A stretch of DNA of 42,874 nucleotides from Novosphingobium sp. (GTDB lineage Bacteria; Pseudomonadota; Alphaproteobacteria; Sphingomonadales; Sphingomonadaceae). The notes under the pieces were generated by a model. It had not been told where the DNA came from. It did no database searches and saw only the letters and a list, made by a program, of their open reading frames with translations. This document shows, piece after piece, positions 1-42,874 of this stretch (within the stretch, counting starts at the first letter, position 1; every line of letters begins with the position of its first letter). The stretch covers positions 110,160 to 153,033 of the forward strand of contig JAGNTK010000001.1 of assembly GCA_017987575.1 (NCBI GenBank), read 5' to 3'. A program made the translations under genes and the position numbers.

Positions 1-687
1 CCCGGCAAGCTGCCGATCGGGATCAAACCTGAAGACGTGCCGAAGAGCGAACTGAGCGTCACCGAGACGATCCGCACAATCGGCCGGGCCGGATCATGGG
101 TCGCGCTCAAGCGGATCGAACAGATCCCGGCCTATAAGGAGCTGTTGCATAGCGTGCTGGACGAGCTGCGCCCGATCGTGGAGCCGCGGACCGGGGCGAT
201 GATGCAGCTGGAAGGTTTCGTCTTCATTTCTTCGCCCGGCGCGGTCACCCCGTTTCATTTCGACCCCGAACACAACATCCTGCTGCAGATGACCGGCTGC
301 AAAACCATGTCGCTGTTTCCGGTTGAGGACGAAGTGATCTTCAACGCCAAAGTCCACGAACAGTTCCACCTTGGCCAGCACCACCGCAACCTGCCGTGGG
401 AAGCCAGCCACGTGTACAAGGCTACCGCCGAGCTGATCGATCCGGGCGAAGCGGTCCACGTTCCGGTCAAGGCACCCCACTGGGTGCTGGTTGGCGGAAT
501 GCCATCAATCTCGCTGTCGATCACTTGGCGTTCGGAATGGTCCTACGCCGAAGCCGATGCCCGCGCCTTTAACCACGTTCTGCGCAAATTCGGCCTGCGC
601 CCGACCAGCCCCGGCGCCTTCCCGGCGCGCAATAGGGGCAAAGCACTGGCCTGGCGCGCAATCCGCAAGCTGCGCGGGGCGGCGTAG
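1..687 (+). CDS. JmjC/cupin_8-like domain protein, 5' end outside window
   Basis: The reading frame is open from the first base, so the gene begins upstream of the window; an internal GTG at 37 is a less likely start. The visible 228 residues contain HFDPEHN, which fits the HxD iron ligands of the JmjC/cupin_8 fold, and a downstream APHWV that supplies the distal histidine. Proteins of this family are Fe(II)/2-oxoglutarate-dependent oxygenases acting on proteins or small molecules, and in sphingomonads they are often annotated loosely as cupin-like or regulatory proteins. The C-terminus is basic (RNRGKALAWRAIRKLR), which could contact nucleic acid or membrane. The substrate cannot be told from sequence. 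It converges on the gene that ends at 703 with only 15 bases between them. Confidence 0.75.
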   Translation, partial: PGKLPIGIKPEDVPKSELSVTETIRTIGRAGSWVALKRIEQIPAYKELLHSVLDELRPIVEPRTGAMMQLEGFVFISSPGAVTPFHFDPEHNILLQMTGCKTMSLFPVEDEVIFNAKVHEQFHLGQHHRNLPWEASHVYKATAELIDPGEAVHVPVKAPHWVLVGGMPSISLSITWRSEWSYAEADARAFNHVLRKFGLRPTSPGAFPARNRGKALAWRAIRKLRGAA

Positions 688-702
688 TCAACGCAAGCCC
701 CC

Positions 703-2808
703 TTACTTCGCCACTTTCCCCTTGCCTTTCGCCTTGGCCGCTTCCGCTTCTGCCGCATCAGCCCGGCGGGTCTGCTCCTTCTCCTCCTCGGTCGGTTCAT
801 AGTCGGCAGGCGCACGGATGTAGACTGAGCCGTTGGACAGTTCGACCATTTCGGCGCGGGTGCGCTGCGCTCTGGCAGCGGGGAGTTCCGATGCGAGGGC
901 GCGGGTATCGGCCTCCATGGTCACCACCCCTTCCTTGAACGCCACCTTGCGGCGGAAGTGGAACAGATCGCCGACGGTCTTGTCGACCGGATCGCTGCCC
1001 TGCACCCGGAATCCCTTGCCGGCATGCGGCAAGGTGATCGTTACCCGGCTGGACCACCAATCGGGATAGTTGAAGGCATAGGGCGCGTCGGGGTTAATCT
1101 CCCCCTCGCGGGCAATGTCGATCCGCCAGCCGAGCCGCGATCGGTCAATCTCATACCAACGCGTGCCAAGATCGGCGGTCCAGTCCATCAGTGCGGTTCC
1201 GCTCATGGTCAGCACAAAGTCGCCGGTTTCAGGATCGCTGAGCGTGCCGACCTTGACCGGGGTGACCATGTCAAAGCTCTCGCGCCAGATCCGCCGCAGT
1301 TCGCGGTTGCGATCGGTCTGCGATAAGCCTGCAAACTTCTGCCGCACATCCGATGCATAGGCTCCGGAAAAGCGCATCTCCCCGCTGACCGGTGCCGGCA
1401 CGCTCAGCCCCTTGCTGGCATCAATCGTCAGCGCGATCGCGGTCGTCGGGCGGGCCAGCTCGGGCAGCACGATCGGTACCAGCGGGCTGCCCTGTGCGGT
1501 GACCGGCAGGCCAACCTTGAACGCCGGTGGTTGCAGCCGGTCAAGCTGATCATCGCCCAGCCGGGTGCCGTCGAGCCAATAGCTTTTGCCGCCAATCTTC
1601 GCTTCGACAATCACATGATCGAAAGCGCCCATCGCGGGCAAGCGGTTGGCCACCAGATCGCCATCTTCCGTGTGCACCAGCAGCGGGCGCGCCTCGATCC
1701 CCAGCTCGTTCAGCAGTGCGATCAGCAGCACGGTCTTGCCCTTGCAATCGCCAAACCGGCGCGCCCAGGTCAACTCAGCCGCCGCAGGAACATAGCCGCC
1801 CGCATCCATCCCCAAAAACAGATAGCGGACCTGATCCTGCACCAGCTTGAGCGCCAGTTCAGCGCGGCGCTTGGGATCGGGGCTGGCTGCGGCGATCTTG
1901 GCCGCCTCGGCCTTGATCTTGCTATCCGGCGCCAGCTGGGCGGCCTGGGCATAGATCGGCGCGAACAGCCGCGAAACGCCCTGCCAATCCTTGAATTCCG
2001 TCACTTCAACTGCGTTCACCAAGGCATAGCGCAGCGGCGCGCCTTCGGGTCCGCGCGGCGCAGTCATATCCGAAACTTCGGCTATCAATTCGGTGCCTTG
2101 CGGGGTCTTTTTCAGCTTGGGTTTCAATATACCCGGCAGCGCCCGCCACTGAACCTGTTTGTCCTTGCCCCACAGCATCCGAACCCGGAACCGGCCAAAG
2201 GTGGCCCCATCAGCAGGTCCCGAGATATATTCGGCCATCCCCTTGGTCGCGGGATCGCGGCGGACCGTGGAATAGGACAGTTCGACCACATCCCCGACCC
2301 GCAGGTCTTCAGGCTGAAGCGTTGCGGTCAGTCGCCCGTCAAGCATCGCGCTTTCCATCCGGGTTTCGCGCTGGATCACTTTCAGCTTGGAACCATCGCC
2401 CAGCAGATCAATCGGCTGGCCATCACGCAGGACCCGGTAGCGGTGGATCGTGACCACTTCCAGACTGGGGTCCCAATCGATTTTGAGCGAGCCTGAATCG
2501 AGCCCGTGTGCGGTACCGATAATCCATGCGACCGCGTAGTATGTGGTCTCCTCTTCCTTGCCGAACAGCACCTGGACATCGCCGAGCAGATCAATCGTCG
2601 CCGCGCCTTCGGCTCCGTTTGGTGCCTTGGGCAGCGGGGCCACATCAACCCAGCTGGGCGGCGGCGCGATCAGCGGGCGCGGCAAAGCGGGATTGCCGGG
2701 GCGTTCGGCAACCGGCTGGGCGATCTGCGGCACGACCCCGACCGGACTGCCCGCCAAGGCAAGCGCTGGCCAGGCTGCCAGAAGCAGGGCAAGTTTCCGC
2801 AGTTTCAT
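703..2808 (-). CDS. Exported DUF3857 / transglutaminase-like protein
   Basis: This 701-residue protein starts at the ATG at 2808, preceded by GGGGG at suitable spacing; a TTG one codon earlier is ignored. A signal peptide (KLRKLALLLAAWPALALAG) sends it to the periplasm. Residues of about 70-270 match the DUF3857 domain. The following transglutaminase-like core has GDCKGK with the likely catalytic Cys355, then His398 in FDHV and Asp413 in YWLDG, so the papain-type triad looks intact. The C-terminal third is beta-rich and unassigned, ending in a charged, lysine- and alanine-rich tail (AKAKGKGKVAK). Members are common in Bacteroidetes and sphingomonads and have no firmly established substrate; peptide or cell-envelope protein processing is the usual guess. 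It lies 77 bases behind an alpha/beta hydrolase on the same strand and may be co-transcribed. Confidence 0.85.
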   Translation of the reverse strand: MKLRKLALLLAAWPALALAGSPVGVVPQIAQPVAERPGNPALPRPLIAPPPSWVDVAPLPKAPNGAEGAATIDLLGDVQVLFGKEEETTYYAVAWIIGTAHGLDSGSLKIDWDPSLEVVTIHRYRVLRDGQPIDLLGDGSKLKVIQRETRMESAMLDGRLTATLQPEDLRVGDVVELSYSTVRRDPATKGMAEYISGPADGATFGRFRVRMLWGKDKQVQWRALPGILKPKLKKTPQGTELIAEVSDMTAPRGPEGAPLRYALVNAVEVTEFKDWQGVSRLFAPIYAQAAQLAPDSKIKAEAAKIAAASPDPKRRAELALKLVQDQVRYLFLGMDAGGYVPAAAELTWARRFGDCKGKTVLLIALLNELGIEARPLLVHTEDGDLVANRLPAMGAFDHVIVEAKIGGKSYWLDGTRLGDDQLDRLQPPAFKVGLPVTAQGSPLVPIVLPELARPTTAIALTIDASKGLSVPAPVSGEMRFSGAYASDVRQKFAGLSQTDRNRELRRIWRESFDMVTPVKVGTLSDPETGDFVLTMSGTALMDWTADLGTRWYEIDRSRLGWRIDIAREGEINPDAPYAFNYPDWWSSRVTITLPHAGKGFRVQGSDPVDKTVGDLFHFRRKVAFKEGVVTMEADTRALASELPAARAQRTRAEMVELSNGSVYIRAPADYEPTEEEKEQTRRADAAEAEAAKAKGKGKVAK

Positions 2809-2885
2809 CAAGTACCCCCGGCGTGCAGCTTTGGTCGATTTTGCACAGGCTTACGCAATTTCACCGCAGAGTCGAGAGCGGGCAA

Positions 2886-3734
2886 TCACCGATCAGGCGG
2901 CATTACCCGGGTCAGGAATTCGATCACCGCAGCGTTGAACTCGTCGTTCTTGTCGCCCGCCACCATATGCCCGGCGCCGCGGATATCGGCTATTTCCAGC
3001 GCGGGAATGCGGCGGCGCAGGTCGGCCACACCGTCATCATCAACGATGTCGCTTTTCATGCCGCGGACCAGCAAGGTCGGCACCCGGTCGGTCCAGTCGG
3101 CCTTGTCCATCAGTTCGAGCAGAAATCGCGGATCGCCGCGGTCTGATTGCATCCAGCGCGGATCCCAATGCCAGCGATAGCGGCCATCATCACCCTTGCG
3201 CAGGTTCTTGTTGAGGCCGGACAGATCCTTGGGCCGGGGCCGGTCTGGATAGTAGGCCGAGATCGCATCCGCCGCCTCTTCCAGACTCGCAAAGCCGTTG
3301 GGGCTCGCTTTCATGAAAGCTGTGATCTTGGCGACGCCCTTGGGGCTCATCTTGGGGACGATATCGACCAGCACCAGCGCTGCCGGATCGAGCCCGTGCG
3401 AGGCTGCAACCATAGCGGTAATTCCGCCAAGCGAGGCCCCGACCAGCGCGAACGGGCGCGAACCAACGGCTGCTATTTTTGCCAGATCATCGGCGCGGAC
3501 GTCCAGCCCGTAATCGCCATCGCTCGACCAATCGCTGTCACCGTGCCCGCGCAGGTCATAATTGATCGCGAAGTATCCGGCTTCGGCCAGCTGGTGTTCG
3601 GCCTTGTCCCATGAATGCCGCGTTTGCCCCCCGCCGTGGCCAAGGATCACCGTTGGCGCGCCGCGCCGCCCGGCGACATCGGCGGCGATTTCAACACCGG
3701 GGGCAACCGGAATGCGGATAGTTTCTGGGTTCAT
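2886..3734 (-). CDS. Alpha/beta hydrolase
   Basis: The 282-residue protein starts at the ATG at 3734 (MNPETIRIPVAPG); the open frame extends further upstream but that part overlaps the rubredoxin gene. The alpha/beta hydrolase fold is clear: the oxyanion-region motif GHGGG after strand 3, the DLRGHGDSDWS segment, the nucleophile elbow GASLGG, an acid-bearing segment ending the core (VRGMKSDIVDDDG) and the catalytic His in GAGHMV. It has no signal peptide, so it is cytoplasmic. It is the third gene of the leftward set P450, rubredoxin, hydrolase. Its place suggests hydrolysis of an ester or lactone formed after oxygenation, but the substrate is not visible. The 55-base gap to the rubredoxin gene contains two dyad symmetries, so it may also be regulated separately. 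Confidence 0.85.
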   Translation of the reverse strand: MNPETIRIPVAPGVEIAADVAGRRGAPTVILGHGGGQTRHSWDKAEHQLAEAGYFAINYDLRGHGDSDWSSDGDYGLDVRADDLAKIAAVGSRPFALVGASLGGITAMVAASHGLDPAALVLVDIVPKMSPKGVAKITAFMKASPNGFASLEEAADAISAYYPDRPRPKDLSGLNKNLRKGDDGRYRWHWDPRWMQSDRGDPRFLLELMDKADWTDRVPTLLVRGMKSDIVDDDGVADLRRRIPALEIADIRGAGHMVAGDKNDEFNAAVIEFLTRVMPPDR

Positions 3735-3741
3735 GGTTCGA

Positions 3742-3770
3742 CTTGACCCGCGCTGGCGGCGCAGGTCAAG
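3742..3770 (-). promoter_or_regulatory. Inverted repeat in leader of the alpha/beta hydrolase
   Basis: CTTGACC (3742-3748) and GGTCAAG (3764-3770) are perfect inverted arms. The stem continues inward for four more pairs (GCGC with GCGC) after one mismatch, leaving a five-base loop. It sits 7 bases before the hydrolase start codon, so in RNA it could limit ribosome access or mark a processing site, and in DNA it could be an operator. There is no run of T, so a classic terminator is unlikely. Confidence 0.4.
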
Positions 3771-3777
3771 CAGGAAT

Positions 3778-3793
3778 TTAATCGCGCGATTAA
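3778..3793. promoter_or_regulatory. Perfect 16-base palindrome over rubredoxin stop codon
   Basis: TTAATCGCGCGATTAA is a perfect palindrome that includes the rubredoxin stop codon. It sits between the rubredoxin and hydrolase genes. A dimeric regulator could bind such a site, but no regulator gene lies next to it, and chance formation cannot be excluded. Confidence 0.35.
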
Positions 3794-3954
3794 GATTCGA
3801 CCAGCTCGAAGTCCTGTTTCTCCGTCCCGCAATCGGGGCAGTACCAATCCTCGGGAATATCCTCAAACCGGGTGCCCGGCGCGATCCCGTCTTCGGGCAG
3901 TCCCAAAACCTCGTCATAGATCAGGCCGCAGTTGCGGCAACGCCACTTGCGCAT
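3790..3954 (-). CDS. Rubredoxin
   Basis: This 54-residue gene begins at the ATG at 3954. The protein has the two rubredoxin knuckles: CRNCG with Cys6 and Cys9, and CPDCG with Cys39 and Cys42, separated by the 29 residues normal for the family. LIYDE and [10 protein letters not shown] are typical surrounding sequence. It would bind one iron in a Cys4 site and act as a small cytoplasmic electron carrier. Its start lies one base after the stop of the P450 gene (TAGGATG), so the two must be co-translated. Rubredoxins usually serve alkane monooxygenases or stress enzymes, while CYP108-type P450s are known to use [2Fe-2S] ferredoxins, which makes this pairing unusual. The identification as rubredoxin is secure; the partner is inferred. 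Confidence 0.95.
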
Positions 3955-3955
3955 C

Positions 3956-5227
3956 CTAATTCACCATAAAGCGGATCGGCACGTGCTTGGGCCCGCAGAC
4001 GAAGTTGGAGATCGTCCGTTCGCACTTGCCATTGAGTTCGACCGATTTCAGCCGCTTGAACAGCTCTTCCCACAGAATTCGCATTTCCATGCGGGCAAGG
4101 TGCTGCCCCAGACAGACGTGGACGCCATATCCCAGCGCGATCTGTGGGTTCTGCCCACGATCGATCCGGAATTCGAACGGATCAGCCCAGACGCTCTCAT
4201 CACGGTTGGCAGAATGATATGCCAGCATCAGCCAATCGTCCTTCTTGATCTGCTGTCCACCGATCTCGCAATCGGCCACGGCGCTGCGCATGAAGTGCTT
4301 AACCGGCACTTCCCAGCGGATCGATTCTTCGACGAAAGCGTTGATCAGGTCGGGGCTGGCTTGCATCTGCTGCAAGAGCTGTGGCCGCTCGGCCAGTGCC
4401 CACATCGCGCCTGCGGTGGTGTTGCTGGTGGTATCGTGCCCGGCTGTAGCGGCGATGATGTAATAGCCCATCAGCTGCCGATGGTTCAGGTATTCACCGT
4501 CGATTTTGGCATTGGCGATCAGGCTGTTGATCTGCTCGGTCGGATTGGCGCGGAAACGCTCGGTGACGCCCTTGAAATAGCCTTCCAGTTCCATCGTGGT
4601 TTCCCATAGCGACTTGAGCATTTCCTCCGGGCTCAGTTCGGCCCGGGCGCGGTTGAGTTCGGGGTCGGCATTGTTGAACAGTTCCTGCGTCAGCTTGAGC
4701 ATGAACGGTTCATCCTCTTGCGGCACCCCCAGCACGGTCATGATCACCCGCAGCGGATAGAGGAAGGCAACGTCCTGTGCAAAATCGACCTCGCCATCAA
4801 AACTCAGCATATGATCGACGAATTCGCGGGCGATCCCGCGGACCGCGTCTTCAAGAGGGCGGATTGCGCGCGGGGTCAAATGCGGAAACACAACTCCGCG
4901 CAGGCTCTTGTGTTCCTGCCCGTCCAGCGAAACCAGGCTATGGATCAGATTGGGATCACCACCGGTCAACGCCTTGGTCCGCTCAGTCCCCTCGAGGTTG
5001 GTCAGGAAGGTCGATTTGTCGCCATTGTGGAAGAAGTCAGGCTGGCGCTCGATTTCCTTGATATCGGCGTGGCGACTGACCACCCAGAACGGCTCCATTT
5101 CGGGCAGCTCGGCCTTGTCGAGCGGGGTTTGGGCGCGGATCGTCTGAAACGCGGCATCGACAATCTCCCGCTGCGAATAGGCCTTGGGATCAATGATCGT
5201 GCGCGCCAGTTCTTCCGAAATCGTCAT
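3956..5227 (-). CDS. Cytochrome P450, CYP108-like
   Basis: The 423-residue protein starts at the ATG at 5227 ([11 protein letters not shown]), chosen for its GGAGAG ribosome site and alignment with P450terp N-termini; a second ATG at 5239 is possible. P450 hallmarks are present: AGHDTTSN in helix I with the acid-alcohol pair, ESIR in helix K, and the heme loop [10 protein letters not shown] with the axial cysteine. The usual first Phe of the heme loop is Leu here. From memory, SFMRTALAD-like and NFVGGPKNVPIRF-like stretches of CYP108A1 (P450terp) match [10 protein letters not shown] and [14 protein letters not shown] well, so CYP108 or a sister family is the best call. Known members hydroxylate terpenoids or aromatics. 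No ferredoxin or ferredoxin reductase gene is nearby; a rubredoxin follows immediately. Confidence 0.9.
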
Positions 5228-5304
5228 CCTGCTCTCCATACTTCCCCGGTTTACCGGGCTTGCTGCCAGCCACCCAGGTCGGCGTCTTTGCGTTCGATCA
5301 ATTA

Positions 5305-5320
5305 TTGACATCAGTGTTAA
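5305..5320. promoter_or_regulatory. Candidate operator/promoter upstream of P450
   Basis: TTGACATCAGTGTTAA is an imperfect dyad (TTgACA against TTaACA read on the other strand), 77 bases before the P450 start. It lies in the most AT-rich part of the divergent region between the P450 and the S9 relic. On the minus strand, AATAAT just downstream could serve as a -10 element, but no good -35 is present. The form resembles sites of dimeric TetR-type regulators of catabolic genes. This is inference from shape only. Confidence 0.35.
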
Positions 5321-5414
5321 TAGAGCCAGGACAGGCGATATTGCGATGGCCTTTGCCCGCACTGGCCATAGGGTCCGGCCTTACACCTCCGTCTGGTGCA
5401 GGTGACCGTTGAAG

Positions 5415-6206
5415 ATGCGTCCCAGCTTTAGCCGTGCTGTGCTCACTGCCTTGCTGCTTGCCCCGCTGTCCGCATTGTCAGGTCAGCCCGCACCCTCCGC
5501 TGCACCGCAAGCCCGGTCTCCGCTGCTGCCAACCACAGCCTTCACCACCCGTCCCGGCAGCGACCTTGATGACATCTGGATCGATGAAAACAACCAGTTG
5601 GTCGCTGCCTATTGGACCGATGACCGCGGATCGGGTGGAAGCGGTGACGATTTCGTCAAGTTGGGCGAGGGACAAGTCGGCCGCAAGATGCAGGACGATC
5701 TGGATGACGGAATGGACTGGGCAGTAGCGCAGGGCTATGCCGATCCGAAGCGGGTCTGCCTGGTCGGCGCGTCCTATGGCGGATACGCCGCATTGTGGGG
5801 GGTGATCCGCAACCCCGAACGCTATCGCTGCGCCGCCAGCTTTGCCGGGGTGACCGATTGGACGGCCCAACTGCGCTATGACGCGAACTTTTTCAGCCGC
5901 GAGAGCAGGCGCACATGGAAGGCCAAGATTAGCGGGAATCAACCGGGATTCAGTCTGGACGATGTCAGCCCGGTCAAACAGATAGGCCGCCTGACCCGCT
6001 CGGTCCTGCTGGTCCATGGCGAACGCGATCCTCGGGTGCCGTTCAAGCAATATACCACGCTGAAGCTGGCCGCTGCCGCCGCTGGAAAACCGCTAGATCT
6101 GCTAGTCTTCCCCGATGAAGGCCACGGGGTCCACAAACCAGAAAGCGAAGCCAAATGGCTCGATAGGCTCGAAGCATTCTTGCGGCGGCATAATCCGGCG
6201 GATTAG
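5415..6206 (+). pseudogene. S9 prolyl-oligopeptidase family relic, propeller deleted in frame
   Basis: The 263-residue frame starts at the ATG at 5415 (a TTG at 5409 is also in frame) with a signal peptide. From about residue 71 onward it matches the catalytic end of S9 acylaminoacyl-peptidase-like proteins: Ser120 in GASYGGY, Asp205 in HGERDPRV and His237 in DEGHG. Full-length relatives have about 600-700 residues with a beta-propeller before the catalytic domain. Here a short propeller-like segment (DIWIDENNQLVAAYWTDD) runs straight into RGSGGSGDDF, so most of the propeller and the first strands of the hydrolase, including the HGGP oxyanion motif, are missing. The frame is kept. It could be a decaying gene or a shortened secreted protein; normal peptidase activity is doubtful. 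Confidence 0.7.
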
Positions 6207-6279
6207 TGCAAGCGGATATTTGCCCGAGCAGCTCTCCCCGGTTAGGCTGGCGCATGCCTGCCAATTGCGGAGTTCAAAC

Positions 6280-7596
6280 ATGAAGCCCAGCACCCTTGCC
6301 CTCGCCCTGCTTGCCTCCACCGCCGGAATAGCCGCCGCCGTCAGCGCACAGGCGCCGAGCGAGCTGACCAGCACCCAAACCTGGATCCACGCCGGGCGGG
6401 TCATCGCAGTACCGGGACAAGCACCGCGCGGGGCAACCACCATTGTGGTGCAGGATGGAACGATCGCGGCGCTGCACAATGGCTATCTGCCCGCACCGGC
6501 CGGGGCAAAAGTGATTGATCTGAAGGGCCGCACGGTCCTGCCGGGGCTGATTGACAGCCACACCCATCTGTCCAGCGACCGAGCTGGAAACGAAGGGCTC
6601 GCTGCGGCGATGACCGATTCTGTGCCGCTCAATTCTTACGAAACCCAATGGAACGGGATGAAGACCCTGCGCGCCGGGTTCACTACCGTCCGCAATCTGG
6701 GCGACGAAAAGGGCAAGGTGCTGGCCTACCGCGAAGCGATCAAGCGCGGCTGGGTGCAGGGTCCGCGCATTATCGATGCGGGCGAGTCAATCTCAACCAC
6801 CGGTGGACACATGGATGGCCGGGTCGGGAAGTCGGAAGACAGCTGGGCAGGGAACGGCCCGCAGAACCTGTGCGATGGGGTCGACGATTGCCGCCGCGCG
6901 GTGCGCCGTCAGGTTGGTCGGGGCGCCGATGTGATCAAGTTCGCCACCACCGGCGGGGTCAATTCGGGCACAGGCCTCGCCACCCGGATGTTCGAGGATG
7001 AGGCCAAGGCGCTGATCGACACTGCCCACGCCTATGGCCGCAAGGTCGCGGTCCATGCCCATGGGCTCGACGGGATCAAGCTCGCCGTCCGTCTCGGCGC
7101 GGATTCGATCGAGCATGGCACCACGATTGACGAGGAAACCGCCAAGCTGATGGCCAAGAACGGTACCTTCTATGTGCCGACGCTCAGCACCGTGAACGGC
7201 TATCTGGAGCGGCTCGCGGCCAATCCCAACGCCTATCCGCCCTTGATCAAGAAGCAGATCGACTGGCGGATCGGGATCACCGGAAAGTCACTGCAGATCG
7301 CCTATCCGCTCGGCGTCAAGATCGCCTATGGCACCGATGCCGGGGTATCGAAGCATGGCCGCAATGCCGATGAATTTGAATGGCTGGTCAAATTCGGGAT
7401 GTCACCGATGGAAGCGATCAAGGCCGCCACGGTAAACGCTGCTGCGCTGCTCGGGCTGGAAAAGGAAGTCGGGACACTGGAAGTGGGTAAAAGCGCCGAC
7501 ATCATCGCGGTCGATGGCGATCCCTTGGCCGATGTCCGGGTGCTGAAGCGGATGGCTTTCGTGATGGCGCGCGGCGAGGTGGTTGCGCTGAACTAA
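6280..7596 (+). CDS. Exported metal-dependent amidohydrolase
   Basis: The 438-residue protein starts at the ATG at 6280; upstream in-frame codons overlap the preceding gene. A signal peptide (MKPSTLALALLASTAGIAAAVSAQ) predicts periplasmic location. All metal ligands of the two-metal amidohydrolase fold are visible: His94 and His96 in DSHTHL, Lys220 in VIKF (carboxylated lysine), His259/His261 in VHAHG, His279 in IEHGT and Asp353 in YGTDAG. It belongs to the imidazolonepropionase-like/Xaa-Pro dipeptidase group (as in Sgx9260 and Cc-type enzymes), which cleave dipeptides ending in proline or basic residues. It follows the S9 relic by 73 bases on the same strand, so both may once have served peptide scavenging. 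Confidence 0.9.
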   Translation: MKPSTLALALLASTAGIAAAVSAQAPSELTSTQTWIHAGRVIAVPGQAPRGATTIVVQDGTIAALHNGYLPAPAGAKVIDLKGRTVLPGLIDSHTHLSSDRAGNEGLAAAMTDSVPLNSYETQWNGMKTLRAGFTTVRNLGDEKGKVLAYREAIKRGWVQGPRIIDAGESISTTGGHMDGRVGKSEDSWAGNGPQNLCDGVDDCRRAVRRQVGRGADVIKFATTGGVNSGTGLATRMFEDEAKALIDTAHAYGRKVAVHAHGLDGIKLAVRLGADSIEHGTTIDEETAKLMAKNGTFYVPTLSTVNGYLERLAANPNAYPPLIKKQIDWRIGITGKSLQIAYPLGVKIAYGTDAGVSKHGRNADEFEWLVKFGMSPMEAIKAATVNAAALLGLEKEVGTLEVGKSADIIAVDGDPLADVRVLKRMAFVMARGEVVALN

Positions 7597-7619
7597 TCCT
7601 CCCCCTTGGGGGAGGATTA
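7594..7619. terminator. Bidirectional terminator containing both stop codons
   Basis: Two perfect 12-base arms, TAATCCTCCCCC (7594-7605) and GGGGGAGGATTA (7608-7619), form a nearly loopless palindrome. The left end is the TAA of the amidohydrolase and the right end read backwards is the TAA of the LysR gene. The stem is flanked by A/T at its base rather than a long T run; in each direction the descending arm ends GGATTA(A). It is well placed to end transcription both ways. Confidence 0.7.
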
Positions 7620-8402
7620 AGCGGTTAAGAACGCCACCAGCGCCTTGACCTTTTTCTGCCGCCACTGCGGCGTCGGGGCGACCAGCCAGTAGCCGTGGCG
7701 GCAGGGGGCCAAGTCGCCCAGTGCGGCAATCCGGCCGTTGTCGAACCAGCTTTGCGCCAACAGAACTGGCACGCGGGCCTTGCCCATGCCCGCTGCGGCA
7801 GCGGCAATCGCCTGTCCGGCATCGCCGACGATCAGCGGCGGGCTATCGCAGCCATCGCCTTCGGGGCTGGCATCGCCCGGCCAGGCAATCCAGCAGCCCT
7901 CGCCAACTGTAACCCGGCCCGGCTCGCCCAGCGCGGTGCCTTCCAGTTCGCCCGGCCCTTCGGCCCAGCGCACCGCCAGATCGAGGTTGGCCTCGGTGAA
8001 ATCGGCGTCTTCATCGCTGACCAGCGAGAATTGCACTTCGGGGTTGGCCTTGCGGAACGCGGCCAATCGCGGTGCCAGCCAGGCCGAGAAAAACTCGCGC
8101 GGGGCTGCGATGGTATAGACATGGCTCGATTGCCCGGCCTGCATCGCCCGCACCGCATCTTCGAAATGCAGGAACCCGCTGCGCAGGGCCTCAAGCCCGG
8201 CGCTGGCCTCTTCGGTCAGTTCCAGCCCCTTGGGGGTGCGGCGGAACAGCACGACGCCAAGGACGTCTTCCAAGGCGCGGATTTGCTGGCCGACCGCCGC
8301 CGGGGTCACCGCCAGCTCATCCGCTGCGCGGGTAAACGACAGATGCCGGGCAGCAGCATCAAACACGCGCAGGGCGTTGAGCGGCAGGTGGGTGCGCTTC
8401 AT
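7617..8402 (-). CDS. LysR-family regulator, GcvA-like, short
   Basis: The 261-residue protein starts at the ATG at 8402. The N-terminal winged helix-turn-helix (NALRVFDAAARHLSFTRAADEL, then VTPAAVGQQIRALEDVLG and LFRR) is typical of the GcvA/AmpR subgroup, with FTRAA and AVGQQI in the recognition region. The effector-binding part is shorter than the usual 290-310 residue total: it has the first lobe (VRWAEG segment) but a compressed second half. It lies 10 bases after apaG on the same strand and is probably co-transcribed with it. Its target is unknown; the neighbouring amidohydrolase or the divergent antiporter are candidates by position only. Confidence 0.88.
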   Translation of the reverse strand: MKRTHLPLNALRVFDAAARHLSFTRAADELAVTPAAVGQQIRALEDVLGVVLFRRTPKGLELTEEASAGLEALRSGFLHFEDAVRAMQAGQSSHVYTIAAPREFFSAWLAPRLAAFRKANPEVQFSLVSDEDADFTEANLDLAVRWAEGPGELEGTALGEPGRVTVGEGCWIAWPGDASPEGDGCDSPPLIVGDAGQAIAAAAAGMGKARVPVLLAQSWFDNGRIAALGDLAPCRHGYWLVAPTPQWRQKKVKALVAFLTA

Positions 8403-8412
8403 GGCTGTGCGC

Positions 8413-8811
8413 TTAGCCCGCTGTCGCCGGAGCGGCCAGCGGGAAGAACGGGATCGCCACGTTGAACGCGTCGCCGCTGCGCCGCACGAAAGTGTAATGT
8501 CCTTCCATCGAGCCCATCGGCGTGGTCAGCGGGCATCCCGAAACGTAGTCATGGCTCTGCCCCGGCTGGAGCAGCGGCTGTTCACCGACCACGCCCTCAC
8601 CCTCAACGAAATTGACCATCCCGCGCCCATCGGTGATCCGCCAGTGCCGGGTCAGCAGCTGAACCGCCTCGTCCGATCCGTTCTCGATCCGGATGTGATA
8701 GACCCAGAACCACTTGCCGACCTCGATCCGCGATTGCTCGGGCAGGAAATTCACCGCGACGCGCACGGTGATGCCTTCGGTGATGGCGGCGTGTTGGAAC
8801 AGTTCCTTCAT
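8413..8811 (-). CDS. apaG: ApaG family protein
   Basis: The 132-residue protein starts at the ATG at 8811 within a much longer open frame; this start gives the normal ApaG length of about 125-130. The sequence VRVAVNFLPEQS, VYHIRIEN, LLTRHWRITDG, VVGEQPLLQPGQ and MEGHYTF follows the ApaG/DUF525 fibronectin-like fold, including the glycine-rich GEGVVGEQP segment. ApaG is linked to Co/Mg resistance in enterobacteria and binds pyrophosphate-like ligands, but its biochemical role is unsettled. It is divergent from the cation antiporter at 8908, with 96 bases between, an arrangement consistent with shared control. Confidence 0.93.
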   Translation of the reverse strand: MKELFQHAAITEGITVRVAVNFLPEQSRIEVGKWFWVYHIRIENGSDEAVQLLTRHWRITDGRGMVNFVEGEGVVGEQPLLQPGQSHDYVSGCPLTTPMGSMEGHYTFVRRSGDAFNVAIPFFPLAAPATAG

Positions 8812-8836
8812 GGCGGCCAAGGTAGCGATTGCCCTG

Positions 8837-8876
8837 CCCCCTCGCAATGGGGGGAATAGCAATGCGCCAGCATTGC
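8837..8876. promoter_or_regulatory. Two adjacent hairpins between apaG and the antiporter
   Basis: CCCCC (8837-8841) pairs with GGGGG (8849-8853) around a seven-base loop, and GCAATGC (8859-8865) pairs perfectly with GCATTGC (8870-8876) around GCCA. Both lie in the 96-base divergent region and would be in the leader of the antiporter. They could be an operator or a leader structure. The antiporter lacks an obvious ribosome site, so leader structure may matter for its translation. Confidence 0.4.
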
Positions 8877-8907
8877 CGGTGGCGGCGCAGCTTGCTAGCA
8901 CCGCGCA

Positions 8908-10128
8908 ATGCAAACCACGCTTCCTGTAACCGAACTGTTCCTGCTGGCGCTGATCCTGATTTTCGCGGCGCCCTATGCGGTTTGGCGACTGCTGCGGACC
9001 GATTACTGGGCGCCCCTGGTGGTGGTCCAGATTGTCGCCGGGATATTGCTGGGGCCGGGCCTGCTGGGATCGGCCTTTCCGGGCTATTACGAATTTATCT
9101 TCACCCCGCCAGTGATCGGCGCGTTGGGCGGGATCGCCTGGTGGGCGGTGATGCTGTTCGTCTTCGTCGCTGGGCTTGAGCTCGATCTGGAAGAAGCGTG
9201 GAAATGGCGCGGTGAAACCGGGCTGACCGCCGGGCTGGCACTCGGCGTGCCGCTGGCGCTGGGGGCCGGTGCGGCGTGGGTTTTGTTGGAATTCAGCGAT
9301 CCTGCGCAATGGATCGGGCCGAACGGCCAAACCTGGCAATTCATCGCCGGGGTGGGCATGGCTTGTGCGGTCACCGCCTTGCCGATCCTGGTGCTGTTTC
9401 TGCAAAAGCTGGAGATTCTGCGCTCGCCAATGGGCCAGCGGATCCTGCGCTATGCCAGCCTGGACGATATCATGATCTGGGCGGTGCTGGCGCTGATCCT
9501 GCTCGATTGGGAGCGGGTCGGCCGGCAAGCGGCATTTCTGGTCGGATTTGCTGTGGCCGTGGTGCTGGTCCGCAAATTGATGGCCGCAATCCCGCCGCGC
9601 GACCGCTGGTATGTCGCGCTGATCTGGCTGGCGGGCTGCGGTTACCTCGCCGATTGGTCAGGGCTCCACTATATGGTCGGCGCGTTCCTCGCCGGGGCTG
9701 CGCTCGATGCCAAATGGTTCGGGATCGAAGCGATCGACAAGTTCCGCGATGTTGTGCTGCTGGCCTTCATGCCTGTGTTTTTCCTCAGCACGGGGCTGCG
9801 GACCAACTGGGACATGGGCGGCACCGCTGCCTTTGTCGCCGCTGCGCTGCTGCTGACTGCGATGGTGGTGGGCAAACTGGCGGGCGTTAGCCTCGCCGGA
9901 AAGCTGCTCGGCTGGGGCAAGGGTGAGGCCTGGGCAATCGGCTGGCTGCTGCAGACCAAGGCGCTGATCATGATCATCTTCGTCAACGTGCTGCTCGACA
10001 AAGGCATCATCACCAACGGCGCCTTCACCGCGCTGCTGCTGGCGGCCGTGGGATCGACCATGCTGACGATCCCGGTGGTAACGCCTGCCTTAAAAAAGCT
10101 GGAGGGGTTGAAGGCGAAGGCTGGGTAG
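8908..10128 (+). CDS. Cation/proton antiporter, CPA2 family
   Basis: The 406-residue inner-membrane protein has about 12 hydrophobic segments spread over its whole length and no C-terminal RCK/TrkA-N domain. Family features include VVVQIVAGILLGPGLLG near the N-terminus, VFVAGLELDLEEAW after the third segment, a GMACAVTALPILVLFLQ crossover helix, LRYASLDDIMIWAVLAL with the paired acidic residues expected for proton coupling, and MPVFFLSTGLRTN. CPA2 proteins exchange Na+ or K+ for H+ and support pH and salt balance. The lack of a regulatory nucleotide-binding domain places it with short NapA/KefB-like antiporters. The exact ion is not decidable here. It is followed by the inverted-repeat element at 10134. 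Confidence 0.9.
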   Translation: MQTTLPVTELFLLALILIFAAPYAVWRLLRTDYWAPLVVVQIVAGILLGPGLLGSAFPGYYEFIFTPPVIGALGGIAWWAVMLFVFVAGLELDLEEAWKWRGETGLTAGLALGVPLALGAGAAWVLLEFSDPAQWIGPNGQTWQFIAGVGMACAVTALPILVLFLQKLEILRSPMGQRILRYASLDDIMIWAVLALILLDWERVGRQAAFLVGFAVAVVLVRKLMAAIPPRDRWYVALIWLAGCGYLADWSGLHYMVGAFLAGAALDAKWFGIEAIDKFRDVVLLAFMPVFFLSTGLRTNWDMGGTAAFVAAALLLTAMVVGKLAGVSLAGKLLGWGKGEAWAIGWLLQTKALIMIIFVNVLLDKGIITNGAFTALLLAAVGSTMLTIPVVTPALKKLEGLKAKAG

Positions 10129-10133
10129 GAAGG

Positions 10134-10327
10134 AAGAAGGGGGTTCCCGCAGAGATCGCGGAGAAGAAAGTGGAGGCGCAGAGATGTTCTGCGAAGCCGC
10201 AGGCTTCCTTCCTTATCCCGCAGCTCGGCAAACCGCACCGTTGCAGATGAGAGCGGCTTCGCCGCAAGAAGCAGGGCCTCCGCGCCTCCCTTTTCTTCTC
10301 CGCGATCTCTGCGTGAACCCCCTTCTT
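10134..10327. repeat. 194-base imperfect inverted-repeat element
   Basis: Two 46-base arms (10134-10179 and 10282-10327) are inverted copies with only a few mismatches. The outer 13 bases (AAGAAGGGGGTTC against GAACCCCCTTCTT) are perfect, as is a central block of about 20 bases starting GCAGAGATCGCGGAG. The enclosed 102 bases carry smaller hairpins (GAAGCCGCAGGCTTC; GCGGCTTCGCCGC) and no ORF. It fills the space between the convergent antiporter and metZ genes. From memory, GCAGAGATCGCGGAGAAG-type sequences recur between genes in sphingomonads and other bacteria, so a mobile intergenic (REP/MITE-like) element doubling as a terminator is the best reading. Confidence 0.75.
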
Positions 10328-10335
10328 AAAAAGCC

Positions 10336-11544
10336 CTAAAGCCCAACCGTCCTCAACGCCTGATCCAGATCATCGATCACATCCAGCGGGTCTTCCAGTC
10401 CGACGTTCAGCCGCAGCATCCCTTCGGTCACCCCCATTTCGGCGCGCACTTCGGCGCTGACCGAATAGTGGGTCGTGCTGGCGCTGTGGCACATCAGGCT
10501 GCGCGAATCGCCGATGTTGTTCGAGATATCGATCAGCTTCAGCGCGTTGAGCAGGCCGTGGGCCTGCTTGCGTCCGCCACCCACTTCGAACGAGAAGATC
10601 GAGCCCGCTGCGTCCATCTGCTTGGTTGCCAGCGCGTGCTGCGCATGGCTCGGCAGGAACGGATGGTTGATCCGCGACACCCGCCCTTCGAGGAACTGGC
10701 CGACTTTGAGTGAATTCTCACTCTGCCGCATGATCCGCAGGTTCAGCGTCTCGAGCCCTTTCAGCACCACCCAGGCGTTGAACGGTGAGAGGTTTGGCCC
10801 GGTATTGCGCTGGAACGGCAGCAGGACGTTGTTGATGAAGTCGGCACTGCCCGAAACGGCGCCGGCCAGCACGCGGCCCTGCCCGTCCATCATCTTGGTC
10901 GCCGAATAGGCTACCACATCGGCGCCCCATTCGATCGGCCGCTGCAAGGCTGACGTGGCAAAGGCGTTGTCGACCACCGAAGTGATCCCGCGCGCTTTGG
11001 CGAGCCCGCAGACGTATTCCAGATCGACTATATCCATCGTCGGGTTGGCCGGGGTTTCAAAGAAGAACACCTTGGTGTTGGGCCGGATCGCGGCTTCCCA
11101 TTGGGCATTGTCGCGGGCATCAATCGTGGTCGCCTCGATCCCGAAGCGCGGGAACAGCTGATCGACCAGCCAGCGGCACGAACCGAAAGCAGCGCGCCCG
11201 GCCACCACATGATCACCGGCTGAAAGCTGGCACAGCAGCGCCGCGGTCATCGCCGCCATGCCCGATGCCTGAACCCGGCAGGTCTCGGCCCCGTCCATGA
11301 TCGCGATCCGCTCCTCCAGCATCGCCACGGTCGGGTTCTGGAGGCGGGAATAGGTCATTCCCGGATCTTCGCCGCGGAACCGCATCGCGGCGGTTTCGGC
11401 ATCGTCGTAGCTATAGCCTGAGGTGAGGAACAGCGCCTCGCTGGTCTCCCCCTGCTCGCTGCGCCAGGTCCCGCCGCGCACGGCCTGGGTGGCCGGGCGC
11501 CATTGGGAAGTGATCGAGCGGTCTTGTCCGGTGGTGCGTTTCAT
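10336..11544 (-). CDS. metZ: O-succinylhomoserine sulfhydrylase
   Basis: The 402-residue protein starts at the ATG at 11544 (MKRTTGQDRSITS). It is a PLP enzyme of the Cys/Met metabolism family: YSRLQNPTVAMLE, QASGMAAMTAAL, ETPANPTMDIVD, VVDNAFATSALQRP and the Schiff-base Lys217 in AYSATKMMDGQGR. RGGTWRSEQGETSEALFLTSGY matches MetZ rather than cystathionine gamma-synthase or beta-lyase. It would join sulfide to O-succinylhomoserine to give homocysteine in the cytoplasm. I searched the 80 bases upstream for a SAM-II riboswitch and saw none. It is divergent from the GT39 gene with 79 bases between. Confidence 0.9.
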   Translation of the reverse strand: MKRTTGQDRSITSQWRPATQAVRGGTWRSEQGETSEALFLTSGYSYDDAETAAMRFRGEDPGMTYSRLQNPTVAMLEERIAIMDGAETCRVQASGMAAMTAALLCQLSAGDHVVAGRAAFGSCRWLVDQLFPRFGIEATTIDARDNAQWEAAIRPNTKVFFFETPANPTMDIVDLEYVCGLAKARGITSVVDNAFATSALQRPIEWGADVVAYSATKMMDGQGRVLAGAVSGSADFINNVLLPFQRNTGPNLSPFNAWVVLKGLETLNLRIMRQSENSLKVGQFLEGRVSRINHPFLPSHAQHALATKQMDAAGSIFSFEVGGGRKQAHGLLNALKLIDISNNIGDSRSLMCHSASTTHYSVSAEVRAEMGVTEGMLRLNVGLEDPLDVIDDLDQALRTVGL

Positions 11545-11623
11545 AGTGATCGGGCTGTAAGTGCGGCGTCGCAGACGCGCAAGGCCGTTGCGCTTCCCCG
11601 CATCGCCCGATAATCGGCAAGCC

Positions 11624-12904
11624 ATGCAGGGCCGCTTCACGAACGATCAGGATCCCGCCGCCTGGTGCGCGGTGATCGCGGTATTTTTCCTGACGCTGTG
11701 CTGGTGGCGCCTGGGCATCCCCAGCGAGATATACTTTGACGAAACGCACTATGTTTCCGCTGCTCGCAAGCAACTGGAACATATCCGGGTCAATCCCGAG
11801 CACCCATTTCTGGCCAAAAGCCTGCTTGCGGCAGCAATCCAGTGGTTCGGCGACAAACCGCTGATCTGGCGACTGCCATCGGCACTGCTGGGCGCGTTCG
11901 GATTGTTTGCCTTTACCCGGATGGTCTGGTTCGCCAGCGGCAATGCGCGCGCCACGCTGCTTGCAGCGGTGCTGCTCGCGACCGACTTCTTCTGGTTCAT
12001 CCATAGCCGGATCGCGATGCTTGATATGACGATGGCGGCGCTGGCGATGGCTGCCGGTTGGCAGCTCGCCGCCGCCGTGCGTTTTCCCCGGCAAGGCCGC
12101 TGGCGGCTGGCGCTGGCTGGGGTGCTGATGGGATTGTCGCTCGGCGCGAAGTGGTCGATCGCGCCTGCGCTGGCCCTACCCGGTCTGGTGTTTCTGGCAC
12201 TCAAGCTCAAACACACCGGGCGCTGGTTCCTGATCGCTCCGCGCGGCGGGCCGGTTCCGGGGATCACCCTGATCGAGGCCGCACTGTGGCTGGGAATCGT
12301 GCCTTTGGTTGTCTATTGGCTGACTTTCTGGCCAGCCTTTCACTGGGCCGAGCGCCCGCTCGATCCGTGGTCGCCAATTGCCTGGCACCAGCACATGCTG
12401 GCGTTGCAGGACAGCGTCAAAAAGCCCCACCCCTATCGCTCAGTCTGGTATGAATGGGTCGGAAACTGGCGGGCGATCTGGTACCTTTACCAGGAGGTCG
12501 ACGGTGCCCAGCGCGGCATCGTGCTGATCGGCAATCCGTTCACGATGCTGGCCGGATTGCCCGCGCTGGGCTGGGCGCTGTGGACGGGTGTGCGGCAACG
12601 GCGGCTGGAATTGCTGACCTTTGCTGGCCTCTACCTCGTCACGCTGCTGTTCTGGGCCTTGTCGGGTAAACCGATCCAGTTCCTTTATCACTACCTGCTG
12701 CCCAGCACCTTCCTGATGGCGCTGCTGGCCCTGGCGCTCGACGCGCTGTGGCGCCGGACCGACCGCTGGCGCTGGATCGCGCCTGCCAGCATGGCACTCA
12801 GCATCGCGATGTTCGTCTGGTTCTATCCGATCATTTCCGCCGCACCGCTATGTTGCGGCAAGCCAAGCTATCAGTGGTGGATGTGGCTCCACAGCTGGCG
12901 CTAG
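11624..12904 (+). CDS. GT39-type (protein O-mannosyltransferase-like) membrane glycosyltransferase
   Basis: The 426-residue integral membrane protein starts at the ATG at 11624. It has about ten hydrophobic helices. The first periplasmic loop has YFDETHYVSAARKQL followed by NPEHPFLAKSLLA, the arrangement of the catalytic acidic residue and HP motif in the PMT/GT39 family, then HSRIAMLDM. The C-terminal part (LSGKPIQFLYHYLLPS) fits the PMT four-helix C-terminal domain. Such enzymes move mannose from polyprenyl-phosphate-mannose to proteins on the periplasmic side. A polyprenyl-phosphate glycosyltransferase fused to GtrA lies nearby (14008-15132), which could make the donor. The acceptor is unknown. 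Confidence 0.85.
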   Translation: MQGRFTNDQDPAAWCAVIAVFFLTLCWWRLGIPSEIYFDETHYVSAARKQLEHIRVNPEHPFLAKSLLAAAIQWFGDKPLIWRLPSALLGAFGLFAFTRMVWFASGNARATLLAAVLLATDFFWFIHSRIAMLDMTMAALAMAAGWQLAAAVRFPRQGRWRLALAGVLMGLSLGAKWSIAPALALPGLVFLALKLKHTGRWFLIAPRGGPVPGITLIEAALWLGIVPLVVYWLTFWPAFHWAERPLDPWSPIAWHQHMLALQDSVKKPHPYRSVWYEWVGNWRAIWYLYQEVDGAQRGIVLIGNPFTMLAGLPALGWALWTGVRQRRLELLTFAGLYLVTLLFWALSGKPIQFLYHYLLPSTFLMALLALALDALWRRTDRWRWIAPASMALSIAMFVWFYPIISAAPLCCGKPSYQWWMWLHSWR

Positions 12905-12934
12905 ATACTTTTTCAAACAGGGAATTCTCCGCAC

Positions 12935-14011
12935 ATGACCGACTTTGCCCAAACGCTTACCTTTGCCCGTGGCCCGGCCATGGCCAACCGCTTCATGCTG
13001 GCCCCGCTGACCAACCTGCAAAGCCTGCCTGATGGCACCTTGTCTGACGATGAAATTCACTGGCTGGATATGCGCGCGCAGGGCGGGTTCGGCCTGGTGA
13101 TGACCGCCGCCGCGCACGTGCAGCGTCAGGGTCAGGGCTTTCCCGGCCAGCTTGGCATCTGGTCGGACGATCATTTGCCGCGGTTGACTGACCTTGCCAC
13201 CAAGCTGCGCCAGCATGGCAGCCTGTCCTCTGTCCAGTTGCACCACGCCGGAATGCGCAGCCCCGCCGAGCTGATTGGCGAAGCCCCGCAAGGGCCATTT
13301 GCGGACGCAGAAACCGGCACCCGCGCGCTGTCCACAGCCGAAGTTGAGCAGCTGCGCGATGATTTCATCGCCGCCGCCGTGCGCGCGGAGAAGGCCGGAT
13401 TTGATGGCGTCGAAGTCCACGGCGCCCATGGCTATGTCCTCGCCCAATTCCTCGATGCGACCAACAATCAGCGCGACGATCGCTATGGCGGCAGCTTTGA
13501 AAATCGGACGCGCCTGATCCTCGAAGTGATCGACGGTATTCGCGCTGCCACCCGGGCGGACTTCCAGCTTGGCCTGCGGCTATCCCCCGAACGCTTCAAC
13601 ATCGATTTTGCCGAGGCCAAGGCCTTTGCGCAAGCGGTGATGGAAGGCGGCCAGCTCGACTATCTCGATATGTCGCTGTGGGATTGCTTCAAGGCCCCGG
13701 TCGGCGAAGCCGATGATGCCGCGTCGCTGATTTCGCACTTCACCGCTCTGCCGCGCGGCAACACGCGGCTAGGTGTCGCGGGCAAGATCATGAGTGCGGC
13801 CAAAGCACAGGCCTGTCTTGATGCCGGGGCTGATTTCGTGCTGATCGGTCGCGGCGCAATCCTGAACCACGATTTCGCCGCACGCAGCCTAGCCGATCCA
13901 GCCTTTGTCGCCACCCAGACACCCGTGACCGAAGCGCACCTGCGCGCCGAAGGGTTGGGGGATGCCTTCGTCAGCTACATGAAAACCTGGGGCGGGTTCG
14001 TCGAGGGTTAG
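12935..14011 (+). CDS. Old Yellow Enzyme family NADH:flavin oxidoreductase
   Basis: The 358-residue protein starts at the ATG at 12935 after an AGGGAA ribosome site. It is an FMN TIM barrel of the OYE-like family: NRFMLAPLTNLQS at the start, VQLHHAGMRS with the substrate-side histidine, FDGVEVHGAHGYVLAQFLDATNNQRDDRYGGSFENR cut here to its core GAHGYVLAQFL, then LRLSPERFNIDF and VLIGRGAILNHDFA. The usual YGGS-NR segment that closes the active site is complete. Members reduce activated C=C bonds of enones or aromatic amides using NAD(P)H. It has no obvious partner gene. Its stop codon overlaps that of the convergent glycosyltransferase by four bases. Confidence 0.9.
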   Translation: MTDFAQTLTFARGPAMANRFMLAPLTNLQSLPDGTLSDDEIHWLDMRAQGGFGLVMTAAAHVQRQGQGFPGQLGIWSDDHLPRLTDLATKLRQHGSLSSVQLHHAGMRSPAELIGEAPQGPFADAETGTRALSTAEVEQLRDDFIAAAVRAEKAGFDGVEVHGAHGYVLAQFLDATNNQRDDRYGGSFENRTRLILEVIDGIRAATRADFQLGLRLSPERFNIDFAEAKAFAQAVMEGGQLDYLDMSLWDCFKAPVGEADDAASLISHFTALPRGNTRLGVAGKIMSAAKAQACLDAGADFVLIGRGAILNHDFAARSLADPAFVATQTPVTEAHLRAEGLGDAFVSYMKTWGGFVEG

Positions 14012-15132
14012 TACTTGCCCCAGACGAACTTGCTCGAAAGGGCAAAGTTCCAGACCGAGCCCAGCACGATCCCGACAATCGCTGCGGGATAGGGGTTGAA
14101 GCCCAGCCGGACCAGCGCGGTCGCTGCGCCGATGTTGGCGAGCAGGCCGAATGCGCAGGTGATCAGGAACCGGACCCAGCCGGTCAGCAGCGGCAGGAAC
14201 CCGCGCAGACGGCTGTCGGCATAGGTCAGTTCGTTGTTGAGCACGAAGTTGAAAGTCATCGCCACGAGCGCGGCGGTGGTCTGCCCGGCGATGAAGGCGG
14301 CTTCCTTGGGATAGTGGGCGACGGCGAACGCCTCGCCAAACATGCCCAGCACGGCCGCCAGAACCGCCATATGAACCACCACGCCCAGCCCGCCGATTGT
14401 GCCGAACAGCGCGAACCGGGTCGGGATCCAGCGGCCAAGCCACTTGTCATAGAGCCCGACAAGGAATTCGAACACCACCGTCCGGTCGAGCTTCGATTCA
14501 CCCTCCAATCGGGCGGCGAAGTTCATCGGCACTTCCTTGATCCGCAGCGGCGCATCGACGGTGGCGAGGATATCGAGCAGGATCTTGAACCCGACGCCTG
14601 ACAGGCGGTGGGCATCGGACCGCAGCACTTCGGTCTTGAGCATGAAATAGCCGCTCATCGGATCGGTCAGCTCAACCCCGGTGACCTTGTTGGCAATCCG
14701 GTTGGCGAAGTTGGAGGCCTTGACCCGGTCGGGCCGGCCCCATTGCTCGGTGCTGGCACCCTCGGCAAAACGGCTGGCGTAGGACACGTCATAATCGCCG
14801 CTTTCGATCGCAGCGAGCATTCCGGGAAGCAGTTCGGGATCGTGCTGATGATCGGCGTCCATCACCGCCACAACCGGCGCGGCCGTGGCGCACATCCCTT
14901 CGATTGCGGCAGAGGACAGCCCGCGCCGTCCGATCCGCTGGATCACCCGAACCCGTCCGTCTTCCTGCGCTAAGGCCCGTGCCTCATCCGACGTGCCATC
15001 GGGGCTGTTGTCATCAACGATGATCACTTCCCACGCGATCCCGGCCAACGCCTTGTCGAGCCGCTCGACCATGCCGCGCAGGTTCTTGCGCTCATTATAA
15101 GTGGGAAGGACAACGCCAAGCTGAAGGGTCAT
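14008..15132 (-). CDS. Polyprenyl-phosphate glycosyltransferase (DPM1-like) fused to GtrA
   Basis: The 374-residue protein starts at the ATG at 15132, one base after the leuB stop (TGACATG). Residues 1-230 are a GT2 fold like dolichyl-phosphate mannose synthase: VVLPTYNERKNL, IIVDDNSPDGT, VMDADHQHDPELL (the DxD-type site), SRFAEG and MSGYFMLK. Residues of about 240-374 are a GtrA-like domain with four membrane helices (FGTIGGLGVVVHMAVLAAV through FALSSKFVWGKY). This architecture makes a polyprenyl-phosphate sugar on the cytoplasmic face and may help flip it. It is probably co-transcribed with leuB and recO. With the GT39 gene at 11624 it could form a donor-transferase pair. Confidence 0.9.
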   Translation of the reverse strand: MTLQLGVVLPTYNERKNLRGMVERLDKALAGIAWEVIIVDDNSPDGTSDEARALAQEDGRVRVIQRIGRRGLSSAAIEGMCATAAPVVAVMDADHQHDPELLPGMLAAIESGDYDVSYASRFAEGASTEQWGRPDRVKASNFANRIANKVTGVELTDPMSGYFMLKTEVLRSDAHRLSGVGFKILLDILATVDAPLRIKEVPMNFAARLEGESKLDRTVVFEFLVGLYDKWLGRWIPTRFALFGTIGGLGVVVHMAVLAAVLGMFGEAFAVAHYPKEAAFIAGQTTAALVAMTFNFVLNNELTYADSRLRGFLPLLTGWVRFLITCAFGLLANIGAATALVRLGFNPYPAAIVGIVLGSVWNFALSSKFVWGKY

Positions 15133-15133
15133 G

Positions 15134-16177
15134 TCACAGTCTTTCGAGGATTGCGTCGCCGATTGCAACAGTGCCAAGATTGCCGCCCAGATCGCCGCCG
15201 CGAATGCCATCAGCGAGTGAGCGGGCAACGGCGGCTTCGATCCGCGCCGCAGCCGCGTCCAGCCCGAGTGAATGGCGCAGCAGCATGGCGGCGGACAGCA
15301 CCGTTGCCATCGGGTTGGCAAGGCCCTGACCCGCGATATCGGGGGCGCTGCCGTGGATCGGCTCATACAGGCCCTGGCTGCCTTCGCTGAGCGAGGCCGA
15401 GGCCAGCAGCCCGATCGAACCGACGCACATGCTGGCCTGATCGGACAAGATATCGCCAAACAGGTTGCCGGTGACGATCACATCGAACTGGCCGGGGTTC
15501 CTTACCAGCTGCATCGCGGCGTTATCGACATACATGTGGCTGAGTTCGACTTGCGGATATTCGGCTGAAACCTCGATCACCACATCGCGCCACAACTGGC
15601 TGGTTTCGAGGACATTGGCCTTGTCGACCGAGCACAGTTTCTTGCCCCGGCCCATCGCCGCCTTGAAGCCGACATGGGCAATCCGGCGCACTTCGTCTTC
15701 GGCATAGGACATCATGTCCCAGCCCTGACGGCGGCCATCGGGAAGGGTCCGAATGCCCTTCTCGCCAAAATAGACATCGCCGTTGAGTTCGCGGACGATC
15801 AGCAGATCAATCGCGCCAGCCACTTCAGGGCGCAGCGCAGATGTATCCTCCAGCCCCTTGAAAACTTTGGCAGGACGCAGGTTGGCGAAGAGCCCCAGTT
15901 CCTTGCGCAGGCCCAAGATTGCCTGTTCGGGCCGCAGCGCGCGTTCCAGATTGTCGCAGTCGGGATCGCCGACCGCTCCGAACAGGATCGCGTCTGCCGC
16001 ACGGGCCACGGCCAGCGTTTCAGGCGGCAGCGGATGGCCATGGGCCTTGTAGGCTGCACCGCCGACATCGGCATAGGTCAGCTCCAGCCCTGGCAAGCCG
16101 AGCGCTTCGATAACGCGGACCGCTTCACGGGTCACTTCGGGGCCGATGCCGTCACCGGCGAGAACTGCAATCTTCAT
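15134..16177 (-). CDS. leuB: 3-isopropylmalate dehydrogenase
   Basis: The 347-residue cytoplasmic enzyme starts at the ATG at 16177. The signatures are clear: [80 protein letters not shown] and the family pattern [15 protein letters not shown], then [16 protein letters not shown]. The NAD-type IPMDH residues (Arg pair, Tyr, Lys, Asp) are in place. It oxidises 3-isopropylmalate to 2-oxoisocaproate in leucine synthesis. leuC, leuD and leuA are not in the window, so the leucine genes are split. It sits 16 bases after recO and one base before the glycosyltransferase, in one leftward run. Confidence 0.96.
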
Positions 16178-16193
16178 GTCGGAGTGTCCATTC

Positions 16194-16793
16194 CTAGCCG
16201 ATTTTCGCCAGTCGCTGTCGCAGCATGACGCGCGCGCCCATAACATCGCCGCGCCGATCTGCAAGCAGGTAGCGTTCGAGCCGCTGGCCGGTGGCATCGA
16301 ACCGGGCCAGTTCGCCAGCGTGATCATCCGCCGGTTCGGGCACTGCGCTGCCATAGCCAAGCTCGCGCAGCAACAGCGCCTCATAGGCCAGCAGCCCCGG
16401 CAGCCAGCCGCGCGCCGACGGGGCATGGCAGATCGCATCAAGCAACCCAGATAATGCCGAAAACAGCGCTGGATAGGCCTGCCGCTCAGGCAAGGCGGCG
16501 GTGGTCAGCGCGGTGACCCAGCCAATCGCGGCGGCGGCCAACGGCTCGCCCAGCCAGGGCCCGCGGCTGTGGGTCAGCTCGAGCCGGGCGGTTGGGAGCT
16601 GGCTTTCACTGCGCCAATGTAGTTCGGCTTCGACCAGATTGCCTGGAACCAGTACGGGTCGCAGCTGCCGCCCGCGTCCGCCCGCGACATAGCCCGCGAG
16701 CAGTCCATGCTCCGCCGAAAGCATCCGCACGATCGCCGCCGTCTCGCCATGCGAGCGGCTGGAACAGACAATGGCGGCGGTGCGCAAGTGCAT
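16194..16793 (-). CDS. recO: DNA repair protein RecO
   Basis: The 199-residue protein starts at the ATG at 16793. The N-terminal OB-fold carries [36 protein letters not shown] and [15 protein letters not shown], all typical of RecO. The helical C-terminal half has [26 protein letters not shown], again as in RecO. At 199 residues it is shorter than the usual 230-250; the cysteine cluster of many RecO proteins is absent. RecO loads RecA onto SSB-coated DNA with RecR in RecFOR repair. It is followed by leuB after 16 bases, so the two are likely co-transcribed. Confidence 0.93.
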
Positions 16794-16862
16794 CGCGAAG
16801 CTGTGGCGGGTATCGGGACCGGGTTCAACTGCCGCAGTGGCAAGCGTGACCCGAAAAAATTG

Positions 16863-17123
16863 CTAATTCTTCGCCTTGGCGTTCAGCGCCGCTTCCAGCG
16901 CATCGATCCGCGCCTTCAGCGCTTCGTTTTCTTCGCGGGCCTTGGCGGCCATCAGCTTGACCGTGTCGAATTCCTCACGGCTGACGAAATCGAGCCCGCC
17001 AAGGCCTTCCTTCATCCGCTCACGCGCGGCATCGCGGGCTTCGCGGCCCATTCCGGCAACGGTTCCAGCCGCGCTGTTGAGCAGCTTGGCAATATCGGCG
17101 ATCATTGGGTTTTCGCTTTGCAT
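16863..17123 (-). CDS. ubiK: Accessory factor UbiK family protein (BMFP)
   Basis: The 86-residue protein starts at the ATG at 17123 (MQSENPMIADIAK); a second ATG six codons later is possible. Residues of about 8-35 are an amphipathic helix (IADIAKLLNSAAGTVAGMG) and the C-terminal part from about 50 is a coiled coil (REEFDTVKLMAAKAREENEAL). This matches the BMFP/YqiC family, trimeric membrane-binding proteins that assist aerobic ubiquinone synthesis with UbiJ and COQ9-like factors. It begins 5 bases after the tspO stop, so the two are likely translated together. The gene name follows the family and is not proof of function in this species. Confidence 0.88.
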   Translation of the reverse strand: MQSENPMIADIAKLLNSAAGTVAGMGREARDAARERMKEGLGGLDFVSREEFDTVKLMAAKAREENEALKARIDALEAALNAKAKN

Positions 17124-17128
17124 GGCGT

Positions 17129-17695
17129 TCAAATGGCCTCTTGCGTGGTCAGGTTCAAGTGCTGGGCGATTTCGGTGCCGTGGCCTCCGTCCGGATTGGC
17201 CTGATGGAACTGCCAGTTCAGGGCCGTCGCGAACAATGCCCAAGCCAGATAGGGTAGCAACAAGTATGCTGCCAGGGGGCGAACCTTGTGGAACAACCAG
17301 ATCGTCGCGATCACCGCCAGATCAATGACCACCAGCAGGATCAAAGCCGGGAAGATCTGCTGCATCCCGAAGAACACCGGCGACCACGCCAGATTGAGCA
17401 CGAATTGCACCACGAACAGGGCAATCGCCGCGCCGCGCCCCGCTGCCCCGCGCGCGGTGACGACCATCGCCAAAGCCACGCCCATCAGCAGGTACAGCAC
17501 GGTCCATACAATTCCAAAGGTCGCCGGCGGCGGATAGATCGCGGGCTTCTCCAACCCAAGGAACCACGGGTTCCCCCCTCCGCTGCCCGCCATTGCGCCC
17601 GATAGCGTGCCCAGCACCAGCAAAAGTGGTGCCAGAAACAGCGACCAGCGCAGTAGCGCCGCCCGAAGTTGGCCGGGAGAAGCAAGTTCACTCAT
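17129..17695 (-). CDS. tspO: TspO/MBR family membrane protein
   Basis: The 188-residue protein starts at the ATG at 17695. It has five hydrophobic helices and the TspO signatures: NPWFLGLEKPAIYPPPATFG, VWTVLYLLMGVAL, FVLNLAWSPVFFG and LLPYLAWALFATALN. TspO proteins bind porphyrins and cholesterol-like ligands in the membrane and, in alphaproteobacteria, tune tetrapyrrole and photosynthesis gene expression. The C-terminal tail is longer than usual and hydrophilic, ending TTQEAI. It precedes ubiK by 5 bases, an association of a tetrapyrrole-linked protein with a ubiquinone factor that may be no more than operon economy. Confidence 0.93.
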   Translation of the reverse strand: MSELASPGQLRAALLRWSLFLAPLLLVLGTLSGAMAGSGGGNPWFLGLEKPAIYPPPATFGIVWTVLYLLMGVALAMVVTARGAAGRGAAIALFVVQFVLNLAWSPVFFGMQQIFPALILLVVIDLAVIATIWLFHKVRPLAAYLLLPYLAWALFATALNWQFHQANPDGGHGTEIAQHLNLTTQEAI

Positions 17696-17760
17696 CGAAG
17701 GACCTCGAATCAGAATGCGATTTCAGGGGTGACTGTGGCCGCAGGTGCAAGGCGTGGCAA

Positions 17761-18504
17761 TCAATCCCGGCGCGCAGCGATCAGAAATTCCACATTTCCT
17801 TCCGGGCCCTTGATCGGGCTCTCGACAATCCCCTGCACAGCCCAGCCGTCGCTTTCGAGCCAGCTTCGCACTTCGCCGCAGACCCGCGCGTGCAATTCAG
17901 GATCGCGAACCACTCCGCCCTTACCCACTTCACCCCGGCCAACTTCAAACTGCGGCTTGATCAGGGCGACCAGCTGGCACGGCGTGGCGGCCAGTTTCAG
18001 CGGAACCTCCAGCACCTTGGAGAGCGCAATGAAACTGGCGTCACAAACCACCCATGAGCACGGCGCATCAATCTGGGTCGAGGTCAGGATCCGCGCGCTG
18101 GTTTGTTCCAGCACGGTCACCCGCGGGTCCTGGCGCAGTTTCCAGGCGAGTTGATTGGTCCCCGAATCAACCGCGAATACCCGCACCGCGCCGTGGCTCA
18201 GCAGCACATCGGTGAAGCCGCCGGTCGAACTGCCGATATCCATTGCAGTGACACCCACCGGATCGAGCCCAAACGCCTCGATCGCATGGGCCAGCTTGAT
18301 CCCGCCGCGCGAAACCCACGGGTGGTCGCGTCCGCGCACCTGCAGCGGAGCATCGGCGGGCAGGCTCTGCCCCGGCTTGGCCAGCTTGGTTTCGCCCGAA
18401 AAAACGATCCCGGCCAGCACCAGCGCCTGCGCGCGGGTGCGGCTTTCCGCATGGCCGCGTTCGACCAGCAATTGGTCCACCCGAATTTTCAGCACCTTGC
18501 TCAT
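17761..18504 (-). CDS. tlyA: TlyA family rRNA (cytidine-2'-O)-methyltransferase
   Basis: The 247-residue protein starts at the ATG at 18504 (MSKVLKIRVDQLLVERG). Residues 7-65 are an S4 RNA-binding domain (RVDQLLVERGHAESRTRAQALV). The rest is an FtsJ-like methyltransferase: SRGGIKLAHAI, the SAM site DIGSSTGGFTDVLL, VFAVDSGTNQLAWKL, VCDASFI and LIKPQFEVGRGEVGKGG. The K-D-K-E residues of 2'-O methyltransferases are recognisable. TlyA methylates 16S and/or 23S rRNA cytidines. In sphingomonads tlyA often sits by dxs, which is not visible here. It is divergent from the lipoprotein at 18532 with only 27 bases between, so their promoters must overlap the coding ends. Confidence 0.92.
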   Translation of the reverse strand: MSKVLKIRVDQLLVERGHAESRTRAQALVLAGIVFSGETKLAKPGQSLPADAPLQVRGRDHPWVSRGGIKLAHAIEAFGLDPVGVTAMDIGSSTGGFTDVLLSHGAVRVFAVDSGTNQLAWKLRQDPRVTVLEQTSARILTSTQIDAPCSWVVCDASFIALSKVLEVPLKLAATPCQLVALIKPQFEVGRGEVGKGGVVRDPELHARVCGEVRSWLESDGWAVQGIVESPIKGPEGNVEFLIAARRD

Positions 18505-18531
18505 TGGCCCGGCTCCTTCCATAGAAGCGGG

Positions 18532-19065
18532 GTGAAGGCAATTGTTCCCCTCTGCTGCTTGGCCACTCTGGTGCTCGGTGCTTGCGCCTCGGCGCCAAAG
18601 CCGGTGCCGCCGCCCGTTGTGGTCAGCCACCCCAAGCCGGCACCCAGGCCAGCCCCCCTGCCGCTTCCTCCTGCTGACTGGCGAGATGCCCCGCAGACGA
18701 CTGGAAACTGGACCTGGGCACTAGTTTCTGGCCGCTCGACTGCCAGCTTTGGCCTGCCCGGTGCGCCGCCGCTGGCCTTGCTGAGCTGTGATCGCGCCGC
18801 TGGACAAGTCCATCTGGTCCGTGCGGGTTCCGCCGCGACTGCGGTGCCGCTGGCTGTTGCGACCAGCAACCTGCGCCGTCCCTTGATGAGCGATCCGGCT
18901 CGCAGTCCGGCTGGCTGGCTGGTGGTTGTGTTGAGCGCGCGCGACCCGCTGCTGGACGCTATCGCCTTTTCACGCGGCCGTTTCGCGCTGGAGGCCGCGG
19001 GCCTCGAAACGCTGTATCTGCCAGCCTGGCCCGAACTGAGCCGGGTGATCGAAGACTGCCGCTGA
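18532..19065 (+). CDS. Proline-rich lipoprotein of unknown function
   Basis: The 177-residue reading starts at the GTG at 18532; no ATG fits and the codon bias and signal support this start. The N-terminus (VKAIVPLCCLATLVLGACAS) is a lipoprotein signal with lipobox LGAC, so the protein should be lipid-anchored to the envelope. A linker rich in proline (about residues 24-52) precedes a compact domain of about 120 residues with WTWALVSGRSTASFG, LLSCDRAAGQVHLV and LLDAIAFSRGRFALEA. The domain is probably a small beta-structure; I do not recognise the family. The gene is divergent from tlyA. Confidence 0.75.
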   Translation: MKAIVPLCCLATLVLGACASAPKPVPPPVVVSHPKPAPRPAPLPLPPADWRDAPQTTGNWTWALVSGRSTASFGLPGAPPLALLSCDRAAGQVHLVRAGSAATAVPLAVATSNLRRPLMSDPARSPAGWLVVVLSARDPLLDAIAFSRGRFALEAAGLETLYLPAWPELSRVIEDCR

Positions 19066-19255
19066 GGGAAGATCGGTCGCCCGCGAAGCAGGCCCGAAAC
19101 GGTGAATACTGACGCCAAAAAAAATAATCGCAAGTCTTGTTGTGCGGTGCAAAATGATTCACACCTATGGTTAAGGACGGCGCGCCGAAGGGTGCTTCGG
19201 GCCCCAGCTCTCAACCGGGGGCGCTTGGCTTTAACAGTGTGAAAGGAGGTGACCG
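19066..19255 (+). promoter_or_regulatory. Leader region of a small transcription unit
   Basis: This stretch has no gene. It contains an A-run (19117-19124 region), a weak promoter-like area (TTGTTG at 19137, CTATGG at 19165, spacing longer than ideal), a GANTC methylation site (GATTC 19156-19160) and ATGGTTAA at 19167-19174, which read backwards is the CtrA half-site TTAACCAT. Two hairpins follow: CCGAAG/CTTCGG (19185-19200) and GCCCC/GGGGC (19201-19222). The start of transcription is not defined by sequence; about 19175-19180 is a guess. Confidence 0.4.
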
Positions 19256-19312
19256 ATGTCTCATGGTTCAGCAGAGGGGTCGGTAATCCGCAGCATGGAG
19301 CATTATCGCTGA
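19256..19312 (+). CDS. 18-codon mini ORF with near-perfect Shine-Dalgarno
   Basis: The ORF reads MSHGSAEGSVIRSMEHYR and ends TGA. It is preceded by AAAGGAGGTGA (19242-19252), an 11-base perfect complement to the 3' end of 16S rRNA, with the start codon 3 bases after the match. No other gene in the window has such a strong site. The peptide has no hydrophobic stretch and no known motif. No larger frame continues it. It may be a true small protein, a leader peptide whose downstream gene has been lost, or simply the ribosome-docking part of a regulatory RNA. I do not recognise it. Confidence 0.55.
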   Translation: MSHGSAEGSVIRSMEHYR

Positions 19313-19340
19313 GTCAGATCGCAGTGATAGAGGTTTCGTG

Positions 19341-19402
19341 AGCGGCGCTTCCGGCCGCTGACCATGTGAAGGGCTGCTTCCGGACTGACCGGGGCAGCCC
19401 TT
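19341..19402 (+). terminator. Two hairpins ending the mini-gene transcript
   Basis: AGCGGC (19341-19346) pairs with GCCGCT (19354-19359). The second hairpin is stronger: AAGGGCTGC (19369-19377) pairs with GCAGCCCTT (19394-19402), with an inner CCGG/CCGG stem around ACTGA. The sequence after it is CTCATTTGT, a weak T tract. The second hairpin would end the rightward transcript and may also stop the convergent gene that ends at 19422. Confidence 0.65.
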
Positions 19403-19421
19403 CTCATTTGTGCCGTTGATC

Positions 19422-20021
19422 TCAAAACCAAGAGATGAAAATTTTGGTCACTTCGGGCCGGGCCGCTTTTAGCCTGGGATCATCGGCCCGCAGCACCAGC
19501 CCGTCTCCCTGAATCCCATCAGGCACTTCGCTCACATCGCGGCCTACATCCATCACTAACCCGATCCGGCACCCGCCGGGCCACCGCGCCAGCTTGCCGC
19601 CGCGCGGATCAACCCCGCCGCCATAGTCCCAGCCGAACCCGCCGATCTCGACCGGACGACCATTTGCGCGCAGCACGGCATCGAGCCGCGAGCCGACACC
19701 TATCCCGCCGATCCGCCAGCGTGATCTGGGATCGCTGATCCGGATCGATTCGACAAAATTAGGAGGCCGCTCTTCAAAAAATATATCTATCCGCCGCTTG
19801 GGATCGTTCGGCCACAGCGCCATACCGTCGGCCATTTCGCCCTCGGCCGCGTGTATCGGCATCGCCTTCGCTTGCGAACCAAAGCGCTTTATCAAACTGG
19901 CCGCAGTATCGCCGTGTTTGACCGGCACCGCGCAGGTCAGAGCGCGCAGCGGCGGGGCCTTGACCGGGGTGGCGGCTAGCAAGGGCAGCGCTGTGCAAAC
20001 AATCAGCACGGAACGGTTCAT
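19422..20021 (-). CDS. Exported protein of unknown function
   Basis: The 199-residue protein starts at the ATG at 20021 (MNRSVLIVCTALPLLAATPVKA), giving a signal peptide and a short mature protein of about 175 residues. The mature part has a CAVPVKHGDTAASLIKRFG segment, DGMALWPNDPKRRIDIFFE and a GIGVGSRLDAVLRANGRPVEI stretch that looks like a beta-sandwich with a repeated edge strand; GGFGWDYGGGVDP and CRIGLVMDVG follow. Two cysteines could form a disulfide. I believe it is a sphingomonad periplasmic family without assigned role. It is convergent with the mini-gene unit and divergent from ilvE. Confidence 0.7.
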   Translation of the reverse strand: MNRSVLIVCTALPLLAATPVKAPPLRALTCAVPVKHGDTAASLIKRFGSQAKAMPIHAAEGEMADGMALWPNDPKRRIDIFFEERPPNFVESIRISDPRSRWRIGGIGVGSRLDAVLRANGRPVEIGGFGWDYGGGVDPRGGKLARWPGGCRIGLVMDVGRDVSEVPDGIQGDGLVLRADDPRLKAARPEVTKIFISWF

Positions 20022-20183
20022 CGCGGCACTCTCCTTTGCAGCACATAGTGCACCACTTGGCCTTTGACGCAATCCCGGCTATGCAGGAAAGCGTTATGGC
20101 GACTATGCATTAATTACATCACGCTTGCACTGGACGTAATTTTCGTTCAATGCCAGCGCTTCGCACGTGAAGGATCAGAGCCG

Positions 20184-21284
20184 ATGGCGACAGTCGCCGA
20201 AACCAGCACCCGTTTTGCCCGTTTGCCCCACCCCGATCCGGTGGCCGACGCCGTGCGGGCAGAGGTACTGGCCAACCCCGGCTTTGGCGCGCGCTTCACC
20301 GATCACATGGTCACAATCGAGTGGAGCGAGGCGGCTGGTTGGCACAACCCGACCGTCGCTCCATACGGCCCAATCGCGCTCGATCCGGCGGCCTCGGTGC
20401 TGCACTATGCGCAGGAAATTTTCGAAGGGCTGAAGGCCTATCGCCACCCCGATGGGTCGATGGCGCTGTTCCGTCCTGATGCCAATGCCGAGCGGTTCAA
20501 CGCGTCTGCACGTCGGCTAGCGATGCCGGAATTGCCGCCAGAGCTGTTCATCGCAGCAATCGAAGAGCTGGTGCGGGCCGATGCGAACTGGTTTCCGACG
20601 GTTGAGGGCGGTTCGCTCTATCTGCGCCCGTTCATGATCGCGACTGAAGCGTTTCTGGGCGTGCGCCCGGCCAAAGCCTACAAATTCATCGTTATCGCCA
20701 GCCCAGCGGGCAACTATTTCAAGTCGGGCGCCCCGGCGGTTTCGATCTGGGTCAGCGACTATACCCGCGCTGCGCCCGGCGGAACCGGCGCGGCCAAGTG
20801 CGGCGGTAACTATGCCGCCAGCTTGGTGCCAACGGCGGAAGCCTTTGCCAAGGGCCACGATCAGGTGCTGTTCCTCGATGCGGCGGAGCACAAATGGATC
20901 GAGGAACTGGGCGGCATGAACCTGTTCTTCGCCTTTGCTGATGGCCGGCTGACCACCCCGCCGCTGACCGGCACGATCCTGCCCGGGATCACCCGCGACA
21001 GCCTGATCACCCTCGCCCGCGAGGAAGGACTGAACGTTCGCGAAGACCGCTACAGTCTGGATCAATGGCGCGACGATGCCGCTTCGGGCCAACTGGTTGA
21101 AGCTTTCGCCTGCGGCACTGCTGCGGTCGTCACTCCGGTTGGCAAGGTTGCCGGGCGCGATGGCGAATTCACCATCGGCTCTGGTGGTCCCGGCCAGTTG
21201 ACGGGCAAGCTCAAGGCTCGGCTAACCGCGATCCAGCGCGGTGAGGAAGCTGACAGCCATGGCTGGGTTCACCGGATCGGATAA
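20184..21284 (+). CDS. ilvE: Branched-chain amino acid aminotransferase
   Basis: The 366-residue protein starts at the ATG at 20184 (MATVAETSTRF). It is a fold-type IV PLP enzyme of the eukaryotic-like subgroup: HYAQEIFEGLKAYRHPDG, FRPDANAERFNASARR, LYLRPFMIATEAFLGV, GTGAAKCGGNYAAS with the Schiff-base Lys205, EELGGMNLFF and LTGTILPGITRDSLI, then EAFACGTAAVVTPVG. It transfers amino groups between glutamate and the keto acids of Leu, Ile and Val in the cytoplasm. The 162-base region to the gene on the left holds AT-rich sequence (20108-20150, including TTGCAC) that probably carries its promoter. Confidence 0.95.
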   Translation: MATVAETSTRFARLPHPDPVADAVRAEVLANPGFGARFTDHMVTIEWSEAAGWHNPTVAPYGPIALDPAASVLHYAQEIFEGLKAYRHPDGSMALFRPDANAERFNASARRLAMPELPPELFIAAIEELVRADANWFPTVEGGSLYLRPFMIATEAFLGVRPAKAYKFIVIASPAGNYFKSGAPAVSIWVSDYTRAAPGGTGAAKCGGNYAASLVPTAEAFAKGHDQVLFLDAAEHKWIEELGGMNLFFAFADGRLTTPPLTGTILPGITRDSLITLAREEGLNVREDRYSLDQWRDDAASGQLVEAFACGTAAVVTPVGKVAGRDGEFTIGSGGPGQLTGKLKARLTAIQRGEEADSHGWVHRIG

Positions 21285-21339
21285 TCTCGCTGCGGCCTAA
21301 ATGGTGGACCACGGCGCTGCGCTGTAGCAGTATCACCGC

Positions 21340-22650
21340 ATGACCATTGCCCTCGACCGCCGCCGCTTCCTCTCTGCCACTACGGCAGCCTTTGCGGCAT
21401 TGTCCGCCTCTGGCTGCAAGGCGGCACGGCCCGGCGTGCCTTCGGCCGATCCCTATGGGCCATTGCTGCCTGATCCGGACGGCTTGCTCGATCTGCCCAA
21501 GGGCTTCTCCTACCGCGTGATTTCACGGCTGGGCGATGCGATGAGCGACGGCGGCAAAGTGCCCGATGCGGCCGATGGAATGGGCTGTTTTGCCCTGCCC
21601 GGCTGCAAGCTGGCGCTGGTTCGCAACCACGAACTGCGCCCCGGAAAGGATAGCGGCGGAGCCAGCGGCGCTGCCTTTGCCCGCGACGGCGCCGGCAACC
21701 CGTTGCCCGGCGGAACCACCACGCTGGTGCTGGACGCGGCGACACTGAAACGCGAGCGTGAGTTTCGCTCGCTGTCCGGCACGATCCGCAACTGTTCGGG
21801 AGGGGTTACCCCGTGGGGATCGTGGCTGACCTGTGAGGAGGACGTTACCCGCGCCGGTACCAAATCAACGCAGGACCACGGCTGGGTGTTTGAAGTGCCC
21901 GCCACCGCAACCGGCCCGGTCGATCCGGTCCCGCTGAAGGCGATGGGCCGGTTCAACCACGAAGCTGCCGTGGTCGATCCCAGGAGCGGCGCGGTGTTCC
22001 TGACCGAGGACCGCGATGATGGCCTGCTCTATCGTTTCCTGCCCACCGCTCCCGGGCAACTGGCGCGCGGCGGCAAGCTGCAGGCGCTGGCACTGACTGA
22101 TCCGGCGAATGACGCACTGCAATCCGGCACCTGGGCCAAGGTCCGCTGGATTGATCTCGACGATCCCGAAAGCCCCGCCGATGATCTGCGTAAACGTGGC
22201 GCGGCGCTGGGTGCGATGCCGTTTGCGCGCGGTGAAGGGATCCATCTGGGGCTGGATGCCAAGGGCAAGACCGAGTTGTTCTTCGTTGCCACATCGGGCG
22301 GCGCAGCCAAGCTGGGGCAAGTCTGGCGGCTGCGGCTCGATGGCGCGACAGACCGGTTGCAGCTGTTCTTCGAATCGACCGATCCGGGGCAGTTCAACTA
22401 TGGCGACAACCTGACCGTCGCCCCCAATGGCCACCTGATCGTTTGCGAGGATCAGTACACCAATCACACCGAGAACCATCTGCGCGGACTGACCCCGGCA
22501 GGCTTGCCCTATGACCTTGCCCGGGTCCGCCTGCAGACCGAACCGGCTGGGGCCTGCTTCTCACCCGATGGCAAAGTGCTGTTCGTCAATCTCTACAGCC
22601 CGGCCACCACGTTGGCGATCACCGGGCCATGGTCGCACCTCAAGGCTTGA
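21340..22650 (+). CDS. PhoX family (DUF839) Tat-exported protein
   Basis: The 436-residue protein starts at the ATG at 21340. DRRRFLSATTAAFAALSASGC is a twin-arginine signal, so it is exported folded, with cofactor already bound; the Cys at residue 26 might also allow lipidation. The mature protein is a PhoX/DUF839 beta-propeller: LALVRNHEL, GGTTTLVLDAATL, NCSGGVTPWGSWLTCEED, GRFNHEAAVVDP, GAVFLTEDRDDGLLYRFLP and EDQYTNHTENHLRG with acidic calcium/iron ligands. PhoX enzymes are Ca/Fe-dependent phosphatases; this shorter subgroup is not proven to be one. Its stop overlaps the convergent epimerase by 11 bases. Confidence 0.88.
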   Translation: MTIALDRRRFLSATTAAFAALSASGCKAARPGVPSADPYGPLLPDPDGLLDLPKGFSYRVISRLGDAMSDGGKVPDAADGMGCFALPGCKLALVRNHELRPGKDSGGASGAAFARDGAGNPLPGGTTTLVLDAATLKREREFRSLSGTIRNCSGGVTPWGSWLTCEEDVTRAGTKSTQDHGWVFEVPATATGPVDPVPLKAMGRFNHEAAVVDPRSGAVFLTEDRDDGLLYRFLPTAPGQLARGGKLQALALTDPANDALQSGTWAKVRWIDLDDPESPADDLRKRGAALGAMPFARGEGIHLGLDAKGKTELFFVATSGGAAKLGQVWRLRLDGATDRLQLFFESTDPGQFNYGDNLTVAPNGHLIVCEDQYTNHTENHLRGLTPAGLPYDLARVRLQTEPAGACFSPDGKVLFVNLYSPATTLAITGPWSHLKA

Positions 22651-23590
22651 GGATCGCCTTGAGAGCATCACAGAGCTGCGGATAACGAAACGCAAAGCCG
22701 CTGGCTTGCGCTGCGCGCGGCAGCACCCGCTGCCCGCTCAGCAGCAGTTCCTTGGCGAAATCCCCCAGTGCCCATTGCAGCGGCAGGGCCGGCACCGGGA
22801 TTAGTGCAGGCCGGTGCAGCGCCTTGCCCAGCGCGGCGACGAAATCACGGTTGCGGACGGGTTCAGGCGCCGTACCGTTGACCGCCCCGGACAGCGCCGG
22901 ATTGGCGATACAATGACAGATCAGGCGAACCAGATCGTCGCGGTGGATCCAGCTCATCCAATGCCGTCCGCGCCCGAACGGCCCGCCCAGCCCGAGCTTG
23001 AACGGCAGGATCATCCGTCCGAGCAAGCCGCCTCCGGCTGCCAGCACCAGCCCGATCCGCAGCCGCACCGTGCGCACCCCCAAGGCTTCGGCTTGCTGCG
23101 CTGCATCCTCGATCGCCACGCAGACCTGCCTTGAAAAACAATCGGTTCCGCCGCTGGTCTCATCTAGCTCCTCATCTCCGCGCAGCCCGTACCAGCCGAT
23201 CGCGCTGGCCGATATGAACACCGCCGGGCGCTGCTTCAGCCGCTTCATCAACGTCAGGCAGGCCTCGGTCACGCCGAGCCGTGACTGCACGATCCGTTCG
23301 CGCTTGGCCTTGGTCCAAAGCCCATTGGCAAGCGGCTCGCCAGCAAGATTGACCACCGCATCAATCCGCGTGTCTGCTCCCAATTCATCCAGTGACGTGA
23401 TAATTTGGACCTTCGCAGGCAGCGCCGCGTTGCGCCCGGTCCAGCGGCTCAGCACGATCACCCGATGCCCAGCCTCCGCCAGCGCCGCCGCCAGACGGGT
23501 GCCAACCAGGCCGGTTCCGCCGGTGATCAGCACAGTTTGGGAAGCGGCCAACCCTTCTGCCAATGATGCTGCAGTGTCGATTGTGGCCAC
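22640..23590 (-). CDS. TIGR01777 family epimerase (YfcH-like)
   Basis: The 316-residue protein starts at the GTG at 23590, supported by AAGGGA eight bases upstream and by the family length of about 300; the longer open frame upstream has no ribosome site. The Rossmann N-terminus is VLITGGTGLVGTRLAAALAEAGH, followed by VVNLAGEPLANGLWT and RIVQSRLGVTEACL, SASAIGWYG, and in the C-terminal part WMSWIHRDDLVRLI and GAVNGTAPEPVRNRDFVAALG. These are the diagnostic motifs of the TIGR01777 group of extended SDR proteins, of unknown substrate. It is convergent with phoX, sharing the near-palindromic stop region TCAAGGCTTGA. Confidence 0.9.
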   Translation of the reverse strand: MATIDTAASLAEGLAASQTVLITGGTGLVGTRLAAALAEAGHRVIVLSRWTGRNAALPAKVQIITSLDELGADTRIDAVVNLAGEPLANGLWTKAKRERIVQSRLGVTEACLTLMKRLKQRPAVFISASAIGWYGLRGDEELDETSGGTDCFSRQVCVAIEDAAQQAEALGVRTVRLRIGLVLAAGGGLLGRMILPFKLGLGGPFGRGRHWMSWIHRDDLVRLICHCIANPALSGAVNGTAPEPVRNRDFVAALGKALHRPALIPVPALPLQWALGDFAKELLLSGQRVLPRAAQASGFAFRYPQLCDALKAILKP

Positions 23591-23780
23591 GGTGCGTCCC
23601 TTCTGGAAACAAGGTCGCCAGAATAGGCGCGCGCCAGAATTTCGCCACCTGTCCATTCGGGCTAGCTGCCGGTGCACCTTTGCCCGTCCCAAGAATCGCT
23701 TGCCCCGCCTGCCTCTTGATCTCTTTCCGGCCTGCGCCCATTCAAGTTGCAGAACGAAACGCTGCGAGAGGACCTGCCCC

Positions 23781-24620
23781 ATGGCCGATGCCACCTATAC
23801 CCCGCCCCCGGTCTGGACCTGGAACAAGGAGAACGGCGGACAGTTCGCCGCGATCAATCGGCCGACTGCGGGCGCACAGCATGACAAGGAACTGCCGGTG
23901 GGTGAGCATCCGTTCCAGCTCTATTCGCTCGGCACCCCCAACGGACAAAAGGTCACGATCCTGTTCGAGGAATTGCTTGCCGCCGGGCACAGCAGGGCTG
24001 AATATGACGCCTGGCTGATCAACATCCGCGAAGGCGACCAGTTCGGCTCGGGTTTTGTCGCGATCAATCCCAATTCCAAGATACCCGCGCTGCTCGACCG
24101 CAGCGGGCAGGAGCCGATCCGGCTGTTTGAAAGCGGCGCAATGCTGCTGCATCTGGCCGAAAAGTTCGGCGCGTTTATCCCGACCGATGCCAAGGGCCGG
24201 GCCGAATGCCTCAGCTGGCTGATGTGGCAGATGGGCAGCGCACCGTTTATCGGCGGCGGGTTTGGGCACTTCTATGCCTATGCACCGATCAAGATCGAAT
24301 ATGCGATTGATCGCTATTCGATGGAGACAAAGCGGCTGTTCGATGTCGCCAACAACCGCCTGAAGGAAAGCCGGTTTCTGGCTGGAGACGATTACACCAT
24401 CGCCGATATGGCGACCTATGCCTGGTTCGGCCTGCTCTATCGCGGTCTCGCCTACAATGACGCCGCCACGTTCCTGTCATTGGACGAATACGAGGCGGTT
24501 GGCCGCTGGGTCGGCGAAATTGGCGAGCGTCCGGCGGTCAAGCGCGGGCAGAAGGTCAATCTGCCGACCGGGCTGATCGAGCGCCACAGCGCCAGCGATT
24601 TTGACGCGCTCGAAGTCTGA
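23781..24620 (+). CDS. yghU: Glutathione S-transferase, YghU-like disulfide-bond oxidoreductase
   Basis: The 279-residue protein starts at the ATG at 23781 (MADATYTPPPVWTWNKENGG). The N-terminal extension with VWTWNKENGGQFAAINRPTAG before the thioredoxin fold is the mark of the YghU/Ure2-like group. LYSLGTPNGQKVTILFEEL holds the glutathione-binding loop; NPNSKIPALLD gives the cis-proline and LFESGAMLLHLAEKFG the glutathione Glu-Ser pair. The helical C-terminal domain contains DDYTIADMATYAWFG. YghU binds two glutathiones and reduces disulfides. The gene is followed by a hairpin terminator and tRNA-Gln. Confidence 0.92.
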   Translation: MADATYTPPPVWTWNKENGGQFAAINRPTAGAQHDKELPVGEHPFQLYSLGTPNGQKVTILFEELLAAGHSRAEYDAWLINIREGDQFGSGFVAINPNSKIPALLDRSGQEPIRLFESGAMLLHLAEKFGAFIPTDAKGRAECLSWLMWQMGSAPFIGGGFGHFYAYAPIKIEYAIDRYSMETKRLFDVANNRLKESRFLAGDDYTIADMATYAWFGLLYRGLAYNDAATFLSLDEYEAVGRWVGEIGERPAVKRGQKVNLPTGLIERHSASDFDALEV

Positions 24621-24640
24621 TATTACCTCTTTCCAACGCG

Positions 24641-24664
24641 GCGCGGCCTTTCTATAGGCCGCGC
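24641..24664 (+). terminator. Hairpin terminator after the glutathione transferase
   Basis: GCGCGGCCT (24641-24649) pairs perfectly with AGGCCGCGC (24656-24664) around TTCTAT, followed by TCTGTT. The nine-pair GC stem lies 21 bases after the stop codon and 5 bases before the mature tRNA, so it separates the two units or is cut during tRNA maturation. Confidence 0.75.
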
Positions 24665-24669
24665 TCTGT

Positions 24670-24744
24670 TGGGGCGTCGCCAAGTGGTAAGGCAGCGGCT
24701 TTTGATGCCGCCATTCGCAGGTTCGAATCCTGCCGCCCCAGCCA
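24670..24744 (+). tRNA. tRNA-Gln (anticodon TTG)
   Basis: The acceptor stem TGGGGCG (24670-24676) pairs with CGCCCCA (24734-24740). The D arm, the anticodon stem GCGGC/GCCGC with loop TTTTGAT and anticodon TTG at 24702-24704, and the T arm GCAGG-TTCGAAT-CCTGC are all complete. The discriminator G and the CCA end (24742-24744) are encoded. There is no integrase or direct repeat nearby. Confidence 0.97.
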
Positions 24745-24831
24745 GCAGCCCTGCAGCAGTTCACGCGCTTTGGTTGCATTCGCGCACTTTCCCCGCAATC
24801 ATGGCCCCACAGCGATGGGAGCGGCGCGAAG

Positions 24832-25572
24832 ATGGATCCACTTTTCGATTTCACCGGCAAGGTTGTGCTGGTTACCGGCGGCAGCCGCGGGCTTGGCTAT
24901 CAGATGGTCAAGGCCTTTGCGGAGCGCGGAGCCGATGTGATCATCGCCAGCCGCAAGATCGAAAATTGCGAGGCGGTGGCGCAGGAATGCCGTGATCTGG
25001 GCCGCCGGGCGATGGCCTTTGCGATGCACGCCGGGCGCTGGGCCGATTGCGATGCCTTGATCGAGGCAACCTATGCCGAATTTGGCCGGGTTGACGTGCT
25101 GGTCAACAACGCCGGAATGTCGCCCGCCTGCCCCAGCCACGAACTGCCCGAAAGCCTGTTCGATTCGGTGCTCAACCTTAATTTCAAGGGCCCGTTCCGG
25201 CTCGCCAGCCAGATCGCGCACCGCATGGCGCAGGGCCAAGGCGGCTGCATCATCAACATCAGTTCCAGCGGGGCGCTGATCGCCTTGCCGCAGGTCGTCC
25301 CCTATGGCGCCGCCAAGGCTGCGCTTAATGCGATGACCGTCTCACTGGCGCGCGAATATGCCCCCAAGGTGCGGGTCAACACGATCAGCCCCGGCCCATT
25401 CCTGACCGACATCGCCGAAGCCTGGGATCCCAAAAAGCGCGAAGAGCAGCCAGTCGCACTGGGCCGACCGGGCAATCCGGCCGAAATTGTCACAGCGGCG
25501 TTGATGCTGGCCAGCCCGGCCTCGTCCTACACCACCGGCGCGCTGGTGCGAGTCGATGGCGGGCAAGTCTGA
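24832..25572 (+). CDS. SDR family oxidoreductase
   Basis: The 246-residue protein is a classical short-chain dehydrogenase: TGGSRGLGY cofactor loop, NNAG, and the catalytic set Ser in NISSSGA, Tyr and Lys in YGAAKAAL. IASRK after strand 2 suggests NADP preference. ISPGPFLTD and GALVRVDGGQ complete the fold. The start is the ATG at 24832. It is the first gene of a tight rightward run and lies one base before the alpha/beta hydrolase, so the two should act on the same compound. The substrate is an unknown alcohol or ketone. Confidence 0.92.
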   Translation: MDPLFDFTGKVVLVTGGSRGLGYQMVKAFAERGADVIIASRKIENCEAVAQECRDLGRRAMAFAMHAGRWADCDALIEATYAEFGRVDVLVNNAGMSPACPSHELPESLFDSVLNLNFKGPFRLASQIAHRMAQGQGGCIINISSSGALIALPQVVPYGAAKAALNAMTVSLAREYAPKVRVNTISPGPFLTDIAEAWDPKKREEQPVALGRPGNPAEIVTAALMLASPASSYTTGALVRVDGGQV

Positions 25573-25573
25573 C

Positions 25574-26728
25574 ATGCCCACGGCAGTGAAGTACGAACGC
25601 ATCCCCTACCTCGTGCTGTTCAGCGAGAAGAGTGCGTTCAAGGACACTTATGGCGGGCAGATCGGGGTCGTGGCAGTTGAATGCCACCTGCTGAAACCCG
25701 AAGTGCCAGCGGAATCTGTGGTGATCTTTTCGCATCCGATTGGCGGCGGGGCCTATCTCCCGCTGGTTGGACAGCTCGCCAAAATGGGCGTGCATACGAT
25801 TTACTGCAACCCGCGCTATCGCGGCAACGATACCGCGCTAATCATGGAGCGCGCAGCGATGGACCTGGGCGCCGCAGTGCGCGATGCCAAGGAACGGCTC
25901 GGCTACAAAAAGGTCTATCTGGGCGGCTGGTCGGGCGGCGGATCGCTATCGATGTTCTATCAGGCAGAGGCGCAGGACCCGCGTGTCACGCACACTCCGG
26001 CGGGCGATCCCTATGATTTGACCGCAGCCAATTTCATCCCCGCAGACGGTGTCCTGCTGCTCGCCGCGCACCTGTCGCGAAATTTGACCCTGACCGAGTG
26101 GATGGACCCTTCGATCGAGGATGAGAGCAAGCCGTTTGAGCGCAATCCGGCCTGGAACCTCTATGCCCCCGATGGCCCGAAGCCGCCCTATTCGGCCGAA
26201 TTCGTTGCCGAGTATCGCGAGCGCCAGATCGCCCGCAATCGGCGGATCACCCAGTGGGTCAAAGAGCAATTGGCCGAGCTGAAGGCGCAAGGGCACGATA
26301 ATCTGGAGCGCTGCTTCACCGTGCAGGGCACCATGGCCGATCCGCGTTGGCTCGACCCGGCAGTCGACGCCAATGACCGGCAGCCGGGTCACTGCATGTT
26401 GGGCGATCCGTTTGTGGTCAACGATGGCCCGGTCGGGCTGGCCCGGTTCACCACGCTGCGCTCGTGGCTGTCGCAATGGTCCTATGACGATTCCAACGCC
26501 GATGGACTCAAGTGTGCGGCGCGGATTTCGGGCCCGATGCTGGTGATCGAAAACAGCGCCGACGATGCCTGCACCCCCAGCCATGCCGCCCGTCTGATGG
26601 CTGCGGCCAGCCAGTGCAGAATCGAACACCGCATCATTCAGGGCGCTAACCACTATTACTTCGGTCAGCCCGAACTGGTCCAGCAAGCGGCGGAAGCCGT
26701 GCGCGACTGGCTGGCGGCGCAAGGCTGA
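25574..26728 (+). CDS. Alpha/beta hydrolase, large
   Basis: The 384-residue protein starts at the ATG at 25574, one base after the SDR stop. The alpha/beta fold shows SHPIGGG as oxyanion loop, CNPRYRGNDTA, the nucleophile elbow GGWSGGGSL, a late acid in NSADDACTP and the histidine in GANHYYFG. A large insert of about 150 residues between the nucleophile and the acid (ending near RWLDPAV) would form a cap over the active site. There is no signal peptide. It may cleave a carbon-carbon or ester bond of a bulky acid, but I do not know the family name. Confidence 0.85.
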   Translation: MPTAVKYERIPYLVLFSEKSAFKDTYGGQIGVVAVECHLLKPEVPAESVVIFSHPIGGGAYLPLVGQLAKMGVHTIYCNPRYRGNDTALIMERAAMDLGAAVRDAKERLGYKKVYLGGWSGGGSLSMFYQAEAQDPRVTHTPAGDPYDLTAANFIPADGVLLLAAHLSRNLTLTEWMDPSIEDESKPFERNPAWNLYAPDGPKPPYSAEFVAEYRERQIARNRRITQWVKEQLAELKAQGHDNLERCFTVQGTMADPRWLDPAVDANDRQPGHCMLGDPFVVNDGPVGLARFTTLRSWLSQWSYDDSNADGLKCAARISGPMLVIENSADDACTPSHAARLMAAASQCRIEHRIIQGANHYYFGQPELVQQAAEAVRDWLAAQG

Positions 26729-26738
26729 GCGCAGCAGC

Positions 26739-27638
26739 ATGGCCGCCCTGCCCCGCACCATCGAACTGGTCGAAGTCGGCCCGCGTGACGGGTTGCAGAA
26801 TGAGGCGACGCTGATCGCCACCGCAGACAAGGTCGAACTGATCCGCCGCGCCGTCGCCGCCGGGGCACGGCGGATTGAGCTGACCAGCTTCGTCAATCCG
26901 CGCAAGGTCCCGCAAATGGCCGATGCCGAGGAGGTGGTGGCGCTGTTTGGCCAGCCAGCCGGCGTGACCCGGATTGGGCTGGTCCTCAATGAACGCGGAG
27001 CCGAGCGGGCGCTGGCCTGCGGGCTGGATCAGCTCGGCGCGGTGGCCGTGGCATCTGATCTGTTCGGGGTCCGCAACCAAGGGCAGGACAGCGCGCAGTC
27101 AATCGAGGTCGCAGCGCAGATCATCGCGATGGCGCGGGCCGCCGGAAAGACTGCTCAAGTGACCATTGCCGTGGCCTTTGGCTGTCCGTTCGGCGGAGCG
27201 GTTGATCCCGCCCATGTCGTGGCGATGGCCACCCGGCTGGCCAAGTGCGGGCCGGTCGAAATCGCGCTGGCCGATACCATTGGCGTCGCGGTGCCAGCTC
27301 AGGTGAGCGCGCTCGTAACAGCGGTACGCGCCGCAATTGCGCCGCTGCCGGTGCGGGTCCATTTTCACAATACCCGGGGGACCGGGATCGCCAATGTCTG
27401 GGCCGCGGTTGAGGCTGGGGCGAGCGTGGTCGATGCCTCGATCGGCGGGCTCGGCGGTTGCCCCTTTGCCCCCGGCGCGGCCGGCAATGTCGCCAGCGAA
27501 GATGTCGCCTATCTGCTGGCCCAGTCGGGGATCGAGACCGGGCTCGATCTGGCCGGACTGGTTGGCACCGCCCGTTGGTTGGGTGGGGTGATGGGCAAGG
27601 AGATGCCTTCGATGCTGGCCAAGGTGGGGGCAGCATGA
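26739..27638 (+). CDS. Hydroxymethylglutaryl-CoA lyase family protein
   Basis: The 299-residue TIM-barrel protein has EVGPRDGLQNE with the metal-binding Asp and catalytic Arg, ELTSFVNPRKVPQMADA, HFHNTRGTG with the two metal histidines, and the glycine-rich loop GGLGGCPFAPGAAGNV with the active-site Cys. This is the HMG-CoA lyase pattern: HMG-CoA to acetoacetate and acetyl-CoA. Homologues also cleave citramalyl-CoA-like and other 3-hydroxy-3-methyl acyl-CoAs. Its stop overlaps the start of the CoA-transferase (ATGA), so the two proteins are made together and likely act in sequence. Leucine-pathway partners such as methylcrotonyl-CoA carboxylase are absent. Confidence 0.92.
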   Translation: MAALPRTIELVEVGPRDGLQNEATLIATADKVELIRRAVAAGARRIELTSFVNPRKVPQMADAEEVVALFGQPAGVTRIGLVLNERGAERALACGLDQLGAVAVASDLFGVRNQGQDSAQSIEVAAQIIAMARAAGKTAQVTIAVAFGCPFGGAVDPAHVVAMATRLAKCGPVEIALADTIGVAVPAQVSALVTAVRAAIAPLPVRVHFHNTRGTGIANVWAAVEAGASVVDASIGGLGGCPFAPGAAGNVASEDVAYLLAQSGIETGLDLAGLVGTARWLGGVMGKEMPSMLAKVGAA

Positions 27639-28828
27639 GCGATAACACCGGCGCACTGGCGGGCATCAGGGTAGTCGAACTCGGCCAATTGATCGCGGGG
27701 CCGTTTTGCGGGCAATTGCTGGGCGACATGGGCGCCGATGTGATCAAGATCGAACCGCCCGGCGCAGGCGATCCGATGCGCGGTTGGGGCAATGGCGAAC
27801 ACAAGCTGTGGTGGGAAGTGATCGGCCGCAACAAGCGGTCAGTTACCGCCAATCTGCGGCTGGTTGAAGGGCAGGAGCTCGCCCGCCGCCTGCTCGCCGA
27901 TGCCGATATCATGATCGAGAATTTCAAGCCCGGCACGGTCGAGAAATGGGGCCTTGGGCCCGAAGCGCTTCATGCGATCAACCCGCGGCTGATTGTGGTG
28001 CGGATGAGCGGCTATGGCCAAACCGGACCCTATTCCAGCCGCGCCGGGTTTGGCGGGATTGGTGAGGCGATGGGCGGCTGGCGCGCGATCGTTGGTGATC
28101 CTGACCGCCCGCCCAGCCGGATGGGGGTGTCGATCGGCGATACCCTGGCCGCGACCTATGGCTGTATGGGCACGCTGGCCGCGCTGCACGCCCGCGAAAC
28201 CAGCGGCACGGGTCAGGTGGTCGATTCCGCGCTGTATGAAGCGGTGCTGCAGGTGATGGAAAGCCTGATCCCGGAATACGATGTGATGGGGCTGGTCCGG
28301 CCGCGTTCGGGATCGGTTCTGCCCGGGATCGCCCCCAGCAACGTCTATCGCTGCCGCGACGGCGAATACATGATCGGCGGCAATGGCGATGCGATCTTTG
28401 CCCGATTGGCCGAGGCCATGGGCCAGCCTGAACTGGCGGCAGACCCTCGCTTTGCCACCCACGCCGCGCGCGGCGAGCGGCAGGGTGAACTTGACGACCT
28501 GATCAATCGCTGGACCGAGACACTCAGTGTCGATCAGCTTGAGGCCCTGATGATCGCCCATTCGGTCCCGGCTGGGCGGATCTATACCGGCAAGGAGATG
28601 CTGGAAGATCCGCACTTCGCCGCGCGTGAAGCGATCGTCACGGTCGATCATCCCGAACACGGCCAGGTTCGGATGCAGGCGCCGGTGCCCAAACTATCCG
28701 CCACTCCGTCCACCATCCGCCGCCCCGCCCCGCGCTTTCCCGGCGAACACAATGCCGAAGTCTATGGCAGACAGCTGGGGCTGGACGCTGCCAAACTGGC
28801 GGCGCTGGCGGCTGCCGGGGTGATCTGA
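27635..28828 (+). CDS. CaiB/BaiF family CoA-transferase
   Basis: The 397-residue protein starts at the ATG at 27635 inside the lyase stop. It is a class III CoA-transferase: VVELGQLIAGPFCGQLLGDMGADVIKIE shortened to its core LGDMGADVIKIE, NKRSVTANLR, IENFKPGTVEKWGLG, MSGYGQTGPY and the catalytic Asp169 in SIGDTLAA, the same number as in formyl-CoA transferase. SVPAGRIYTG fits the C-terminal domain. It would move CoA from a donor such as succinyl-CoA to a carboxylic acid, the step before cleavage by the lyase. In animals the related SUGCT acts on glutarate and HMG. Confidence 0.92.
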   Translation: MSDNTGALAGIRVVELGQLIAGPFCGQLLGDMGADVIKIEPPGAGDPMRGWGNGEHKLWWEVIGRNKRSVTANLRLVEGQELARRLLADADIMIENFKPGTVEKWGLGPEALHAINPRLIVVRMSGYGQTGPYSSRAGFGGIGEAMGGWRAIVGDPDRPPSRMGVSIGDTLAATYGCMGTLAALHARETSGTGQVVDSALYEAVLQVMESLIPEYDVMGLVRPRSGSVLPGIAPSNVYRCRDGEYMIGGNGDAIFARLAEAMGQPELAADPRFATHAARGERQGELDDLINRWTETLSVDQLEALMIAHSVPAGRIYTGKEMLEDPHFAAREAIVTVDHPEHGQVRMQAPVPKLSATPSTIRRPAPRFPGEHNAEVYGRQLGLDAAKLAALAAAGVI

Positions 28829-28892
28829 CCGCGGCGCCCTTGCGCGGTGCCGGTCGCCGTGCCTAATGCCGGTCCCGACCAAGGAGACAGTC

Positions 28893-29870
28893 ATGCGTGC
28901 GACCCAGGCTTTCATCGAAACCACCGGCGGACCTGAGGTGATCCAGTGGCGCGAGGTCGATCTGCCCGCGCCAGGGCCCGGCGAAGTGCTGATCCGGCAT
29001 GAAGCGGTCGGGCTCAATTTCATCGACACCTATCTGCGCACCGGGCTCTATCCGATGCGGCTTCCCGGCGGGCTGGGGTTTGAAGCGGCGGGCGTGGTCG
29101 AAACGGTCGGCGAAGGGGTGACGCACCTCAAGCCCGGTCAGCGCGCGGCCAGCTTTGGCGGAACGCCTGGGGCCTATTCAAGCGCGCGGATCGCCAAGGC
29201 CGCCGAACTGTTCCCGCTGCCCGATGACATCGACAGCCGCACCGCCGCCGCCGTGTTCCTCAAAGGCGCGACGACCGAAGCACTGGCTGAGCGGGTCGCG
29301 CCGGTGGCAGAAGGCGGTTGGGCTTTGGTCCCGGCAGCAGCAGGCGGCGTCGGTCTGCTGCTGGTCCAATGGCTGAAAGCGCGCGGCGTCCAGGTGATCG
29401 GCACGGTCGGCAGCGCTGAGAAGGTCGCACTGGCAACGGCTGCCGGGGCGGAACAGGTATTCCTTTCGGGCGACCCCGATCTGGTCAGCAAGGTCCGCGA
29501 AGTGACCGGCGGCAAAGGTGTGGCGGTATCCTATGACGGGGTCGGCGCGGCCAGCTGGCAAAGCTCGCTCGATTCCATGGCCCCGCGCGGCACGATCGTT
29601 TCGTTCGGCAATGCCAGCGGCCCAGTGACCGGTGTCGCGCTGCGCGATCTCGCCACGCGCGGCTCGCTGTTCGTCACCCGGCCCGGGGTCTACGACTATT
29701 ACCGCGATCCTGCCGAGGCCCTCGCCGGTGCCGCCAAGTTGTGGGACATGATCGGCAGCGGCAAGCTGAACATCACGATCGGCCAGACTTATGCCTTGAC
29801 CGATGCCGCGCAGGCGCACCGCGATCTGGAAGCGCGGCGAACCACCGGTTCGACGTTGCTGCTGCCATGA
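28893..29870 (+). CDS. NAD(P)H:quinone oxidoreductase (zeta-crystallin type)
   Basis: The 325-residue protein starts at the ATG at 28893 behind AAGGAGAC, a good ribosome site. It is a zinc-free medium-chain dehydrogenase: GPGEVLIRHEAVGLNFIDTYLRTGLY, GFEAAGVVETVGEGV, the Rossmann loop AAAGGVGLLLVQWLK and VGSAEKVALATAAGAE, then SYDGVGAASW. It lacks the cysteine zinc ligands. Such enzymes reduce quinones or enones with NADPH. It is part of the same run, 64 bases after the CoA-transferase, and its stop overlaps the ureohydrolase start. Confidence 0.9.
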   Translation: MRATQAFIETTGGPEVIQWREVDLPAPGPGEVLIRHEAVGLNFIDTYLRTGLYPMRLPGGLGFEAAGVVETVGEGVTHLKPGQRAASFGGTPGAYSSARIAKAAELFPLPDDIDSRTAAAVFLKGATTEALAERVAPVAEGGWALVPAAAGGVGLLLVQWLKARGVQVIGTVGSAEKVALATAAGAEQVFLSGDPDLVSKVREVTGGKGVAVSYDGVGAASWQSSLDSMAPRGTIVSFGNASGPVTGVALRDLATRGSLFVTRPGVYDYYRDPAEALAGAAKLWDMIGSGKLNITIGQTYALTDAAQAHRDLEARRTTGSTLLLP

Positions 29871-30679
29871 GCGCGCTGCCCGTGATCGACCTGATCGGTT
29901 TGCCCAGCGACAGCAATTCGTCGTTCGAGCGCGGCCCCGCAATGGCCCCCGCCGCTATCCGCCGTGCGCTGTGGTCTGATCGCGGGAACCTTGCCTGTGA
30001 AGACGGGCAGGAGATCGGGATCGACTTTGAACTGCGTGACCGCGGCGATCTGTGGCTCAACGAGGACGCCGCTGACGACGCGGTAATAGCTGACGCAGTG
30101 CGCGCCGCGATCCAGTCTGGTGCGGTGCCGCTGGCGCTGGGCGGAGATCACGCGATAACTCACCCGGTGGTGCGCGGAATCCATGCCGAGCACGGCCCGG
30201 TAACGATCCTGCACTTTGACGCCCACCCCGATCTCTACGACGATTTCGAAGGCAACCCGCGAAGCCACGCCTCGCCCTTTGCGCGGATCATGGAGGCGGG
30301 CCTTGCCACCCGGTTAGTGCAAGTCGGCATTCGCACGCTCAACGCCCATTGCCGCCAGCAAGCCGAACGGTTCGGGGTCGAGATCGTGCCGATGACCGAC
30401 TTCGCGCCAGACAAAGTGCCAGTCCTAGATGGCGCCCTTTACATCAGCATCGATCTTGACGGGATCGACCCCAGCGAAGCCCCCGGCGTATCGCACCCTG
30501 AGCCCGGCGGGCTGACCATGCGCGAAGTGCTCGCCGTGCTGCGCCGCCAGACCGCGCCGGTGGTGGGCGCCGATGTGGTCGAACTCAACCCGCGCTTTGA
30601 TCAGAACGATCGCACCGCGATTGTGGCAGCAAAACTGGTCCGCGAACTGGCTGCGCTGATGGTGCGGAACCGCCCCTAA
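29867..30679 (+). CDS. Arginase/agmatinase family ureohydrolase
   Basis: The 270-residue protein starts at the ATG at 29867 overlapping the upstream TGA. All manganese ligands are visible: His95 in GGDHAITHP, Asp118, His120 and Asp122 in FDAHPDLYD, Asp196 and Asp198 in SIDLDGIDP. It splits a guanidino compound to urea and an amine; arginine, agmatine and guanidinobutyrate are possible. The short length and GGDHAIT (rather than GGDHS) do not settle which. It ends 4 bases inside the convergent spermidine-synthase-like gene, so it is physically linked to polyamine-type chemistry. Confidence 0.92.
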   Translation: MSALPVIDLIGLPSDSNSSFERGPAMAPAAIRRALWSDRGNLACEDGQEIGIDFELRDRGDLWLNEDAADDAVIADAVRAAIQSGAVPLALGGDHAITHPVVRGIHAEHGPVTILHFDAHPDLYDDFEGNPRSHASPFARIMEAGLATRLVQVGIRTLNAHCRQQAERFGVEIVPMTDFAPDKVPVLDGALYISIDLDGIDPSEAPGVSHPEPGGLTMREVLAVLRRQTAPVVGADVVELNPRFDQNDRTAIVAAKLVRELAALMVRNRP

Positions 30680-31359
30680 GGCGTCGTCGCGAACCAGATG
30701 ACGTGGCGGGGTCCTTTGCCTTTGCCGTCTTTTCCGATCCGGGCGCGGACTTCGACTTCTTCGACTTCGAAGCCGACGTCCTGCATCCGGCGGACGAATT
30801 TGGGGTCTTTGTCGGCGGACCAGATCGCCAGCACCCCGTCCGGCTTCATCGCGCGGCGGGCGTTGTGGAGGCCGGACTTCGAATAGATCCGGTTATTATC
30901 GGCCCGAACCAGCCCATCGGGGCCGTTATCGACATCAAGCAGGATCGCATCGAACGGTTCGGGCGCGAGCAACATTGCCTCGGCAACATCGTCCATCCGC
31001 AGCATCACGCGCCGGTCATCAAGGCAGCCTGCAGCCACATCCTTCATCGGCCCGCGCGCCCATTCGATGATTTCGGGGACCAGTTCAGCCACGGTGCAAT
31101 GCCCCTTGGGGCCCATTTCGGCCAGAGCTTTGCGCAGGGTAAAGCCCATCCCGTAGCCGCCGATCAGCAGCCGCGCTTCCTCGGGCCGTTTGAGCCGATC
31201 CAGCGTCATCGTCGCCAGCGACTCTTCCGAGTGGCGCAGCCGAGTGCTCATCAACTCATTATGCCCCAGTACGATCATGAAATCGCGGCCATGGCCGTAA
31301 AGCTTGAGCTCCTCGCCGCCGGGGACTTGCGCGGTGCCGAGCAGTTCGCGGGTGATCAT
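30676..31359 (-). CDS. Spermidine-synthase-like methyltransferase-fold protein
   Basis: The 227-residue protein starts at the ATG at 31359. The Rossmann core shows LLIGGYGMGFTLRKAL (nucleotide site), VAELVPEIIEWAR and AILLDVDNGPDGLV, then DGVLAIWSADKD, close to spermidine synthases. It lacks the N-terminal beta-barrel of true SpeE and has GGYGMGF in place of GGGDGG, so aminopropyl transfer is not assured. A basic tail (RIGKDGKGKGPRH) is notable. It is convergent with the ureohydrolase, overlapping by 4 bases. Confidence 0.85.
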   Translation of the reverse strand: MITRELLGTAQVPGGEELKLYGHGRDFMIVLGHNELMSTRLRHSEESLATMTLDRLKRPEEARLLIGGYGMGFTLRKALAEMGPKGHCTVAELVPEIIEWARGPMKDVAAGCLDDRRVMLRMDDVAEAMLLAPEPFDAILLDVDNGPDGLVRADNNRIYSKSGLHNARRAMKPDGVLAIWSADKDPKFVRRMQDVGFEVEEVEVRARIGKDGKGKGPRHVIWFATTP

Positions 31360-31412
31360 GGGTTTAGCCGTTCCTTGAAAGTCGCGGCGATTACCTCAGG
31401 CTGGGCCTGCCG

Positions 31413-32327
31413 TCACTCTTCTTCGAGCGATGGCCGAGAATCTTTGTCCGATCGTCGGGGCAAGAGCAGCAGCGCCAGCGCGGCAACGGCTAATATGCCA
31501 GTCGTCAGAACACTGCTTTCAGGGCCCGATGCGCCGCCGTTCAGAACAACCGAACCTTCCGGTACAAGCCGCACAAACAAGGCCGGCAGATGCACTTCCA
31601 GACCGGTAATCGGCACATCGAAACCCACGCCCCCCATCCAGTTCCAGCCCGCATGCCATCCCATCACCCCCCAGATGCTGTTGGCGCGCCAGGCCCAGGC
31701 ACAGGCAAACAAGGCGAATGTGACAGTCATTACCACATCCTGGAGCGGAATAGTCCGCGACAGATGAACGAACGTAAAGACAAGTGTAGATACGATAAAG
31801 CCCGCAGGGAGGTTCCAGCGCCGGGTCGCGGCGGACAACAGCCAACCGCGGAAAATGAATTCTTCCACCCCGGCCTGAACGACAAAACACAACAGGAGCA
31901 TTGCAATCCAGAACAAGGCAGCCGGAGACCCAAAGGCCGGAAATGCGTCTTCCGCGCGAAAGCCGCCGAGCAGCCAGACCGACACAGTCGCAACCACCAT
32001 CATGGCAACCCCGATGGCCAGGCCCGACAGGAATTTGCGAAGCCGCGCTGAACCGGTCAGTCCCACGGTCGAAAGTTCGCGCCGCTCAACAAAACGAACC
32101 CAGACCCAGACCGCCGCGGCCATGGCCGAAAACGGCAATAGCAGCAGCAAGCAGAATCCGGCCGCGGACGACGGTTCTCCTTTGGCATCGACCAGACCGA
32201 GCTCTTCAAGCAAGATGTCGAATGGCAGGCCGGGCAATGCTACCATCAAGACACCAATGATTGGCGCTAGCCAAATCCAGGGCAGCCAGCCGCGATGCGG
32301 TTCGGGTGAATAGATCGATTGTTTCAT
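31413..32327 (-). CDS. CPBP family intramembrane metalloprotease
   Basis: The 304-residue membrane protein starts at the ATG at 32327 and has about eight hydrophobic helices. The CPBP (Abi/CAAX) motifs are present: EEFIFRGWLL with the paired glutamates and Arg, FVHLS with the first histidine after it, and WHAGWNW for the second. It probably cleaves membrane substrates; in other bacteria members process peptides or provide self-immunity to bacteriocins. I see no bacteriocin gene here. It precedes an AraC regulator on the same strand by 30 bases (gene order on the minus strand: AraC, then CPBP), suggesting co-expression. Confidence 0.88.
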   Translation of the reverse strand: MKQSIYSPEPHRGWLPWIWLAPIIGVLMVALPGLPFDILLEELGLVDAKGEPSSAAGFCLLLLLPFSAMAAAVWVWVRFVERRELSTVGLTGSARLRKFLSGLAIGVAMMVVATVSVWLLGGFRAEDAFPAFGSPAALFWIAMLLLCFVVQAGVEEFIFRGWLLSAATRRWNLPAGFIVSTLVFTFVHLSRTIPLQDVVMTVTFALFACAWAWRANSIWGVMGWHAGWNWMGGVGFDVPITGLEVHLPALFVRLVPEGSVVLNGGASGPESSVLTTGILAVAALALLLLPRRSDKDSRPSLEEE

Positions 32328-32357
32328 GCGATCCGATTAGTCCGCGCCGAATCCGAT

Positions 32358-33173
32358 CTATAGAACGATTGTGCGTGAATGTTCTGCCTGCCGCCAGGCC
32401 AATGGTGTCGTGCCCAAGGTCCGCTTGAAGATTCGCCCGAAGTGGCTCTGATCCGCAAAACCAGCCTCGTGGGCGGCCGCAGCCAAGGACAGTCCGCTGC
32501 GTAAGAGCTGCCTGGCACGCTCAATCCGGCGGCACTGCAGATAGCGATAGGGGCTGGTTCCCAAAAGCGATCGAAAGTCGCGCGAAAGTTGCCAGCGATC
32601 ATAGCCCGCGATTGCTTCCAGCTGTTCCAGTCCGGTCCCGGGGCCGGGAATACTATCGAGGAAATCGCGGACCCGCATGACCGCCAAAACGTTTACGGTC
32701 CGCCTCTTCGCTGGTCGATTTTCGGCACCTTGCATGGCGTAAACGAGCTGTTGCAGCACATCCTGATAGCCAAGCGGTTCGATCTCGGTTGCGCACGTTT
32801 CGACAAAGCGTAGCGCGGCTCTGACCAGCGCCGGGTTGGCCGAAACGCCGTTGGACAGAAAGGGCAGCGGCACTCCGCCAATCACAGTCTGGACATCCGC
32901 TGGCGGCAAATAGGCTGCCCGATAGGAAAACCCGGCCTCGTCGCAACAGTACCCATCGTGCACTTCATCGGGATGCAGGATCATCACCTGGCCCGGCAAG
33001 GACCGCCAGGTCTCACCGCGATAATTGAACGATTGCACCCCGGTTGTGGTCAGGGCGATCGTGTAGGTATCATGACGATGCGGGGAAAACGCGCCCTCGC
33101 GAAGGCGGGCCTCGACAATTTCTACGTTCGCGCCTGGCGGACTGTCGTTCCGGTTTTCTCGGCCAAGCTGCAT
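32358..33173 (-). CDS. AraC family transcriptional regulator
   Basis: The 271-residue protein starts at the ATG at 33173. The N-terminal half is a cupin sensor (FSPHRHDTYTIALTTTGVQ, RSLPGQVMILHPDEVHDG). The C-terminal 100 residues carry two helix-turn-helix units: LEQLEAIAGYDRWQLSRDFRSLLGTSPYRYLQ and LSLAAAAHEAGFADQSHFGRIFKRTLGTTPLAWR. It binds DNA as a dimer in response to a small ligand. The neighbouring CPBP protease on the same strand and the aromatic biosynthesis gene upstream are potential targets by proximity. Confidence 0.9.
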   Translation of the reverse strand: MQLGRENRNDSPPGANVEIVEARLREGAFSPHRHDTYTIALTTTGVQSFNYRGETWRSLPGQVMILHPDEVHDGYCCDEAGFSYRAAYLPPADVQTVIGGVPLPFLSNGVSANPALVRAALRFVETCATEIEPLGYQDVLQQLVYAMQGAENRPAKRRTVNVLAVMRVRDFLDSIPGPGTGLEQLEAIAGYDRWQLSRDFRSLLGTSPYRYLQCRRIERARQLLRSGLSLAAAAHEAGFADQSHFGRIFKRTLGTTPLAWRQAEHSRTIVL

Positions 33174-33254
33174 CCAACCGATATTGTGTCAGAAGCTGAG
33201 GTTATCAATACCCGCAACTGAGCTGACCTCCCGCGCGCACAATTGCTCGTGCGA

Positions 33255-34628
33255 TCAGGCAGCCCGGGCCGCGCGATCGACGGCTTCCTGATTGAGCATA
33301 TCAGCCAGCAGGAACGCCAGTTCGATCGATTGCGCAGCGTTAAGCCGCGGATCGCAATGGGTGTGATAGCGATCGGCCAGGGCGTCGGAGCTGATTGCCA
33401 CCGCTCCGCCCATGCATTCGGTCACGTCCTGCCCGGTCATCTCGATGTGGATCCCGCCGGCATGGGTGCCTTCGGCGCGGTGGACGGCAAAGAACCCGCG
33501 CACTTCGCCCAGAATCCGGTCGAACGGGCGGGTCTTGTAGCCGCTGTCGGCCTTGATCACGTTGCCGTGCATCGGGTCACATGACCACACCACCGGGTGG
33601 CCCTCGCGCTTGACCGCGCGGACCAGCGGGGCGAGGCCCGCTTCAACCTTGTCATCGCCAAACCGGCTGATCAGCGTAATCCGCCCGGCTTCGCGGCCCG
33701 GATTGAGCAGATCGAGCTGGCGCAGCAGTTCGTCAGGCGAAAGGCTCGGCCCGCATTTGAACCCGATTGGATTGCCGACTCCGCGCAGGAATTCGACATG
33801 GGCCGAACCTTCAAACCGGGTCCGGTCGCCGATCCACAGCATGTGCGCAGAGGTATCGTACCAATCGCCGGTCAGCGAATCCTGCCGGGTCATCGCCTGC
33901 TCATAGCGCAAGTGGAGCGCCTCGTGACTGGTGTAGAAGCTGGTGCCCTGCAACTGCGGCACGGTCCGCGGGTCAATTCCGCAGGCTTCCATGAAATCGA
34001 GCGATTCGCCGATCCGGGTCGAAATCTCGGCGAACTTGTCTGCCCAGGGCGAGCGCCCCATGAAATCGAGCGTCCACTGGTGGACCTGACGCAAATTAGC
34101 ATAGCCGCCGGTCGAAAATGCCCGCAGCAGGTTGAGCGTCGCCGCACTTTGCGAATAGGCCTGCAGTAGCCGCTGCGGATCAGGAATGCGCGATTCGGGG
34201 GTGAATTCGATCCCGTTGATATTGTCGCCCAGATAGCTCGGCAGTTCGACCCCGCCCTGCACTTCAACTGGCGAAGACCGGGGCTTCGCAAATTGCCCCG
34301 CCATCCGGCCTACTTTGACCACCGGCTGCTTGCTGGCAAAGGTCAGCACCACCGCCATTTGCAGCAGCACGCGAAAGGTATCGCGGATGTTGTTGGGGTG
34401 AAATTCGGCAAAGCTTTCGGCGCAATCCCCGCCCTGCAGCAGGAAGCCCCGACCGGCCGCGACTTCGGCCAGATCAGCCTTCAGCGCGCGGGCTTCCCCG
34501 GCAAAGACCAGCGGCGGAAACGAGGTCAGCGTGCCCATCACCTTGTCGAGCGCGGCGGCATCGGGATAGCTCGGCAAATGCCGTGCTTCCTTGCCTGTCC
34601 AGCTTTCAGGGGTCCAGTTACTCGCCAC
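33255..34628 (-). CDS. Class II DAHP synthase
   Basis: The 457-residue protein starts at the GTG at 34628 ([12 protein letters not shown]), chosen for the family length of about 450-460 and GGAG ten bases upstream; an ATG at 34664 would add 12 residues. Motifs of the plant/mycobacterial-type DAHP synthase are plain: [73 protein letters not shown] and [18 protein letters not shown]. Metal ligands Cys (GGDCAE), His (HGN), Glu (HIEMTG) and Asp (HCDPRLN) are present. It condenses phosphoenolpyruvate and erythrose 4-phosphate at the start of the shikimate pathway. No other aromatic gene is near. Confidence 0.93.
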
Positions 34629-34776
34629 GGCGCATGCTCCACTTTCGGTCAAGGGGCGGCCCATAGCCCTGCTTGACCGCGATTGCAAAACAGCAAAGCT
34701 GAAGGCGGCAAAAGCGCAATTTTGTTACGCAGATGGCAGAGTGGTGGGGCGGCTCATGCCTGGCCGCTCCAAACCT

Positions 34777-37758
34777 TCAGCGCGATGTTGGTGCCGCCAG
34801 GCTGGCCGGAACCGGCAGCGTTGCCAGTGTCTGCCCTTGCGGGATCACCGCCACCCGCCAGCTTTTACCGGGTGCGAAGTACTTGACCGCCAGCGCCTGC
34901 ATTTCCGCAGGCGTGGTCACGGTGTAATCCTTCAAGACCGAGCGCACATTGCGGTACTTTGCCGGATTGGTTGTCGCCCCTTCCAGCAGGTACATAAAGA
35001 ATGCGCTTGATGAGGTTGCCCGGGTCAACGCCTGCTTGAGCGGCTCGGTCACCAGGTTAAGCTCATCGTCACTGACCGGCTTGGCCACCAGATCGTTCGC
35101 AATCTCTTCGGCAGTCAGGAAGAAGATCGGCACCGATTTGGGCTGAAGGTTGGCAATTGCCAGCACATTGCCCCCGCCGTCGAGATCGAGTGGCCAGGAA
35201 TTGACCACTTGCGGCGAATAGGCCTCACCCAGCTTTTCGCGCAGCTTGAGCATCAGGCGGTTCTGGAACAGCTGGGTCAGGATCTCCAGCTGGCGGCTTT
35301 CGCGCAAGCCTTCTTCGCCCCCGCCGGTTGGCCAGGCGATGATCCCGGCAGCCTGATTGACTGCACCGCGATGGAACAGCAACACCGGATTGGGCGATGC
35401 CGTCATCGTCTTCGCCGCAGTTGAAGCGGTGCCGGCGGGCAGGTTACCCCGCGCTGGCAAGGCCCCAAAGGTGCGGTTCAGCGCGGCAACGGCCTTGTCC
35501 TGTTCAAAATCGCCGAACAGGTGCACTTCCATCGGGCCCTGCTTGAGGATCGGTTCCCACACGGCGCGGAAACCTGCCGGGGTGGCAGTATCGATTTCGG
35601 CCGGCGTCGGCGTACGGAAAGTCGGATCGCGGCCCCGTTCAAGGAACTTGAGATCGCGCTCCATCACCCCCTGCGGGCTGGCGGCATAGCTTTCATAGCT
35701 GAGCTTGGCAGCTGCCTGACCGCGCATGAAGGGATTAGCATCCCAGCGCGGAGTGGCAAACTTGCTGGCAACCAGCATCAGTTGATCATCCAGATCAGCG
35801 GCGCGGGTATCGGCCTTGAAAGTGAAATTGCTGTCATCGATGTCAAATTCGAAGCCAATCTTGCGCCCGGTCATCGCCCTGTCCATCGCTTCGCGATCAA
35901 GCGGGCCGACCCCGCTGTCGACCAGCGCCATTTCGCCGAGTGTGGCATAAGGTGCGGTCTGCGGACTGAACGCACGCCAACCCGCCCCGAAGCGAACTTT
36001 CAGAGTCACACGCCCCGGCTCATCGGTAGTTGGCCAGAGGATCACCTTGACCCCGTTGGCATAGTCGATCTGCTTGATTTCCAGCAGCCCGGTCGGTTTG
36101 ATCGCCAGCGGCTCAGCCGAAGCGCCAATTGCCGGAAGGTCCGATATCTTGACGCTCGATGCCGCCAACCGCGAACTGCCGCTGGCCTTGGCCGGTGCTG
36201 CCAGCGCCAGTTTCAGCGCGGCGGGCGTGCCTTCTCCTGCCTGCGGGGTGACATAGACCGCGCGTGTCACGCTGCCACGGAACATCGCCTTGGTGCTGGC
36301 CAGAATCGCCGCCGGAGTGAACAGCGGGATCGATTTGCGGAAAATCCCCTGCACCACTTCGGGCGAGGCAATCGTTTCACGAATATCAAGCGCGCTGACC
36401 ATATCGTCAGCCAACTTGGCACCGGGCAACAGGCGGCGCTGTTCAACACTGCTATCGAAGGCAACGGCGAATTCCTTCGCCTCGCGGTCGATTTCTTCCT
36501 GCGTTGGCGGGCGCAGCATGGCATCCGCGATCACCGCGCGGGTATCGGCCACTGCCGTCTTCCAGTCTGAGCCCAGCGGGGTGATCATCACATAAGTGGC
36601 GTCGGCTGACCGCACGACCTTATCCTTGCTGACCTGTGCAACCAGGAAGCTGCCGCCTGCCCGGGCCTTGGCCTCAAGCCGCCGGTTGATGATCGCCTGG
36701 GCCAGACTGTCGATCATGATCCCCTGATTATAGACCACCGTATCGCGGACCGGGCGCCAGGGCCGCATGATCGCATAGGTGAACGAGCGCGGCATATCGG
36801 GTTCGACAATCACCCGGGTCTGGCCGATCGGGGCAACGCCGGTCGCACCCTTGGGCGGCAGAGGATCACCAAAGGCTGGCTCTGGCGTGCGCGGGCCAAC
36901 GCCCTTCCAATCGGCAAACCACTTGCCGATCGTGGCTTCCATCGCCGCAGGCTCAATATCGCCAACCACGATCACCACGGCATTTTCAGGGCGATACCAG
37001 CGCTGGTGAAAAGCACGGACATTAGCCTGATTGGCGCCGTTTAGCGTGGCTTCGGTGCCGATCACCGGCCGCACGGCCAGCTTCTGCCCGGCAAACAGCA
37101 CTTCCTGACTTTGCTCGAACACCCGGCTGGCCTTGCCGCCGCGCTCACGCATTTCGGCGAGGACAATCGGCACGTCGGTGCGGACATTGGTTTCGGACAG
37201 CGTCGGGGCGATCATCATGCCCGACAGCAGCTTCATCGATTCATCGACCGAGGCATCTGTCGCGTTGGGCAGATCGAGCTTGTAGGTTGTCGCAATCGGC
37301 GATGTTTCGGCATTGGTATCGCTGCCAAAGGTCGCGCCCATCTTCTGCCAGGTCGGGATCGCTTCACCATCGCCAAGATACTTGGACTGGCGGAACACGA
37401 GATGCTCCAGCAAATGCGAAAATCCGCGTTCATGATCCAGTTCGTACATCGAGCCGACGTCCATTCGCACCCGGATCGAAACCTGCCCCGGCGGCACGCC
37501 GTTCTTGCGCACGACATAGCGCACGCCGTTGGGCAGCTCGCCAAACTTCCATTCCTTGTCGATCGGAATGTCGCTGCAGCGATAAAGCCAGGGAGCGGAG
37601 GGATCGCACTTGGCCGCAGGCGCTTTGGCCGGAGCCGCACGGGCAGGAACAGCCCGCTTCCCCTTGGGCGTCGCCGCCTCCAAAGCAGGGGTTGCGATCA
37701 TCGCAAAAGCGGGAAGGATCAGGGCGAAGCTGCGCAGTGCGCGAAGAGGCTTGAACAT
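34777..37758 (-). CDS. Exported M16 zinc peptidase, two-domain
   Basis: The 993-residue protein starts at the ATG at 37758. A signal peptide (residues 1-30 ending LEAATP) sends it to the periplasm. The zinc motif HLLEH (His115, Glu118, His119) is in the first M16 half, with the helper glutamate in VLAEMRER about 80 residues later. The inactive C-terminal M16 half begins near residue 560, and a full pitrilysin-like length of two duplicated halves is present. Such proteins degrade small peptides in the periplasm of sphingomonads. A Pro/Ala/Lys-rich segment (residues 31-50) follows the signal. The gene is divergent from nfuA with about 140 bases between. Confidence 0.92.
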   Translation of the reverse strand: MFKPLRALRSFALILPAFAMIATPALEAATPKGKRAVPARAAPAKAPAAKCDPSAPWLYRCSDIPIDKEWKFGELPNGVRYVVRKNGVPPGQVSIRVRMDVGSMYELDHERGFSHLLEHLVFRQSKYLGDGEAIPTWQKMGATFGSDTNAETSPIATTYKLDLPNATDASVDESMKLLSGMMIAPTLSETNVRTDVPIVLAEMRERGGKASRVFEQSQEVLFAGQKLAVRPVIGTEATLNGANQANVRAFHQRWYRPENAVVIVVGDIEPAAMEATIGKWFADWKGVGPRTPEPAFGDPLPPKGATGVAPIGQTRVIVEPDMPRSFTYAIMRPWRPVRDTVVYNQGIMIDSLAQAIINRRLEAKARAGGSFLVAQVSKDKVVRSADATYVMITPLGSDWKTAVADTRAVIADAMLRPPTQEEIDREAKEFAVAFDSSVEQRRLLPGAKLADDMVSALDIRETIASPEVVQGIFRKSIPLFTPAAILASTKAMFRGSVTRAVYVTPQAGEGTPAALKLALAAPAKASGSSRLAASSVKISDLPAIGASAEPLAIKPTGLLEIKQIDYANGVKVILWPTTDEPGRVTLKVRFGAGWRAFSPQTAPYATLGEMALVDSGVGPLDREAMDRAMTGRKIGFEFDIDDSNFTFKADTRAADLDDQLMLVASKFATPRWDANPFMRGQAAAKLSYESYAASPQGVMERDLKFLERGRDPTFRTPTPAEIDTATPAGFRAVWEPILKQGPMEVHLFGDFEQDKAVAALNRTFGALPARGNLPAGTASTAAKTMTASPNPVLLFHRGAVNQAAGIIAWPTGGGEEGLRESRQLEILTQLFQNRLMLKLREKLGEAYSPQVVNSWPLDLDGGGNVLAIANLQPKSVPIFFLTAEEIANDLVAKPVSDDELNLVTEPLKQALTRATSSSAFFMYLLEGATTNPAKYRNVRSVLKDYTVTTPAEMQALAVKYFAPGKSWRVAVIPQGQTLATLPVPASLAAPTSR

Positions 37759-37898
37759 AGGGGGCAGACTATAAGCGGGGCTTTTGTGAAGGGCTAGTGA
37801 ATAGAACAATCAATCATCCAAGACTGATAGCCCAACTTCACTCCTCCCAAGAAGGCGCCCCCTTGCCCCTGCCCGCCCCACCCCCTACATCCCAGATC

Positions 37899-38474
37899 AT
37901 GTTCATCGAAACCGAAACCACGCCCAATCCTGCCACGTTGAAGTTCCTTCCCGGGCAGGAAGTGATGTATGCAGGCACCCGCGATTTCCGGGATGAGGAG
38001 GATGCGCAGGCTTCTCCGTTGGCATCAGCCCTGTTCGATCTGGGCGATGTTACCGGTGTCCTGTTCGGGCGGGATTTCGTCTCGGTCACGGCGGGTGAAG
38101 GATCGGACTGGTCGGCGCTCAAGCCGCAGGTTGTCGCAGTCCTGCTCGATCACTTTGTGATGCAGGCGCCGTTATTCCACGCGCCAACCGCGGGCGGAAT
38201 CGTCGTTCCGGCTGAGGACGAGGATTATGGCGATGATCCAGCGGATGCCGATGTGGTCGCCCAAATCAAGGAACTGATCGAAACCCGGGTTCGCCCGGCG
38301 GTCGCGAACGATGGCGGCGATATAGTCTATCGCGGGTTCAAGGACGGGGTGGTGACGCTGGCCATGCAAGGCGCCTGCGCCGGCTGCCCCAGCTCCACCG
38401 CCACGCTCAAAAACGGGATCGAGACGCTGCTCAAGCACTACGTTCCCGAAGTGCACGAAGTGCGCGCCGCCTGA
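37899..38474 (+). CDS. nfuA: NfuA-like Fe-S cluster carrier (NifU domain)
   Basis: The 191-residue protein starts at the ATG at 37899 (MFIETETTPNPATLKFLPG), the Nfu N-terminal domain. The C-terminal NifU-like domain has IETRVRPAVANDGGDIVYRGF and QGACAGCPSSTATLKNGIE with Cys160 and Cys163 bridging a [4Fe-4S] cluster between two subunits. It delivers clusters to enzymes such as the MiaB and lipoate proteins; miaB is itself further along this run. It is divergent from the M16 peptidase gene and precedes the nitroreductase by 27 bases. Confidence 0.94.
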   Translation: MFIETETTPNPATLKFLPGQEVMYAGTRDFRDEEDAQASPLASALFDLGDVTGVLFGRDFVSVTAGEGSDWSALKPQVVAVLLDHFVMQAPLFHAPTAGGIVVPAEDEDYGDDPADADVVAQIKELIETRVRPAVANDGGDIVYRGFKDGVVTLAMQGACAGCPSSTATLKNGIETLLKHYVPEVHEVRAA

Positions 38475-38501
38475 TTTTCCTCCTCACCTTCCGGAGTTCC
38501 C

Positions 38502-39095
38502 ATGTCCCAGCCGCTTCCTGATGCCTCGCTCGATCAACTGTTCCGCACCGCGCGGACCTACAACGGTTATCTCGACAAGCCGGTCAGCACAGAGCAGCTT
38601 CACGCCATCTGGGACCTGATGAAAATGGCGCCGACCAGCGCGAACCAGCTGCCCGCGCGGCTGGTCTGGGTGACGAGCGACGAAGCCAAGGAAAAGCTCG
38701 CCGCCTGCACCATGCCGGCGAATGGCGCGAAGATCCGCTCGGCCCCGGTGTCAGTGATCGTGGCGATGGATATGCAGTTTCATGAGCAGCTGCCCTGGCT
38801 GTTTCCCCACGCCGATGCCAAGGCCTGGTTCACAGGTAACGACGTGCTGCGCGAAAAATCAGCGTTCCTCAACACCACACTGCAGGCCGGATACTTCATC
38901 ATGGCTGCGCGCGCAGCGGGGCTGGACACCGGGCCGATGACCGGCTTTTCGAATGAAGCCGTCGACGCGGCATTCTTTGCCGATCAGCCGGAGCATAAGT
39001 CGGTGATGATCTCGACGCTGGGCTATGGCGATCCGGCCAGCATCTTTGATCGCAGCCCGCGCCCCGATTTCGATACTTTCAATCGCATGGCCTAA
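38502..39095 (+). CDS. RutE/malonic-semialdehyde-reductase-like nitroreductase
   Basis: The 197-residue protein starts at the ATG at 38502 behind CCGGAG. Its length and YNGYLDKPVSTEQLHAIWDLMKMAPTSANQLPARLVWV segment (core MAPTSANQLPARL), AAGLDTGPMTGF and the C-terminal GDPASIFDRSPRPDFD match the RutE/HadB subgroup of FMN nitroreductases. RutE reduces malonic semialdehyde in pyrimidine breakdown, but the other rut genes are absent, so a general quinone or nitro reductase role is equally possible. It shares the run with nfuA and tsaB. Confidence 0.9.
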   Translation: MSQPLPDASLDQLFRTARTYNGYLDKPVSTEQLHAIWDLMKMAPTSANQLPARLVWVTSDEAKEKLAACTMPANGAKIRSAPVSVIVAMDMQFHEQLPWLFPHADAKAWFTGNDVLREKSAFLNTTLQAGYFIMAARAAGLDTGPMTGFSNEAVDAAFFADQPEHKSVMISTLGYGDPASIFDRSPRPDFDTFNRMA

Positions 39096-39113
39096 GGCGC
39101 TAAGCCAACGGCC

Positions 39114-39734
39114 ATGAAAACCCTGGTGATCGACTGCGCGACCGAGGCTTGTTCGGTCGCCCTGTTTGACGGCGACGCGCTGATCGCTGGGGAAAGCCGC
39201 GTGCTCGGGCGCGGTCATGCCGAACAACTTGTACCGATGATCGCCGCGCTGCCAGATAAGGGCAAAGCTGATTTAATCGCCGTGGCGCTCGGCCCCGGTA
39301 GCTTTACCGGTGTCCGCGTCGGGCTGGCGGCGGCACGGGCGCTAGCCTTTGCCTGGGGGGCGGAACTGGTTGGCTATCCAACCCTGGCGCTGGTCGCCGC
39401 AATAGCCCGGGCGCAGCATCCCGGCCAAGCAACAACCGTGGCGATGACCGGCGGGCACGGCGAATGGTTCGTGCAGCCTTTCGATGGCAGCGGCGAAGCA
39501 CAAGCTCCGCTGACCTCGCTGCCCCCGGAGCAGGCCGCAGCGCAGTGCCAGACTGCGCTCGTCGCCGGCAGTCAGGCCGAAGCCCTGGTCACTCTGCGCG
39601 GCACCGGCACGGCGCTGGCACTGCTGCCCGATGCCCGCGCATTTACCCTGCTCCGCCCCGCCGATCTGACCGCCGACACCGCACCGCTTTATGGCCGCGG
39701 ACCCGATGCTCGGTTGCCCGGAGTTGCGGCTTGA
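39114..39734 (+). CDS. tsaB: tRNA threonylcarbamoyladenosine synthesis protein TsaB
   Basis: The 206-residue protein starts at the ATG at 39114. The N-terminal ASKHA fold shows VIDCATEACSVALFDGD, RGHAEQLVPMI, and ALGPGSFTGVRVGLAAARALAFAWG. TsaB, with TsaD and TsaE, makes t6A37 in tRNA. The second half is shorter and less conserved, as is usual. It overlaps the following rimI: the TTG start of rimI sits at the TsaB stop (TTGA), so the two are translationally coupled, a widely seen pairing. Confidence 0.94.
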   Translation: MKTLVIDCATEACSVALFDGDALIAGESRVLGRGHAEQLVPMIAALPDKGKADLIAVALGPGSFTGVRVGLAAARALAFAWGAELVGYPTLALVAAIARAQHPGQATTVAMTGGHGEWFVQPFDGSGEAQAPLTSLPPEQAAAQCQTALVAGSQAEALVTLRGTGTALALLPDARAFTLLRPADLTADTAPLYGRGPDARLPGVAA

Positions 39735-40195
39735 TCGCGCCCGGCGACGATATCGACCGGCTGATGGCGGTGATGCAGGCCGCGTTTGATCCGGCCTTTG
39801 GCGAAGCCTGGAACCGGCGACAGGTGGAAGATGCGCTGCTTCTGGGCCATTCACACTATGCCTTGCTGGCAGCGCACGGCGGCCCACCCTCTGTTGGAGA
39901 GCCTGCTGCTGCCTTCTTCCTCTGCCGTCATGGGTTTGAGGAGGAAGAACTGTTGCTGCTGGCGGTCGATCCGGCACACCGACGCAAAGGCCTCGCCGCC
40001 GCACTGCTCGACCAGCTCGCGCTTGATGCCAAGTCGCGCGGGGCAGCGCGCCTGCTGCTCGAAATGCGCGCCGAAAATCCCGCCGAGTCGCTGTACCGTG
40101 GCCATGGTTTCGAACCGATCGGGCGGCGCCCGCAATACTACCGGAGCCCAACCGGTGAACGGCTGGACGCGGTAACCTTTGCCAAGGACTTGTAA
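39731..40195 (+). CDS. rimI: RimI-type GNAT N-acetyltransferase
   Basis: The 154-residue protein starts at the TTG at 39731, overlapping the tsaB stop, with GGAG ten bases before it; an ATG at 39764 would cut the first strand. The GNAT fold is clear: the LAVDPAHRRKGLAAALLDQLA stretch carries the acetyl-CoA Q/RxxGxG/A signature (HRRKGLA), followed by LEMRAENPAESLYRGHGFEPIGRR and YYRSPTGERLDAV. RimI acetylates the N-terminus of ribosomal protein S18. In this position it is conserved next to tsaB. Confidence 0.92.
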   Translation: MIAPGDDIDRLMAVMQAAFDPAFGEAWNRRQVEDALLLGHSHYALLAAHGGPPSVGEPAAAFFLCRHGFEEEELLLLAVDPAHRRKGLAAALLDQLALDAKSRGAARLLLEMRAENPAESLYRGHGFEPIGRRPQYYRSPTGERLDAVTFAKDL

Positions 40196-40243
40196 TTTCA
40201 AAGCTGTTCTACTTCACAGCCGATCAATTGCCTCTGGCCAACA

Positions 40244-40317
40244 CTGTATAAAATACAGCTTCCCAGCTTGTCCGGTTTGTTCAACTGGATTAAGTGGAAA
40301 TTGTCCCGGGGCAATTT
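40244..40317. promoter_or_regulatory. Two dyad symmetries in the mucR leader
   Basis: CTGTAT (40244-40249) and ATACAG (40253-40258) are perfect arms around AAA, overlapping the best -10-like sequence TATAAA at 40247-40252. AAATTG (40298-40303) and CAATTT (40312-40317) are perfect arms around TCCCGGGG. Both lie in the 173-base gap before mucR, whose products are AT-binding and often autoregulated. I infer operator function; the promoter -35 element is not clear. Confidence 0.45.
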
Positions 40318-40368
40318 GCCAGACACCAAAGCAAAACTGGGTAACTACTAAACTGGAAGGAACAGGCT

Positions 40369-40809
40369 ATGGATGCAACCCATGCCGATATGAACGAAAT
40401 GCTGATTACGCTGACTTCGGACATTGTCGCTGCACACGTCAGCAACAATTCGGTCGCGGTTGAAGATGTCGCTGGTCTGATCAGCAATGTCTATGGCGCG
40501 CTGGCCGGTCTGGGGCAGGCTGTTACGGTGGTTGAGGCTCTGCCCGAACCAGCCGTTTCGATCCGCGCTTCGATCAAGCCCGATTACATCGTCTGTCTGG
40601 AAGACGGCAAGAAGCTGAAGATGCTGAAACGCCACCTGATGACGCATTACAACATGACCCCGGATCAGTACCGCGCGCGCTGGAACCTGCCCGCCGACTA
40701 TCCGATGGTTGCCCCCAACTATGCTGAACGGCGCCGCGAACTGGCGGTGAAGATCGGTCTGGGCCGCAAACCCGGCCAGAAGCGCGGCCGCAAACCCAAA
40801 GCGGTCTGA
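40369..40809 (+). CDS. mucR: MucR/Ros family zinc-finger regulator
   Basis: The 146-residue protein starts at the ATG at 40369. The zinc finger is Cys76-x-x-Asp79 with His89 and His93 (CLEDGKKLKMLKRHLMTHYN), followed by MTPDQYRARWNLPADYPMVAPNYAERR, the family signature. The first Cys/His pair position is occupied by Asp, as in many MucR proteins. The basic C-terminus ends KRGRKPKAV, an AT-hook-like sequence. MucR proteins bind AT-rich DNA in an H-NS-like way and control exopolysaccharide, motility and cell-cycle genes. The gene sits between rimI and fur, with its own leader of 173 bases. Confidence 0.94.
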   Translation: MDATHADMNEMLITLTSDIVAAHVSNNSVAVEDVAGLISNVYGALAGLGQAVTVVEALPEPAVSIRASIKPDYIVCLEDGKKLKMLKRHLMTHYNMTPDQYRARWNLPADYPMVAPNYAERRRELAVKIGLGRKPGQKRGRKPKAV

Positions 40810-40836
40810 AGCCAAACCGCTTGAGGTTGAAGATTT

Positions 40837-40872
40837 CGCCCGCCGGTCTATGACTGGCGGGCGTATCTTTTT
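40837..40872 (+). terminator. Hairpin terminator directly in front of fur
   Basis: CGCCCGCC (40837-40844) pairs with GGCGGGCG (40856-40863), with four inner pairs (GGTC with GACT including a G-U) around TAT, followed by TATCTTTTT. This is the best Rho-independent terminator in the window. It ends the mucR transcript 16 bases before the fur start codon. Confidence 0.85.
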
Positions 40873-40887
40873 CGGGACGGAACATTC

Positions 40888-41310
40888 GTGCATCAAGCCA
40901 TCGACATCGAAGCCCTTTGCGCTGAGCGCGGCCTCCGGATTACCGAGCAGCGCCGCGTGATTGCCAAGGTGTTGTCCGAAGCAACCGACCACCCCGACGT
41001 TGAAAGCCTGCACGAACGCGCTTCGGCGGTTGACCCCAAGATCTCGATCGCCACGGTCTATCGCACGGTGCGTCTGTTTGAAGAGGCTGGAATTCTTGAT
41101 CGACACGATTTTGGTGATGGCCGCTCGCGCTACGAAGCCGCACCCGAGGCCCATCACGATCACCTGATCGATGTCGAAACCGGCAAGGTGATCGAATTCG
41201 TCGATCCTGAACTTGAAGCCCTGCAAAAGTTGATCGCTGAAAAGCTGGGCTACCGGCTGGTCGATCACCGGATGGAACTTTATGGCGTCAGGATTGGCCG
41301 AGATAGCTGA
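40888..41310 (+). CDS. fur: Fur family metal-responsive regulator
   Basis: The 140-residue protein starts at the GTG at 40888 (VHQAIDIEALCAERGLRITEQR), behind GGGACGG. The winged-helix N-terminal part has RITEQRRVIAKVLSEATDHPDVESLH and SIATVYRTVRLFEEAGI. The dimerisation part has EAHHDHLIDVETGKVIEF with the histidine-rich metal site. The C-terminal CxxC pairs of gamma-proteobacterial Fur are absent, as in many alphaproteobacterial Fur/Mur proteins that sense Mn or Fe. plsC begins inside its last codons. Its 5' region is dominated by the mucR terminator, so its promoter must lie inside or upstream of that hairpin, or transcription must read through. Confidence 0.92.
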   Translation: MHQAIDIEALCAERGLRITEQRRVIAKVLSEATDHPDVESLHERASAVDPKISIATVYRTVRLFEEAGILDRHDFGDGRSRYEAAPEAHHDHLIDVETGKVIEFVDPELEALQKLIAEKLGYRLVDHRMELYGVRIGRDS

Positions 41311-42187
41311 TTTGGATGCCCGACGCGCCGCGATTGCTGCGGGAACGCCAGAGCCGATTTCGGCGCTGGGCTGGTGCCGCGTAACCTTTCGCCTCACTGC
41401 GCTGGTGCTGTCGCTGGCCCTGCTGGTTCCGCTGCACTACCTTTACCGGGTGATCCACTATGGATCGCCGTTCCCGAAATTGTGGTTGGCAATCGCCACC
41501 CGGATCGTCGGCGCGCGGGTGAAGATCCACGGCACTCCGCTGCGCCGCGACGTATTTTTCATCTCCAACCATGTGTCATGGGTCGACATTCTGGCGATTG
41601 CTGGAGCCAGCGGGACTGCCTTCGTGTCAAAGGCCGAGGCCGCCGATGTTCCGGTGATCGGCTGGCTGGCCAAGCTCAACCGCACAGTTTTTGTCAGCCG
41701 CGAAAACCGGCTGGGCGTGGCGCAGCAGATCAACGCCCTGCGAGAGGCACTGGCCGACAACTGGTCGATCACTGTGTTCCCCGAAGGGACCACCACAGAC
41801 GGTCAGTCGCTGCTGCCGTTCAAGACCACGTTGCTGCGCGTGCTGGAACCTCCGCCTCCAGGTGTGCTGGTTCAGCCAGTGCTGCTCGATTACGGCGCGG
41901 TGGCAGAATGGATTGGCTGGATCGGGGTGGAGCATGGCAAGGACAACGCCTTGCGTATCTTTGCCCGGCGCGGCACATTCCCGTTGCATCTTCACTTCCT
42001 CGAACCGTTCGATCCCGCGCCTCATCCTGGGCGCAAAGCGATCGCTGCCGCCGCCCGGGCGCAGATCGAACCAGCGCTCGAAGCTGCATTGGGCAAGCCG
42101 CTGCGGCCGTTCGCGCATGATGTTGGTCCGGTCCGCTATGTCGCAAGCGAAACGGCGGAGTTGGATTCGCGCCCCGAACCGCTATAG
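41282..42187 (+). CDS. plsC: 1-acyl-sn-glycerol-3-phosphate acyltransferase
   Basis: The 301-residue protein starts at the ATG at 41282, overlapping fur by 29 bases; TTG codons at 41294 or 41309 are alternatives. A transmembrane segment ([21 protein letters not shown]) is followed by the acyltransferase domain: NHVSWVDI with the HX4D catalytic pair, [28 protein letters not shown], and FPEGTTTDG for phosphate binding. It makes phosphatidic acid from lysophosphatidic acid at the inner membrane. Its placement between fur and miaB recurs in related genomes. Confidence 0.92.
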
Positions 42188-42197
42188 GCCGCTGCCC

Positions 42198-42874
42198 ATG
42201 TCCAGCACCCCGCCCCCCAGGACCTATCGTGTCAAAAGCTTCGGCTGCCAGATGAACGTCTATGATGGCGAGCGAATGGCAGAACTGCTTGGCCAGCAAG
42301 GGATTGCCCCCGCACCTGATGGCGAAGCGGCCGATCTGGTGGTGCTCAACACCTGCCACATCCGCGAAAAGGCGGCCGAGAAGGTCTATTCCGATATCGG
42401 CCGGATCAGCAAGGAATGGAGCCGCGAGGACGGCTCCGCGCCGCTGATCGCGGTGGCCGGATGCGTTGCCCAGGCCGAGGGTGAGGAGATCATGAAGCGC
42501 GCCCCTGCGGTGAGCATGGTGGTCGGTCCGCAGGCCTATCACCGCTTGCCAGCAATGATCACCGAAGCGCTCGCGGGTGGCCGCCCAGTCGATACCGATA
42601 TGCCGGCCGAGACCAAGTTTGACGCCCTGCCCGCGCGCCGCAAGGTTGGCCCCAGCGCGTTCCTGACGGTGCAGGAAGGCTGCGACAAATTCTGCACCTA
42701 TTGCGTTGTGCCCTATACCCGCGGCGCTGAAATATCACGTCCGTTCAGCGATCTGGTGGCTGAAGCCAAGAGACTGGTCGAAGCCGGTGCGCGCGAGATC
42801 ACTCTGCTTGGCCAGAACGTCAACGCCTGGCGTGATGAGAGTAACCGCGGCCTTGAAAAACTGATTGAAGTCCT
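42198..42874 (+). CDS. miaB: tRNA methylthiotransferase MiaB, 3' end outside window
   Basis: The frame starts at the ATG at 42198 and is open to the last base, giving 225 residues of a protein that normally has about 440-450. The N-terminal MTTase domain shows [36 protein letters not shown] and [12 protein letters not shown] with the three auxiliary-cluster cysteines. The radical SAM domain starts at [22 protein letters not shown] with the CxxxCxxC ligands, and LGQNVNAW follows. MiaB adds the methylthio group of ms2i6A37 in tRNA. Ends beyond the window. Confidence 0.97.

Follow-up and report, generated by a model that had tools for sequence, protein, structure and literature searches.

The DNA analysed here, hereafter called the window, is a stretch of 42,874 nucleotides from a Novosphingobium sp. 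contig. Within it, a convergent gene pair, formed by a lipoprotein-like ORF on the plus strand and an ORF on the minus strand, flanks a gap of 356 bases. The gap possesses a compact unit composed of hairpins, a Shine-Dalgarno (SD) sequence, an 18-codon ORF and a terminator. Both the gap and the unit had been described in a first-pass annotation of the sequence and both were borne out, and the fold of 19160-19413 was better than that of 200 out of 200 shuffled sequences (z -3.96). The features are as follows.

Ending at 19065, plus strand: lipoprotein-like ORF, the upstream neighbour.
19131-19165, plus strand: predicted promoter, from comparison of upstream regions, with CAAGTCTTG at 19131-19139 (-35-like palindrome) and GATTCACACC at 19156-19165 (-10 region with GANTC).
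19170-19240, plus strand: predicted 5' leader, poorly conserved in sequence; its GC-rich hairpin, seen in the fold, is variable.
19241-19252, plus strand: extended SD GAAAGGAGGTGA (GAAAGGAGGTGATCC in most relatives), the strongest in the window and near-invariant in 125 distinct loci, a conservation which is circular as the loci were gathered with an SD-rich model.
19253-19283, plus strand: possible start-codon hairpin P0, CCGATGTCTC (19253-19262) with GAGGGGTCGG (19274-19283), from RNAalifold on 73 sequences; it excludes P1.
19256-19312, plus strand: 18-codon ORF MSHGSAEGSVIRSMEHYR with ATG at 19256 and TGA stop at 19310-19312; the frame is open in 137 of 137 distinct loci.
19262-19272, plus strand: 5' arm of helix P1, CATGGTTCAGC, in codons 3-6; pairs with 19357-19366.
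19297-19334, plus strand: stop-codon hairpin (last codons and stop), with many compensatory pair changes in 73 sequences.
19357-19366, plus strand: 3' arm of P1, GCTGACCATG, just 5' of the terminator; the CGC.GACCATG columns are invariant in the 36-sequence alignment.
19369-19409, plus strand: intrinsic terminator AAGGGCTGC...GCAGCCCTT with a T-rich tail and a covarying stem.
19422-20072, minus strand: converging ORF of no known family.

A GC hairpin is also situated between the stop-codon hairpin and the terminator. Counts across loci refer to 166 loci, 137 of them distinct after removal of similar ones; one locus (L253) is truncated by a contig end, and four weak matches to the Rfam family RF01867 without AAGGAGG (L188, L189, L190 and L224) were excluded before all counts on the 166. 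A terminator-like hairpin was observed in 162 of the 166. The protein of the converging ORF showed no Pfam or NCBIfam match at E <= 1e-3, and among the best 80 of 178 confirmed stretches it has scattered relatives in Bradyrhizobium, Asticcacaulis, Xanthobacter, Bacteroidetes and others. The only tRNA of the window, tRNA-Gln (ttg) at 24670-24744 on the plus strand, is also its only Rfam match at gathering level.

The SD GAAAGGAGGTGA is a perfect 12-base complement of the 16S tail; the match had earlier been given as perfect, which holds, and as 11 bases long, which falls one short. It is the sole place in the window with an anti-SD match of at least 11 bases. Its predicted duplex (20 nt before the start) was -22.9 kcal/mol, compared to -13.8 kcal/mol for the next among 35 heuristically picked ORFs of the window, in agreement with its earlier description as the strongest ribosome site present. 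The 16S tail used, GGATCACCTCCTTTCT, was typed from recall and then matched in one genome of the same genus (G002). The tail pattern gave no match in the own genome and matched only 1 of the 21 genomes searched; since the 16S 3' end pattern is absent even from some complete genomes, rRNA stretches may be masked in the collection. In the alignment, the own genome and some near kin are without one T of GAAAGGAGGTGATCC that is common to most relatives. The ribosome-site pattern AAAGGAGGTGRTCNNNTGTC occurs at most once per genome in 191 of 192 genomes of the class and twice in the remaining one; it is present in 39 of the 192 and missing from the own genome, which has one T fewer.

Such a site could also act as an SD-bearing sponge for small RNAs with anti-SD sequences, e.g. 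those of the alphaR8 family, as CrfA does for SisA-D in Caulobacter. The SD core would pair with UUUCCUCCCU, and a sponge of this kind from the same class is described in the available part of PMC12559287. There, the G/A-rich SD-like element of CrfA fits the alphaR8 10-mer, whereas the site in the window is complementary to the 16S tail and precedes a start codon and an ORF, both of which a sponge leaves unexplained. The predicted duplex of the alphaR8 core was -8.7 kcal/mol against -15.7 kcal/mol for a perfect alphaR8 target, while the 16S tail duplex reached -24.6 kcal/mol for the own sequence and -29.9 kcal/mol for the typed class consensus. The alphaR8 duplex is thus weak beside that with the 16S tail, which argues that the site is tuned to 16S. 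A sponge function is very unlikely on this evidence, and its alphaR8 form was rejected because the duplex is too weak, strong complementarity to UUUCCUCCCU not being found.

The first-pass annotation had proposed a covariance search to identify relatives of the unit. Positions 19233-19400 align with the full length (positions 1-159 of 159) of the model of RF01867, the Caulobacter sRNA CC2171, with 37.2 bits and E 1.7e-6, and, like it, contain the ribosome site, the terminator and the long-range helix that precedes the terminator. The match was seen at a relaxed threshold and is below the gathering score of 75 bits, so the window copy is called a divergent relative of RF01867 and not a member. 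The initiation block GAAAGGAGGUGAUCC-NN-UGUCUCAU of RF01867 is present, the own copy being one T short, and so is the helix that joins the codons following the start to the bases preceding the terminator, although the 73-sequence RNAalifold consensus favoured a start-codon hairpin. The sphingomonad element differs from RF01867 in its P1 partners (CAUGGU/ACCAUG vs CAUUGUC/GACAAUG), in its longer predicted 5' leader and in its stop-codon hairpin.

By blastn (E < 1e-20), the element was found in 36 of 37 genomes of the same genus (counting the own) and in none of 24 from other families, which confirms that the observation is beyond chance; the exception, G026, is a genome of about 530 contigs. 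An alignment of 30 fetched copies is near-invariant from the SD through codon 9, followed by a varying middle and conserved hairpins and terminator, with no indel within the ORF. The first-pass annotation had named loss of the ORF or the SD in relatives as what would speak against the unit, and both the SD and the open frame proved to be conserved. At the level of the order, RF01867 matched 77 of 147 genomes at E <= 1, and none of the 147 scored above gathering level; in the own family, E <= 4e-4 was reached by 61 of the 63 genomes listed as matching. Across the class, 80 of 337 genomes matched at E <= 1e-3, 13 of them above the gathering score, and the other 257 gave no match at that threshold. 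Among 14 control genomes, Caulobacter vibrioides alone matched. The named genomes reached via other loci matched in 18 of 24 cases at E <= 0.01, some weak matches being dropped by stricter filters; the 18 include Methylobacterium, Methylorubrum, Prosthecomicrobium, Devosia, one Asticcacaulis, Bradyrhizobium, Qipengyuania and Novosphingobium, and the 6 without a match are three Asticcacaulis, two Xanthobacter and one Rhodoblastus.

A model was also built from 36 sphingomonad-type copies only; 12 of 48 candidates had been omitted from its alignment by eye, mostly for an uncaught terminator end. Of the 90 loci of other types, 52 were submitted to it and 51 of these were found at E <= 1e-3. Within the own family it found relatives in 185 of 199 genomes and 86 of 91 genera, mostly as a single copy, and none in the other 14 genomes; the plasmid collection gave no match to the element. 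One genome (G061) holds both an MSHC-type and an MSHGS-type copy (L113 and L219), so these types may be paralogues.

Rfam types RF01867 as an sRNA gene, and translation is absent from its description as given in the search output. No paper describing function or translation of CC2171/RF01867 was found in our literature searches. The earlier remark that this is the least explained signal of the window thus stands as far as a described function goes, but not as regards kinship, as a relative exists in Rfam below its threshold. CCNA_R0051 of Caulobacter may be the CC2171 RNA, judging from the offset between the numbers of the flanking genes. It is described as a 209 nt RNA with its own promoter between CCNA_02253 and CCNA_02254, up 4.4-fold with mitomycin C, not specifically (PMC6237742, available part), and is listed as G1-expressed in the portion at hand of PMC5988900. 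RF01867 is named among the families whose structure gained one covarying pair in Rfam 15 (PMC11701678, in excerpt), and a Mesorhizobium survey lists a match to it (PMC5596092, likewise in excerpt). A survey of Bradyrhizobium for small ORFs and sRNAs (PMC5082802, accessible part) held nothing that could be tied to the element.

Translation of the ORF is strongly supported by start-codon variation together with a frame that is kept open. The start falls at one site in all 166 loci, as ATG in 116, GTG in 44 and TTG in 6, a conservation that is partly circular given the way the loci were gathered. The frame test is independent of the ribosome site used for that collection. No stop was observed within the first 14 codons in any of the 137 distinct loci, compared to 60 in the +1 frame, 43 in the +2 frame and a mean of 37 in shuffles. 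The ORFs are 14-55 codons long and all three kinds of stop codon are used; one exceeds 40 codons, against a mean of 43 in shuffles of the 137 distinct loci. Eight further loci came from 40 matches to the site pattern only; seven have complete ORFs of 24-56 codons and the eighth runs off the end of its contig. In a small search the sphingomonad model recognised every one of the eight at E <= 0.005.

The first-pass annotation had considered a small protein, of which the translation finds support and the conserved peptide does not. In that reading the unit is a micropeptide gene, i.e. a plain small mRNA for a 14-36 residue peptide with a clade-specific function. The strong translation signals favor it, and some peptides are alike within clades (MSHCHxPR and VSFTKRCHLAGIAR), with N-termini MSHGS, MSHCH and MSS recurring. 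One lineage, represented by L191 and L259, has the same ribosome site before an ORF of 55-56 residues with a signal-peptide-like start, and these are the only ORFs above 40 codons seen. A synonymous bias in codon changes, which had been suggested as a check, was not found. Counted from codon 5, changes at positions 1, 2 and 3 numbered 5434, 6258 and 3336 in 1372 non-independent pairs of the sphingomonad type, with non-synonymous and synonymous codons at 8166:1185. The MSH[CRSY] type (14 non-independent pairs) gave 65, 77 and 71 with 114:25, and the remaining types (10 non-independent pairs) gave 44, 47 and 43 with 71:23. Changes are thus not concentrated at third positions, positions 1 and 2 changing as much as position 3, non-synonymous ones dominate, and amino-acid conservation of the kind sought in a small-protein family was not found. 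The EQP motif which recurs near the C-terminus in 12 loci is GGARCARCC in the DNA, and a GGAGCARCCTC-like element falls in other frames in L218, L220 and L255, which marks it as an RNA element and not a peptide. The four peptides tried against Pfam and NCBIfam gave no match above cut-off, one of them a weak Pfam match of E 0.19. As judged from these alignments the peptide itself is not conserved, and a micropeptide gene is considered rather unlikely.

Five Bradyrhizobium-type loci (L183, L185, L186, L187 and L198) possess a 14-codon ORF encoding VSFTKRCHLAGIAR or a close peptide. Its DNA holds a 16S-tail-like stretch, GUCACCUCGCUGGGAUC, complementary to the ribosome site of the same RNA.

Compensatory change in the stop-codon hairpin of the sphingomonad type can be exemplified by one pair which is CG in 39, GC in 16, UA in 1 and GU in 1 of the 73 sequences, with 10 unpaired and 6 gaps. 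P1 links codons 3-6 with the bases before the terminator, and its arms differ between clades (CATTGTC/GACAATG, CATGGTT/GACCATG, ATGAGATT/AATCTCAT, CATGAAT/ATTCATG and CGAGATC/GATCTCG). A plain helix search with no position rule gave shuffle p <= 0.05 in just 16% of 82 loci, and a position-aware cross-locus test was adopted after it. For three groups of loci, P1 reached threshold in this test in 29 of 34, 66 of 73 and 27 of 55, compared to 12, 24 and 17% in the cross-locus controls. Because P1 hardly varies inside the sphingomonad type, the support for it comes mainly from comparison across clades. RNAalifold placed P1 in the consensus of 36 sequences, where it lies outside the terminator stem and coexists with it, and not in that of 73 sequences.

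P0 hardly varies within the 73 sequences of RNAalifold, and its partners covary in some other clades. A P0 helix above threshold was found in 24 of 43 other-type loci (20% in shuffles), 15 of 38 of the MSH type (23%) and 6 of 41 of the sphingomonad type (18%). The predicted probability of an unpaired start codon was 0.60 in the MSH types except SHG (35 loci) against 0.27 with shuffled downstream sequence, 0.43 against 0.41 in the sphingomonad type (33 loci) and 0.43 against 0.36 in the others (35 loci). Predicted accessibility of codons 3-5 was lower than in shuffles solely in the MSH types except SHG (0.28 vs 0.40); it was 0.48 vs 0.48 in the others and 0.50 vs 0.38 in the sphingomonad type. 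Masking of the start codon was therefore not shown by predicted accessibility in these three groups of at most 35 loci each. The masking model has some comparative support but failed this test, and for this reason P0 is listed as a tentative hairpin.

The segment 19131-19165 is predicted to be the promoter belonging to the unit, and a putative transcript start may be placed from its position. A CTTG element was found in 71 of 73 distinct sphingomonad-type upstream regions. In 57 of these 71, GANTC follows within 32 nt past CTTG, compared to 8.6 expected from shuffling, and in 41 the distance is exactly 16 nt. The GANTC in the -10 region would fit a CcrM methylation site. In the sphingomonad type the promoter has a CAAGNCTTG palindrome with GANTC 16 nt on, all four bases being seen at N. 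The available part of the published table in PMC5988900 gives no CcrM site for CCNA_R0051.

The neighborhood of the unit bears on another reading, an attenuator or leader of the downstream branched-chain aminotransferase gene (NCBIfam NF009897, 506.6 bits). This gene was present in 48 of 56 sphingomonad-type loci, sharing the strand of the RNA in 47 of the 48, and the leader ORF, hairpins and terminator are attenuator-like. The upstream lipoprotein-like gene (52/56) and TlyA (48/56) are equally conserved, which points to ordinary synteny; the neighbors are on the same strands as in the window in nearly all loci. A relative of the minus-strand gene was present in 10 of the 56, the window included. 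None of the four window neighbors was found at any of 51 other-type loci, in flanks that reach about 1.5 kb on either side at most, and the flanks of these types vary between lineages. Apart from one Val-Ile, the peptide shows no clustering of Ile, Leu or Val codons, and P1 does not overlap the terminator stem. An aminotransferase attenuator is highly improbable and was rejected, as the downstream gene was not found at the 51 other-type loci within these flanks and P1, in the consensus, does not compete with the terminator. The proposal that the unit is a leader which lost its gene finds no support in the same evidence, since sphingomonad-type loci keep the genes of both sides alike.

The loading site, start codon, short open frame, stop-codon hairpin and P1 appear to be kept across loci, as supported by comparison, and the amino acids do not. 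We infer that the selected activity is the loading of a ribosome and not the peptide, the most economical account being an RNA whose state follows ribosome loading. SD-like 5' stabilisers of transcripts have precedent, and the strong ribosome site might be an expression device only, stabilising a transcript whose function lies in base pairing by its 3' part. The ribosome site is near the 5' end and the 3' module, GCUGACCAUG plus the terminator, carries the invariant CGC.GACCATG. A stabiliser needs no start codon, yet the start, the spacing and the open frame are kept, which makes this account quite unlikely.

The reading preferred here has a probability of roughly 0.45. In it, the unit would be a stand-alone gene with a predicted promoter and terminator, belonging, as its sphingomonad branch, to a family of alphaproteobacterial small RNAs akin to RF01867; the RNA would be translated, with selection on ribosome loading and not on the peptide, and is probably a ribosome-gated regulatory RNA. 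A 30S subunit would dock through its 16S tail, forming 12-15 base pairs. As it initiates and translates, the ribosome would then open P1 and halt at the stop-codon hairpin, leaving the 3' module exposed. P1 would close without a ribosome, so that the RNA may have two states, ribosome-bound and folded, and the regulatory output may be exerted in trans by the exposed 3' module or may lie in the stability of the RNA itself. The option of a regulatory RNA docking on 30S subunits, raised in the first-pass annotation, comes closest to this; the ribosome site and helices are kept as it would lead one to look for, and the docking and regulation are what our model suggests. Gating of the RNA state by the ribosome gains no support from predicted start-codon accessibility, and this prediction and the competing P0 fold are the weakest points of the gating reading. 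The available part of Schrader 2014 (PMC4117421), in which Caulobacter intergenic ncRNAs are mostly untranslated and two earlier ones are translated, counts against the preferred reading.

Known systems share single features with this scheme. The rnTrpL/peTrpL RNA of Sinorhizobium likewise has a short translated ORF in a small RNA, but it is leaderless and situated before trpE (PMC10117765, available part), whereas the SD of the element is extended and no gene downstream is retained across the family. In the icaR mRNA of Staphylococcus aureus a 3' sequence likewise pairs with the initiation region of the same mRNA; according to the accessible portion of PMC3868564 that pairing covers the SD itself of a full gene, and here it involves codons 3-6 of a micro-ORF.

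A wider and distinctly less probable proposal, unlikely at present, is that of a ribosome-sensing RNA across much of Alphaproteobacteria. Typically one gene per genome would carry a near-complete complement of the 16S 3' tail, and its fold and regulatory output would report how many free 30S subunits or intact 16S ends are available, with the micro-ORF as a reset and the peptide discarded.

If the preferred reading is true, the unit would be a rare case in which the function conserved is the loading of a ribosome as such, and it would give a direct handle on why a bacterium keeps an SD of 12-15 bases when far shorter ones serve other genes. An RNA filed as an uncharacterised Caulobacter sRNA appears to be part of a widespread alphaproteobacterial family which must be translated and whose peptide is immaterial, suggesting that a small RNA may carry a non-coding annotation and still be translated, with no conserved product.
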